DNA from: Euryarchaeota archaeon TMED192 | GTDB taxonomy: Archaea; Thermoplasmatota; Poseidoniia; Poseidoniales; Thalassarchaeaceae | NCBI GenBank assembly: GCA_002170775.2 | Contig: NHIP02000001.1 | Location: forward strand, 1 to 47,243 | Length of the DNA: 47,243 nucleotides | Direction: 5' to 3' | Shown here: piece by piece, positions 1-47,243 of the stretch | How the letters are laid out: the number at the start of each line of letters is the position of its first letter | How positions within the stretch are numbered: position 1 is the stretch's first letter | Translations under genes and position numbers: made by a program | Notes under the pieces: model-generated | What the model saw: only the letters and a program-made list of their open reading frames with translations | Database searches by the model: none | Told to the model about the DNA's origin: nothing

Positions 1-83
1 GGCTCAAATGTTCTTCGTATGTGGCGCACGTCAACGAACTGGTGATATTGAGATACTAATTGAGACTAAATCTTAAAGATGAG

Positions 84-905
84 ATGCCCGGCACAAAGGG
101 CATGGAGCTTAAACAACGTATTGACAAAAGAAAGACTGCGATCTTTGGTGGGTCTATGGCATTGGCTTTGATAGCATTGCCATCTGTTGCTGCCGAGACT
201 CAGATACTTGCAGAGAATGACTGGGTGGGAATCAGCTTCTGGATAGCAACAGCAATGATGCTAGCCTCAACTGTTTTCTTCCTCATAGAGAGACAAAATG
301 TGCCTGATAAGTGGAAGACATCCATGACAGTTGCCGCACTGGTTACTGGTGTTGCATGGTATCATTACACCTACATGCGCGAAGTCGCTGTTATGGAAGG
401 CGGTGGGTCTCCACTCGTCTACAGATACATTGACTGGCTCATCACCGTGCCGCTACAGGTAGTAGAGTTCTATCTAATCATGGCAGCTATCGGAGCAGCA
501 ACCTTCGCCATGTTCAGGAACCTCATGGGAGCATCGATCGTCATGCTAGTAGCCGGATTCTTCGGCGAGTCAGGAGCATGGGATGTCTTCGGAGACATGA
601 GCACCGAGATCTGGTGGGTCATCGGTATGGCAGGATGGGGTTACATCCTGTATGCCCTATGGCAAGGCGACGTCAAGGAGGCATCTGCTTCCGGCAGCGA
701 TGGCGTCCAGTTCGCCTTCACCTCGATGAGGTGGATCGTTACGGTCGGATGGGCAATCTACCCACTCGGATACATGATGGGCAACGACATGATCAGCGGC
801 TTCGACGTCGACGACATGAACATCATCTACAACATAGCCGACTTGGTCAACAAGACCGCATTCGGTATGATGGTCTGGTACGCAGCAACAATGGACGCCG
901 AATAA
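84..905 (+). CDS. Proteorhodopsin, blue-absorbing light-driven proton pump
   Basis: Seven-helix retinal protein, 273 aa from the ATG at 84. A signal-like segment (about residues 20-37) precedes helix A. The helix C motif RYIDWLITVPLQVVEFYLI holds the proton acceptor Asp117 and donor Glu128 of proton-pumping rhodopsins. Gln125 sits at the spectral tuning site (Q = blue, L/M = green in proteorhodopsin). The conserved helix B His is His94, and the retinal Schiff-base Lys is Lys257 in DLVNKTAFG. All pump residues are present, so an outward H+ pump is expected. An in-frame TTG at 60 and an ATG at 102 are alternative starts. I prefer 84 because an ATACTAAT box at 52-59 lies about 27 bases upstream, which fits leaderless archaeal transcription. 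It is followed by a strong hairpin and converges on isocitrate dehydrogenase. No retinal synthesis gene is visible nearby. The rhodopsin call is very secure; the start is less so. Confidence 0.95.
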   Translation: MPGTKGMELKQRIDKRKTAIFGGSMALALIALPSVAAETQILAENDWVGISFWIATAMMLASTVFFLIERQNVPDKWKTSMTVAALVTGVAWYHYTYMREVAVMEGGGSPLVYRYIDWLITVPLQVVEFYLIMAAIGAATFAMFRNLMGASIVMLVAGFFGESGAWDVFGDMSTEIWWVIGMAGWGYILYALWQGDVKEASASGSDGVQFAFTSMRWIVTVGWAIYPLGYMMGNDMISGFDVDDMNIIYNIADLVNKTAFGMMVWYAATMDAE

Positions 906-939
906 TCGGACTGTCCTGCTGACTACTGACAGACGTAAA

Positions 940-971
940 GGGCCGAGGTCGCTAAACGCGGCCTCGGTCCC
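940..971. terminator. Hairpin between convergent genes
   Basis: Near-perfect inverted repeat: arm 940-952 pairs with 958-971 (about 13 bp, one bulged A, one G-T wobble) around a 5-nt loop TAAAC. It is G/C-rich and lies between the stop of the rhodopsin gene and the stop of isocitrate dehydrogenase, so it could act on transcripts from both strands. There is no long T-run, so it may act as a 3'-end stabiliser or processing site rather than a classical terminator. Confidence 0.6.
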
Positions 972-995
972 CTAATTCCTACTCATTCTACTCGA

Positions 996-2219
996 TTACA
1001 TGTGAGATGTGATTGCTTCACCGAATTCACTACATGATAGTAGGGTAGCATCTTCCATGAGCCGTTCAAAATCATAGGTGACTGTCTTCGCAGAGATGGC
1101 TCCTTCCATTCCCTTGACGATCAAATCAGCAGCTTCGAACCAACCCATGTGACGAAGCATCATCTCTGCTGATAGTATGAGTGATCCAGGGTTTACTTTG
1201 TCTTGGCCTGTATATTTTGGTGCCGTCCCGTGAGTCGCCTCGAATATAGCGATGCCAGATTCGTAGTTGATATTCGCACCGGGAGCGATTCCTATGCCGC
1301 CCACTTGAGCAGCGAGAGCGTCGGAAATATAGTCGCCATTGAGATTCATCGTCGTGAGGACGCTGTATTCTCGTGGCCTTGTTAGTACCTGCTGAAGCAT
1401 TGCGTCGGCGATGACATCTTTGATTGTGATTTGATTTCCGGTTTCAGGATTGACCAAAACACACCAAGGTCCGCCGTCAAGCTCCTTTGCCCCGAACTCC
1501 TCGCATGCAATCTGGTAGCCCCAATCTCTGAAGCCTCCCTCGGTGAATTTCATGATGTTGCCCTTGTGCACTAGCGTTACGCTAGACTTATCCTCTGAAA
1601 TCGCGTGATTGATCGCTGCTCGAACGATTCTTGCTGTACCCTCTTTACTCACCGGCTTGATGCCTATGCCTGAGGTTTCTGGGAATCTGATCTTAGTTAC
1701 GCCCATCTCCGTCTTGAGGAAATCGATTACCTTCTTGGCCTCCTCGCTTTCTGCTTCCCATTCAATTCCTGCATAAACATCTTCACTATTCTCTCTAAAG
1801 ATAATCATATCAACTGCAGATGGGTCCTTTACAGGGCTGGGTGTTCCGGAATACCAACGAACCGGCCTTACACATGCATATAGGTCTAATTTTTGACGAA
1901 GTGCAACATTCAGACTTCGGATTCCACCGCCTACAGGGGTGGTCAACGGCCCCTTAATCGAAACTAGTCCATTTCTCATCGAGTCGAGTGTTGCTTCGGG
2001 CAGCCATTCTCCTGTCTTGTCGAAGGCTTTCTGCCCCGCTAACACCTCTTTCCATGTGATCTTCCTCGCACCAGAATATGCATTTTCCACAGATTTGTCC
2101 ACTACACGTATCATGACAGGAGTTATGTCAACGCCTATTCCATCGCCTTCGATATAGTGGATTATGGGGTCTTCAGGTACGATGATGGTTTGTCCTTCTT
2201 TTTCGATTTGTGTCCCCAT
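996..2219 (-). CDS. icd: Isocitrate dehydrogenase (NADP-dependent)
   Basis: Oxidatively decarboxylates isocitrate to 2-oxoglutarate in the TCA cycle, producing NADPH. At 407 aa it has the normal length for the homodimeric bacterial/archaeal enzyme. Visible motifs are [10 protein letters not shown] (residues 25-34), the substrate-binding segment [12 protein letters not shown] (about 98-109, with Ser102, Arg108 and then Arg118), [10 protein letters not shown] with metal-binding aspartates, and ATHGTAPKY...DKVNPGS near the C-terminus. The Lys-Tyr of HGTAPKY matches the NADP-selective residues of the E. coli enzyme, which points to NADP rather than NAD. The ATG start at 2219 precedes a compact divergent promoter region shared with the OsmC-like gene. 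Confidence 0.95.
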
Positions 2220-2297
2220 GGCATTCCCTCGTTACCGTTGGCTGGTGACCCCCTCATGAAGCCAACCCTCATGATGGTGCTTAGATGAGGTTCGTTC
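2220..2297. promoter_or_regulatory. Divergent icd / osmC-like intergenic region with repeats
   Basis: This 78-bp region drives icd leftwards and the OsmC-like gene rightwards. It contains a 7-bp inverted repeat GTTGGCT (2237-2243) / AGCCAAC (2260-2266) and a direct repeat CCCTCATGA at 2251-2259 and 2266-2274, spaced exactly 15 bp. Such spacing could mark operator half-sites, but no regulator is identified. Functional assignment is inference. Confidence 0.3.
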
Positions 2298-2687
2298 ATG
2301 CAGGGCATGGTGCGATGGAAAGGAGACGGGTATGAAGGTAGAACAGGGCGCGGGAAAGAGTTCTCAATCTATGACGATTCTTCTCCCAGTCCCATGGAAA
2401 TGGTTCTTCACGCACATGCGGCATGTTCACTCATTGATGTGGTTGGTGGGCTCAAAGAAAGACGTGATGGCCTTAGAGTAGCGCGGATTGATATCGATTC
2501 AGAGAGATCTGAAAATTCTCCAAGAGTCTTCGAAAAAGTGCACTTTGTCTATGTGATCAGAGGAGATGTTCCCGAGGCTCTTGTAGAAAGGATCATTCAT
2601 CGGTCTCATGAGTCTTTATGCTCCGTTGGCATCATGTTAACGCGCGGTGGTGTAAATCTCACATGGGAGCTTGATTTTAAACCATAA
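2298..2687 (+). CDS. OsmC/Ohr-family protein (probable thiol peroxidase)
   Basis: 129 aa, within the usual size of the family, whose members reduce organic hydroperoxides with two cysteines. The two expected cysteines are present: Cys43 in HAACSLIDVV at the start of the long central helix and Cys108 in ESLCSVGIML. The N-terminal strand segment with SPSPMEMVLHAHAAC is also typical. It is divergent from icd and monocistronic. An in-frame second ATG at 2307 is possible. The subgroup looks closer to the YhfA/OsmC-like branch than to classical Ohr; substrate unknown. Confidence 0.8.
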   Translation: MQGMVRWKGDGYEGRTGRGKEFSIYDDSSPSPMEMVLHAHAACSLIDVVGGLKERRDGLRVARIDIDSERSENSPRVFEKVHFVYVIRGDVPEALVERIIHRSHESLCSVGIMLTRGGVNLTWELDFKP

Positions 2688-2747
2688 ATTTGCTAAACGG
2701 CGTGCCTGCTGATACTCTAGACATCAGTCGGATTGTCTTATCTCGGA

Positions 2748-2764
2748 GGTTCTTTTAGAGAACC
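2748..2764. promoter_or_regulatory. Inverted repeat upstream of nrdJ
   Basis: Perfect 6-bp arms GGTTCT (2748-2753) and AGAACC (2759-2764) with a 5-nt spacer, followed directly by an A/T-rich ATTAAA stretch. The position, about 75-90 bases before the nrdJ ATG, suits an operator overlapping the promoter. It is not a recognisable cobalamin riboswitch. Low confidence. Confidence 0.3.
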
Positions 2765-2840
2765 ATTAAACACCCCCCAGTGTCGATGTTGAGTCCCTCG
2801 CTCTGAGGTTTCGGGGCGTGTGCGCGGAAGAGTTGATACC

Positions 2841-5800
2841 ATGCAAACAAGAACTGAGAAAGAAGGAGCGGATTCAGATAGACCGGTTGGAACAGGTCTG
2901 GTCATTGAACGTCGTTTCACAACGGTCGGCGAAGATCCATTCGATCAATTTGAGTGGATTGAAATGGATGTCGAGATAAGAAATGCAGACGGTTCCCTAG
3001 CTCATCGCATAGACGAGGTGCGGCTTCCTTCTGGTTATTCAGGCGTCCCAGGCAAGGTACTAGCACAGAAATACCTCCGAAAAGCGGGTGTTCCAGCGAT
3101 TCTACGAAAAGTGGCAGAAGAAGGCGTACCAGATTGGCTTCAGAGAAGTGAGCCGGATCATGAAAAACTGCAGACACTAGAGTCAAATCAAAGATACGTT
3201 GGAGAGAATCATGGGAGAGAATTATTCAGAAGACTGGCAGGAACATGGACCTACTGGGGCTGGAAACATGGGTATTTCGAGGCTGAGGCTGACGCAAGAG
3301 CCTACTTTGATGAGATGTGCTTCCTAATCGCAAGTCAGCGTTCAGCACCAAACAGTCCGCAGTGGTTCAATACGGGCCTTCATTGGGCATATGGTATCGA
3401 AGGACCTGCACAGGGTCACCGATACATCGATCCGACCACTGGGGAGTTGATGACTTCTACAAACGCCTATGAACACCCTCAACCGCATGCGTGCTTCATT
3501 CAATCAGTATCTGATTCGCTAGTTGGAGGGAATGATTCGATAATGGGGCTCTGGAATCGCGAAGCTCTTCTTTTCAAATACGGGTCGGGGACAGGTTCTA
3601 ACTTCTCCAACATCCGTGGATCTGGTGAGCCTCTTTCCGGAGGAGGGACGTCAAGTGGTCTGTTGTCCTTCCTTAAAATCGGAGACAGGGCTGCGGGTGC
3701 TATAAAATCAGGCGGGACCACACGCAGAGCTGCGAAGATGGTGACGCTTGATCTGGATCACCCAGATATAGAGGAGTACATCGACTGGAAGCTCTCCGAA
3801 GAAGAGAAGGTTTCCGCTCTGGTTATCGGTTCTAATCTACTACAGGGACATGCGAATGCAATAATGGACGCAATCTGGAGTTATGACGGCAGTGGGGATA
3901 AATTGGATGTAAATGACAATTCAGCGCTCAGAACAGCAGCAGCAAAGGCCCTGAGAAACCATGTTCCAAATTCTCACGTCAAGCGCTTCCTCGATCTTGC
4001 TGGCCAGGGTTGGAAGTCTATACAATTTGATACGATGGATACTGATTGGCAGGGAGAGGGATACGGTACCGTTTCTGGACAGAACTCAAACAATTCCGTT
4101 CGGGTTCCTAATTCATTCATAGATGCATTAGAGAATGATGGTGTATGGAACCTGTATCACAGAACCGAGTTGAAGAGCGCTAGAGAAGAAGGGCGCGAGC
4201 CATCGCCTTGTCGGTCTATGCCTGCGAAGGAATTGTGGGACAAGGTGGCGTATACAGCGTGGGCCTGCGCTGACCCAGGTGTTCAATTTGATACAACCAT
4301 AAACGAATGGCACACATGTCCGGAAGGTGGGCGGATCAATGGATCAAATCCATGCTCAGAGTATATGTTCCTAGATGATACTGCTTGCAATCTAGCCAGC
4401 ATAAATCTCCTACACTATTTTGATACTGGATCTCAAAAATTCGATATCACTTCATTCCAACACAGCGTCAGGCTTTGGACCATAACTCTTGAAGTGAGTG
4501 TGTTGATGGCTCAATTCCCCTCTGAAGAAATAGCTAGAAAATCATATGAATATAGGACTCTCGGACTTGGATACTGTAATCTTGGCTCTCTATTGATGCA
4601 CATGGGTCTCCCTTATGCCGATGACCGCGCTTATGCTGTGTGCGGCGCTCTGACCTCGATCATGTGCGGAGAATCGTATGCAACTTCAGCGGAACTCGCA
4701 GGGGCTCTTGGGCCATTCCCCAATTATGAAGAGAACGCTGAACATATGCTACGTGTGATGCGAAATCACAAGAGGGCTGCTTACGACAGTAAAGGTAGCG
4801 AGTATGAAGGGCTCACGATCACCCCTATGGGAATTGATGCAAAGCGATGTCCGAGTGATCTGCTAGATGCGGCGAAGTCGGCATGGGATAGAGCTGTCCA
4901 GGGCGGTGAAGAATATGGGTACAGAAACGCTCAGACGACTGTGATTGCCCCTACGGGGACCATTGGCCTTGTGATGGCTGCGGACACGACTGGTGTCGAG
5001 CCTCAATTCTCACTTGTTCAGTACAAACAGCTAGCTGGTGGCGGTACGCTTCGAATCATCAACAAGGGTGTTCCTAGCGCGCTGAAGCGACTTGGTTATT
5101 CCGAAGGGGATGTGACCGCCATCGTTGAGCATATTATGGGAACTGGTCGTCTTTCAGGTTGTCCGGGGCTGGATGCTGATCTCTTACAGAAGAAGGGATT
5201 CACGGATGAGGTTGTCAATAAAATTGAATCGTCGATGCCCGATGTGTTTGATATTCGATCCGCATTCTCTCCATCTGTTCTTGGAACAGATTTCTGCACG
5301 ACAGTATTGGGCCTGTCAGAAGAGGATTGTGAGGATGTTTTCTTTGATACTCTATCCCATATCGGACTTTCAACGAGTGAAATAGAGGAGGCGAATGATG
5401 TGGTCTTTGGATATGGTAGCATAGAGGGCGCACCGGGTTTGAAAGATGAGCATTTGGCTGTCTTTGATTGTGCAACGCCTTGTGGTAAACATGGAAAGCG
5501 CTCCATTGACTGGCAGGCTCATGTTCTAATGATGGCAGCCGCACAACCATTCATTTCAGGAGCCATTTCAAAGACGATAAACATGTCAGGGGATGCCTCT
5601 ATCGATGATATCCGAGAAGCATATGAGCTCAGTCACAGCACCATGAACAAAGCATGTGCAGTATACAGAGACGGCAGCAAACTGTCACAGCCGCTGATGA
5701 GTCAGATCGTAGATACCTCGATTCTCGAGGATGAAGATGAGTCTGGTACTATCAATGAGATGGTTGAAGAGGCTGTAAAAATCATACCTGTTCCTGACGA

Positions 5801-6485
5801 CCTGGCTCAGCCAATAGCGGAGAATCTTGTGCAGAGCTTCATCGCGACGAGAAAAGCGATGCCAGATGTGAGAGATTCAAAGACGACAAAGTCGAGGGTT
5901 GGCGGGCACACAGTGTACCTAACTTCCAGTGAGTATGAAGATGGCAGGCTTGGAGAGATCATGATAACAACCTCGAAGGAAGGGGCAGCATGGAGATCTA
6001 TGTTGAATCAATTCGCAATCGCTGTGTCCATTGGTCTTCAGTACGGGGTTCCGCTTGATGCGTTCGTGAAGTCGTTTACATTCCAAAAGTTCGAACCTAG
6101 CGGGATGGTTGTCGGTGGATCTGGGAGAGTGAGGATGTCTACGAGTATCGTAGACTATATCTTTAGAGAATTAGCCATTGAATATCTTGGAAGAAACGAT
6201 CTTGCACATGTGTCTGACGAAGATCTTGAGACGACCTCGATAAGCCGGCCTATTCCAACGGATGATGGTCTTCTGCGCCATCAAGGAGAGAAGCGCGAGG
6301 TTCAGATGACCCTCACATCCTCGACGGCGGGGCCGATCGAAGATGAGATGACGAAAACAAGAAGGTTAGCGCGTGAGCGTGGTTTTACAGGGGATATTTG
6401 CGATGATTGCGGGAGCAGCCAGATGGTCAGAAACGGAACCTGTCTGAAATGCAACGCATGCGGATCGACAACCGGATGCTCGTGA
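2841..6485 (+). CDS. nrdJ: Ribonucleotide reductase, class II (adenosylcobalamin-dependent)
   Basis: Reduces ribonucleotides to deoxyribonucleotides using a B12-generated thiyl radical. About 1214 aa from the ATG at 2841 (a GTG at 2820 would add 7), matching the long NrdJ form. Visible in order: the HACFIQSVSDSL segment with the first active-site Cys (about residue 218), a glycine-rich stretch GSGTGSNFSNIRG, the radical-site motif NPCSE (Cys about 505), the PTGTIGLVMAADTTG substrate loop, and a C-terminal zinc ribbon (CDDC ... CLKCNACG ... C) typical of this family. No NrdB-type radical subunit lies nearby, and the single chain with zinc ribbon supports class II. No intein is seen, although such genes often carry one. 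The enzyme implies a requirement for cobalamin. Confidence 0.93.
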   Translation: MQTRTEKEGADSDRPVGTGLVIERRFTTVGEDPFDQFEWIEMDVEIRNADGSLAHRIDEVRLPSGYSGVPGKVLAQKYLRKAGVPAILRKVAEEGVPDWLQRSEPDHEKLQTLESNQRYVGENHGRELFRRLAGTWTYWGWKHGYFEAEADARAYFDEMCFLIASQRSAPNSPQWFNTGLHWAYGIEGPAQGHRYIDPTTGELMTSTNAYEHPQPHACFIQSVSDSLVGGNDSIMGLWNREALLFKYGSGTGSNFSNIRGSGEPLSGGGTSSGLLSFLKIGDRAAGAIKSGGTTRRAAKMVTLDLDHPDIEEYIDWKLSEEEKVSALVIGSNLLQGHANAIMDAIWSYDGSGDKLDVNDNSALRTAAAKALRNHVPNSHVKRFLDLAGQGWKSIQFDTMDTDWQGEGYGTVSGQNSNNSVRVPNSFIDALENDGVWNLYHRTELKSAREEGREPSPCRSMPAKELWDKVAYTAWACADPGVQFDTTINEWHTCPEGGRINGSNPCSEYMFLDDTACNLASINLLHYFDTGSQKFDITSFQHSVRLWTITLEVSVLMAQFPSEEIARKSYEYRTLGLGYCNLGSLLMHMGLPYADDRAYAVCGALTSIMCGESYATSAELAGALGPFPNYEENAEHMLRVMRNHKRAAYDSKGSEYEGLTITPMGIDAKRCPSDLLDAAKSAWDRAVQGGEEYGYRNAQTTVIAPTGTIGLVMAADTTGVEPQFSLVQYKQLAGGGTLRIINKGVPSALKRLGYSEGDVTAIVEHIMGTGRLSGCPGLDADLLQKKGFTDEVVNKIESSMPDVFDIRSAFSPSVLGTDFCTTVLGLSEEDCEDVFFDTLSHIGLSTSEIEEANDVVFGYGSIEGAPGLKDEHLAVFDCATPCGKHGKRSIDWQAHVLMMAAAQPFISGAISKTINMSGDASIDDIREAYELSHSTMNKACAVYRDGSKLSQPLMSQIVDTSILEDEDESGTINEMVEEAVKIIPVPDDLAQPIAENLVQSFIATRKAMPDVRDSKTTKSRVGGHTVYLTSSEYEDGRLGEIMITTSKEGAAWRSMLNQFAIAVSIGLQYGVPLDAFVKSFTFQKFEPSGMVVGGSGRVRMSTSIVDYIFRELAIEYLGRNDLAHVSDEDLETTSISRPIPTDDGLLRHQGEKREVQMTLTSSTAGPIEDEMTKTRRLARERGFTGDICDDCGSSQMVRNGTCLKCNACGSTTGCS

Positions 6486-6487
6486 AA

Positions 6488-7753
6488 TTATCGGGTTTCT
6501 CTACTCATAATTTCCTCTCGTAGAGAGATCGCTTCACTTTCCGATACCTCATTAATTCGCTTTAATGTGGCTTCAAAGGCATCAATCGATATTTTTCGTT
6601 GTTCAGAGATCAGCCCTTTGAGGCGTGACCTGGAGAGATCGCCACCATCAACCCATGCATTGCTCAGTAGACCTTGTTGGTCATTCGGATCGTGGTCGAG
6701 GTAAGTTCTGAAGCCAGATTCGATCAGTCTTCTAATCGAACGGTCATTTCCAATAGAAATGAGATGTGCTGCGCGAACAGAATATTCTTCAGGTCTCTGA
6801 GTGCATAGGGAAGCGAGAGTATTGGAAAGTATGGATATCAAAGAAGAGTCGTCAGTAATGGTAAGCCTGTCGTGTATTTCTAACGCTAAATTGGGCATTC
6901 TTCCAGATAGAGAGTCGAGGCGCTCGGCGAGTAAAGTGCTTACTGATCGATTTTTCAAATCACATGTGCTCATCAGGGTGCGTCTTGCCGAATCTGAATC
7001 ATGCGTTGAAATCTGTATCATAGCGTCCACACATCCCGAGCAATTGGATTCTGGATATCGAATTATGGCTTCTAGTGCCCTATTTGCTATTTGGAGTCTG
7101 AATGCGACAGAGGGATACATTGCGAGAGCGGGGAGCCATGAATTAACAGCGGGCATAGATTGTGTATTATCCATGGCATCCAGAATCGAGTTCACCGCGA
7201 GTACTCCTCGTGGATGTAGTATCTGTTCACCATGGTTTGGTTTCTCCATGCTTCCAAAGACCATTGAGAGTACTGAATTGGATTTCTCAATCGCTGCAAA
7301 TGATCCTTGTATGGTTCGACCGGCGAATAAGGCATAACCAAGATACCAACGGTCTGTATCTGGGAAGTTTTCATCCAATGCTGATTTAAGCCAGTCTATG
7401 GCCATCATCATCGATATCTGATCTGCGATATCATGAGCATTTTTGTGAAGCCACGCTTCCAGCCTCTCTTCATGATCGAATAAGCCCGGAGTAGGCCGGT
7501 ACATTATCCCTATAACATCATCAAGACGAAGGTCGAAACCTCTTCGATCGGCCGCATGTAATCCTGCTGCCTGCCTGGTCAGTTTGGTCGGGCTAGTGGG
7601 TCTGAGGGCTGGAAAGTCTGGTAATTCATGAATGGGGTCATGTATCTTAACAGACGACCATGCAGCCTCGATGGCTTCGTCAATCAGATTTCCAACCATC
7701 TCAAAGATGAGTGGTCGTGAGTCTCGTCGGTGCATCTTAGCACCGAGATTCAT
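6488..7753 (-). CDS. Uncharacterised helical protein coupled to TFB
   Basis: Not recognised. 421 aa, predominantly alpha-helical, no signal peptide or membrane segment, no obvious catalytic motif. The region from about residue 120 on has repeating helical pairs rich in Leu/Ala/Ser, reminiscent of a HEAT/ARM-type solenoid, but no repeat is clear enough to count. Its ATG overlaps the stop of the TFB gene as ATGA (7750-7753), so the two are probably translationally coupled. That suggests a role near transcription, which is inference only. In-frame ATGs at residues 7 and 19 are alternative starts. The gene ends two bases from the convergent nrdJ stop. Confidence 0.7.
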
Positions 7754-8676
7754 ATCTCTAATTCGATATTTAGATTCTGGATTAATTCCTTGTATCTGTT
7801 TCGAATTGTGACTTCTGTGACTCCAGCTACCTCAGCGACTTCTCGTTGTGTGCGCCGCTTGCCACATAATACGCTTGAAATATAAATTATAGATGCAGCG
7901 ATTCCAGTAGGACCACGCCCACTTGTCAACTCTTTTTCTTGAGCTCTGGCAATGAGTTCGTATGCCTTTGACTGAACTTCTGCATCGAGATCTAAACCGG
8001 AGCAGAATCTGGGTATGTAATCCTCTGGCTTGGTTGGGGGGATTTTCATCTTCAACTCGCGGACCATGAATCTGTATGTCCTTCCAATCTCCTTTCGGCC
8101 GGTCCGACTAGCCTCCCCAATTTCATCCAATGTTCTCGGATTGTTACACTGCCGGCATGCAGCATACAACGACGCTGCAGCGACGCCTTCAATCGATCGT
8201 CCTCGTATCAATCGCTTTTCTACAGCCTTCTTGTAATTCACAGCAGCAGTTTCACGGATTGTTTTTGGTAAATCTAGCCTACTAGCCATTCGATCTAGTT
8301 CTGCAAGAGCCATAGCAAGGTTCCGCTCAGTTGCATTAGAAACTCGAGATCTCTTCTGCCACTTTCTCATTCTGTAAAACTGCGATCTGTATCTGCTTGA
8401 AATTGTCTTCCCGGAGTAATCCTTGTTTTGCCAATCGATATCGGTTGAGAGACCTTTGTCATGTAGCATGACAGTCATTGGTGCTCCAGTACGTGCTCGC
8501 TGATCTCCTTGTTCAGGGCTGAAGACGCGCCATTCTGCCCCTTGATCGATTACTTTGTCCTCGAGAACAAGACCGCAATCATTGCACACCACTTCACCAC
8601 GGGTTTCGTCGCGGGTTAGATTTCGGCTACTGCATTCCGTGCACTTTACGGTGTCTTCGACCAAATATTCTGACAT
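7750..8676 (-). CDS. tfb: Transcription initiation factor B (TFIIB homologue)
   Basis: 308 aa archaeal TFB, which bridges TBP-bound promoter DNA and RNA polymerase. The N-terminal zinc ribbon has Cys12, Cys15, Cys31 and Cys34. It is followed by the B-finger/linker region ([12 protein letters not shown]) and two cyclin folds (about 110-205 and 210-305), the second ending in the helix-turn-helix [20 protein letters not shown] that contacts the BRE. Length is normal. It is the first gene of a two-gene unit with the 421-aa protein. The upstream region is A/T-rich with TATA-like elements. Confidence 0.96.
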
Positions 8677-8821
8677 TATATATCACCTATCATTACCATC
8701 AAAAGAGAAGGTATTATATTCTCCAAAAGTCATGTTATTTAAATATGTCACTATGTTAACAGATGTGCTTTAATTTAGATTTTTGCCGTTGGCATCATAA
8801 CCTTCGCCCTCTGGTTTAGTT
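8677..8821. promoter_or_regulatory. Divergent tfb / aconitase promoter region
   Basis: A 145-bp A/T-rich spacer between divergent genes. On the minus strand, TATA-like stretches ATATTTAAATAAC (about 8735-8747) and ATATAATACC (about 8710-8719) precede tfb. On the plus strand TTTAATTTAGATTTTT (about 8769-8784) precedes the aconitase-like gene. Promoter assignment is inferred from archaeal TATA-box character and position; no ribosome-binding site stands out. Confidence 0.45.
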
Positions 8822-10822
8822 ATGGGGAGAACAATGGGAGAATGGCCTCCGAGTGAAATATCTCTGTCCAAAAATGGACGTGTTCTGTTCCTAACGAAGG
8901 ATCCTTCACTCATTAAGGCTCAATTATACGATGGCCTTGATCTTAAAATGAAGGATCTGGATATTGAAGATCTGATGGATGATATCAATACAGACGTGAT
9001 GACGCCGGCGTGGGTTTGCTTCGATCACGAACCTGCTGTAATTGCAGAGAATGCTTACGCGGGTTTGCTTCATGAAGGCGAAAGGGTGTTTCGACAAGGC
9101 GCATTGAAAGAAGGTGGATTTGAAGTGATTGTCAGTGGTCATAGAAAGGGGACGGGGAGCAGTCGTGAAACGGCTCCGCAATGTGAAAGGTGGTCTGGAA
9201 TACGAATAGTAATCGCAGCCTCATTTGCCCCTATACATGAGCGTAACAACATCAATCTTGGTCAGGTGATGGGGAATCATGCGATATTGGAACGATTACA
9301 GGATGGTGAAGTCGTTCCTCTTTCAGAATTCACTAAAAGATACGATCCCGTAACCAGACTCATCTTGGAAAATGGAGGAATTCTCCCATTCGCAAAAAAA
9401 TTGGAAGCAGGTGATGTGGTTTTGCCAGAGATATCGACTGAGGAAAAACCGATGACAATGATAGAGAAGATCATATCTAACAAATTAATTGGCAAAGGTA
9501 GTGCACCGTGTTTCGTCTCTCCGGGCGATGCAGTACTCGCGACAGTAGACGGTGGATACAGTCATGAGTTCACAACAGCTCAAGTCCATAATTTTCTAAA
9601 GGAGGAATATGGTGCTGATTATTCCTTACCGAATCCTCCAAAATTTGCTGTTTTTGAAGATCATTTGCTCTATGCGCCTGGAGTTCCGAGATTTGGAGCG
9701 TTTACCGATAAAATCCAAACTTTACGTGATTTGCAAGTGGTTTTCCAACGGCACACAGGGGTGAGAGATTATTCTGCAAAGGATGGTGTGAGCCCGGGGA
9801 TATGCCATCAAGTGGCTCGAGAAGAGTTCATTGATGTGGGAGATTTCATCCAAGCAACCGACAGCCACACTTGCATGGGTGGAGCATCTAACGCCCTAAC
9901 CTATGGCGTCGGTTCGACAGAGTACGCGAATCTTGTTCACAATCAATTCGCATTCGTAAAGGTTCCAGAAAGTATTCGTTTCGAGTTAATAGGGTCGTTA
10001 AATCCAGGTTGTACCGCCAAGGATGTGATTTTACACATACTTTGGCATTATGCCAAGCACTCTGATACTCTGGATCGTTCAATGGAGTTTGGTGGGGCCG
10101 GCCTTGCTTCTTTATCGATGGATGAAAGAGCGACATTATGCAATATGGCAACAGAGTGTAGTGCAAAGACAGGAATATGTGAGCCTGATCAGCTAACAGT
10201 CAATTGGTTACTAGAACGAAGGGGGGATTTGAATGAAGCAGATATCCGTAGTTCATTTGTGTACCCAGATCCTAATGCACACTATGAAGGGGGCATACAC
10301 GTAATCGACCTCGACCGGATACGACCAATGGTCGCACATCCGGGCAATCCAGACGAAGGCGTACCCTCTGATCCTACTAATGGGGCCTACATTGACGAAA
10401 TCGGGGATGTTCGAATTGACATAGCATATGCTGGTTCGTGTACTGCTGGAAAGGAAGATGATTTTGCGTATTATGCAATGGTCACTAAAGCCGCTCTTGA
10501 CGCGGGCATGAAAATAGCAGATGGTGTAGAGTGTTACATTCAATTCGGATCAAAATCCGTAAAAGATCTATCCGAAAGAAACGGGTGGAATTCGATGTTC
10601 GAAAGGGCAGGTGTGAAATTGATCGATCCTGGTTGTGGCGCATGCATCGGGGCAGGTCCTGGGGTTTCGAATGATATCGATCAGGTTACTGTGTCTGCAA
10701 TCAATCGAAATTTTCAGGGGCGTTCTGGCCCGGGCAAACTGTACTTAGCCAGCCCGCTAACAGTGATGGCAAGTGCATTCACTGGTAAGATATCTGCATG
10801 GGATCCGAGTCTCTTCGATTGA
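8822..10822 (+). CDS. Aconitase-family hydratase with swivel domain first
   Basis: 666 aa, probably isomerises citrate to isocitrate. A swivel domain comes first (motif GHRKGTGSSRETAP, about residues 105-120), then the [4Fe-4S] catalytic domains: ATDSHTCMGGASNALTYGVG, SCT with Cys540, and PGCGACIG with Cys605 and Cys608, then the substrate-binding SINRNFQGRSG segment near the end. Those three cysteines are the expected cluster ligands. In AcnA/mitochondrial aconitase the swivel domain is C-terminal. The order here matches AcnB, but AcnB's N-terminal HEAT-like domain is absent. Aconitate hydratase is the most likely role, given isocitrate dehydrogenase 6 kb away. Homoaconitase or isopropylmalate isomerase cannot be excluded. 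A GTG-free ATG start at 8822 (or ATG at 8834) is used. Confidence 0.85.
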   Translation: MGRTMGEWPPSEISLSKNGRVLFLTKDPSLIKAQLYDGLDLKMKDLDIEDLMDDINTDVMTPAWVCFDHEPAVIAENAYAGLLHEGERVFRQGALKEGGFEVIVSGHRKGTGSSRETAPQCERWSGIRIVIAASFAPIHERNNINLGQVMGNHAILERLQDGEVVPLSEFTKRYDPVTRLILENGGILPFAKKLEAGDVVLPEISTEEKPMTMIEKIISNKLIGKGSAPCFVSPGDAVLATVDGGYSHEFTTAQVHNFLKEEYGADYSLPNPPKFAVFEDHLLYAPGVPRFGAFTDKIQTLRDLQVVFQRHTGVRDYSAKDGVSPGICHQVAREEFIDVGDFIQATDSHTCMGGASNALTYGVGSTEYANLVHNQFAFVKVPESIRFELIGSLNPGCTAKDVILHILWHYAKHSDTLDRSMEFGGAGLASLSMDERATLCNMATECSAKTGICEPDQLTVNWLLERRGDLNEADIRSSFVYPDPNAHYEGGIHVIDLDRIRPMVAHPGNPDEGVPSDPTNGAYIDEIGDVRIDIAYAGSCTAGKEDDFAYYAMVTKAALDAGMKIADGVECYIQFGSKSVKDLSERNGWNSMFERAGVKLIDPGCGACIGAGPGVSNDIDQVTVSAINRNFQGRSGPGKLYLASPLTVMASAFTGKISAWDPSLFD

Positions 10823-11028
10823 TTTCAGCCCGGAATGTGGTTAAACTTGGGCTCATGAGAGTTTCAATTCTTAGTTGACTTCGGTTGAATACGGAATATG
10901 CTTCATTGCCAATAATTTGCATTATGACAGGGCATGCTCTAAGTGCTCTCTGACATTATGTTCAATCTACCGACAGGAGGCCCCATGTCATCAGGGCATA
11001 GGGAGGACCTTGTAGGACGGTGGTCGAA
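10823..11028. promoter_or_regulatory. Leader region of the topoisomerase VI operon
   Basis: About 200 bp without an assigned gene. It holds an AGCCC (10827-10831) / GGGCT pairing just after the aconitase stop, A/T-rich segments suitable for a promoter, and a strong AGGAGG (10975-10980) followed after 4 bases by an ATG at 10985. That ATG opens a 30-codon frame ending at 11077, out of frame with the topoisomerase gene and overlapping its start. It may be a leader peptide or chance. Confidence 0.35.
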
Positions 11029-13092
11029 ATGGATAAGGCACAGAGGATTGCAAACAAACAAAAGCAAATCTCGATAAGCGAGTTCTTTGAGAAAAATAAG
11101 CATTTTCTTGGATTCGACACACATCAAAGGGCGATTATAACTGCTGTAAAAGAGGCTGTTGACAATTCTCTTGATGCTTGTGAAGAAGGACGAATATTAC
11201 CTGAAATACATGTCGACATAAAGCGGTTGGACGGGGATCGCCTAGAGCTGGTAACTCAAGATAACGGTCCCGGAATTCCAAGAGATTCGATAGCCAATGT
11301 ATTTGGTAAATTCTTGCTTGGTTCACGGTTCCACGCCATCCGTCAAACCCGTGGACAGCAAGGCATAGGGATAACAGGAGTCGTGATGTACGCTCAGCTA
11401 ACGACTGGTTCAACGACGACTGTGCTATCGAAGATTGAAACAGAATCAACTGCTGTCAGAGTTGATCTTGCATTGGATACGAAGAACAACAGGGCCTTGA
11501 GGTCTAATGAAGATAGGTTGCCTTTGGAAGAATGGTTTGAAGAAAGCGGGATGGAATCGCTTCATGGTCTCAGAATTAAAACGGTAATGGCTGCTAAGTA
11601 TCAGAGAGGGAGGCAATCTGTCCATCAATATCTGAGAATGACTTCCATTGTCAATCCTCATGCCACAATCAGACTGAGAGTGTTTGGTAAGGATGGTGAA
11701 ATTATCGATGAGGGAGAGTGGATAAGGACCACCAAGATATTGCCGAGACCCGTTGTTGAAATCCGCCCTCATCCCCATGGTATGCAATTTGGAACGCTAC
11801 AGAGAATGCTGAAGAATACCAAAGAGAGGAATGTTAGATCATTTCTTAGAAAGGAGTTTGAGAAAGTATCTCCGCTCGTCTCGAAGAAAATCTTGGAACA
11901 TGCGGAAATAGATGAGAAGCGTAGGCCTTCTGGTTTGAGTGTAGAGGGGATTCAAAATTTGCTCTCTGCTTTCATGACGGTGAAAATACAAGCACCTCCA
12001 ACAGATTGTCTTTCACCCATTGAAGATCTTTTGATCAAAAAGGGACTTGAGAAGGCAATTGATTCGAGATATGCAGCGACAGTCACGAGGACTCCTACTG
12101 TAAGCCAAGGGAATCCGTTCCAAGTGGAGGTTGGCCTAGTCTTTGGCGGGGACCTTCCTTCAGATGGGTCTGTGGAAGTTCTGAGATTCGCAAACAGGGT
12201 GCCTCTAATGTATCAACAAGGAGGGTGTTTGCTGACGAAGGGGATTGAATCGATAGACTGGCGAAGATACGGTCTCGAGCAAACGGGGGGGAAGGGAGTT
12301 CCCAAGGGACCGGCTGCTATACTCGTGCATCTAGCTTCAACTAATGTTCAATTCACTAGCGAGGCAAAAGAGGCCGTGTCAGAAAATGAAGAGGTTATTG
12401 ATGAGCTGCGAAGGGCCCTTTTCGAAGTGGGAAGAGGGCTTCAAGGCCATCGAAAGAGGATAGGTCAGAGAGAGAAATCTCGAGAGAAGTTTGACTTGAT
12501 CAATAAGATCCTACCAGAAATCGCTTCCAAATCTTCATCGATGCTTGGGCGCCCTGAGCCAGATCTCTCACCCATAATAACCAAGATCATGAATGCTGTA
12601 TTTTGTGAGGAGGGTGTAATTTGGGATTCCAAGGAAAAGTTAGCCAGATGCTCCATAAAAATTTACAATTATACAGCAAGAGCTAGGGCGTATACCATCA
12701 TTGTAAAGTGGCCAGAGAGGGATGGGGTGGCCCTGGTTGAGAATGAAAGAGGCGGTCGTAAAGAAACTCGAGGGCTATGGGCATGGAGATTGGATGCCAT
12801 AAATCCAGGTGGGATGACTGAGATTTCGTTCGCGGTTAACGGACTGAGTAATGGGGATTGGAAAGAGGCCGAAGTATTCTACCGCGGTAATGGGGAGATA
12901 ATAGGCTCTGAAAGAATAGACGAGTCCTTGCTAGAAGAGATTCGGAAGCAGGAGGGACTCAAAGGAGTGGTAGAGGAGTTCGTGGATGAGTCTCCTGTCC
13001 AAAGTCCAATGATTGAGGAAGCGCTAGAGGGGGATTCATCCGTCGTGGCAGATGGAGAAAAGGAGTGGAGAAGCGATGGTAAGCTATTCTGA
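11029..13092 (+). CDS. top6B: DNA topoisomerase VI subunit B
   Basis: ATPase subunit of the archaeal type IIB topoisomerase, which relaxes and decatenates DNA. About 687 aa from ATG 11029 (a GTG at 11020 adds 3). The N-terminal ISISEFFEKNKHFLGF strap matches the family and favours this start. GHKL ATPase motifs follow: KEAVDNSLDA, with the catalytic Glu and Mg-binding Asn (about residues 42-46), DNGPGIP (about 90) and the glycine-rich RGQQGIGITG. An H2TH-like and transducer region and a C-terminal extension complete the longer subunit form. The gene overlaps subunit A by one base (TGATG), giving near-stoichiometric coupling. Topoisomerase VI is absent from the related Thermoplasmatales, so its retention here is notable. 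Confidence 0.95.
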   Translation: MDKAQRIANKQKQISISEFFEKNKHFLGFDTHQRAIITAVKEAVDNSLDACEEGRILPEIHVDIKRLDGDRLELVTQDNGPGIPRDSIANVFGKFLLGSRFHAIRQTRGQQGIGITGVVMYAQLTTGSTTTVLSKIETESTAVRVDLALDTKNNRALRSNEDRLPLEEWFEESGMESLHGLRIKTVMAAKYQRGRQSVHQYLRMTSIVNPHATIRLRVFGKDGEIIDEGEWIRTTKILPRPVVEIRPHPHGMQFGTLQRMLKNTKERNVRSFLRKEFEKVSPLVSKKILEHAEIDEKRRPSGLSVEGIQNLLSAFMTVKIQAPPTDCLSPIEDLLIKKGLEKAIDSRYAATVTRTPTVSQGNPFQVEVGLVFGGDLPSDGSVEVLRFANRVPLMYQQGGCLLTKGIESIDWRRYGLEQTGGKGVPKGPAAILVHLASTNVQFTSEAKEAVSENEEVIDELRRALFEVGRGLQGHRKRIGQREKSREKFDLINKILPEIASKSSSMLGRPEPDLSPIITKIMNAVFCEEGVIWDSKEKLARCSIKIYNYTARARAYTIIVKWPERDGVALVENERGGRKETRGLWAWRLDAINPGGMTEISFAVNGLSNGDWKEAEVFYRGNGEIIGSERIDESLLEEIRKQEGLKGVVEEFVDESPVQSPMIEEALEGDSSVVADGEKEWRSDGKLF

Positions 13093-14213
13093 TGGTGGTT
13101 GTTATGCAAGATAGAAGTCGGAGCAAAGAAGAGACGGTAGATGCACTTCATGCGGTAGCAGCAGAAATGCATGATCGAATGATGAGGGGGGAGCCGCCGA
13201 GAATGACTCTGCCAGTAAGATCGAAAAAGAACATAGCCTTCGATGAAAAGTTGAATGTGTACAAATATGGTAGCAAGAAGACGATTAGAGATGCAACCAG
13301 TCTCGGTTCTGCGCATCAACTCCTGAGGGCATTGCATGTCACTGAATTCATGGAGGACATGATTGAAAGTAAAAAATCGTCAACTCTGAGAGAGATGTAC
13401 TACATCTCTGAAGGTTGGGGATATGGAAAATTCGGCTCTCAGAATGAAAGTAATAATCTTGCTGAGGACTTGGAGATTGTGACAGGTTGTTTGAGAGAGG
13501 ATTTCAAACTAAGGCCAGAAGAGGATGGTGCTAGAATAATTGGGAATCTTACATTCCAAGAAAGAAACAGACGTGGAGAATGGATGAGGATAAACTGCAG
13601 AGATGATGTCGGTGATTCGGGGTATGGAGTTCCATACAATGTAGAGTCTGAAAAATTACAATTGGTAGAACATGACATTGATTTCATGATGGCGATCGAA
13701 ACAGGAGGTATGTTCGATCGGCTTGTTGAGAATGGGTTTGATGAATTAGCAAGGTGTGGTTTGATTCACCTGAAAGGGCAGCCAGCTCGCTCTACTAGAC
13801 GTGTGATGAAAAGGATTAACGAAGAATGGGGAATACCCATTGTCGTGTTTACAGATGCAGATCCCTGGTCTTTCAGAATCTTTGCTTCTATTGCGTATGG
13901 TGCTATTAAAACAGCACACATCTCAGAATATTTAGCGACCCCAAGTGCAGTATATCTTGGTATAGAGTCTGGAGATATAGAAGCATATGATCTTCCATCT
14001 GATGAGTTGACATCGCGGGACATAGAGGCATTGAAAGCGGAGAAGAGCGATCCTCGATTCCAAAGCCAGGAGTGGATTGATCAGATTGATTTGATGCTCG
14101 ACCTTGGGAAGAAGGCGGAGCAGCAGTCTCTTGCTAAATATGGTCTTGATTTCGTCACGGACACATATCTTCCGGAGAAGTTACAGCAGAAACTAGGGCT
14201 TGTAATCGGCTAA
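13092..14213 (+). CDS. top6A: DNA topoisomerase VI subunit A (Spo11 homologue)
   Basis: DNA-cleaving subunit, 373 aa. The winged-helix (CAP-like) domain carries the catalytic tyrosine in [13 protein letters not shown] (Tyr103/Tyr104, the second most likely by comparison with Spo11). The Toprim domain has an acidic Glu region and the metal-binding pair Asp255/Asp257 in VFTDADPW, preceded by the typical [12 protein letters not shown]. The start codon shares a base with the stop of top6B. ATG at 13104 is an alternative. It functions as an A2B2 heterotetramer with top6B. Confidence 0.95.
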
Positions 14214-14244
14214 ACTCCAAATCAGAGTCTGTTGTGATTGGTGT

Positions 14245-15003
14245 ATGGCCCGCGTAAGTTACCCCATCATTGCCCTCGTGGCGAGTTTTGTTTGTGTGGC
14301 CTCTTTTGCTATATCTTACTCGAATTTTGATGGGTATGGTGATCTCGATCCTGAGCAAAATAGCTTGCAGATATTGGAATCTGGCAATTCTTTCTCTATT
14401 ACCCTCGATGAGTTAGATCAGATCTGGGTTTATTCTGAAAATAAGGCTAGTTCTAACGCCAGTTTCAAAATTACGCTGGAAGGAGAGGTTGTGAATGGCA
14501 CTTCAGTGAAATGGTGGGATACATTCCTTACCAGTGAAGATGGAGAGAGGGTGTATGTGCCTTTGACTAAACTCGGGCCGGGGGAAGAGGGAGAATATGT
14601 GTTTGAGAATGATGGATCTTCCTTGTTGTATCTCGTTGATATGGTAGGCATAGGGGAGGATCTGTGGCAGGAATCTTCTGTACAGATTATGGCTATCTCT
14701 TGCTGCCTTTTTCCATTCTTGGTTATGGTGGGTATAGTTGGTCTCGTTAGATCTTCTAAACCTTCCAAAATAAGCCCCAAAATAATGATATTCGATTCGA
14801 ATGTGGGGATTCCAACGACTGAAGAAGTTTTCAGATCTGTGAATGTTATCTCTGAAGAAAGCGTAACCACCGCCACTACTCCAGATCCTTGGAAGGAAGA
14901 GGTTTCTGAGGTTGAAGGTATGACTGAAGAAGTTGGTGATTCTACTGAAGAGGTTCAATTAGACGGAGTTGAAGGCGATTGGCAAACTTGGGACGGGGGT
15001 TAG
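14245..15003 (+). CDS. Membrane protein with acidic cytoplasmic tail, unknown function
   Basis: Not recognised. 252 aa. The N-terminal hydrophobic helix (about residues 7-27) acts as signal or anchor, followed by a beta-rich extracytoplasmic domain (about 35-145), a second membrane helix (about 150-172, with Cys-Cys) and an acidic, low-complexity tail rich in Glu, Val and Thr ending in GDWQTWDGG. A two-pass protein with the middle domain outside is the simplest topology. It lies 31 bases after top6A and is followed by a strong hairpin. No partner can be inferred. Confidence 0.6.
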   Translation: MARVSYPIIALVASFVCVASFAISYSNFDGYGDLDPEQNSLQILESGNSFSITLDELDQIWVYSENKASSNASFKITLEGEVVNGTSVKWWDTFLTSEDGERVYVPLTKLGPGEEGEYVFENDGSSLLYLVDMVGIGEDLWQESSVQIMAISCCLFPFLVMVGIVGLVRSSKPSKISPKIMIFDSNVGIPTTEEVFRSVNVISEESVTTATTPDPWKEEVSEVEGMTEEVGDSTEEVQLDGVEGDWQTWDGG

Positions 15004-15006
15004 ATT

Positions 15007-15031
15007 CGGCTCGCATGGTTTATGCGAGTCG
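15007..15031. terminator. Hairpin after the membrane-protein gene
   Basis: Stem of about 10 bp: CGGCTCGCAT (15007-15016) with ATGCGAGTCG (15022-15031), one G-T pair, 5-nt loop. It begins four bases after the stop codon at 15001-15003 and ends 29 bases before the next ATG. It could end the upstream transcript, or be an operator of the downstream regulator. Confidence 0.5.
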
Positions 15032-15038
15032 CCACTAA

Positions 15039-15053
15039 CCAACCCATGGTTGG
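15039..15053. promoter_or_regulatory. Near-palindrome just upstream of the HTH regulator
   Basis: CCAACC/GGTTGG arms meet with one extra C at the centre, ending 6 bases before the ATG of the winged-helix regulator. The placement would suit autoregulation by that protein. No experimental or comparative support is available here. Confidence 0.3.
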
Positions 15054-15059
15054 GAAGTC

Positions 15060-15797
15060 ATGGCGGGGTTCGACGATGTCCTCTCGATTCTCGAAAATAA
15101 GTCGAGAAGGGAGATATTAGAACTACTCACGAAGGAGCCGCATTACGCTCTTCAGTTGTCTGAACTTCTACAAATTAGCCAACAAGCAGTGGTTAAACAT
15201 CTTACCATACTTGAGAAGGCTGGTTTCGTTTCGGTGGATAAGGTTCCTTCAGAGAAGGGGGGGCCGCCCAGAAAAGTGTACAAGGTGACAGAGTCGTTCT
15301 GTTTGCGACTTGATCTGGGGCCTAGATTGTTCAAAACAAGTGGCAAAATGATGCCTTCTGGCGGCCCGATACGTCTTTCATCAAAGCTTCCAGGAGGTTT
15401 AGAGGATGTCATCGATACAATGGGAACTCGTCGTAGAATACCTATGAATGAGGCTATGTCAATTCTTTCAAAATTGCAGATGCGTCTTGAGGAAATGGAC
15501 GAACAGCGGGATGCTTTGATTGCTCTTCATCAACAAGTTATGATGAAGGTGGCGCCTAGCATCGACGATCTGACGGATAATTATGAGGAGCGCCAATTAG
15601 CTCATGCCATGTTAGATCAGCCGAGACGTCCTGTTGATCTAGATCTCTTCTCACAGAGTATCAGAATCCAGTCTTCCCAAGCTGAGGACATCATGACGGG
15701 CTTGCGCGATCGTCTGATCAGAGATCTGGCTAGAAGCAAGGGGAATGTTATCGCTGGCGGGGAAGGTGCCCCTCTGCCCTGGTGGCTAGTACGCTAA
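15060..15797 (+). CDS. Winged-helix (ArsR-like) transcriptional regulator
   Basis: 245 aa. Residues 1-75 form a winged-helix HTH: ILENKSRREILELL, recognition region QLSELLQISQQAVVKHLTIL, then the wing with GGPPRKVYKV. The remaining ~165 residues are helical (coiled-coil-like RLEEMDEQRDALIALHQQ) and probably mediate dimerisation or effector binding. No metal-binding cysteine cluster of classical ArsR proteins is visible, so a different signal is likely. Large archaeal ArsR-like proteins of this layout are common; the target is unknown. The near-palindrome upstream is a candidate site. The stop abuts the convergent stop of the surface protein. Confidence 0.8.
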   Translation: MAGFDDVLSILENKSRREILELLTKEPHYALQLSELLQISQQAVVKHLTILEKAGFVSVDKVPSEKGGPPRKVYKVTESFCLRLDLGPRLFKTSGKMMPSGGPIRLSSKLPGGLEDVIDTMGTRRRIPMNEAMSILSKLQMRLEEMDEQRDALIALHQQVMMKVAPSIDDLTDNYEERQLAHAMLDQPRRPVDLDLFSQSIRIQSSQAEDIMTGLRDRLIRDLARSKGNVIAGGEGAPLPWWLVR

Positions 15798-18700
15798 CTA
15801 GAATTCCATGTCGTCATCAGTGTAGACCATCATGCTCCTCTTTTCGGCGTATTCTTTCATGGCCTCTATTCTTCGACCCCAAATGACTACCACAGCGACT
15901 CCTCCAAGAGCGATTGTTGCCCCTATGATGATCACAGGAACGGAGTAGGTTGCGACGGCCTCTAGGAGCGGATCAAGGAACCTGTTATTGGAGCCCATCT
16001 TGTCGGATAGTGACCAGTAGTTGTTTGACTCATCAGACTCGATGATGTTGTTATCAGGGTCTACGTAAACTACTACGTCTTGGGAACCTGCTTCCACTAT
16101 GTATAGCAAGGATATTTCCAAGAGTTCTTGATTGCTAGATTGGGACACGGGCATGACTGCCTCGATTAGCTGACGATAGACGATGTTGTCTTCATCACAA
16201 CCGTTCTTTCGGATGTCGGATGGGCTCTGGTCGGCACAAAGGATTACACTGACATCAGTGGCGTGTATATTTCCTACATTTTGTAACTTGACAGTGACTG
16301 AAATCATTTCACCAACCGGTGCTCTGGACTGCGGGGCCTCGGCTGACAATATCTTCAGATCAGGTGCTCTGAGCATAAGTTGCAGGACTTGCTCATTGGA
16401 ATCGCAAGTCGGTGGGTAATTGTCTGGAAGGCCGTCTTTATTCTCATCAAGGGTGCATGAGTCATCCCATTCAGGAGTCTCATCAAAATCACCATCATTA
16501 GCAGCAGAGCCGTGTATCGATGTTGCTTTTATTCCGATCAACCTGTCACTTAATTGTGCTTCATCATCAATCGATATAATCGCTACAAATTGAATAGTTG
16601 TGAAGGCATCCATCTCAGGGAATGTTACGGTGCTAGTTGTCGAAGTGTAACATGCGTCCGGTTCAGGCGCTATACTTGGCTCAGGGGGAAGGCAGGGCGC
16701 CTCCTTCGGATACTCTGTGTCAAAATCCTCTACCAAGGCATATGTGATCATCCACTTTGATAGTGTATTCATTCCCGGGGTTGGGTCCCAACCGCCTCCC
16801 CCGGGTAATTTTGTATGGTTGTGCAGCATTGGCGTATCTGGGACATTCCCAGCATTCGTGAGATTCATCAAGAATCGGACGGTTCTCCCGGGCGCGCTGG
16901 TCTTTATTTTGGACTCCATAGCAGGGTCTAACGTAATCCGAAGATCGTGGAATTCTGTTATTTCTACTTGTAATTCGATGTTCTCTCTAACCTTGGTCCC
17001 TTCATATGGTTCTTCGCTGAGGACGTTCAGCACTACGCTGTATGTTCCTGCCAGAGTCTTCTCTGGAACATTGATGATTAAATCAAATTCTTTTGAGTCG
17101 TCTCTCAGAAGTTCGCCGAAGTACGCTCTTGGAATATCTATGTCCCAGATATACGCGCCTTCTGGGCCAGTGACTGACTCGACCGTGATGTCGAATCGAT
17201 CAGGGCCGTTGCCGGTGTTCGTGATCTTAGTGGTCAAAGGATACGCTTGTCCGGGATAGAGTTCTAGGATATTGGAGTCAACTTCGGCTTCGAGTTCGTA
17301 TACTTGAATCACGTTTGTTAGAAGCAGTGCAGAATCTCTAACTTCAGGTGTTCCTTCGAGGTGTGCTTTGACAACAACGGATTCTCCGAAGCCAGCTGTT
17401 GCGTTGTAAGGGGAGCACATACTCGCTGTGACCACATATGGATTTCCGACAACAGCCCAATATCTTGGAGCGTTTTCCGGGATTCCATTACCCCCGGGCG
17501 CGCTTGAGAAGTCTAAGTCTACTGTCCAATGGTCGTATCTCCACACGCTTTGAGAGATATCTGATGGCCTCTCCGTTGGGCCACCGGGTGTGGTGAATAT
17601 CAAGGATCCTGGAGAGTAGTTCTTTGTTACCTCGATATCGAATTCGGCACAGTCTCCGGGCAAGACGTTCAAGCTCGTGCCATCTGGTATCTTGAACACA
17701 ATGTTTCCAGAAGTCTTCACTGAGACGTTTATCCAAAGGCCGAGAACATCATAGGTTCCATGATCGATTTGGAATATCGGTTCCCCTGTAGACCATCCTT
17801 TGAGGTATATCACATAGGTCCCGGGGGTTTGTGAAGTTGGTATGGTGACTCTGAGGTTCTTGGTCACTGCCTGTCCTGGGTCTAGAGAGACTTCCATAGG
17901 GAAATCTACGCCCCATCCGAATTGTAGGCCCCACTCCATTTGGCCATCAAGCGTAGACGGGTCGTGGAATGCAAACGTATCGTAAACGTTGCCTGTATTT
18001 CTGATAATTATGGAAAAGGTGCCTGAGCCGCCCTGTTCAACATCGATGTTTTTGTTGATTGTGGATAGGTCGATTCCATGTACCACGTCCATCAGAATCA
18101 CAAGTTGCCTCTCATCATCAATAGCGGGGTCTTTGTATGAAACTGCTCTCACCTTAATCTCCGCTAATTGGTCGCCCTCAGCTTGGTATATTGTGGGGGC
18201 TCTTACCCTCAAGTAAAGGGGAACTAGGTTTTCACCATTTGAATTACCCTTGAGATGTATGGGCGTGGATTCGAAAATCGGCGTATGGTTAGAGGCGTAA
18301 TAGAGAGTAGCGCTCCAGTTCATGGGAACGTCCTCTACAGTGAGGCGGAAGGTATCGGCCACAAGATCAGAGGGGCCGGGCGTTGGATTGTCGATAGTTA
18401 AGTTGTAGATCGTGCTCTCACCCGGTTCAATGACGTGATAATAGGTCTCAGAAGGTGCAAGTGCGACATCGACAAGCCCGGTTAGAACGTGGACGTAGCA
18501 CAATGTCTGTTTTGGGCTGTTTGCTTCTCCACATTTAGTTGAGTCAGACCAAGCTACGTGAGCTCCGCTTCCAAGGTCGTTAGAGAAGGCCGGTGGGGTT
18601 CCTAGCTGTGGGTTCCTGGGGGAGTTGGGGCCCAGTTTACCAGATTCCCATGTGGATACCTCAAAAATCTCCCACTCATCTAATACTGCTATAGCGAGAT

Positions 18701-20933
18701 TGTTCAAGGTAGGGAATCCATCGGGGTATTGATCGGTAGTACTGTTGAGGCGCGTGTACATGATGGACTCGCCTTGGGACTGGTTGCTATTATCGAGCCA
18801 TGCAATGTGTATGTTGTCGAAATCATCGACCAGTATGCCTGGAAGATACGATGTGGCCTCATACGGGCCTCTGTCTGGATTATCGTCAAACCAATCTAAT
18901 CCTTCGACATTGGATATCGCAGAGTCCATAATTTGCTTGATACCAAAAGCTGGCAATCCGTCGCTTGCACCGTCCCATTGCCCCGCGCCCTTGAGTTTGA
19001 GACGTGTGTAGAAAATCTCGTAATTAACGTCTAATTCGAATCCATATGACCTTCCATCCATCCACGCAATATGCGTGTTCCCTTGGCTGTCCAGAGCGAC
19101 TTGTGGGTGTAGGCTGTATGCGTCTTGCAGTGTGACTCGGGTGTCGTTTACAACAACAAGATGCCCGTATCCCTGGAGATCGAGGGATGGGCCTACATCT
19201 TCGATGTAATATCGGCTTCCAGAAGTCGCTGAACACTGTGGGACACAACGGGTAGCAGGCTGGCCCGGGGCAAAACCGACCCATGGGTTATCTAGAAGGG
19301 CATATGGGTCGAGTACTGAAATGAATATTTCACGAGAGGCGTTTGTTGCCAGATATATGAGCGCCTCTACCATGAACTGGAGTTCGGCTGCTGAGGAGGC
19401 TCCTGTTGGGAATGCATAGACTGCTCCCTCGGCATGTGTCGTTCTAGGTGCCCCTCCAGGGCAGTATCTGGCCACTGAAGGGGTGCCTGGTTGATTGTTG
19501 GGGCACTCAGCGAGGTCTCTCATCTGAGAGCCTACGTTGCTGTCTGCACCTGCCCAGAGGGGTACTGGTGAGATTCCAGCGAGGACGCATGCATCGTGTG
19601 CCTCATTCACACTCTCACGATCAGTGGCGTCCTCAGGAGATCCGTCATTAGCATTCTCATCAGAAATTGGAATGATGATCTTGGTGGCATTTGGATTCCA
19701 TCGGTGGTCCTCTGCTGTCGGGGGGTTGGCAAGGTTGCCGAGCCTACCCTGTGCATCCCTCCATGAGAGGCACGACCACGTGGAAGATGGGCCCCATGCT
19801 TCCGAACCCTGACCTCCTCCGTCGTAACTCAGTGATATGGCGGCGTTACTCAACACTGCACCGGTCAACTTTCGAATGCCACCAGATGTGTCTGCGGGGG
19901 TTTGACCGAGATGGTTTGAACGAGGGCCTTGGCTTCCTGATCCCCCTGTCTGATATGCCGTTGTACAGTAACCGGAAGTTGCTGCAGCGACTTGTTGCAC
20001 TCCCCCTATTCCATATAATGTCTCAAATACCGTCATATTTGCCTGTTCCAACATGGGTTTGAGTCCGATGAAATTACCTCCAGATGAGAATTGGCCACCA
20101 TAGAAAACTGTGCACATGTCTGCCCATTCCGTCCCCATTGAACCGGAAGTATCGATTGGCACAACCATCTCGACCTTGCCTCCTCTAGTATCGTCCCAAA
20201 CCACCTGAACGAAGTCGTCATTGTCTACGGCAATATCTGGGTGTCCCTTCATCCCAATTATTGGTGTCAGAAGTGTAGCGTCTATTTTTGATTGAGCCTC
20301 TCTGCTGGATACATCTATCTCAATCATTTCATAATAAATCTGAGTCTGTGAATAATAGAGGTCTAATGGGTCGTTGTTATCTTGCCAAACAATGTGTGCA
20401 TTATCCAAAGAGTCTACGGCTATAGCGGGCCAATCCCTGTCTTGGTTTCCAGTCCTTATTTCATAGTCGTCGATTATGGATATGCCATTCAAGCCATCGA
20501 TTGCATTCGAGCCGTCCTGTTCATGCATCGCAGGATCTAACAACTGATACCAGATTGTCCATTGTCCGGATCTGTCCGCCCAGACGATATGCACTTTGTC
20601 CTCGGAATCGATTGCGACGTCGGGATGCCATGCTTGATGCGCACCAGGATTGGAGATTTGTGTTTCAGAGATCAGCGTCTCGCCCGAAGGGCCTAGCATC
20701 TTGTAGTACAAATGCTGAGTATTCCGACTCCACACAAAGTGCACATTGCCCTCTGAGTCGGAGTCGACAGCAACCATTGAATCTGAATTGGGCCCGCTGT
20801 TGACGATGTTAATAGCGTCTGTGAGAACAATTTCACTGGCTTGTACCGGAACTGCTGCACCCATAGCGGCGACTATGCTGGAAAGCATTAGCAAAGTCAT
20901 CATGATGCTGGAACGCTTCTTTCTATTCTGCAT
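15798..20933 (-). CDS. Giant cell-surface protein with vWA domain, propeller-like repeats and CARDB-like domain
   Basis: About 1711 aa from ATG 20933 (GTG 20942 adds 3). A signal peptide (about residues 8-34, ending near VQASE) is followed by repeats of the form VDS.GNVHFVW / VDSEDKVHIVW / VDSLDNAHIVW / VDNDDFVQVVW, like blades of a beta-propeller. A von Willebrand A domain with MIDAS motif DTSGS (about residues 258-262) follows, then further blades (LDSQGNTHIAW, VDDFDNIHIAW). Next come several Ig-like/NEW3-like modules with NTGNVYDTF-type sequences, a CARDB-like module (NVGNIHATDV ... ESDESNNYW), one C-terminal membrane helix (about residues 1665-1690) and a charged cytoplasmic tail. It is anchored outside the cell, probably for adhesion or complex assembly. 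Exact ligand unknown. Confidence 0.85.
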   Translation of the reverse strand: MQNRKKRSSIMMTLLMLSSIVAAMGAAVPVQASEIVLTDAINIVNSGPNSDSMVAVDSDSEGNVHFVWSRNTQHLYYKMLGPSGETLISETQISNPGAHQAWHPDVAIDSEDKVHIVWADRSGQWTIWYQLLDPAMHEQDGSNAIDGLNGISIIDDYEIRTGNQDRDWPAIAVDSLDNAHIVWQDNNDPLDLYYSQTQIYYEMIEIDVSSREAQSKIDATLLTPIIGMKGHPDIAVDNDDFVQVVWDDTRGGKVEMVVPIDTSGSMGTEWADMCTVFYGGQFSSGGNFIGLKPMLEQANMTVFETLYGIGGVQQVAAATSGYCTTAYQTGGSGSQGPRSNHLGQTPADTSGGIRKLTGAVLSNAAISLSYDGGGQGSEAWGPSSTWSCLSWRDAQGRLGNLANPPTAEDHRWNPNATKIIIPISDENANDGSPEDATDRESVNEAHDACVLAGISPVPLWAGADSNVGSQMRDLAECPNNQPGTPSVARYCPGGAPRTTHAEGAVYAFPTGASSAAELQFMVEALIYLATNASREIFISVLDPYALLDNPWVGFAPGQPATRCVPQCSATSGSRYYIEDVGPSLDLQGYGHLVVVNDTRVTLQDAYSLHPQVALDSQGNTHIAWMDGRSYGFELDVNYEIFYTRLKLKGAGQWDGASDGLPAFGIKQIMDSAISNVEGLDWFDDNPDRGPYEATSYLPGILVDDFDNIHIAWLDNSNQSQGESIMYTRLNSTTDQYPDGFPTLNNLAIAVLDEWEIFEVSTWESGKLGPNSPRNPQLGTPPAFSNDLGSGAHVAWSDSTKCGEANSPKQTLCYVHVLTGLVDVALAPSETYYHVIEPGESTIYNLTIDNPTPGPSDLVADTFRLTVEDVPMNWSATLYYASNHTPIFESTPIHLKGNSNGENLVPLYLRVRAPTIYQAEGDQLAEIKVRAVSYKDPAIDDERQLVILMDVVHGIDLSTINKNIDVEQGGSGTFSIIIRNTGNVYDTFAFHDPSTLDGQMEWGLQFGWGVDFPMEVSLDPGQAVTKNLRVTIPTSQTPGTYVIYLKGWSTGEPIFQIDHGTYDVLGLWINVSVKTSGNIVFKIPDGTSLNVLPGDCAEFDIEVTKNYSPGSLIFTTPGGPTERPSDISQSVWRYDHWTVDLDFSSAPGGNGIPENAPRYWAVVGNPYVVTASMCSPYNATAGFGESVVVKAHLEGTPEVRDSALLLTNVIQVYELEAEVDSNILELYPGQAYPLTTKITNTGNGPDRFDITVESVTGPEGAYIWDIDIPRAYFGELLRDDSKEFDLIINVPEKTLAGTYSVVLNVLSEEPYEGTKVRENIELQVEITEFHDLRITLDPAMESKIKTSAPGRTVRFLMNLTNAGNVPDTPMLHNHTKLPGGGGWDPTPGMNTLSKWMITYALVEDFDTEYPKEAPCLPPEPSIAPEPDACYTSTTSTVTFPEMDAFTTIQFVAIISIDDEAQLSDRLIGIKATSIHGSAANDGDFDETPEWDDSCTLDENKDGLPDNYPPTCDSNEQVLQLMLRAPDLKILSAEAPQSRAPVGEMISVTVKLQNVGNIHATDVSVILCADQSPSDIRKNGCDEDNIVYRQLIEAVMPVSQSSNQELLEISLLYIVEAGSQDVVVYVDPDNNIIESDESNNYWSLSDKMGSNNRFLDPLLEAVATYSVPVIIIGATIALGGVAVVVIWGRRIEAMKEYAEKRSMMVYTDDDMEF

Positions 20934-20942
20934 GGATACCAC

Positions 20943-20962
20943 TCAGTATACTAAATGCAACT
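20943..20962 (-). promoter_or_regulatory. TATA-like promoter of the surface-protein gene
   Basis: On the minus strand, CATTTAGTATACTG lies about 15-27 bases before the ATG at 20933, consistent with a short-leader or leaderless archaeal promoter. No Shine-Dalgarno sequence is visible, which supports ATG rather than the upstream GTG as start. Confidence 0.35.
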
Positions 20963-20980
20963 CTAACCATACTTAATGTC

Positions 20981-20994
20981 GACCCATTCGGGTC
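20981..20994. terminator. Small hairpin after the DUF2299-like gene
   Basis: GACCC-ATTC-GGGTC, a perfect 5-bp stem with a 4-nt loop, eight bases beyond the stop of the minus-strand 222-aa gene. It may mark the end of the HIT/acyltransferase operon before the surface-protein promoter. Confidence 0.35.
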
Positions 20995-21002
20995 AGATAT
21001 GG

Positions 21003-21671
21003 CTAGACCCACTCACTAGGATCGAAGCTCTGACCGAAGCCGGCTTGTTCATCGAAATCTACCTCAGCGGATTTTAAACTTGATTTTTGACTAGGTCTGG
21101 ATATCGGTTTCCTGCCTTTCCAGTCATCTACCGGCCCTGGTTTACCTATTCCTTTACCATAATCGAATTTTATTTGGTGTATTATGGAGAGTTTTGTCAA
21201 CCAAACCCCCCTCATTGTCTGCATGAGTTCATTTTGAGTAAGTCCGTCAAACCAAATTGGACGTGATATATTGAATGCTTGAAGCGGCCCCGGTCTACTC
21301 TGTTCGTCTTCTTTGCCGACGTGTAAAACCCAATCGAGCCTAGATCTAGTGAGGTGCATTCTAATCTCGTGTAGCCAGCCTTTCCACCCAATCAGGTCCT
21401 CATCCCTGTAACTCACCATCTCATCTTGTTGTCCCTGATCAACTCGGGTGATCGAATACACCAAAACAAGTGATCTTTTCTTAGGTATCACGATGTTGAA
21501 AACATGGCCGTCTTTCGTAGGCGGATACTTGACATGAAGGTGAAGTGTTGCTTTTCCATCGTCGACGACCCTGTATTCTAAATTCTCATCATCAAGCCAC
21601 TCGCGGATTGCGGCAGTGGCATCCTCTGCATCCACGCAGCCCGGATGTAAATACGTCCTATTTGAGGGCAA
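21003..21671 (-). CDS. Conserved archaeal protein, possibly DUF2299-like
   Basis: 222 aa, soluble, no signal or membrane segment. The layout of an N-terminal IREWLDDENLEYRVVDD segment, beta-strands, and a later FDGLTQNELMQTMRGVWLTKLSIIHQ helix resembles the DUF2299 family of small archaeal proteins, a resemblance I judge by eye. The C-terminal ~55 residues are polar and likely disordered. It overlaps the acyltransferase gene by 14 bases, so it is translated from the same transcript. Function unknown; a regulatory or accessory role for the membrane acyltransferase is speculation. Confidence 0.55.
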   Translation of the reverse strand: MPSNRTYLHPGCVDAEDATAAIREWLDDENLEYRVVDDGKATLHLHVKYPPTKDGHVFNIVIPKKRSLVLVYSITRVDQGQQDEMVSYRDEDLIGWKGWLHEIRMHLTRSRLDWVLHVGKEDEQSRPGPLQAFNISRPIWFDGLTQNELMQTMRGVWLTKLSIIHQIKFDYGKGIGKPGPVDDWKGRKPISRPSQKSSLKSAEVDFDEQAGFGQSFDPSEWV

Positions 21672-23175
21672 CGAGAGATTCGTCCACTGAATTCATGCAA
21701 TCATAGAGATATCTTGCAGTTTGGCTACGGATCAATGCGGCCCTTCTGCGGTCTCGCCTGAAATCAGTTACAAGATCATAACCTAAAGCCATTAGAATGG
21801 CTGCTAGATAGAAAATGGGGAATAGCGCCGTGAAGAAGAGAGGTGTAGATAAAAGTGGAAGATCGTAGAGTAAAATGGCGGAAATGGTCCAAAGAATACC
21901 AATTATTGGCCAAAAAAGCGTTAATGAAAACATTGCTGCCATCAGATGATATGTTGTTCTGGCGTCGATTCCCTCGTCTGTTCTATCTCCCAGCCACCAT
22001 GCAAGGATAGCTTGAGGGAATGTACTTAACGCGAAAACTGGCATCGTAATTAGCATCACAGAGGTTCCTAAAATCAAAGAAAATATGCTGTTTCTTTTCC
22101 TTATGAGTTGTCCCTCCACGGTCAAATCACGTGCGTCCAAGTCGTGATCATGTAGTATCTTGGCAGCATTTGATGCGTTCTCGAATAATTCTTGAGAGAT
22201 TTTCCCCTCTCTCCATTTTTGTCTTATCTCTCTTGTTTCTAATACCTCTTCATAAAGGTCAGTGATGGGGGTTTTGGATTTTCTGTGTGCCATGAATACC
22301 CATGCGCGGTATGTTTCCCAATCAGGAGAATCTGGAGTTGCGTCTTTGAGAATTGAATATACTGAATCGCGCATAGCGATTACTTGAGATTTGGGGGGTT
22401 CGACCCACTCTCCATTCAACAAAGACTGGGCTTGCTTCTGGGAATACGGATTGGGGATAGGTATCGGATCGAGATATTCGACATGATGATCCGTTCTAAA
22501 TTTTGTATGATTTCTCCAATGGAGACCAGCGGGTTGCAGATGCGGCTGGGGGAGTTTTCGAAGCTCTGCGAGTGCTGCTGCAGCGAAAACTGTACGAAAT
22601 GGTCCGGTTTTGAAACCATGTAGGACTGAGTCTTGGTGCGAGGTGCCTTCAGGAAATACAACTGCAGAATAACCATTAGAAATACAATTTGAAACTGTTA
22701 GCATGCTTCTTCTGTTGATCTCTCCTGCGAAGTCTGAGTTAGTTATGCCTTCATCCATTTCTGCCTTTCTCAGGATTGGCTGTATACCAAGACCTCTTGT
22801 CCACCAGCCAAGTATCGGCCTTGTAACCAAGTCATGGCGCCCAAGTGCTGTAAATCTGCGATCTTGGCTGTAAACTATGACTAAAGGATCCACTAACCCG
22901 TTGATATGAGTTGAAACGGATATTCTGCCACCGCCTATATCAGGAGCTTTGTCGGCCTTGGAATTTCTAAAAATGATTCGATGGCCGACGGATATCATTG
23001 CTCTGAATAGCCACCACACGATTATTGATCCCGGGTGTTTTCCCGAATGGTCCCATGGAACTGAGTCGAGTTTTCTTGTATCTATCCGCATTGCGCTACT
23101 GGAAAGTTCCGGAGCCAGGGCCTCGGGCTTAGAGTCCATGCTGACCCTCCATGGGCCACGTGATGTTGTAAGCAT
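21658..23175 (-). CDS. PlsC-like (LPLAT) membrane acyltransferase
   Basis: 505 aa. The acyltransferase domain has His90 and Asp96 in THINGLVDP, a spacing of five residues (HX5D) instead of the usual HX4D. The same spacing occurs in yeast Gpt2/Sct1 glycerol-3-phosphate acyltransferases (PHANQFVDP). The second block FPEGTSH (174-180) is the phosphate-binding FPEG motif. Two to four C-terminal membrane helices (about 370-460) anchor the protein, followed by a basic segment. It would transfer acyl groups to glycerol-3-phosphate, dihydroxyacetone phosphate or lysophospholipid. Such an enzyme makes ester lipids, odd in an archaeon that also encodes GGGP synthase in this window. Its ATG directly follows the HIT gene stop (TGA/ATG). 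Confidence 0.8.
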   Translation of the reverse strand: MLTTSRGPWRVSMDSKPEALAPELSSSAMRIDTRKLDSVPWDHSGKHPGSIIVWWLFRAMISVGHRIIFRNSKADKAPDIGGGRISVSTHINGLVDPLVIVYSQDRRFTALGRHDLVTRPILGWWTRGLGIQPILRKAEMDEGITNSDFAGEINRRSMLTVSNCISNGYSAVVFPEGTSHQDSVLHGFKTGPFRTVFAAAALAELRKLPQPHLQPAGLHWRNHTKFRTDHHVEYLDPIPIPNPYSQKQAQSLLNGEWVEPPKSQVIAMRDSVYSILKDATPDSPDWETYRAWVFMAHRKSKTPITDLYEEVLETREIRQKWREGKISQELFENASNAAKILHDHDLDARDLTVEGQLIRKRNSIFSLILGTSVMLITMPVFALSTFPQAILAWWLGDRTDEGIDARTTYHLMAAMFSLTLFWPIIGILWTISAILLYDLPLLSTPLFFTALFPIFYLAAILMALGYDLVTDFRRDRRRAALIRSQTARYLYDCMNSVDESLVALK

Positions 23176-23595
23176 TCACTCGTTCAAACTGAGTTGGATA
23201 GCCTCGGCAATCGTTTCAGCCTCTGTAGCGTCTAGTGATTTTGGCTCCCATGCGAAAGTGTGTTTGGATTCTACATATTTCGGAATTATATGAAAATGGA
23301 CGTGTGGGACAGTCATGCCAGCTTCTCTTCCGTTATTCTGAATTATGTTGTATGCAATGGCCCCTGTGGCCTCTTTTATTGCGCGGGAGAGAATTGGCAA
23401 TGCCTTTCCGACGGCTGCTGCAGAGTTTGGACTCAGTTGATCAATCGAGGGTGCTGGCTCTTTGGACACAAGCAGCGTGTGTCCCTTAGAGAGGGGGTTA
23501 ATGTCTAAAAATGCAAATACATGCTCGTTTTCATACAACTTGTAGCAAGGAATCTCTCCCTCTATAATTCTAGTGAAGAGTGTGTGCTCGGTCAT
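23176..23595 (-). CDS. HIT-family nucleotide hydrolase
   Basis: 139 aa from the ATG at 23595; an upstream ATG-like extension to 23631 would overlap the previous gene. The HIT signature His98-Val-His100-Phe-His102 in PHVHFHIIP supplies the nucleophile and leaving-group contacts for cleaving nucleoside phosphoramidates or dinucleotides. The N-terminal FTRIIEGEIPCYKLYENEHVFAFLDINP is typical of the Hint/HinT branch. A single His triad and normal length indicate an intact enzyme. It sits between the SdhA-like gene (4 bases upstream) and the acyltransferase (no gap), so it is part of an operon. Confidence 0.92.
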   Translation of the reverse strand: MTEHTLFTRIIEGEIPCYKLYENEHVFAFLDINPLSKGHTLLVSKEPAPSIDQLSPNSAAAVGKALPILSRAIKEATGAIAYNIIQNNGREAGMTVPHVHFHIIPKYVESKHTFAWEPKSLDATEAETIAEAIQLSLNE

Positions 23596-23599
23596 ACAA

Positions 23600-25006
23600 T
23601 CACATGGCAAATGATGCTGCGATAGTACCAAGATCTTGGACTCTTATAGCCCCTACAATCTCCTGGTTCATAACTCGCGTATTGGTGGTAGTCCTCACTG
23701 CTTCAGCGGCTTTTTCTGCAGTTTCGATCAAGGACTCGATGGTTGCACTGCCTGATAAGAAAGACTTTGCTTGTGTAGTTAATTTTGTCTCAGCAGCCCC
23801 TACTGAGTCTCCTTTTTCCTTGTATAGATCTTCAATTCTCTTATTTGCTGAATCCAGACTTTGAAGAATATTCTGTGATCCTCCAAAATCGCAGTTTAAT
23901 GACCATTTTCCTGCTTCTTTTCCTGCTAATGAGCCGGTGTAGAGGTTTTCTAACATAGCGTTCCCAGGCAATATCGATGAAGTGTGAAACCCTGTGCTTG
24001 CAGAGGGGGCCGCTGCATAAACACCTGTTGCCCACATCTTACCTGACTCGATTGTAACTCTACCTTTTTGATCCACAGGAATCCCGCCGGTGGTCTCCAT
24101 GACTTGGTGTGTTACTGGAATCACATCGATCGAGACGTCCAGTGCTGTGGAATCTAAAATTGTCTTTCTAATCGAGTCAAACCAAAGTGAGTGCTGCTGA
24201 TCGATGAATCTCATATCGACCACCGCATCTCCTTCATGATTCAATGGGTCGATATCATCCCCTGATTCAGATCTGTATCTTCCACCGACGTCTAAGATCT
24301 CGAAGGGGATTGGGATGTCCGTTCCTCTGATGACCATAGGGTGAAGGGGCACCTTGTGCAAATTCTGTGGACTGATTCCGGCTCTTATTGCCATTGCGAT
24401 TGCATTTCCTGAGCCGATTGATGGGTTGGACCAGAGTCCTTGATATCCCTCATCAGCCAATATTATCGCTTTGCATTGGTATGGTTTTACTTTGCCGTCG
24501 AGTAAGTCCAACGCCACAATTCCTCGGATCTGACTATTATCCATTACCATGGATAATGGTATGTGATTCTGTCGTCTCTGAATCGATCTCTTCAGAACCT
24601 GTTCATCGAGGATCTGGGTTAGATATCTGCTAGTAGCATCTCCTGCGCCTGAAAGTCGAGGGGCGGCGTGCCCGGGCACTGATGAAAGGTGTGGTAACCC
24701 TCCCTTGTCTCTACGAAGTATCATCCCCCATCGCTCTAGCTCAGAAAGAATCTCTACTGAGGAAGAGCATGTTCTTCTAACGGCATGCTCGTTCGTGCTC
24801 TCATCTCCTAATGCAATTGTGTCTTCGATATGCGCTTCAGGGGTGGTTTCCCCTAGCGATGCTGCAAGACCGGCGGTAGATGGGCTAATGATTGGTCCAG
24901 GTGATTGGTGGATTATGGCGGTATTGGCACCAGAATCGCAAGACGCAATAGCAGCGCGAAGCGCTGAAGGCCCAGTTCCTATGACCAATACGTCCCACGA
25001 CTCCAT
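23600..25006 (-). CDS. SdhA/FrdA-like FAD oxidoreductase, short and divergent
   Basis: 468 aa. The N-terminal Rossmann motif VIGTGPSALRAA (about 8-19) binds FAD, followed by SPSTAGLAASLGE where classical SdhA has the covalent-FAD histidine; none is present, so FAD would be non-covalent. LHPMVIRG and HQVMETTGGIPVDQKGRV correspond to the SdhA substrate-domain segments, and YAAAPSASTGFH...GNAMLENLYTGSLAG to the C-terminal FAD contact. The catalytic-arginine segment of SdhA (PRDIVSR) is not recognisable, and the protein is about 100 residues shorter than usual. It may be a fumarate-reductase-like or L-aspartate-oxidase-like enzyme rather than respiratory complex II. No SdhB/C/D subunits are adjacent. 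Confidence 0.7.
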   Translation of the reverse strand: MESWDVLVIGTGPSALRAAIASCDSGANTAIIHQSPGPIISPSTAGLAASLGETTPEAHIEDTIALGDESTNEHAVRRTCSSSVEILSELERWGMILRRDKGGLPHLSSVPGHAAPRLSGAGDATSRYLTQILDEQVLKRSIQRRQNHIPLSMVMDNSQIRGIVALDLLDGKVKPYQCKAIILADEGYQGLWSNPSIGSGNAIAMAIRAGISPQNLHKVPLHPMVIRGTDIPIPFEILDVGGRYRSESGDDIDPLNHEGDAVVDMRFIDQQHSLWFDSIRKTILDSTALDVSIDVIPVTHQVMETTGGIPVDQKGRVTIESGKMWATGVYAAAPSASTGFHTSSILPGNAMLENLYTGSLAGKEAGKWSLNCDFGGSQNILQSLDSANKRIEDLYKEKGDSVGAAETKLTTQAKSFLSGSATIESLIETAEKAAEAVRTTTNTRVMNQEIVGAIRVQDLGTIAASFAM

Positions 25007-25059
25007 GCTACTCAGTCATGTCCAGATGCATGTTCTGAATGAACGTGACGCTTCGTTCA

Positions 25060-26487
25060 TCATCGGGTAATAGTTCGAGTGATCATGGAATAAACTTCTT
25101 TGACTGCGTTTCGAATTGTACTGAAGATGAACCCGTCTCCATCTTCCATGATAGTCCAGAGTACGAGTGACTTGACTGTAGTTTCGTTTTCTGTGAGAAG
25201 GTTGACTTGGACAGAACGGCCTTCATGTCCTGATTTATTCCAAGCCATGCCAATCCAGAGGATATGCGAATTGTCAACGGTTGCGTTGAACCTATTCCAT
25301 CCGTCTGTGCCATCAGTTCTGCCGGGTCTTACACTTCGATTTATCGGGGGAAGGCGAATTACCTGAATCTCAGGTTCGCCCTCAACGGTTATTATGTCAA
25401 TTTCAAATGGCTTCGAAGAGTTCTGATCGGGGCTTGCCAAAACGAATAGGTCGCTCTCACCGTGCGTTGCTCTGGGAGGGAGGTCTGCATCTAGTGTCCA
25501 TGTCTCAGATTTACGAATTCTTGAGGCTCTTTGCATCGTTCTAGATAACAGCCTGAAAAGTCCGGGTTTTCTTTCAATGACATGGGTCAATAATTTCTCG
25601 AGTTGTTCGAGATTAAACGGCTCTTGCTTTCCCCTTAGGCGTTCTACGGATCTAGTGTTCAAGACCTCAGTACAAATCCTATCTTTTTCATTCTGTTCAA
25701 TTTCTCCGATCATTGAGAGATAAATGGCTCTCAAAATTGTTTCAATAGCATCCTCTGATCGCTGTTGTCGTCTTACTCCTTTACTGATTTTTTCCATCCA
25801 AATGTTCCACCTGCTAGAAGTTTCAGGGTCGAGATGTGCATAGACTAAATCGACAAGCAGGGGTTCGGCAAGAGTGTCGTGAAGAGAGGGGGTATGGAGT
25901 TTCAACAAGGGAGTCTTTCCGGTATCCATTGATTTTTGCTTTTCGATCGATAATGTGGCAAATAGAATAACAATTGAGAGAATGGCCGTGAGACTCAAAA
26001 GAGTTAGTGAGAGGTCCGTTTGAAGAGTGGCTGAAGATACGATAGAAGCGAGAATGAAGCCGACTATGGCTGCAGAAACCCTAGTTCGCTCCCTGAGTTT
26101 GTTTTCTTCGAGTTGGTTCAAGATTCGATCTACGCCGACATATGACTCTCGGAGTGAAAATCCCTCTCTTCTGAGTTCTAACCGGTCTTTGGCAGCCATT
26201 CTTGCATAGGAAGATGCAATTAGAGGGGGGATGAACAAAATAATGGAGGCCAACCACATTATTCTAGAGATACTAAGGAAGTCTGAGTCTAGGAATGTTG
26301 ATGCGGCTACGATGGATGCTGGAAGAGTAAAGGCGAGCGTGTATCTTGCAAAGCGGAGAACTGGGTTCGTGGTGAGTTTTGTCCATCTTCCTCTCCATTT
26401 GTCTCTCGACAATATTCTTCGCTCCATCGCTGATGAAATCGAAGATTGCTGCTGCTCGGATTCGGCATAGGGTGTTGGCAAATCCAT
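25060..26487 (-). CDS. Multi-pass membrane protein, unknown function
   Basis: Not recognised. 475 aa. Four hydrophobic helices (about residues 45-65, 72-95, 140-160, 163-180) in two hairpins separated by a charged helical segment, then a ~290-residue soluble part containing a helical region (about 200-310) and a beta-rich C-terminal domain (about 315-475, with FEIDIITVEGEPEIQVIRLPP). The upstream in-frame ATG at 26487 lies next to a tRNA gene on the other strand. It may be cotranscribed with the SdhA-like gene (53-base gap), but no function follows from this. Confidence 0.6.
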   Translation of the reverse strand: MDLPTPYAESEQQQSSISSAMERRILSRDKWRGRWTKLTTNPVLRFARYTLAFTLPASIVAASTFLDSDFLSISRIMWLASIILFIPPLIASSYARMAAKDRLELRREGFSLRESYVGVDRILNQLEENKLRERTRVSAAIVGFILASIVSSATLQTDLSLTLLSLTAILSIVILFATLSIEKQKSMDTGKTPLLKLHTPSLHDTLAEPLLVDLVYAHLDPETSSRWNIWMEKISKGVRRQQRSEDAIETILRAIYLSMIGEIEQNEKDRICTEVLNTRSVERLRGKQEPFNLEQLEKLLTHVIERKPGLFRLLSRTMQRASRIRKSETWTLDADLPPRATHGESDLFVLASPDQNSSKPFEIDIITVEGEPEIQVIRLPPINRSVRPGRTDGTDGWNRFNATVDNSHILWIGMAWNKSGHEGRSVQVNLLTENETTVKSLVLWTIMEDGDGFIFSTIRNAVKEVYSMITRTITR

Positions 26488-26598
26488 ATGTCGTTCGAGC
26501 GGCGCTTTTGCTGGATGTGTTTGATGTCATCGCTTGATGGCGCAAAAATATGACGATTCGATAGGAGGCTTTCTTGAAGGGGGCGGCCTGGGCGAGAC

Positions 26599-26673
26599 GG
26601 GCGTGTAGCATAGCCTGGATAATGCACCGGCCTCCTAAGCCGGGGACCGCGGGTTCGAATCCTGCCGCGCCCG
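26599..26673 (+). tRNA. tRNA-Arg(CCU)
   Basis: Complete cloverleaf: acceptor GGGCGTG with CGCGCCC (one G-T pair), 4-bp D stem GCAT/ATGC, anticodon stem CCGGC/GCCGG with loop CTCCTAA (anticodon CCT, reading AGG), 5-nt variable loop, T arm with GGTTCGAATCC. Discriminator G, followed by a genomically encoded CCA at 26674-26676. No intron. The CCA ends one base before the stop codon of the convergent RFC-like gene. Confidence 0.95.
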
Positions 26674-26676
26674 CCA

Positions 26677-27810
26677 TTATGTTGTGACGAGGCGGCTACG
26701 CCCGACTTCAGCAACCCTGTGGAGGAAATCCTCGAAATGGATTCGTGCATGAGTGTGTAATTGAATATCTCGACTGCATTTAGCAAGTGCTTGCAGTATC
26801 TCGCTCCTAAGTAAATCATTCAATGGGAGTCGTCGGCCGACGAGAGCCGCATGTATCTGGTCTATTACGTCCTCTGGCTCAAGCCCATGATCATCCAAAA
26901 GACGGTCCACTTCAGCTACAGCTCCTGTTCTTACCTTTATTCTCCTCCCATTACGATCTAACCATCTGGAGCCGACGACCTTTCCCTGAAGGGCCATCTC
27001 AATGATATCCCTGCCCGATTTCATGGTGATTCCTTGGATCAGATCATGAATTGATGAACGGTCGGATAGTTTGTCATGTGCCCAAAGTAATTCGAGCATG
27101 AATATCGCTCTTCGAATATTACCCTGACTAACGTATAGGATATCATCGATAATGCCTTCTTCCAGATTTATGCGCTCGGCATCAATTATTCCTTCCAAGG
27201 TCCTCTTGAGGCTTCCATCATCACAGGCAGGAAGGCGGATCATCTGTGTCCTAGATCTGAGTGCGTCTATGATAGCAGATGGTGCCCGGGCCGTGAATAT
27301 GAATCTAGAAGCTGGACCCACTTTTTCTAACATTCTCCGGAGATATGCTTGCCATCTCATGCTCATATGATCTGCATCTTCGAGGATAATCAATCGGCTC
27401 AAGGGTTGGGCGTTGTTTGATATGGTTTCTTTGCCGGCAGGCGGTGGATCGTCATTGGAACTGTGTTCTCTGGTGTTTGAAAATGCTGCGAGGGACATTC
27501 TGCCTGCGAGGGTGTCCGATGATTCTTTTCCTTCCGGCCGGAGGAAAGTCTCAAACAATTCCATTGCGCCTCTTTTCCTCTTCATATCTCTGATGTTTCT
27601 GACATGAACGGTGGATGCCCAGGAGGGGCCCAAAACCTGACGCGCATAAAGACGCCACAAGGCGGTCTTACCACAGCCTGGGGGGCCCGTTATGAGGAGG
27701 TGCGGTGGTTGAGGCAGGAGTGACATTGCGGTTACGCGCTCAATGACGCGCTCGGGGGCTGCAAACTGATCGAAAGTTCGAGGAGCGTGATCGACAAGCC
27801 AACCGGACAC
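26677..27810 (-). CDS. RFC small-subunit-like AAA+ clamp-loader ATPase, divergent
   Basis: 377 aa from a GTG start. The N-terminal WLVDHAPRTFDQF resembles the RFC start (W..KYRP.tldei). Walker A GPPGCGKT (42-49), Walker B LIILEDAD (140-147; DEAD-type is usual), sensor-1 FTAR, and RSRT (185-188) where RFC small subunits have the SRC arginine-finger motif. The C-terminal half has the helical lid and collar. About 50 extra, polar residues (90-138) lie between Walker A and B. It is likely a clamp-loader paralogue or a specialised subunit rather than the main RfcS. It lies 36 bases after the RpoP-like gene in the same direction, probably in the guaA-A operon. Confidence 0.75.
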   Translation of the reverse strand: MSGWLVDHAPRTFDQFAAPERVIERVTAMSLLPQPPHLLITGPPGCGKTALWRLYARQVLGPSWASTVHVRNIRDMKRKRGAMELFETFLRPEGKESSDTLAGRMSLAAFSNTREHSSNDDPPPAGKETISNNAQPLSRLIILEDADHMSMRWQAYLRRMLEKVGPASRFIFTARAPSAIIDALRSRTQMIRLPACDDGSLKRTLEGIIDAERINLEEGIIDDILYVSQGNIRRAIFMLELLWAHDKLSDRSSIHDLIQGITMKSGRDIIEMALQGKVVGSRWLDRNGRRIKVRTGAVAEVDRLLDDHGLEPEDVIDQIHAALVGRRLPLNDLLRSEILQALAKCSRDIQLHTHARIHFEDFLHRVAEVGRSRLVTT

Positions 27811-27846
27811 GTACTGTGTATTGCGGCTAGGGTCTTGAAGTCCGCG

Positions 27847-28152
27847 TTACTCTGCCCGTAGAGTCTTGATGCCGTCGGGGCCTTCTTTGCGGGGCTTGAC
27901 AAATATTCGGTAGCCGCACTTGTGGCATGATTTGCCCGTAGCGCCTATCTCAATGAACTCGATGTGACCGCATCGAACGCATCTATACCTGATCTCGAGG
28001 GGGTCCATTGGAGATGAGCAATGGTTGCAGGTGGCCGGTCCCTCTGCGTCGAATGGCTTCCTGTCAGTTCGGTTGCAAGAACGGCACTTGTACAATGTCA
28101 TGCGGTTCGTCATGAATTGGGCCGGTTTGGCAGCCTTCTTCAACCTGCCCAT
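27847..28152 (-). CDS. RpoP-like (Rpb12) protein with an extra zinc ribbon
   Basis: 101 aa from ATG 28152, five bases after the guaA-A stop; a longer frame to 28230 overlaps that gene. The C-terminal half has Cys58, Cys61, Cys76 and Cys79 in YRCVRCGHIEF...CHKCGYRIFVKPR, ending in KTLRAE: the pattern of RNA polymerase subunit P (Rpb12), including the basic tail with the CGYRI motif. The N-terminal half carries another four-cysteine ribbon (Cys23, 26, 42, 45). Archaeal RpoP is normally about 45-60 aa with one ribbon, so the fusion is unusual. A role as RNA polymerase subunit is likely but not certain; another zinc-ribbon protein is possible. Confidence 0.7.
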   Translation of the reverse strand: MGRLKKAAKPAQFMTNRMTLYKCRSCNRTDRKPFDAEGPATCNHCSSPMDPLEIRYRCVRCGHIEFIEIGATGKSCHKCGYRIFVKPRKEGPDGIKTLRAE

Positions 28153-28156
28153 TATA

Positions 28157-28750
28157 TCAGTTGGTCTTCCGAGCACTATCGCATATGCTGACGAAGTTTC
28201 TGAATATGGTCTCACCGAACTCGGAATCATTGACCTCTGGGTGGAATTGCACCCCTAGACGATCGCCGGAATCGTTCTGCATTGCTTGAACACGACAAGA
28301 GTCGCTAGACGCTGTTATCCTGAAATTATCAGGGACGTCTACCACCTCGTCATTGTGACTTTCCCATACGATTTGTTCCATGGGGGTGGATGAAAATAGC
28401 GGGCCAGGGTCGTCTGACAGCTTCATGGTCGCCGCGCCGAATTCTGGCTCTTCGGCTTCCTCTGCTCTACCACCGTAAAAACCAGCCATGAATTGGAGAC
28501 CTGCACAAATTCCAAGGATTGGCACGTCCAATGAAAGGTAGTCGGCGCAACGGCCCAGTTCTCCTGTCAGTCCAACTCGCGCTGCCCCGCCAGAGAGGAT
28601 CAGCCCGTCGACCTCCCTAAGTTCACTAAGCGGTGTGTCATTTGGAAATATCTTGGTATCGACACCAAGATATCGGAGCATGCGCCACTCTCTATGTGTC
28701 CATTGACCGCCATTATCAATGACGTCGATGATGAGTGGAGCCTCGCTCAT
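28157..28750 (-). CDS. guaAA: GMP synthase, glutamine amidotransferase subunit A
   Basis: Class I glutamine amidotransferase delivering ammonia for XMP to GMP conversion. In archaea it is a separate subunit from the synthetase. 197 aa from ATG 28750 (the frame extends to 28780). Family-specific start IIDVIDNGGQWTHREWR, nucleophile Cys82 in LGICAGLQ, and His170/Glu172 in VQFHPEV complete the triad. The ATP-pyrophosphatase partner is not in the window. It is closely followed by the RpoP-like and RFC-like genes. Confidence 0.92.
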   Translation of the reverse strand: MSEAPLIIDVIDNGGQWTHREWRMLRYLGVDTKIFPNDTPLSELREVDGLILSGGAARVGLTGELGRCADYLSLDVPILGICAGLQFMAGFYGGRAEEAEEPEFGAATMKLSDDPGPLFSSTPMEQIVWESHNDEVVDVPDNFRITASSDSCRVQAMQNDSGDRLGVQFHPEVNDSEFGETIFRNFVSICDSARKTN

Positions 28751-28833
28751 GACGAGGTGCGTACCTAGGCGGGCCATCAATACATTGCAGTGGAATCGAA
28801 GAATATGAACGAGGGGCAGATTGAAAGATAATC

Positions 28834-28848
28834 CCCAACTCGGTTGGG
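28834..28848. repeat. Short hairpin before tRNA-Asp
   Basis: CCCAAC-TCG-GTTGGG, a perfect 6-bp stem with a 3-nt loop, six bases upstream of the tRNA-Asp gene. It could be part of the promoter or a processing signal, or chance. Confidence 0.3.
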
Positions 28849-28854
28849 AAGCAA

Positions 28855-28927
28855 GCCCCGATGGTGTAGTGGCCTATCATGCAGCCCTGTCGAGGCTGCG
28901 ACCCGGGTTCAAATCCCGGTCGGGGCG
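28855..28927 (+). tRNA. tRNA-Asp(GUC)
   Basis: Complete cloverleaf: acceptor GCCCCGA/TCGGGGC, anticodon loop CTGTCGA in a GCAGC/GCTGC stem region (anticodon GTC), T arm GGGTTCAAATCCC. Discriminator G and encoded CCA at 28928-28930. No intron. Confidence 0.95.
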
Positions 28928-28980
28928 CCAAAAATCGCCGTTCAAGGTCTTCCCAACTTACGTTATTGTCTTTCTTTGAG

Positions 28981-29631
28981 TCATTGAATATCCGGCGAGA
29001 TGATGTCGTTTATCACAGCTGATAGTCCAAGATCGGCGGGGCATAGCAAAGATCTGACTCCGAATGCCTTTGCAGCCGTCATATCCGAAATCCTGTCCCC
29101 CACCATGACTGAATCGGACTCGGATGGCCTTTCGATCCAATCACTGGCAAATCTCATCGATAGTTCGGACCATTCCTTGGTCGATTCTGCGTGGTCGATC
29201 AACTGACGGGCTGCCTCTAACATACCTGGATTTGGCTTTCTTGCCCACGCATTCTGGTTCGGGACATAGGGGCTGTGGAGTATCAAATCTAGAATCGCAT
29301 CTTCATCTTCAATCAAGAGGAGTTTCTGTATCTGGTCATGAATTAGTGCTAGATTCTCAGAATCCCAGTACCCCCTACCGATTGGGGACTGGTTCGTCAC
29401 AACAGCGATTCGGAAGCCGGATCTACGTAATCTAGCGACGCACTTGGCTGCATATGGGAGCAAGGTGACCTCGGAGGGAGAGTTAATGTAATTCTCAGAC
29501 CCAATATTCAACACACCGTCCCGATCAAGATATGCGATGGCCCCAGACCAAGGTCTTGAATCTGGAAGAGGGGGGAGCGTCAGAGGGGCATCGATCGGGA
29601 CCCTGTCACGACATGGAAGATGCTGGAGCAC
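28981..29631 (-). CDS. HAD-family phosphatase (GmhB/HisB-N-like)
   Basis: 216 aa from a GTG. Catalytic DxD motif Asp36/Asp38 in LDRDGVLN, then VVTNQSPIGRGYW (motif II), RKPNPGM (motif III Lys) and VGDRISDMTAA (motif IV). This set belongs to the histidinol-phosphate / D-glycero-heptose-bisphosphate phosphatase group. The zinc-binding Cys/His loop of GmhB is absent; the equivalent stretch is HSPYVPNQNAWARKP. A sugar-phosphate substrate is likely and could link to the glycan genes further right. First ~28 residues look like an unstructured extension and the true start may be internal. Confidence 0.8.
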   Translation of the reverse strand: MLQHLPCRDRVPIDAPLTLPPLPDSRPWSGAIAYLDRDGVLNIGSENYINSPSEVTLLPYAAKCVARLRRSGFRIAVVTNQSPIGRGYWDSENLALIHDQIQKLLLIEDEDAILDLILHSPYVPNQNAWARKPNPGMLEAARQLIDHAESTKEWSELSMRFASDWIERPSESDSVMVGDRISDMTAAKAFGVRSLLCPADLGLSAVINDIISPDIQ

Positions 29632-29687
29632 GCCCAGCGACTAATCTGGTTGTACAAAGCGCCTTCCTAAAAATGGGTAAAAGCAAG

Positions 29688-30209
29688 TTAAAATTCAAGT
29701 TTTACCTTTTCCTTTCTACCTAATTTCCTACCAGTGTAATGTCTATGTTTTCTCGAGTCGAATGGGTTCATGGTGTAATTCAACTTCTTGCTATATGTCT
29801 TGTACAGCAGCATTTCCCACAGCAACCCTTTGTTCCCTCCTGCTGAGAGGAAGTCTCCCCCAGATACCCTCTTGATTTGGGTGATTACGCGCTCTATGTC
29901 CTCTGAGAATCCTAATACGCCAGTCTCCATAACCACGAATGAGTCGTCGTCGAATAATTTCCATGAGTCGATATCGTTGATGTCCATCCTATTGCACTCT
30001 TGGCACCCGTATAGATCGATAGTGACGTCCCCATGCTCGCTGTTTGGGAACATACTAGACATGAAGTGGAAATAGTTGCCACTGCATGGGTCGCCGATCA
30101 TCATCAATGGCTTCTCCTTTTGTTTGGCATATTCTGATGCTTCAAAGAACATCCTCTTTGTGCGAAAGTATCTCGCAACAGGGGATATGAGAATACTTCT
30201 CAAAACCAC
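29688..30209 (-). CDS. Small SAM-methyltransferase-like protein
   Basis: 173 aa, not firmly identified. The order MMIGDPCSGN (in place of motif I), VTIDLYGCQECNRMDIND, FDDDSFVVMETG and ITQIKRVSGGDFLSAGG mirrors a class I methyltransferase core (motifs I, II, IV and the RVL.PGG strand). The glycine-rich SAM loop is altered to DPCSGN, so it may have lost activity or bind something else. The basic C-terminal tail (RKLGRKEKVKL) could contact nucleic acid. It ends 57 bases before the HAD gene and starts 3 bases after the purQ stop, so it is in the purine operon by position. Confidence 0.5.
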   Translation of the reverse strand: MVLRSILISPVARYFRTKRMFFEASEYAKQKEKPLMMIGDPCSGNYFHFMSSMFPNSEHGDVTIDLYGCQECNRMDINDIDSWKLFDDDSFVVMETGVLGFSEDIERVITQIKRVSGGDFLSAGGNKGLLWEMLLYKTYSKKLNYTMNPFDSRKHRHYTGRKLGRKEKVKLEF

Positions 30210-30212
30210 GTC

Positions 30213-31037
30213 TTAAGTCTCCTTTTTACTCTGAAGTGAGTATTCTACGGCATTGTGAAAGATGGTGATTGAAGGAGCTCTCCCGTGTTCGATCCCCTCA
30301 TCTCTGGTCCAGTCAGGTGAAAGCCATGTGCTATGATATGCCTCGGGATGAGGCATTAGGCCAAAGACGAGGCCGGTTGGATCGCAGACCCCCGCGATAT
30401 TTCTCCAACTTTGGTTTGGGGAGATTGGATAAGGTAGCACTTCGTCCGTGGCACTGGGATATTCTTTCGAGGGATCGACATACTTTGCCACGAGTTGTCC
30501 CCTCTTCGCCCATTGGTCCAGCAATTCTCTGTCGCTTGTGACAAATTTGCCTTCTCCATGCCTCACCGGCACTCTGATTCTGGTAAGTCCTTTAGTCCAG
30601 ATGCAAGGGCTATTTTGATCAAATTCGAGTGTAGCCCACCGATTTTCATAATGAGCACTGTCATTGAGTGCGAGTGATGCTGTTTGAGTGAGTGTTACTT
30701 CCTCGTCGCCTGGGAGCAACCCCATCTTTACCAGCACCTGAAACCCGTTGCAAATACCAATTACAGGTTTGCCGGCCCGTACGAAGCGTCTGACCTGGTC
30801 ACGGAGGCCAAATCGGAGTCTGTTGCCCAGCAACCTGCCACTACCTAGGTGGTCTCCAAACGAGAATCCTCCCGGGACAGCCATGATATGGTAATCGTCC
30901 AGATTCAAATCCCCATTGACGAGCATATTGACATGTACTTTTTCTGGGGATCCGCCGGCCATCTCAAACACCGCCATAGTTTCAGTTTCGCAATTGATTC
31001 CAAAGCCAGAGAGGACGGCAATTCGAACTTGAGTCAC
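30213..31037 (-). CDS. purQ: FGAM synthase subunit PurQ (glutaminase)
   Basis: Supplies ammonia for formylglycinamidine ribonucleotide synthesis in purine biosynthesis. About 274 aa from GTG 31037, whose GTGA overlaps the purL stop; a longer frame to 31070 would overlap purL. Starts VTQVRIAVLSGFGINCE, with nucleophile Cys96 in GICNGFQVL and the His/Glu pair in MPHPEAYH. The protein is slightly longer than typical PurQ (~225-260 aa) with a Trp-rich C-terminal insertion. Coupled directly downstream of purL. Confidence 0.94.
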   Translation of the reverse strand: MTQVRIAVLSGFGINCETETMAVFEMAGGSPEKVHVNMLVNGDLNLDDYHIMAVPGGFSFGDHLGSGRLLGNRLRFGLRDQVRRFVRAGKPVIGICNGFQVLVKMGLLPGDEEVTLTQTASLALNDSAHYENRWATLEFDQNSPCIWTKGLTRIRVPVRHGEGKFVTSDRELLDQWAKRGQLVAKYVDPSKEYPSATDEVLPYPISPNQSWRNIAGVCDPTGLVFGLMPHPEAYHSTWLSPDWTRDEGIEHGRAPSITIFHNAVEYSLQSKKET

Positions 31038-34000
31038 TGTGGGCCACCTCCATCGAGGGTTTCTTTCCACGCTTTCCGCAAGGTACTCATCGATGTGGAG
31101 ATTAATTTGGTATCCCCATTGTTTACTGATATTGTATCGCCTGCTTCAACTACACCTAAGAAATAGCATGCATTGCCGGTCATTGAATTTTCAAATGCCT
31201 CACTATTTTCTGGTTTTACACTTACGAGTATTCGGCCCAGAGATTCTCCGAACATGGCCCCCCATGGCTCTATCTGATTGCAATCATACATGATTGGGGA
31301 CACGTCTACCCGCGCTCCAGAATCTGATCCAAAACAGCACTCTGAAATCGCTACTGCTAATCCACCATCACTACAATCATGAGCGCTTGAGACTAGTTCC
31401 TTTTGCATCGCCTCTGTTAGAGCTCTATACAACGCCAGATTTCGAGTCGTATCTATTTCTGGTATACGCCCACCGATCCCGGATTGTCCTCGAGTCTCGT
31501 CCCTAAGCATGTATGCGATCTCACTGGCTCCGAGTTCTTGATGGGACTCACCGCAGAGATATATCCTATCCCCCGGAGTCTTGAAATCGCTCGATACGGC
31601 CTTTCGGACATCCTTATGATTGCCAATTAGACTGAATAGAATTGTTGGGGGGATGCTGATCTTTTCACCATGTAGTTTAGCGTCATTCTTCATTGAGTCC
31701 TTTCCACTTATACATGGTAATTTGTAAGCCCTGCATACATCATCCAAAGCACGGTTTGCTCTGACTAATTGAGCCAATTTATACCGTCCATCAGGAGTCT
31801 TTTGCGATTCCACCGGATCCGGCCAACAGAAGTTGTCCAACCCCGCAATAAGATCGAGGTCAACTCCAACGCAAACTGCATTGCGCAGGGCTTCATCGAT
31901 GCTGGCAGCTGTCATTGCATATGCATCGATGTCGGAATATCTGGGAATGATTCCATTCGATATCACCGCGCCTTGTGTTTGACCTTGGATTGGGGCGATG
32001 ACTGCAGCATCGCCTGGAGCGTCATGATTGACACCGCAGAACGGCTTAATCACCGATTGAGCAATGACTTCATGATCGTATGAACGGACCCACCATTCTT
32101 TGCTAGCGATGTTAGGTCTGGCTATGAGTCTCAAGAGTGCTTCTCCCATTTGTGAGTCTTCAGGAAGTATCACTTCCGCGTGTGTTGGTGGGGTCCACTC
32201 AGATGCGAGCTCTAATTGAGGGCAGCCGTCGTGCAAGAATGAAATGGGTAGATGAGCGACTACATCGGTTCCCATTCGGACAATGAACGCACCTGAGTCA
32301 GTAAATTTTCCAATCGCTGTCGCTTCGACCTCATGAAGGGCAGCGAGTGCTTCGAACGATTCGCAATCCTCTGGTTTGACACCCACAGTCATCCTTTCTT
32401 GAGATTCTGAGACCAATATCTCCCATGGGCTCAGGCCAGCCTGCTTGAGGGGCACTACAGCGAGATCTAGGTCTGCTCCCCCCGTCAGTTCGGCCATCTC
32501 TCCGACTGAGCTTGAAAGACCACCTGCACCGTTGTCGGTGATAACTTGTATCAATCCTTCATCTCTTGCCTCGATAATCATATCAAGCATTTTCTTTTGA
32601 GTGATTGGATCGCCGATTTGAACCGCTGAACTCGGGCTATCCTCTGTTAACTCAAGGCTGGAGAAAGTAGCGCCGTGGATACCGTCGAAGCCTACTCTTC
32701 CTCCGACCATGTAGACGATGTCGCCGGGAGTGGGTGTTTTGTCGTGTGATTCTCTTCCGTCGGGAAGGAGTCGTGGCATTATGCCGACTGTGCCACAATA
32801 CACCAATGGTTTGCCAAGGTATCTTTCATCGAAGATAATCGCGCCATTTACGGTGGGTATCCCAGACTCATTTCCACCAGCCCTAACTCCCGCGTGGACC
32901 CCGCGAAATACTCTGGAAGGGTGAAATAGTCCCTTGGGAATGTTCCCTGAGTAATCCGGAGGGCCAAAGCAGAATACGTCTGTGTTTGCAATCGGTCTTG
33001 CACCCAATCCTGTACCAAGGATGTCCCTATTGACGCCAACAATTCCAGTCATTGCCCCTCCGAAAGGGTCCAAGGCGCTGGGTGAATTGTGAGTCTCGGC
33101 TTTCATGCAGAGGCTCCAATTTTCATTCCAAGCGATAACTCCGGAATTATCATGGAAAATCGAAAGTAGCCAATCAACTTCTTTTTGAATGTCCAGGGTG
33201 GGTTTCATGATATATGTCTTGAATAGAGAATCTATCGTGGTTGATTCGCCGGTTTCGGTGTCTTTGTGATGAATCTTAGCTGCGAATATCTTGTGGGAGC
33301 AATGTTCAGACCAGGTTTGCGCTAAACACTCTAGTTCAGCATCAGTGGGTGCATCTACAGGGAGCCCCATTTTCTCTCTTATTCGCTTTACGTTAGGGTC
33401 TCTGTAATGTGATTGTATTGCCTTCATCTCTTGTAGATTCAGGGCTAACAAACCCCTCTCACTAATGTCAAGAAGTTCGTCATCCCCCACTTCGAGATCA
33501 ATGGATTCTGATTTACGTGTGTTCTGAGCGGGGAGTACAGGGAACGGTATCAAGTGCTCTATTCTTCTGTCCGATTCTAAAATGGCGAATTGCTCGAGCA
33601 TTGGGTTGTGCAAAAGCGCAATTATCGGTCCAATATCCGGGGTATTATTCCCAAACCAAAAGTGATATGATATTGTTGAGGCGACCTTTGTCTTCCTTCT
33701 AGGAAACAATGTTCTGAGGCCATCTTCTGCGGCCATGGCCCTGTTGTCGGTTACACCGGGCTTGAAACCGACCTGAATAGTGATGTCCGAACGGCCGAGG
33801 TCTGGGAGTAATCCTGCTGCTATCGAGCCATCGAGGGAGTAGTGTTCTATGATCGGGTCTGAAAAGAGGTCTTTTGCTGCATTCCCTCTTTCTTGCTCAG
33901 TTAAATCGGCTTTAACGGTGTAGCCTAAGCTGGTCCTGATAGTTTTCACATTAATTTCAATTTCTTTTGGAAGTATTTTCTTCGTAGAAAGTGCTCGGCT

Positions 34001-34060
34001 GTCGATCAATCCCGAGCCGGTTCTTGGAAGTACATCCACGCGCAAGACGTTGTTGTTCAT
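31034..34060 (-). CDS. purL: FGAM synthase PurL with PurS-like N-terminal region
   Basis: 1008 aa, against about 700-760 for small PurL that works with separate PurS and PurQ. Residues about 1-75 and 95-165 look like two PurS-type beta-alpha-beta units (LRVDVLPRTGSGLIDSRA and ITIQVGFKPGVTDNRA starts), so the PurS dimer is built in. The linker and catalytic region follow, including ECLAQTWSEHCSHK (linker/substrate site) and DNGAGGLSSSVGEMAELTGG. PurQ is separate and directly downstream (GTGA overlap), giving a PurSL + PurQ architecture. This ATP-dependent enzyme makes FGAM. The start lies 58 bases after groEL, with a weak hairpin (34068-34090) between. Confidence 0.92.
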   Translation of the reverse strand: MNNNVLRVDVLPRTGSGLIDSRALSTKKILPKEIEINVKTIRTSLGYTVKADLTEQERGNAAKDLFSDPIIEHYSLDGSIAAGLLPDLGRSDITIQVGFKPGVTDNRAMAAEDGLRTLFPRRKTKVASTISYHFWFGNNTPDIGPIIALLHNPMLEQFAILESDRRIEHLIPFPVLPAQNTRKSESIDLEVGDDELLDISERGLLALNLQEMKAIQSHYRDPNVKRIREKMGLPVDAPTDAELECLAQTWSEHCSHKIFAAKIHHKDTETGESTTIDSLFKTYIMKPTLDIQKEVDWLLSIFHDNSGVIAWNENWSLCMKAETHNSPSALDPFGGAMTGIVGVNRDILGTGLGARPIANTDVFCFGPPDYSGNIPKGLFHPSRVFRGVHAGVRAGGNESGIPTVNGAIIFDERYLGKPLVYCGTVGIMPRLLPDGRESHDKTPTPGDIVYMVGGRVGFDGIHGATFSSLELTEDSPSSAVQIGDPITQKKMLDMIIEARDEGLIQVITDNGAGGLSSSVGEMAELTGGADLDLAVVPLKQAGLSPWEILVSESQERMTVGVKPEDCESFEALAALHEVEATAIGKFTDSGAFIVRMGTDVVAHLPISFLHDGCPQLELASEWTPPTHAEVILPEDSQMGEALLRLIARPNIASKEWWVRSYDHEVIAQSVIKPFCGVNHDAPGDAAVIAPIQGQTQGAVISNGIIPRYSDIDAYAMTAASIDEALRNAVCVGVDLDLIAGLDNFCWPDPVESQKTPDGRYKLAQLVRANRALDDVCRAYKLPCISGKDSMKNDAKLHGEKISIPPTILFSLIGNHKDVRKAVSSDFKTPGDRIYLCGESHQELGASEIAYMLRDETRGQSGIGGRIPEIDTTRNLALYRALTEAMQKELVSSAHDCSDGGLAVAISECCFGSDSGARVDVSPIMYDCNQIEPWGAMFGESLGRILVSVKPENSEAFENSMTGNACYFLGVVEAGDTISVNNGDTKLISTSMSTLRKAWKETLDGGGPQ

Positions 34061-34118
34061 CGATGGTTCCCGGCTCGTGGTCCGGCGGGACGTCCATCAA
34101 CGATGCGCATGAGTTGCA

Positions 34119-35783
<1,665 letters not shown>

Positions 35784-35802
35784 TCATTTCAACTCCTTTT
35801 CT

Positions 35803-36075
35803 TCAGAGGTCCAGTACCTTCGCTTGAAGGTCTTCGAATTTTATCAACATGTATTCTATCCCAAGCCATTCCACCTTTGTCCCACTGTACTGACGGTAGA
35901 TGACTCGATCATCGAGGTTTAGGCCCTCCACATCCGGCCCTATAGCGACCACCTTTCCAACATTCATCTTCTCCCGGGCTTCCTCAGGGAGTAAGAGCCC
36001 CGACTCGGTCTTCTCTGGTGCGTTTTCCATCTCAAGGAGGACCATTTCCCCCATTGGCTCTATTCCGACAGACAT
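35803..36075 (-). CDS. groS: Co-chaperonin GroES
   Basis: 90 aa. Typical order: IEPMGEMVLLEMENAPEKTESGLLLPEEAREKMNVGKVVAIGP, with the mobile-loop stretch (EKTESGLLLPE, carrying the GLLLP motif that contacts GroEL) and the barrel end IEYMLIKFEDLQAKV. Forms the heptameric lid of GroEL. It is the first gene of the groES-groEL operon, 19 bases upstream of groEL. An ATTGG/CCAAT palindrome sits in its promoter region. Confidence 0.95.
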   Translation of the reverse strand: MSVGIEPMGEMVLLEMENAPEKTESGLLLPEEAREKMNVGKVVAIGPDVEGLNLDDRVIYRQYSGTKVEWLGIEYMLIKFEDLQAKVLDL

Positions 36076-36187
36076 TTGATCAACTCTAGGCTATACAACC
36101 CGTGGTTGGCTAATTGGGGTCCAATTTAAACGTGTTCCAATACAATTCTCGGGAACCTTGAGGTACTGGTCATCAGAGGGCGTTAGG
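36076..36187. promoter_or_regulatory. Divergent groES / pyrF promoter with palindrome
   Basis: Contains AATTGG (36112-36117) / CCAATT (36121-36126) with a 3-nt centre, overlapping a TATA-like TTTAAA (36125-36130) about 50 bases before the groES ATG. A palindrome over a TATA element suits a heat-shock repressor site, but no CIRCE element or known archaeal heat-shock site is recognised. Confidence 0.35.
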
Positions 36188-36943
36188 ATGAGTCCGGGTT
36201 ATGCGTGCCTATCCGTCGATGATATTCGTTCATCGATGGAAGAGAGGGGAACTCGTGTGATACTTGCAGCGGACTTCTTTACAATCTCAGAAATTTCGCA
36301 TATTCTCAATGAAGTGGGAAGTCATATCTGCATGCTGAAGACCCATGTTGATGGGATACACGACTTTGATCTGGATAGGTGGATGAATGAAGTGGTCGGC
36401 CCGGCGAGGGAAATGGGCGTTCTTATGTTTGAAGATAGGAAGTTCGCCGACATAGGTTACGTATCAAAAATCCAGATGCTCGGGCATCAAAGAATAGCTG
36501 AGTGGGCAGATGTGGTGACTGCGCATAGAATATCTGGTCCCGATATCGTAGAAGGTATTCATGAAGCCTGGAGAGAGTGTGGTAGAAAGGGTTCAGTGGC
36601 TATTTTGGCGCAAATGTCTAGTTCGGGCAATCTGTTGGATGAAGAATACTGCAAAAAGGTCGTGGAATCATGCCGTGGAATAGATGGTGTTTGTGGTTTC
36701 ATAGGGAATGGGAGCAATTCGAGCAATATTTCTGAATTACGGGGTTTGGTGGGTAGCGCTAAGATGATTCTGACACCAGGCATCAATCTGAATTCAGCAG
36801 AGGCTAGGATGGGTCAGAGATATGGACACCCCAGAGAGGCGATTGCGGCTGGTTCCGATGCAGTAATCGTGGGGTCGGGCATCATCAGAAATGCAGATCC
36901 CCTGGGTGCTGCTAAGAAATATGCTGAGGAGACCGCGGCATGA
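36188..36943 (+). CDS. pyrF: Orotidine-5'-phosphate decarboxylase
   Basis: Final step of UMP synthesis. 251 aa from ATG 36188; a TTG at 36158 is in frame but unlikely. The catalytic tetrad is visible: Lys51 in MLKTHVDGI, then Asp83, Lys85, Asp88 in FEDRKFADIG. The C-terminal phosphate-binding segment AIAAGSDAVIVGSGII completes the TIM barrel. The FEDRKFADIG wording resembles the eukaryotic/fungal and some archaeal class. Its stop overlaps the next small gene (ATGA). Confidence 0.93.
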   Translation: MSPGYACLSVDDIRSSMEERGTRVILAADFFTISEISHILNEVGSHICMLKTHVDGIHDFDLDRWMNEVVGPAREMGVLMFEDRKFADIGYVSKIQMLGHQRIAEWADVVTAHRISGPDIVEGIHEAWRECGRKGSVAILAQMSSSGNLLDEEYCKKVVESCRGIDGVCGFIGNGSNSSNISELRGLVGSAKMILTPGINLNSAEARMGQRYGHPREAIAAGSDAVIVGSGIIRNADPLGAAKKYAEETAA

Positions 36944-37161
36944 ATTCCATGCTCACAGATATTGCAGCCATTCTAGTCCTCTTCCTAATCGTTTTCCTTA
37001 TTTTCAGGGAAATCGTGTTCAGATGGCGTATTCGGTTAAGGGTGTTGATGGGGGATGCTGAGCTTCTGAACGACTCGCGGGTCAAGGTGATTGAAATTGT
37101 TCAGGCGCCTGAAGGAAGCATGGCTGTCGACGCGATAAGAATGATTCCCATAGAAGAGTGA
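36940..37161 (+). CDS. Small single-pass membrane protein
   Basis: 73 aa, coupled to pyrF by an ATGA overlap. One membrane helix (about residues 6-26, rich in Leu, Ile and Phe), then a basic juxtamembrane segment RWRIRLRVLMG and a short cytoplasmic domain ending in ...IRMIPIEE. The positive charges place the C-terminus inside. Function unknown. It ends 8 bases from the convergent receiver-domain gene. Confidence 0.55.
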   Translation: MNSMLTDIAAILVLFLIVFLIFREIVFRWRIRLRVLMGDAELLNDSRVKVIEIVQAPEGSMAVDAIRMIPIEE

Positions 37162-37169
37162 TCTCATTA

Positions 37170-37769
37170 TCAGATAGGGATGTATCCAGTGTATATCGCC
37201 CCAGCGACAGCCGCTCCGATAGTGAGGACGAGGAGTGTGAATCGGATGACAAAACGTCCCCTTCTCCTCGGTTTTTGTGATGGTACATGTGGAACAGGAT
37301 TGGCCGGCGTAGGGGGCGGCATCTCTGAGGGCTGTGATGATGGAGGGGGTGGATCGGGCAAGGGCGATCGGAAATTTTCCAAGCCGGGGGCGGGGGGTAT
37401 TACTCCCATTATCTTGGCCCACTCGGCTTCGACATCCGAGGCGATAATAGGAGTAATCAAGGTAGCCAGAGCGCCAATTGAGATGGATGTTTTATTTGCT
37501 ACCTCTACCCTATTTTTAGGGGTGATTATGACTATTCTTCCTTGGTTGTCATCAGCCCTTATCTGAAGAGCAGTATCATGTCCATCATTCGGTGGCAAAT
37601 CTATTCCCAGGAACACTACCCTTGGCCGTATCGCCCTGTATATGGAAACGGCGTCCTCGCTACTTGATGTGGATTCAGTGGCCCATCCCCTTTGCTTCAA
37701 TATCATTTTCAAACGGCCTGTGGTTATCGGGTCTCTTAATGCGATCAACGCACATGGTTTATCACTCAT
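37170..37769 (-). CDS. Receiver-domain protein with membrane-anchor tail, coupled to FtsY
   Basis: 199 aa. Residues 1-125 resemble a response-regulator receiver domain: Asp13 in the acidic pocket, likely phospho-acceptor Asp57 in VVFLGIDLPPNDG, and the conserved Lys85 in IITPKN. A Pro-rich linker (130-165, PPPPSSQ.. PPPTP), a basic cluster KPRRRGR and one C-terminal membrane helix (about 173-193) follow. There is no output DNA-binding domain. The start ATG shares one base with the ftsY stop, so the two genes are co-translated. I infer a membrane-tethered signal sensor or regulator near the SRP receptor. The second acidic residue normally paired with Asp13 is not seen, so phosphorylation is not certain. 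Confidence 0.7.
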   Translation of the reverse strand: MSDKPCALIALRDPITTGRLKMILKQRGWATESTSSSEDAVSIYRAIRPRVVFLGIDLPPNDGHDTALQIRADDNQGRIVIITPKNRVEVANKTSISIGALATLITPIIASDVEAEWAKIMGVIPPAPGLENFRSPLPDPPPPSSQPSEMPPPTPANPVPHVPSQKPRRRGRFVIRFTLLVLTIGAAVAGAIYTGYIPI

Positions 37770-39019
37770 CAGGCATCAACTCCAAAGATGTTGAATGCAG
37801 AGGAGTCGATGTCCTCAGAAAGCAATTTTGTTAGAAATTGTACTGGTTCGAAGTCTATCAGATCTTGATACTCTTGGCCAGAGCCTGCTAGTACGATCGG
37901 CCTGTTCGTAGAATGCGCGATTGACAGGGCTGCGCCGCCTCTGGCATCTGTATCTAACTTGGTCAAAACGGCGCCATCGAAATGTAATACGGATTGAAAT
38001 TTTCTTGCTTGTTCGACTGCATCATTACCTGCAAGAGCATCGCCTACGAACAGAACGATATGAGGCGATGCTACTCTGTGGACTTTCTTCAGTTCCTGCA
38101 TTAGATTGGTTTTGTTCTGCATGCGACCTGCTGTATCGATTATGACCACATCATCCCCTCTGGCTTTGGCACTGTCTATCGCGTCTCTTGCCACTGCGGC
38201 AGAATCGCCACCTCTCTGGCTTTTGACGCATCTTGCGCCGATTCGTTCGGCATGGTCGCTCAATTGGTCTATCGCGCCTGCGCGGAATGTGTCCGATGCT
38301 CCCAAAACGACAGAGAGACCACGTTGGATCAGTCTGTAGGATATCTTGGCTGCTGTGGTTGTTTTACCAGTCCCATTGACGCCGACGAGCATTATGACTA
38401 CCGGCGGTTCCTCTTCGAGCAGTGCTTCAATGGTCTGATCAAAGTCCCAATATGAAACTCTCAACAATGAATCTAATGCGGAGACAAGTGTTGCATCCAA
38501 GAGTTGCCCTACGTCTCCCTTCTTGGGAAGGGGGGCACCGATGAGTTTCGATCTCATCTCAGCAAGTACCGCGTCAACAGCGATATGCCCCATATCCGCT
38601 TCTAGAAGGGTGGTCTCAAGTTCTGACATTATTTCTTCAAAGGCGGGTGTTGCTGATATTCTTCTCCGAGAGGGTTGGTTCACTATTTTATCGAGGTCGA
38701 TCGACAACCCCTGTGATGGTTTTGGAACCAATTTAGATGACTTGGTTTCAGGAGAAGGCTTCACTGGTACTTTGATTGACTTCGAGGTTCGATCTCTGAG
38801 ACGTCTCGCCCGTTTATTGGAAGGGGTTTCAATTGCCTCCAGGGATTCGTGGGTTTCCCATTCGCTTCCGCTCCCAAGATCATCTTGGTTCTGCGGTTGG
38901 GGAAATTCTTGTAACTCATCGATTACTTGGGGTTCTTGTTCTTCTTGCTCCTCCCCCGCCAGAGCATCGGGGTCCTCGATTCTCTTAGCACTGCGTCTAA
39001 ACCGACTTAGAAAGCCCAT
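37769..39019 (-). CDS. ftsY: Signal recognition particle receptor FtsY
   Basis: 416 aa. An acidic, Gln/Glu-rich N-terminal region (1-65) and a basic linker precede the NG domain. The G domain shows G1 GVNGTGKTTTA (213-223), DTFRAGA (243-249), DTAGR (295-299) and TKLD (353-356). The GTPase docks SRP-ribosome complexes at the membrane. It forms part of the archaeal LX / prefoldin alpha / ftsY cluster, but LX here points the other way. Its stop overlaps the receiver-domain gene. Confidence 0.95.
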   Translation of the reverse strand: MGFLSRFRRSAKRIEDPDALAGEEQEEQEPQVIDELQEFPQPQNQDDLGSGSEWETHESLEAIETPSNKRARRLRDRTSKSIKVPVKPSPETKSSKLVPKPSQGLSIDLDKIVNQPSRRRISATPAFEEIMSELETTLLEADMGHIAVDAVLAEMRSKLIGAPLPKKGDVGQLLDATLVSALDSLLRVSYWDFDQTIEALLEEEPPVVIMLVGVNGTGKTTTAAKISYRLIQRGLSVVLGASDTFRAGAIDQLSDHAERIGARCVKSQRGGDSAAVARDAIDSAKARGDDVVIIDTAGRMQNKTNLMQELKKVHRVASPHIVLFVGDALAGNDAVEQARKFQSVLHFDGAVLTKLDTDARGGAALSIAHSTNRPIVLAGSGQEYQDLIDFEPVQFLTKLLSEDIDSSAFNIFGVDA

Positions 39020-39028
39020 GGGTCCACC

Positions 39029-39541
39029 TCAATCGTCGAGCGTTAGCTCAGTTCCTCTCTTGCGTCTCGGAGTTCGCTTCTTTGGTTGGCTTTGTGGAAT
39101 CTCTTGATCTGTTGATTCCTTCGGGGTTTCAGAAGTGGTATCTAATTGGTGGTTTTCGATTTGGTTGGTGAGTTCTAGAATTGTGGACTCTATTGCTCTC
39201 GATTCTTCAACCATGCTTTCTATCAGGTTCGCCAGTTCCGTGTTCCTCTGATTCAACATCTGTATGGCCCTTTCTTGAGTTGTCTCAATCTGGACGCCGG
39301 ATCCGATGTCTATTACGGGGAGTGCTCCATCTTCGATGGTCACTGGAATCTGGACGCCGCTTCCAAGGGGGATCATTGTACGTTTGTTGGTCTGCGTCGC
39401 AGTGGCTTCAAGAGTTCCTTGGGCCCTAGTTTGTTCATCGAGGAGTGTTGAAAGCCGTTCTAATTGTGCTCTAAGTGCCTCTTGTCTGGAGTGGTTGGCT
39501 TCTATGAGGCGGGAAATTCGCCTTGCTTCGTCTGGCTCCAT
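39029..39541 (-). CDS. pfdA: Prefoldin alpha subunit
   Basis: 170 aa from ATG 39541 (the frame extends to 39592). Coiled-coil helix (about 1-45), a central beta-hairpin stretch with repeated IPLGSGVQIPV and IDIGSGVQIET, and a second coiled-coil helix (about 85-125), the layout of prefoldin alpha, which hands unfolded proteins to chaperonins. The C-terminal 45 residues form a polar, basic tail (PKKRTPRRKRG), longer than usual. ftsY follows after 9 bases. Presence of prefoldin next to group I GroEL is notable. Confidence 0.85.
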   Translation of the reverse strand: MEPDEARRISRLIEANHSRQEALRAQLERLSTLLDEQTRAQGTLEATATQTNKRTMIPLGSGVQIPVTIEDGALPVIDIGSGVQIETTQERAIQMLNQRNTELANLIESMVEESRAIESTILELTNQIENHQLDTTSETPKESTDQEIPQSQPKKRTPRRKRGTELTLDD

Positions 39542-39660
39542 GGGTGTGTGTTGTAGGGCATCTATTCTAAACGATGGGGGTATTAGATACAAAGATGGTT
39601 TGTTGTAGGGTGGTTCGAAGCATCCGTGCGGATTAAATCAGGTTCCCTCGACGGATAGGC

Positions 39661-39888
39661 ATGGTCAAGGCGTTTAGAGCGGTCGGAACGTTTCGAAGCG
39701 GTGGGAAGAATCAGCCGTTTACAATAGACGTGATAGCTGATGATGAAGATGGGGCGATGGAATACATCTACTCCAACTTCGGCAGCAGGCATGGTGTGAA
39801 GAGGAGATTCGTGGTGGTTTCGTCGATGGGTGAAATCGACCCCTCCGAGTCAACAGATCCTCGTGTCATTTCTGCTTTCAGAGAATAA
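39661..39888 (+). CDS. rpl18a: Ribosomal protein LX (L18Ae/L20A)
   Basis: 75 aa, full length for archaeal LX. Recognisable from MVKAFRAVGTFRSGGKNQPFTIDV and the GSRHGVKRR segment. It is a large-subunit protein. Divergent from prefoldin alpha, in contrast to the common archaeal co-directional order. Leader between the two is about 120 bp. Confidence 0.92.
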   Translation: MVKAFRAVGTFRSGGKNQPFTIDVIADDEDGAMEYIYSNFGSRHGVKRRFVVVSSMGEIDPSESTDPRVISAFRE

Positions 39889-39942
39889 TGAATGACTTGT
39901 AACCCATTCTGTCACAATGGTGATACGGTCGGGCTTTGAGGG

Positions 39943-40467
39943 ATGGTTATGCTAAAGAAAGCGGTCATGCGTCAATATTGGCGGATACAGCAAAGTCAGA
40001 CGCTGATTTCGATGGCTTTCTGGGTCACCACATTGACTCTTCTAACCTGGCCGTATGTTCGCTGGAGATTCGACAGTGATTCTACCACATTTGGTATATC
40101 ATCGACTTATTGGGGTCTCTTTTCGATTGGTTTGTTTGTGATTTTGTGTGTTATGATAATTGGTTGGCTATATGATGTGATTTTTTCACTCTGGAGGGCC
40201 CATATGGCAGTAATACAGGAAAGAAATCCGTATACGACTTACATGTTGAATGGCCCCGTCGGTTCAATCTTAGCACAAACGAATGAAATTCTAAAGAGAA
40301 TAGCTGAAGATGACGAGCATATTGAGAGACACACCCAATTTGTTGACAGGTGGTTATCTTGGAATTCGGAGCAGGAGTTGTGGGAGAGAACTATGGATGG
40401 CTTCACAGATGTCATGGGGGATGAAGATCCGGCTTTGCTTCATTTTTCTAAAAAGGGTGAGTCATGA
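39943..40467 (+). CDS. Two-helix membrane protein linked to a glycosyltransferase
   Basis: 174 aa. Membrane helices at about residues 20-38 and 58-80, then a cytoplasmic helical domain (charged, coiled-coil-like stretch ILKRIAEDDEHIERHTQF). Function unknown. Coupled to the following GT2 gene by an ATGA overlap, so it may recruit or scaffold that enzyme at the membrane (inference). A second ATG at 39949 is a possible start. Confidence 0.6.
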   Translation: MVMLKKAVMRQYWRIQQSQTLISMAFWVTTLTLLTWPYVRWRFDSDSTTFGISSTYWGLFSIGLFVILCVMIIGWLYDVIFSLWRAHMAVIQERNPYTTYMLNGPVGSILAQTNEILKRIAEDDEHIERHTQFVDRWLSWNSEQELWERTMDGFTDVMGDEDPALLHFSKKGES

Positions 40468-41255
40468 GGGTCGAAGCACCAATCTCAGATTCTCTGAGTG
40501 TGGATGTGGTGATACCGACTTTTCGACGGCCTGCAAATTTGGAAAGATGTCTTAATGCGCTTAACAATCAAAGTATAGCGCCGGCTTCTATAGAAGTAGT
40601 AGATGATTCAAAGATAGATCGAGGACCTGCCTTTTCAAGAAATATTGGTTGGAAGAAGGGGAGTGCTAGCATAGTCGCCTTTACTGACGACGACTGCGTG
40701 CCGTCTCCTAATTGGATTGAGTCAATTTTGAAGGAGTTCAAGGATATTGATGTCGATATCATTGAGGGTTCCATCACAACCGAGAATGAAGGTGTTATAC
40801 TTTCAATGGACCCGCATCCAGGGGATCGTTGGAATCGATTCAAAACTGCAAATATGGCGTATAGAAGAAGGGTTTTAGATGAAGTTGGTGGTTTTGATGA
40901 GCGGTATTTCATACATAGAGAAGACACGGATATAGCATGGAGGGCCATTGAATCCGGATTCTCTATCTCATGGGCGCCGGATTGCATCGTGCATCACCCC
41001 GATCGGCCGGGAGTGCAGAGGATAATGCCAAGGAGCGAGATACTGCTATACAGGTGTGATAGTAGGAAATATGCTGAAGTGGTTGCTGGGATGGTATCTT
41101 TTGAAACACTAAAAAATGGAAAATTGAAAGAAATGCGGAGTGCACTCAGGAGTTATGAGGATGAGTTTGTTGGGCCACTCAACAGAATGGAGAGTTGGTT
41201 TCTTTGGTCGAGGGGTTTCTTTCTTGCTATTTGTAGAAAAATTGGGATAAGGTAA
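40464..41255 (+). CDS. Glycosyltransferase family 2
   Basis: 263 aa, GT-A fold: VDVVIPTFRRPANLERCLNAL at the nucleotide site, the DDS variant in IEVVDDSK, GPAFSRNIGWKKG, and the metal/nucleotide DxD in FTDDDCVPSP. The later HREDTDIAWRAIESGF matches the acceptor-side ED motif. It transfers a sugar from a nucleotide sugar, at the cytoplasmic membrane face given its coupled membrane partner. No membrane helices of its own apart from a weak hydrophobic stretch at the C-terminus. The sugar and acceptor are unknown. Confidence 0.88.
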   Translation: MRVEAPISDSLSVDVVIPTFRRPANLERCLNALNNQSIAPASIEVVDDSKIDRGPAFSRNIGWKKGSASIVAFTDDDCVPSPNWIESILKEFKDIDVDIIEGSITTENEGVILSMDPHPGDRWNRFKTANMAYRRRVLDEVGGFDERYFIHREDTDIAWRAIESGFSISWAPDCIVHHPDRPGVQRIMPRSEILLYRCDSRKYAEVVAGMVSFETLKNGKLKEMRSALRSYEDEFVGPLNRMESWFLWSRGFFLAICRKIGIR

Positions 41256-41260
41256 TTCTC

Positions 41261-42067
41261 TCAAGGCGTATTAACAAAATGGTAAAATTCGATGTCGAAT
41301 TTGTTCAATTTCTCAATATGGGGTTTGTTGGGGGGTTCGTGTTTGATGCGCGTGATGTATTGGAAGAGTCGCCATAATCGCAATTTCTTGAATAAGAAAA
41401 GCATCGCCCATCTGTCCCCAAATGTTGGGTGTTTGGTATCAGACTCCTTCTCCCAACCAAGTTCATCTAAAGCATTCATTCCAGTTTCAGCAACTATGAT
41501 TTTGTCAAAGAGTCTTGTGTTTTCTTTGGCTATTCGTGCATGCTCTTCTGTAACTGGATGCGTTGGATTGTGATTCCTAGAAAATATTCGAATGTAATAG
41601 TTAGGAGATGTGTGAATTGCTTTCTCGGAAAGGTACTCATCATAATTTATTGACTTAGACCACATCCAGTAATAATCGAAATTAAAATTAGATATGAATC
41701 GGTTAATCGGGTCTCTGATACAGGTAATAAGACATACTCGAGGGTCTTTGGATAAGACATCAAAATCAGGTCCGCCCCATTCTGTGGCGACAAATGTGAC
41801 CCCTTTGTCCTCACACTTATCGATGAATTTGGTTAATTTCGATCCGGACATTTTCCACAAAGGTATGACTCCATGCTCATCACAGGGATTTCCATTTTCG
41901 TTCGTTGGATAAAATATCTCTCCATTTGCTTTTGCTCGCCTTATGACGTAAGTACCAGCCGCCTTGTGAAGATGTTGGAACCACACAAGACGATATTTCG
42001 ACATGCTTTCTAGTCGGAAAGGGTGAATTTCACCATTTCGCATTATTGTATCCCCTCTAAGAATCAC
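41261..42067 (-). CDS. Carbohydrate sulfotransferase-like protein
   Basis: 268 aa. The PAPS 5'-phosphosulfate loop is visible as HLHKAAGTYV (32-41), and the 3'-phosphate site as CIRDPINRFISNF (Arg118, Ser126), the two signature motifs of cytosolic/Golgi carbohydrate sulfotransferases. Internal ATGs at residues 9 and 22 could be the true start. The gene has visibly lower G/C than its neighbours. In the context of glycan genes it probably sulfates a surface polysaccharide. PAPS supply genes are not in the window. Confidence 0.75.
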   Translation of the reverse strand: MILRGDTIMRNGEIHPFRLESMSKYRLVWFQHLHKAAGTYVIRRAKANGEIFYPTNENGNPCDEHGVIPLWKMSGSKLTKFIDKCEDKGVTFVATEWGGPDFDVLSKDPRVCLITCIRDPINRFISNFNFDYYWMWSKSINYDEYLSEKAIHTSPNYYIRIFSRNHNPTHPVTEEHARIAKENTRLFDKIIVAETGMNALDELGWEKESDTKHPTFGDRWAMLFLFKKLRLWRLFQYITRIKHEPPNKPHIEKLNKFDIEFYHFVNTP

Positions 42068-42105
42068 GTTTGCAGATGTGTGAATGTGTCTGTTTAATCA
42101 GTATT

Positions 42106-43350
42106 TCACGGTTCTTGAGTCATGATATCGAGTATTCTGTCACAAGCGTTGCCGCCCAATTCACCAAGGTATTTTTGCTTCATAAATTCACGTTGAGTGG
42201 CATGTATTGAAGGGTTTTCCAAAGCTTCGGAAAGAGCTGAGAATAATTCTGTGGGTGTGTGACATATTGGAGATGGGACTAATCCGGTGTAATCTTCAAG
42301 TAAACCATTTTTTAGGGTGTAACTTTGTAAATCATATGGGGAAAAAATCACTGGTCGATCGAGTATGAGCCAATCGATGTATGCGCTGGAGTAGTCCGTG
42401 ACGAGGATATCGGCCTGTTTGAAAATTTGGTGCAAATCCGGCTCCTCATCGTGAGTAACGCAACTTATTCTCTCTGATGAAAACACAGGGGGATCTGTTA
42501 TCCAATGTGGTCGGATGATTAGATTGGCATTATTTCGAACTAGGAAATTATGCATCTGTTCTTCGTTTATTTCCGGATGCATCAATACCTGAGAATGATT
42601 TCCTGAGCCTCCTCTTCTTTCTCTAAATGTGGGAGTGTACAATATGGTTTGTTCAGTTGGTTTCTTCTTTTGGCTCATACTATACAAATGATCATTTCTT
42701 GGGTTTCCCGTCAACTTGAATTTATCATCAGTTAAACCAAAGGCAGCGGTATGAGTTTTCTTTTCATATTCTGAAGCCACAAAGAAGCGATTTACATTTC
42801 CAGAGGAGCGAAGAAAGAGGTTGACGGTTTTCCCATAGTCTTTTTTTAACTCACTTTTGAATTTGAGAAGGCCTATTTTTTTGAGGGGGATACCATGCCA
42901 TAATTGATTTACATATTTCGAAGGTATCCATGGCATTTTACACATATCTTGCCATCCGAAGGATAGGAATATTTGCTCGGACCTCAAATAATAATATGCT
43001 GATTTGATAGATGGGGCCATTACAACCAAACCGGGATACATGGCGTGTACTTGGCGGTAGACGTCTGGATTATTTGTGAGCCATATTGCTTGGAGATGGG
43101 TATCTTTTTTTTGGATATGTTCGAATAATGCTCTTGAATTATCAGAATACAAACGGCCTTCGTTTGAACCGAATAATACCATCCCCTTCTTTTTTGGAAT
43201 GAAGATGCTCAGGAAGCGGAATGACCAGGTCCAAGGACCGAAGAAGAACCACCAGTACCAGGCCCAAGGCTTGTAGAATGGAATTTTTCTTTTGAAAAGG
43301 TGATGTGCTCTAGAAAAAATTGTTCGGTTTTGATTGAGTGGTTTGATCAA
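42106..43350 (-). CDS. CDP-glycerol/ribitol-type glycerophosphotransferase
   Basis: 414 aa. TagB/TagF-family motifs: QLWHGIPLKKIG (about 149-160, catalytic His), FVASEYEK, LTGNPRND, and VTDYSSAYIDWLILDRPVIF with the C-terminal nucleotide-binding Asp/Ser. Family members add glycerol- or ribitol-phosphate, or other phospho-polyols, onto wall teichoic acids or capsules. The N-terminal hydrophobic, Trp-rich region (30-52) suggests membrane attachment. Lower G/C than the housekeeping genes, consistent with transfer. The archaeal product is unknown. Confidence 0.85.
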   Translation of the reverse strand: MIKPLNQNRTIFSRAHHLFKRKIPFYKPWAWYWWFFFGPWTWSFRFLSIFIPKKKGMVLFGSNEGRLYSDNSRALFEHIQKKDTHLQAIWLTNNPDVYRQVHAMYPGLVVMAPSIKSAYYYLRSEQIFLSFGWQDMCKMPWIPSKYVNQLWHGIPLKKIGLLKFKSELKKDYGKTVNLFLRSSGNVNRFFVASEYEKKTHTAAFGLTDDKFKLTGNPRNDHLYSMSQKKKPTEQTILYTPTFRERRGGSGNHSQVLMHPEINEEQMHNFLVRNNANLIIRPHWITDPPVFSSERISCVTHDEEPDLHQIFKQADILVTDYSSAYIDWLILDRPVIFSPYDLQSYTLKNGLLEDYTGLVPSPICHTPTELFSALSEALENPSIHATQREFMKQKYLGELGGNACDRILDIMTQEP

Positions 43351-43368
43351 ATTAATCCACTCCCATTA

Positions 43369-44103
43369 TCACCATAAATTTCTGGCCTTCTCCAAATCAT
43401 TATGGTTATCAATTTCCATCCATTTATCCCCCTTGATATCAAGAGGGGCGACTTTGCTTCCTTCCAGAGAAAGAAAGTCGTTTATTGCAACTTCAGTCCA
43501 TTTATTTCTGTCGCCTGCCTCGTTGTACTTGCTCATTATTGAATGTAAAATCTGAATGTCATTATTTGAAAAATTGTACAAATCTATCGATGTTTTTCCT
43601 CCCTGGGCTTCAGATATAGATTTTGAAATGGTAGTTGCTCTGCCTTTTGAAATTAATATTTTCATATTTTCTTCAGAGTACATAGAAGAGTCGATGGCTA
43701 TACAGCTTCTATCAGACTCATACACATTCCTAATGATTGATTGAGAATAAACGCAGTCACCATTAATGATCATGCAGTTTTTTGTAGAAGCTGTTCTTCT
43801 TCCTAATCCAATTCTGCAGGATTCCATGTTGTTAGTTGTTAGATACTCCTTATTTTCTATGAGGATTACATTTTCAGGATAATCTCTCATTTCATCCACG
43901 ACAATATGGGATTTGTATCCCGTTACTACTATGATTTCCATGGAAGAATTGCATGTAAGTAATTGATCTATTATTCTTCGGATTATAGATTTCCCGGACA
44001 CCTGAACGCAGCATTTTGGGATGTCGTTCGTCAACGGGGCTAGCCTGCTTCCAATGCCCGCTGCGAGAATTATCGCTGACTTCAGCACAACACCCCTTAA
44101 CAT
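43369..44103 (-). CDS. Sugar/choline-phosphate nucleotidyltransferase (LicC-like)
   Basis: 244 aa. N-terminal LKSAIILAAGIGSRLAPLTNDIPKCCVQVSGKSIIRRIIDQL is the nucleotidyltransferase signature (GxGxRxxPxT..PK), followed by VVTGYKS, the metal-binding GD in INGDCVYS, and the C-terminal WMEIDNHNDLEKA typical of the LicC / NTP_transferase group. It would activate a phospho-compound (phosphocholine, glycerol- or polyol-phosphate, or aminoethylphosphonate) to a CDP derivative for the downstream transferase; cognate substrate unclear. It precedes the CDP-glycerol-type transferase by 18 bases. Confidence 0.82.
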   Translation of the reverse strand: MLRGVVLKSAIILAAGIGSRLAPLTNDIPKCCVQVSGKSIIRRIIDQLLTCNSSMEIIVVTGYKSHIVVDEMRDYPENVILIENKEYLTTNNMESCRIGLGRRTASTKNCMIINGDCVYSQSIIRNVYESDRSCIAIDSSMYSEENMKILISKGRATTISKSISEAQGGKTSIDLYNFSNNDIQILHSIMSKYNEAGDRNKWTEVAINDFLSLEGSKVAPLDIKGDKWMEIDNHNDLEKARNLW

Positions 44104-44191
44104 GCCAATGTCGAGTGGTTGTGTTTATGATTAATTGGCAAGGGTCCTGTGTAGCGAAGGTTAATCTGGAAAGATATGTAGTGAAATCTGG

Positions 44192-44578
44192 GTGAATGTG
44201 TTGTCAGCGGGTGGACACAGCGATCCCTCGGATCATCGGCGGCGGCTTCTCGAGTTGGCTAAGGAAGATCTTGTTGAGGAGGTGATTCGAACTTGGGACG
44301 CTTTGGCGTATTCCGAGGCTGAATTGAGCGAGGTGCGGATCAAGGCAGGGCAGTTAGAGATTGAAAACGCCAAAATAAGAGGGATTAGGGGAGTATCAAC
44401 GACCAAGGTGGAAATGGCAGATAGAATCGAAGAGTTGGAAAGAGAAATTTCTGTCTTATCTGTGAAAGAAGATATTGGAAGCGCGGCGGATGAGGAGCTG
44501 GCACGTCTCAGAGAAAAAGAAGAGGCTCTGCTAACAGCCCTATTAGACCTTGAGAGGGAGTTTGCGTCTTCTCAGTGA
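44192..44578 (+). CDS. Small coiled-coil protein
   Basis: 128 aa from a GTG start. The first 35 residues contain HRRRLLELAKEDLVEEVIRTW, and the rest is almost entirely heptad-like charged helix (MADRIEELEREISVLS ... LARLREKEEALLTALLDLEREF). No membrane segment. Function unknown; probably a structural or oligomerisation protein. The following lipoprotein gene begins 37 bases after the stop. Confidence 0.55.
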   Translation: MNVLSAGGHSDPSDHRRRLLELAKEDLVEEVIRTWDALAYSEAELSEVRIKAGQLEIENAKIRGIRGVSTTKVEMADRIEELEREISVLSVKEDIGSAADEELARLREKEEALLTALLDLEREFASSQ

Positions 44579-44615
44579 ATATGATTGCGATTGGGTTCCA
44601 GAGGGGATAATCAGA

Positions 44616-45383
44616 ATGGTTTCACTGCTCAGAATTTTTCCTCTCCTTCTATTTCTCGTAGGGTCTGTCTTTCACACAGGATGTGTGGGGGTTACAGAAG
44701 AGGAGGTTTTGCTATCTGTCGAATACACTCATTCGAATGGTACGATTGTTGAGGAATTTGTGGATGGTGAGTTGGTTTCCAGGGCTGTGGTAACCATCGA
44801 TTTTGACTTTACGAAAACTGAAGCATCCACTCCATTTGAATTCGGAATATGGGGCATTGAAGGGCCCCTTTCACAAAATAAGAATGGAAATGTAATTTCA
44901 GTTGATTTTTCGGAACACGGGATATGGGACCTAACGGCTTTTGCTCTGAGTGAAGATGGGGCTAGGGCTACAGAAGAGATTGTCATACGGGTAGAGTTGC
45001 AAATTGAATGGGAAGAGAAGACTACCTATGATCCGAAGCCCCTTGCAATAGACTCAGTTTCCGAATTCAGTGGTGTTCCCGCTAGTTCCATCTTAATACA
45101 TTCAAAAGTTGAGAATCCGGTTCTTATAGAAAACATCGGAGGGGGACGAGAAGTTGAGATATCTTGGGCGTTAATAGATGAGATAGGCATCGCATGTCAG
45201 AGTCAGAAAGGGTATGTGGACGAAGGTGAAGAAGTTGCATGGAATACGGTTCACTTCGGTACATATGAAGTTCACGAGCTCCACATCGAATATGAAGAAG
45301 GACAGGATTACATCGATGTTTTTCAAAGAGTTTACATCCAATACCCGGAAACATATGAAACTAAACCTAATACCACACAATAG
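44616..45383 (+). CDS. Lipoprotein-like secreted protein
   Basis: 255 aa from ATG 44616, preceded by a GAGGGG ribosome-binding site at 44601-44606. The signal peptide MVSLLRIFPLLLFLVGSVFHTGC ends in a lipobox-like HTGC; the Cys could carry a lipid anchor. The mature protein is beta-rich, with Ig-like segments and acidic loops (EEEVLLSVEYTHSNG..., TIDFDFTKTEAS). It ends in a Thr/Pro-rich tail. No enzymatic motif. A longer frame from 44550 overlapping the previous gene is not preferred. Confidence 0.65.
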   Translation: MVSLLRIFPLLLFLVGSVFHTGCVGVTEEEVLLSVEYTHSNGTIVEEFVDGELVSRAVVTIDFDFTKTEASTPFEFGIWGIEGPLSQNKNGNVISVDFSEHGIWDLTAFALSEDGARATEEIVIRVELQIEWEEKTTYDPKPLAIDSVSEFSGVPASSILIHSKVENPVLIENIGGGREVEISWALIDEIGIACQSQKGYVDEGEEVAWNTVHFGTYEVHELHIEYEEGQDYIDVFQRVYIQYPETYETKPNTTQ

Positions 45384-45429
45384 GGTGAACAAATAGTTCA
45401 ATATGAGTAAATTGGCGAATTCAACTTTT

Positions 45430-46239
45430 TCACTCATTTGACCGCATGGAAATTATGAGTTCTGACAGTACTTCTCTGAGTTCGTCGGCATCCCAGTATT
45501 CCTCGCCCAGTGTGCCTGTTACAATCCAATCTGCACCGGCCTCTACCGCAATTCTGGCAGTGACTCCATTCCTTATTCCTCCGCCTACCACAATAGGTAG
45601 GTCGGTACTTCTACGAGCTGCGGAAATGAGGTCTTGAGAAACAGGTGTTGCCGCCCCGCTCCCTGCCTCCAAATATAGTAGTTTGAAACCGTATAATTCA
45701 GCTGCTGCGGCATAGGAGGCCACTCTCCCTGTATCTTCTGGTTTGATCAAATCCGCTTTGCCGACCTCCCCTGCTTTCCCCCCTGGAGTGCATATTAGAT
45801 AGCCCATGGGTATCGGTTCAATTCCTGCTTTTTTGATGAATGGCGCACCCGCGACTTGTTCACCAATCAAGAATCTCGGATCTGTACTATTCATCAGCAT
45901 CATGAATGTGATTCCGTCGGCGTTGGGGGATAGTGCGTTTGCTCCCTGTGGGAAGAGTATGATTGGTATTCTTCCCTGGGTTTCCGCATCGGAGTCTTGA
46001 GTGGCCGCCCACTCTATGAGTTCCAGTGCTTCTCTGATAGCGACTACTGTGCGGTCCACGTTATCTGAATCTGTACCAGAGGACCCGCCGATCAAAATCA
46101 TGGAGGAGCCGGCCATTGCGGCTGCAATCGCGCGTTTAGCAGCAACATCGGGCGATTGGTCGGCCGGATCTATGAGCAAGGCATGCCTCGGGGTATCTCT
46201 CCTCACTATGCTTTCAATGCCTACCACGTGCTTGCACAT
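45430..46239 (-). CDS. Geranylgeranylglyceryl phosphate synthase (GGGP synthase)
   Basis: 269 aa TIM-barrel prenyltransferase that joins geranylgeranyl diphosphate to sn-glycerol-1-phosphate, the first archaeal ether-lipid step. Visible: LLIDPADQ (21-28), ILIGGSSGTD (48-57), FPQGANALSPNADGITFMMLMNS, a GAPFIKKAGIEPIPMGYLI segment, LEAGSGAATPV and VVGGGIRNG phosphate-binding loops near the C-terminus. Length is somewhat above the ~245-residue norm. Lies 12 bases after the reductase-like gene in one operon with a ferredoxin. The implied glycerol-1-phosphate supply is not visible in this window. Confidence 0.93.
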   Translation of the reverse strand: MCKHVVGIESIVRRDTPRHALLIDPADQSPDVAAKRAIAAAMAGSSMILIGGSSGTDSDNVDRTVVAIREALELIEWAATQDSDAETQGRIPIILFPQGANALSPNADGITFMMLMNSTDPRFLIGEQVAGAPFIKKAGIEPIPMGYLICTPGGKAGEVGKADLIKPEDTGRVASYAAAAELYGFKLLYLEAGSGAATPVSQDLISAARRSTDLPIVVGGGIRNGVTARIAVEAGADWIVTGTLGEEYWDADELREVLSELIISMRSNE

Positions 46240-46251
46240 GGGATAATGGTA

Positions 46252-46878
46252 TTAGGAGTATTTCGGAAGTTGAAGGTATTCCCTTGCATCTTTTGCCCCC
46301 CTTTCGATTTCGGTAGATATTGATTCAAAAGGATCTTTTCCAAACCAAATTGATACTTCCAGGGATGCTTTGCTTACGATTGGTTTCTTTGACCAGAATT
46401 CACATGTCCCGTCGCCCCTTGACTGGCACATTTCCTCTTCACATGGGTATGGAAATGAGGCCCCAAACCATTTTTCTGTATCTTTAGGCTCTGATTTTGG
46501 ATCGTAGATATAGTCAAAGGATATTGGATCGTTTGATATATGTCCTGCACCGTTAATTCGAAATGTATTATTTGGAAGTTCGATTAATGCGCTACGCAGG
46601 TGAATGCTGGCACCTCGTTCTGCAGCTTCGATACCTAAAGCTCTTGAAATCCATGAACCTCGTATGAAAGTGTTCTCGCTTGCATCTCGAGGTAAATGCC
46701 TGACAAGAATTTTCAGAATAGGGTGAGCATCTAGTCTCGAACCGGGTTGCAAGGACTGCGAAAGGCCGATTTCAGGTTCCTCGGTAATCATGTGAAGTTG
46801 TATGTCTCTTCTTTCGATTAATGCTTCGAGAGAAAAGGCTAGATGTCGAATTGAGGTCCCATTCACCAAAATTCTCAT
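46252..46878 (-). CDS. Truncated FAD reductase-like protein (possible geranylgeranyl-reductase relative)
   Basis: 208 aa from ATG 46878, overlapping the ferredoxin stop as ATGA. Not firmly identified. The start RILVNGTSIRHLAFSLEALIERRDIQLHMITEEPEIG... resembles the Rossmann/EPxIG portion of geranylgeranyl reductases, and FIRGSWISRALGIEAAERGASIHLRSALIEL resembles their following helix-strand block. The GxGxxG loop is degenerate, and the ~200-residue C-terminal substrate domain is missing (geranylgeranyl reductases are about 400 aa). A Cys cluster (Cys-x4-Cys-x7-Cys) is near residue 150. Position between ferredoxin and GGGP synthase suggests lipid reduction, but this is inference. Confidence 0.45.
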   Translation of the reverse strand: MRILVNGTSIRHLAFSLEALIERRDIQLHMITEEPEIGLSQSLQPGSRLDAHPILKILVRHLPRDASENTFIRGSWISRALGIEAAERGASIHLRSALIELPNNTFRINGAGHISNDPISFDYIYDPKSEPKDTEKWFGASFPYPCEEEMCQSRGDGTCEFWSKKPIVSKASLEVSIWFGKDPFESISTEIERGAKDAREYLQLPKYS

Positions 46879-47078
46879 GATTCTACTTCCACGATTGAAA
46901 GTGCATGAACGGGACATGTGGGAATACAGATCTCACAATGAGTGCATGACTCTTCTTTGATTGCTATTATAGGAGGTTCCAAGATCAAGACATCGATTGG
47001 ACATGCTGCTATGCAGGCAGCGCACCCGAAACATCGGAGCTCATCCAAGACTAAGTTGTAGCCTGGTGCCCTCGCCAT
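46875..47078 (-). CDS. 2[4Fe-4S] ferredoxin
   Basis: 67 aa. Two complete cluster motifs: Cys16, 19, 22, 26 (CFGCAACIAACP) and Cys45, 48, 51, 55 (CTHCEICIPTCP). Electron carrier. It leads a tight operon with the reductase-like and GGGP synthase genes, so it probably donates electrons to isoprenoid-chain reduction, as shown for a ferredoxin paired with geranylgeranyl reductase in Methanosarcina. Confidence 0.9.
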   Translation of the reverse strand: MARAPGYNLVLDELRCFGCAACIAACPIDVLILEPPIIAIKEESCTHCEICIPTCPVHALSIVEVES

Positions 47079-47243
47079 GATTTAGGCATGATGATCTTCC
47101 TTTTTCATTGATACCCACCCCTTGTGTTCCAGTGGAGACTAGAATTTCCTCTTTCAGTCATGAGAATAGTTCCATGAATAATCATAAACCTAAATCCTAA
47201 TGTAGAATTAATCGCTGAAGATTCGTAGTTTAATTATTATTTT
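47079..47243. promoter_or_regulatory. A/T-rich region upstream of the ferredoxin operon
   Basis: 165 bases without a coding frame I can support. It is strongly A/T-rich toward the window end (TTAATTATTATTTT), as expected for promoter DNA. No clear hairpin or repeat is seen; the sequence is cut by the window edge. Confidence 0.3.

Follow-up and report, generated by a model that had tools for sequence, protein, structure and literature searches.

Receiver domains lacking the phosphorylatable aspartate are termed aspartate-less receivers (ALR), and those lacking any of the five active-site residues are termed pseudo-receivers (PsR; PMC12632262). Both kinds of domain are well known, with serine, glycine and alanine being among the commoner replacements of the aspartate (PMC4395418; PMC12632262). 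About 10-15% of archaeal receivers were classified as ALRs, and the authors of a 2025 review stated that they were unaware of any published work on what archaeal PsR domains do (PMC12632262). In receivers, the positions two residues behind the phosphoacceptor aspartate (D+2) and two residues behind the conserved Thr/Ser (T+2) border the active site and tune the kinetics (PMC12632262). An example of a pseudo-receiver acting as a docking module is FrzS from Myxococcus xanthus, the pseudo-receiver of which, according to the review, docks SgmX after binding of MglA-GTP (PMC12632262).

Protein targeting by the signal recognition particle (SRP) is a separate field, in which the prokaryotic SRP receptor is described as consisting of FtsY only, with no membrane subunit (PMC2905702; PMC2780400). 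A search of open-access papers, outside of which most subscription journals lie, returned no relevant literature on ftsY in connection with receiver domains or with marine group II, and no paper on such a gene pair. Here, we analysed a stretch of 47,243 nucleotides from an archaeon of the order Poseidoniales, i.e., marine group II (the window; all coordinates refer to it), in which a receiver-like protein is encoded directly behind ftsY.

The ftsY locus

The gene of the receiver-like protein (37170..37769, minus strand) encodes 199 amino acids and was characterized as an open reading frame, by Pfam, AlphaFold and Foldseek and by selection analysis. It follows ftsY (37769..39019, minus strand), which encodes the SRP receptor GTPase of 416 amino acids as identified by Pfam SRP54 (E-value 1e-69) and by NCBIfam TIGR00064 above its cut-off. 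The preliminary description had reported that both genes overlap by one base (37769..37769, minus strand), which is indeed the case: the ftsY stop codon TGA occupies 37771-37769 and shares its final base with the ATG of the following gene, resulting in the sequence TGATG. Upstream of ftsY lies pfdA (39029..39592, minus strand), encoding the prefoldin alpha subunit as judged by Pfam Prefoldin (E-value 1e-15), NCBIfam TIGR00293 and synteny, and the three genes form a string on the minus strand in the order pfdA, ftsY, pseudo-receiver, all in one direction. We consider it likely that ftsY and the pseudo-receiver gene are co-transcribed.

Downstream and convergent to this string are an open reading frame for a 73-amino-acid membrane protein and pyrF. 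The former (36940-37161, plus strand) encodes a single predicted helix, overlaps the end of pyrF, is kept in many members of the order and has no match in Pfam or NCBIfam. The gene of ribosomal protein L18a (39661-39888, plus strand) is divergent from pfdA in the window, but the order's other family has it upstream of pfdA-ftsY in the same direction. Further along the window, the gene at 34119-35783 (minus strand) reads as a bacterial-type GroEL with a Gly-Met-rich tail in an archaeal genome, and the one at 35803-36075 (minus strand) as its GroES partner.

Domain architecture of the pseudo-receiver

It had been proposed that in the protein (37170..37769, minus strand) a receiver-like domain is joined through a Pro-rich linker to a membrane helix at the C-terminus, and this architecture was confirmed by Pfam, AlphaFold and hydropathy. 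The receiver-like (beta-alpha)5 domain comprises residues 5-121 (37407..37757, minus strand). Pfam Response_reg matches residues 13-105 with an E-value of 3e-9, exceeding the gathering cut-off, and is the sole Pfam match of the protein above cut-off. An AlphaFold model built with 30 homologues shows the (beta-alpha)5 receiver fold with a pLDDT of approximately 97 over residues 11-120, and Foldseek matched it to the receivers of CheY, Spo0F, DivK and FrzS with TM-scores by target of 0.79-0.89. Directly behind the domain follows a family signature I-P-x-A-P-G-L (residues 124-130; 37380..37400, minus strand), in which P125, A127, P128 and G129 are invariant in the 68 family members compared. Trp117 is likewise invariant and family-specific, as is this Pro125/Ala127-Pro128-Gly129 cap.

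The Pro-rich linker with its basic end (residues 131-169; 37263..37379, minus strand) is modelled with a pLDDT of approximately 61-78 and shows relaxed selection (pN 0.14-0.27). It is followed by the membrane helix (residues 170-194; 37188..37262, minus strand), which was assigned by DSSP on the AlphaFold model and by hydropathy and is preceded by a Lys/Arg cluster. Among 72 homologous loci, the hydropathy of this helix exceeds 1.6 in 68 and ranges from 1.46 to 1.59 in the remaining four; in the homologues it lies at most 35 residues from the protein end and is usually preceded by a Lys/Arg cluster as well. The basic flank of a membrane helix resides on the cytoplasmic side according to the positive-inside rule, and the receiver-like domain would therefore face the cytoplasm. 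In the pseudo-receiver of one genus (L047:2503-3396; L076), an EF-hand pair is inserted behind the Pro-rich linker and before the membrane helix.

Active-site residues and absence of a kinase partner

The preliminary description had named Asp57 and Lys85 in the receiver-like domain and proposed Asp57 as the residue to be tested for phosphorylation. Both residues are present; their positions, however, are not those of the canonical active site. In HMMER alignments against Pyrococcus horikoshii CheY and Spo0F, which run without a gap through strand beta3, it is Gly55 (37605..37607, minus strand) that lies beneath the phosphorylated aspartate. In the AlphaFold model, strand beta3 consists of residues 51-55 with Gly55 as its last residue, i.e., in the place of the phosphoacceptor. 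Sixty-eight family members were aligned by MAFFT with E. coli CheY as reference; the sequence used is the one we take to be that of E. coli CheY, and its D57, T87 and K109 land in the expected columns. The phosphoacceptor column of this alignment contains Ser in 26, Gly in 23, Ala in 15, Thr in three and Val in one member, and Asp in none of the 68. Asp57 (37599..37601, minus strand) thereby takes position D+2, where the family has Asp in 56, Asn in 11 and Glu in one member. Based on the alignment register, the position in the strand and the variation within the family, we rejected Asp57 as phosphoacceptor.

The acidic DD pair behind beta1 is missing in the window protein, which has Leu11-Arg12 instead, and the first of these aspartates (DD1-Asp) is present in 26/68 members. 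The position of the canonical lysine at the end of beta5 is occupied by Thr106 (37452..37454, minus strand; Thr in 41, Lys in 26 and Ser in one member). The conserved Thr/Ser at the end of beta4 is present, with Thr83 beneath the threonine in the HMMER alignment, from which this column was taken since the MAFFT row has one gap before beta4; it is variable in the family, with Thr/Ser in 33 of 68. Lys85 (37515..37517, minus strand) falls on T+2, where Arg (31) and Lys (29) prevail. The presence of an acid at D+2 and a basic residue at T+2 in the family makes it plausible that an acid-base contact bridges the vestigial pocket; by sequence, Asp57 and Lys85 could form it in the window protein. Recognition by PF00072, the receiver fold and the missing phosphoacceptor aspartate are the features by which ALR/PsR domains are recognized, and the window protein is almost certainly an aspartate-less pseudo-receiver. 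No sampled member of the order has the aspartate, and the simplest explanation is a loss that preceded their common ancestor.

The genomic context agrees with this. The Response_reg match of the window protein is the only one in the whole assembly of 1.44 Mb (87% complete), and the two HATPase_c proteins encoded in it are GyrB and topoisomerase VI B as judged by sequence and length. Searches with HATPase_c and HisKA did not find a histidine kinase in this 87% complete genome; across the order HisKA was found in 2/60 genomes, with 12 of 14 control genomes being positive. The view of a phospho-signalling protein, as put forward in the preliminary description, is thus contradicted by the missing phosphoacceptor aspartate and the missing histidine kinase.

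Distribution, linkage to ftsY and selection

The closest records are from Poseidoniales. Of 293 Poseidoniales genomes, 236 contain a homologue, among them each of the 35 with a completeness of at least 90%. Twenty genomes without the pseudo-receiver were inspected for ftsY: 19 are devoid of ftsY as well and the 20th contains an ftsY fragment ending at the contig end, so that the absences look like assembly gaps and a true gene loss was rejected. In 13 genomes of genus g7 (G024, G026, G032, G062, G071 and others; 72-89% complete), the whole ftsY/pseudo-receiver locus is missing. As ftsY is expected to be essential, this points to a systematic gap in assembly or binning or to a strongly diverged locus. 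Searches for viral relatives found none.

In 66 of 68 inspected loci (65 of 67 in other genomes plus the window), ftsY is located upstream on the same strand, and the pairing anticipated by the preliminary description is thus conserved across marine group II. The junctions consist of a 1- or 4-base overlap in close relatives, of a short gap, or of an intervening DUF1844 gene. The preliminary description had further named a non-conserved Asp57 or the absence of the pair in relatives as observations speaking against it. Neither was found, as Asp57 is Asp in 56/68 members and the pair is kept; however, Asp57 is conserved without being the phosphorylation site, and its conservation is therefore the wrong test of phosphorylation. 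The two exceptional loci may be misassemblies of metagenome bins. In G050, ftsY and the pseudo-receiver gene are both retained on separate contigs (L138 and L139), with a UvrA-like gene behind ftsY and moeA before the pseudo-receiver gene; in G184, other genes precede the pseudo-receiver gene and the assembly contains no complete ftsY. Among 11 outgroup loci from other families of the phylum, no receiver was found beside ftsY within approximately 1.5 kb on each side, contig permitting, suggesting that the pairing is, as far as sampled, a trait specific for the order and not ancient in archaea. No natural fusion of FtsY with the pseudo-receiver or with DUF1844 occurs among the loci inspected; the long, seemingly fused frames in L011 (a run of N), L028/L030 and L070 were artefacts that resulted from N bases or from reading beyond the stop.

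In a comparison among five close relatives, pN of the receiver part is 0.01-0.07 vs. a pS of 0.28-0.49, resulting in a pN/pS of roughly 0.03-0.14, and this part is under strong purifying selection. This and the conservation across the order show that the open reading frame of 199 amino acids did not arise by chance.

DUF1844 and evolution within the order

Of 60 genomes from the order, 33 contain a DUF1844 (PF08899) gene, which by coordinates adjoins the pseudo-receiver gene in 32 of these 33. In about half of the order (L043, L044, L048 and others), it is positioned between ftsY and the pseudo-receiver gene. All 26 members that keep both DD1-Asp and the canonical lysine have DUF1844, and all 41 members that lost both are devoid of it. 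On the FtsY tree this pattern corresponds to one change, and it therefore represents a coincident loss on one branch, which is unreplicated as evidence for an interaction.

Possible roles of the pseudo-receiver

The absence of a phosphoacceptor and of a kinase together with the strong selection on the fold are most simply explained by a constitutive docking surface at the membrane. We tentatively favor that the pseudo-receiver is a phosphorylation-independent, membrane-tethered docking module that would serve FtsY and SRP-dependent targeting. The C-terminal helix would hold the domain at the membrane on its cytoplasmic side, and in place of a phosphorylation switch a constant protein-docking surface would be presented on a flexible linker. 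This surface may involve the invariant Trp117 and the APGL cap, and the dead pocket might be stabilized by the contact of Asp57 and Lys85. By this, the pseudo-receiver could recruit or position FtsY, the SRP-ribosome complex or the DUF1844 protein at the membrane. FtsY is the leading candidate partner as the conserved neighbor, followed by DUF1844. It is gene order that suggests a functional tie to FtsY, and a role related to FtsY is quite possible, though not to be called probable.

The docking reading is weakened by the following observations: no natural fusion with FtsY was found, FtsY has a membrane helix of its own, the genes are unlinked in G050, and ftsY occurs without the pseudo-receiver outside Poseidoniales. 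The N-terminus of FtsY in the window (ftsY, 37769..39019, minus strand) forms a basic amphipathic helix MGFLSRFRRSAKRI (MGLFDRFRKK...) followed by an acidic region, and a comparison of N-termini revealed such a helix in nearly all FtsY proteins of the order, so that a separate membrane anchor is not obviously needed. In FtsY proteins across the order, a Trp-Asp/Glu motif (EEWDD, SEWDD, ESEWE) recurs in the acidic region and may be a short binding motif.

In an alternative reading, the membrane-anchored pseudo-receiver has a role unrelated to FtsY and is kept in a housekeeping cluster by general synteny and shared transcription, which we regard as a real possibility of somewhat less than even weight. 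Next to the helix of FtsY, it is supported by G050 and possibly G184 keeping the gene apart from ftsY and by the conservation of pyrF, pfdA and rpl18a as neighbors; the conserved pyrF neighbor implies that general synteny may account for part of the ftsY linkage. However, the linkage to ftsY (66/68) outlasts the widely conserved one to pyrF: roughly ten loci of sufficient length have no pyrF downstream. Moreover, both genes lie on the same strand with an overlap, a short gap or one gene between them, and the genome of the window encodes no other receiver.

A more specific version of the docking module, in which the tail-anchored pseudo-receiver is the dedicated membrane subunit of the SRP receptor in marine group II, with DUF1844 as partner in roughly half of the genomes sampled and constitutive docking in place of phosphorylation, appears unlikely. 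Still less probable is a regulator or sensor instead of an anchor, the modified pocket of which would bind a small ligand or the DUF1844 protein and modulate FtsY at the membrane. This would agree with the retention of DD1-Asp and lysine in the presence of DUF1844 (26/26) and their loss in its absence (41/41), with the EF-hand pair added in one genus, and with ligand binding by some bacterial pseudo-receivers such as ShkA, which is reported to bind c-di-GMP (PMC7010744). However, the DUF1844 coincidence traces to one event on the FtsY tree and is thus not replicated, and no ligand site was identified in the pseudo-receiver. A working phospho-receiver controlling FtsY after phosphorylation of Asp57 by a kinase or a small phosphodonor is very improbable: Asp57 is Asp in 56/68 members, the fold is that of a receiver, and some members retain DD1-Asp together with the active-site lysine, but three independent registers place Asp57 at D+2, where Asn (11) and Glu (1) also occur, the window protein is devoid of the DD pair, D and K, its genome is devoid of a histidine kinase, and HisKA is found in only 2/60 genomes of the order. 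A decaying, functionless relic, as the stepwise loss of active-site residues might suggest, is refuted by the retention in 35/35 near-complete genomes, the pN/pS of roughly 0.03-0.14 and the invariant family signature, leaving it next to no probability.

Comparison with known systems

Like the described ALR/PsR domains, the window protein has a receiver fold detected by PF00072 without a phosphorylatable aspartate and is an orphan with no partner kinase. Those studied are mostly bacterial, whereas the family described here is archaeal, has a helical membrane anchor at its C-terminus and occurs in linkage with ftsY. The class of ALR/PsR domains is known already; what is new is the architecture and the linkage to ftsY. 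For annotation this means that the window protein should not be named a phospho-signalling response regulator.

The closest matches in fold and sequence are the stand-alone receivers CheY and Spo0F. Unlike the window protein, these carry D, DD, T and K and are soluble phospho-switches. FrzS (PDB 2gkg, 2i6f) is among the matches in sequence and fold and provides a precedent for a pseudo-receiver as docking module. However, FrzS is a polar motility protein, its architecture has nothing in common with that of the window protein apart from the domain, and there is no link to ftsY.

The likeness to SR-beta, the membrane-anchored partner of the FtsY/SR-alpha GTPase, lies in the conjectured role alone. 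SR-beta is itself a GTPase and not homologous, and the pseudo-receiver has no Arf-like GTPase domain, Response_reg being its only Pfam match above cut-off. By analogy, the pseudo-receiver would be an archaeal counterpart of the SR-beta anchor in role, not in descent, and a receiver fold would, if this is true, have been recruited to protein targeting. The function of archaeal PsR domains and a membrane subunit of the SRP receptor are two gaps that can both be addressed with this one pair of genes in abundant marine archaea.
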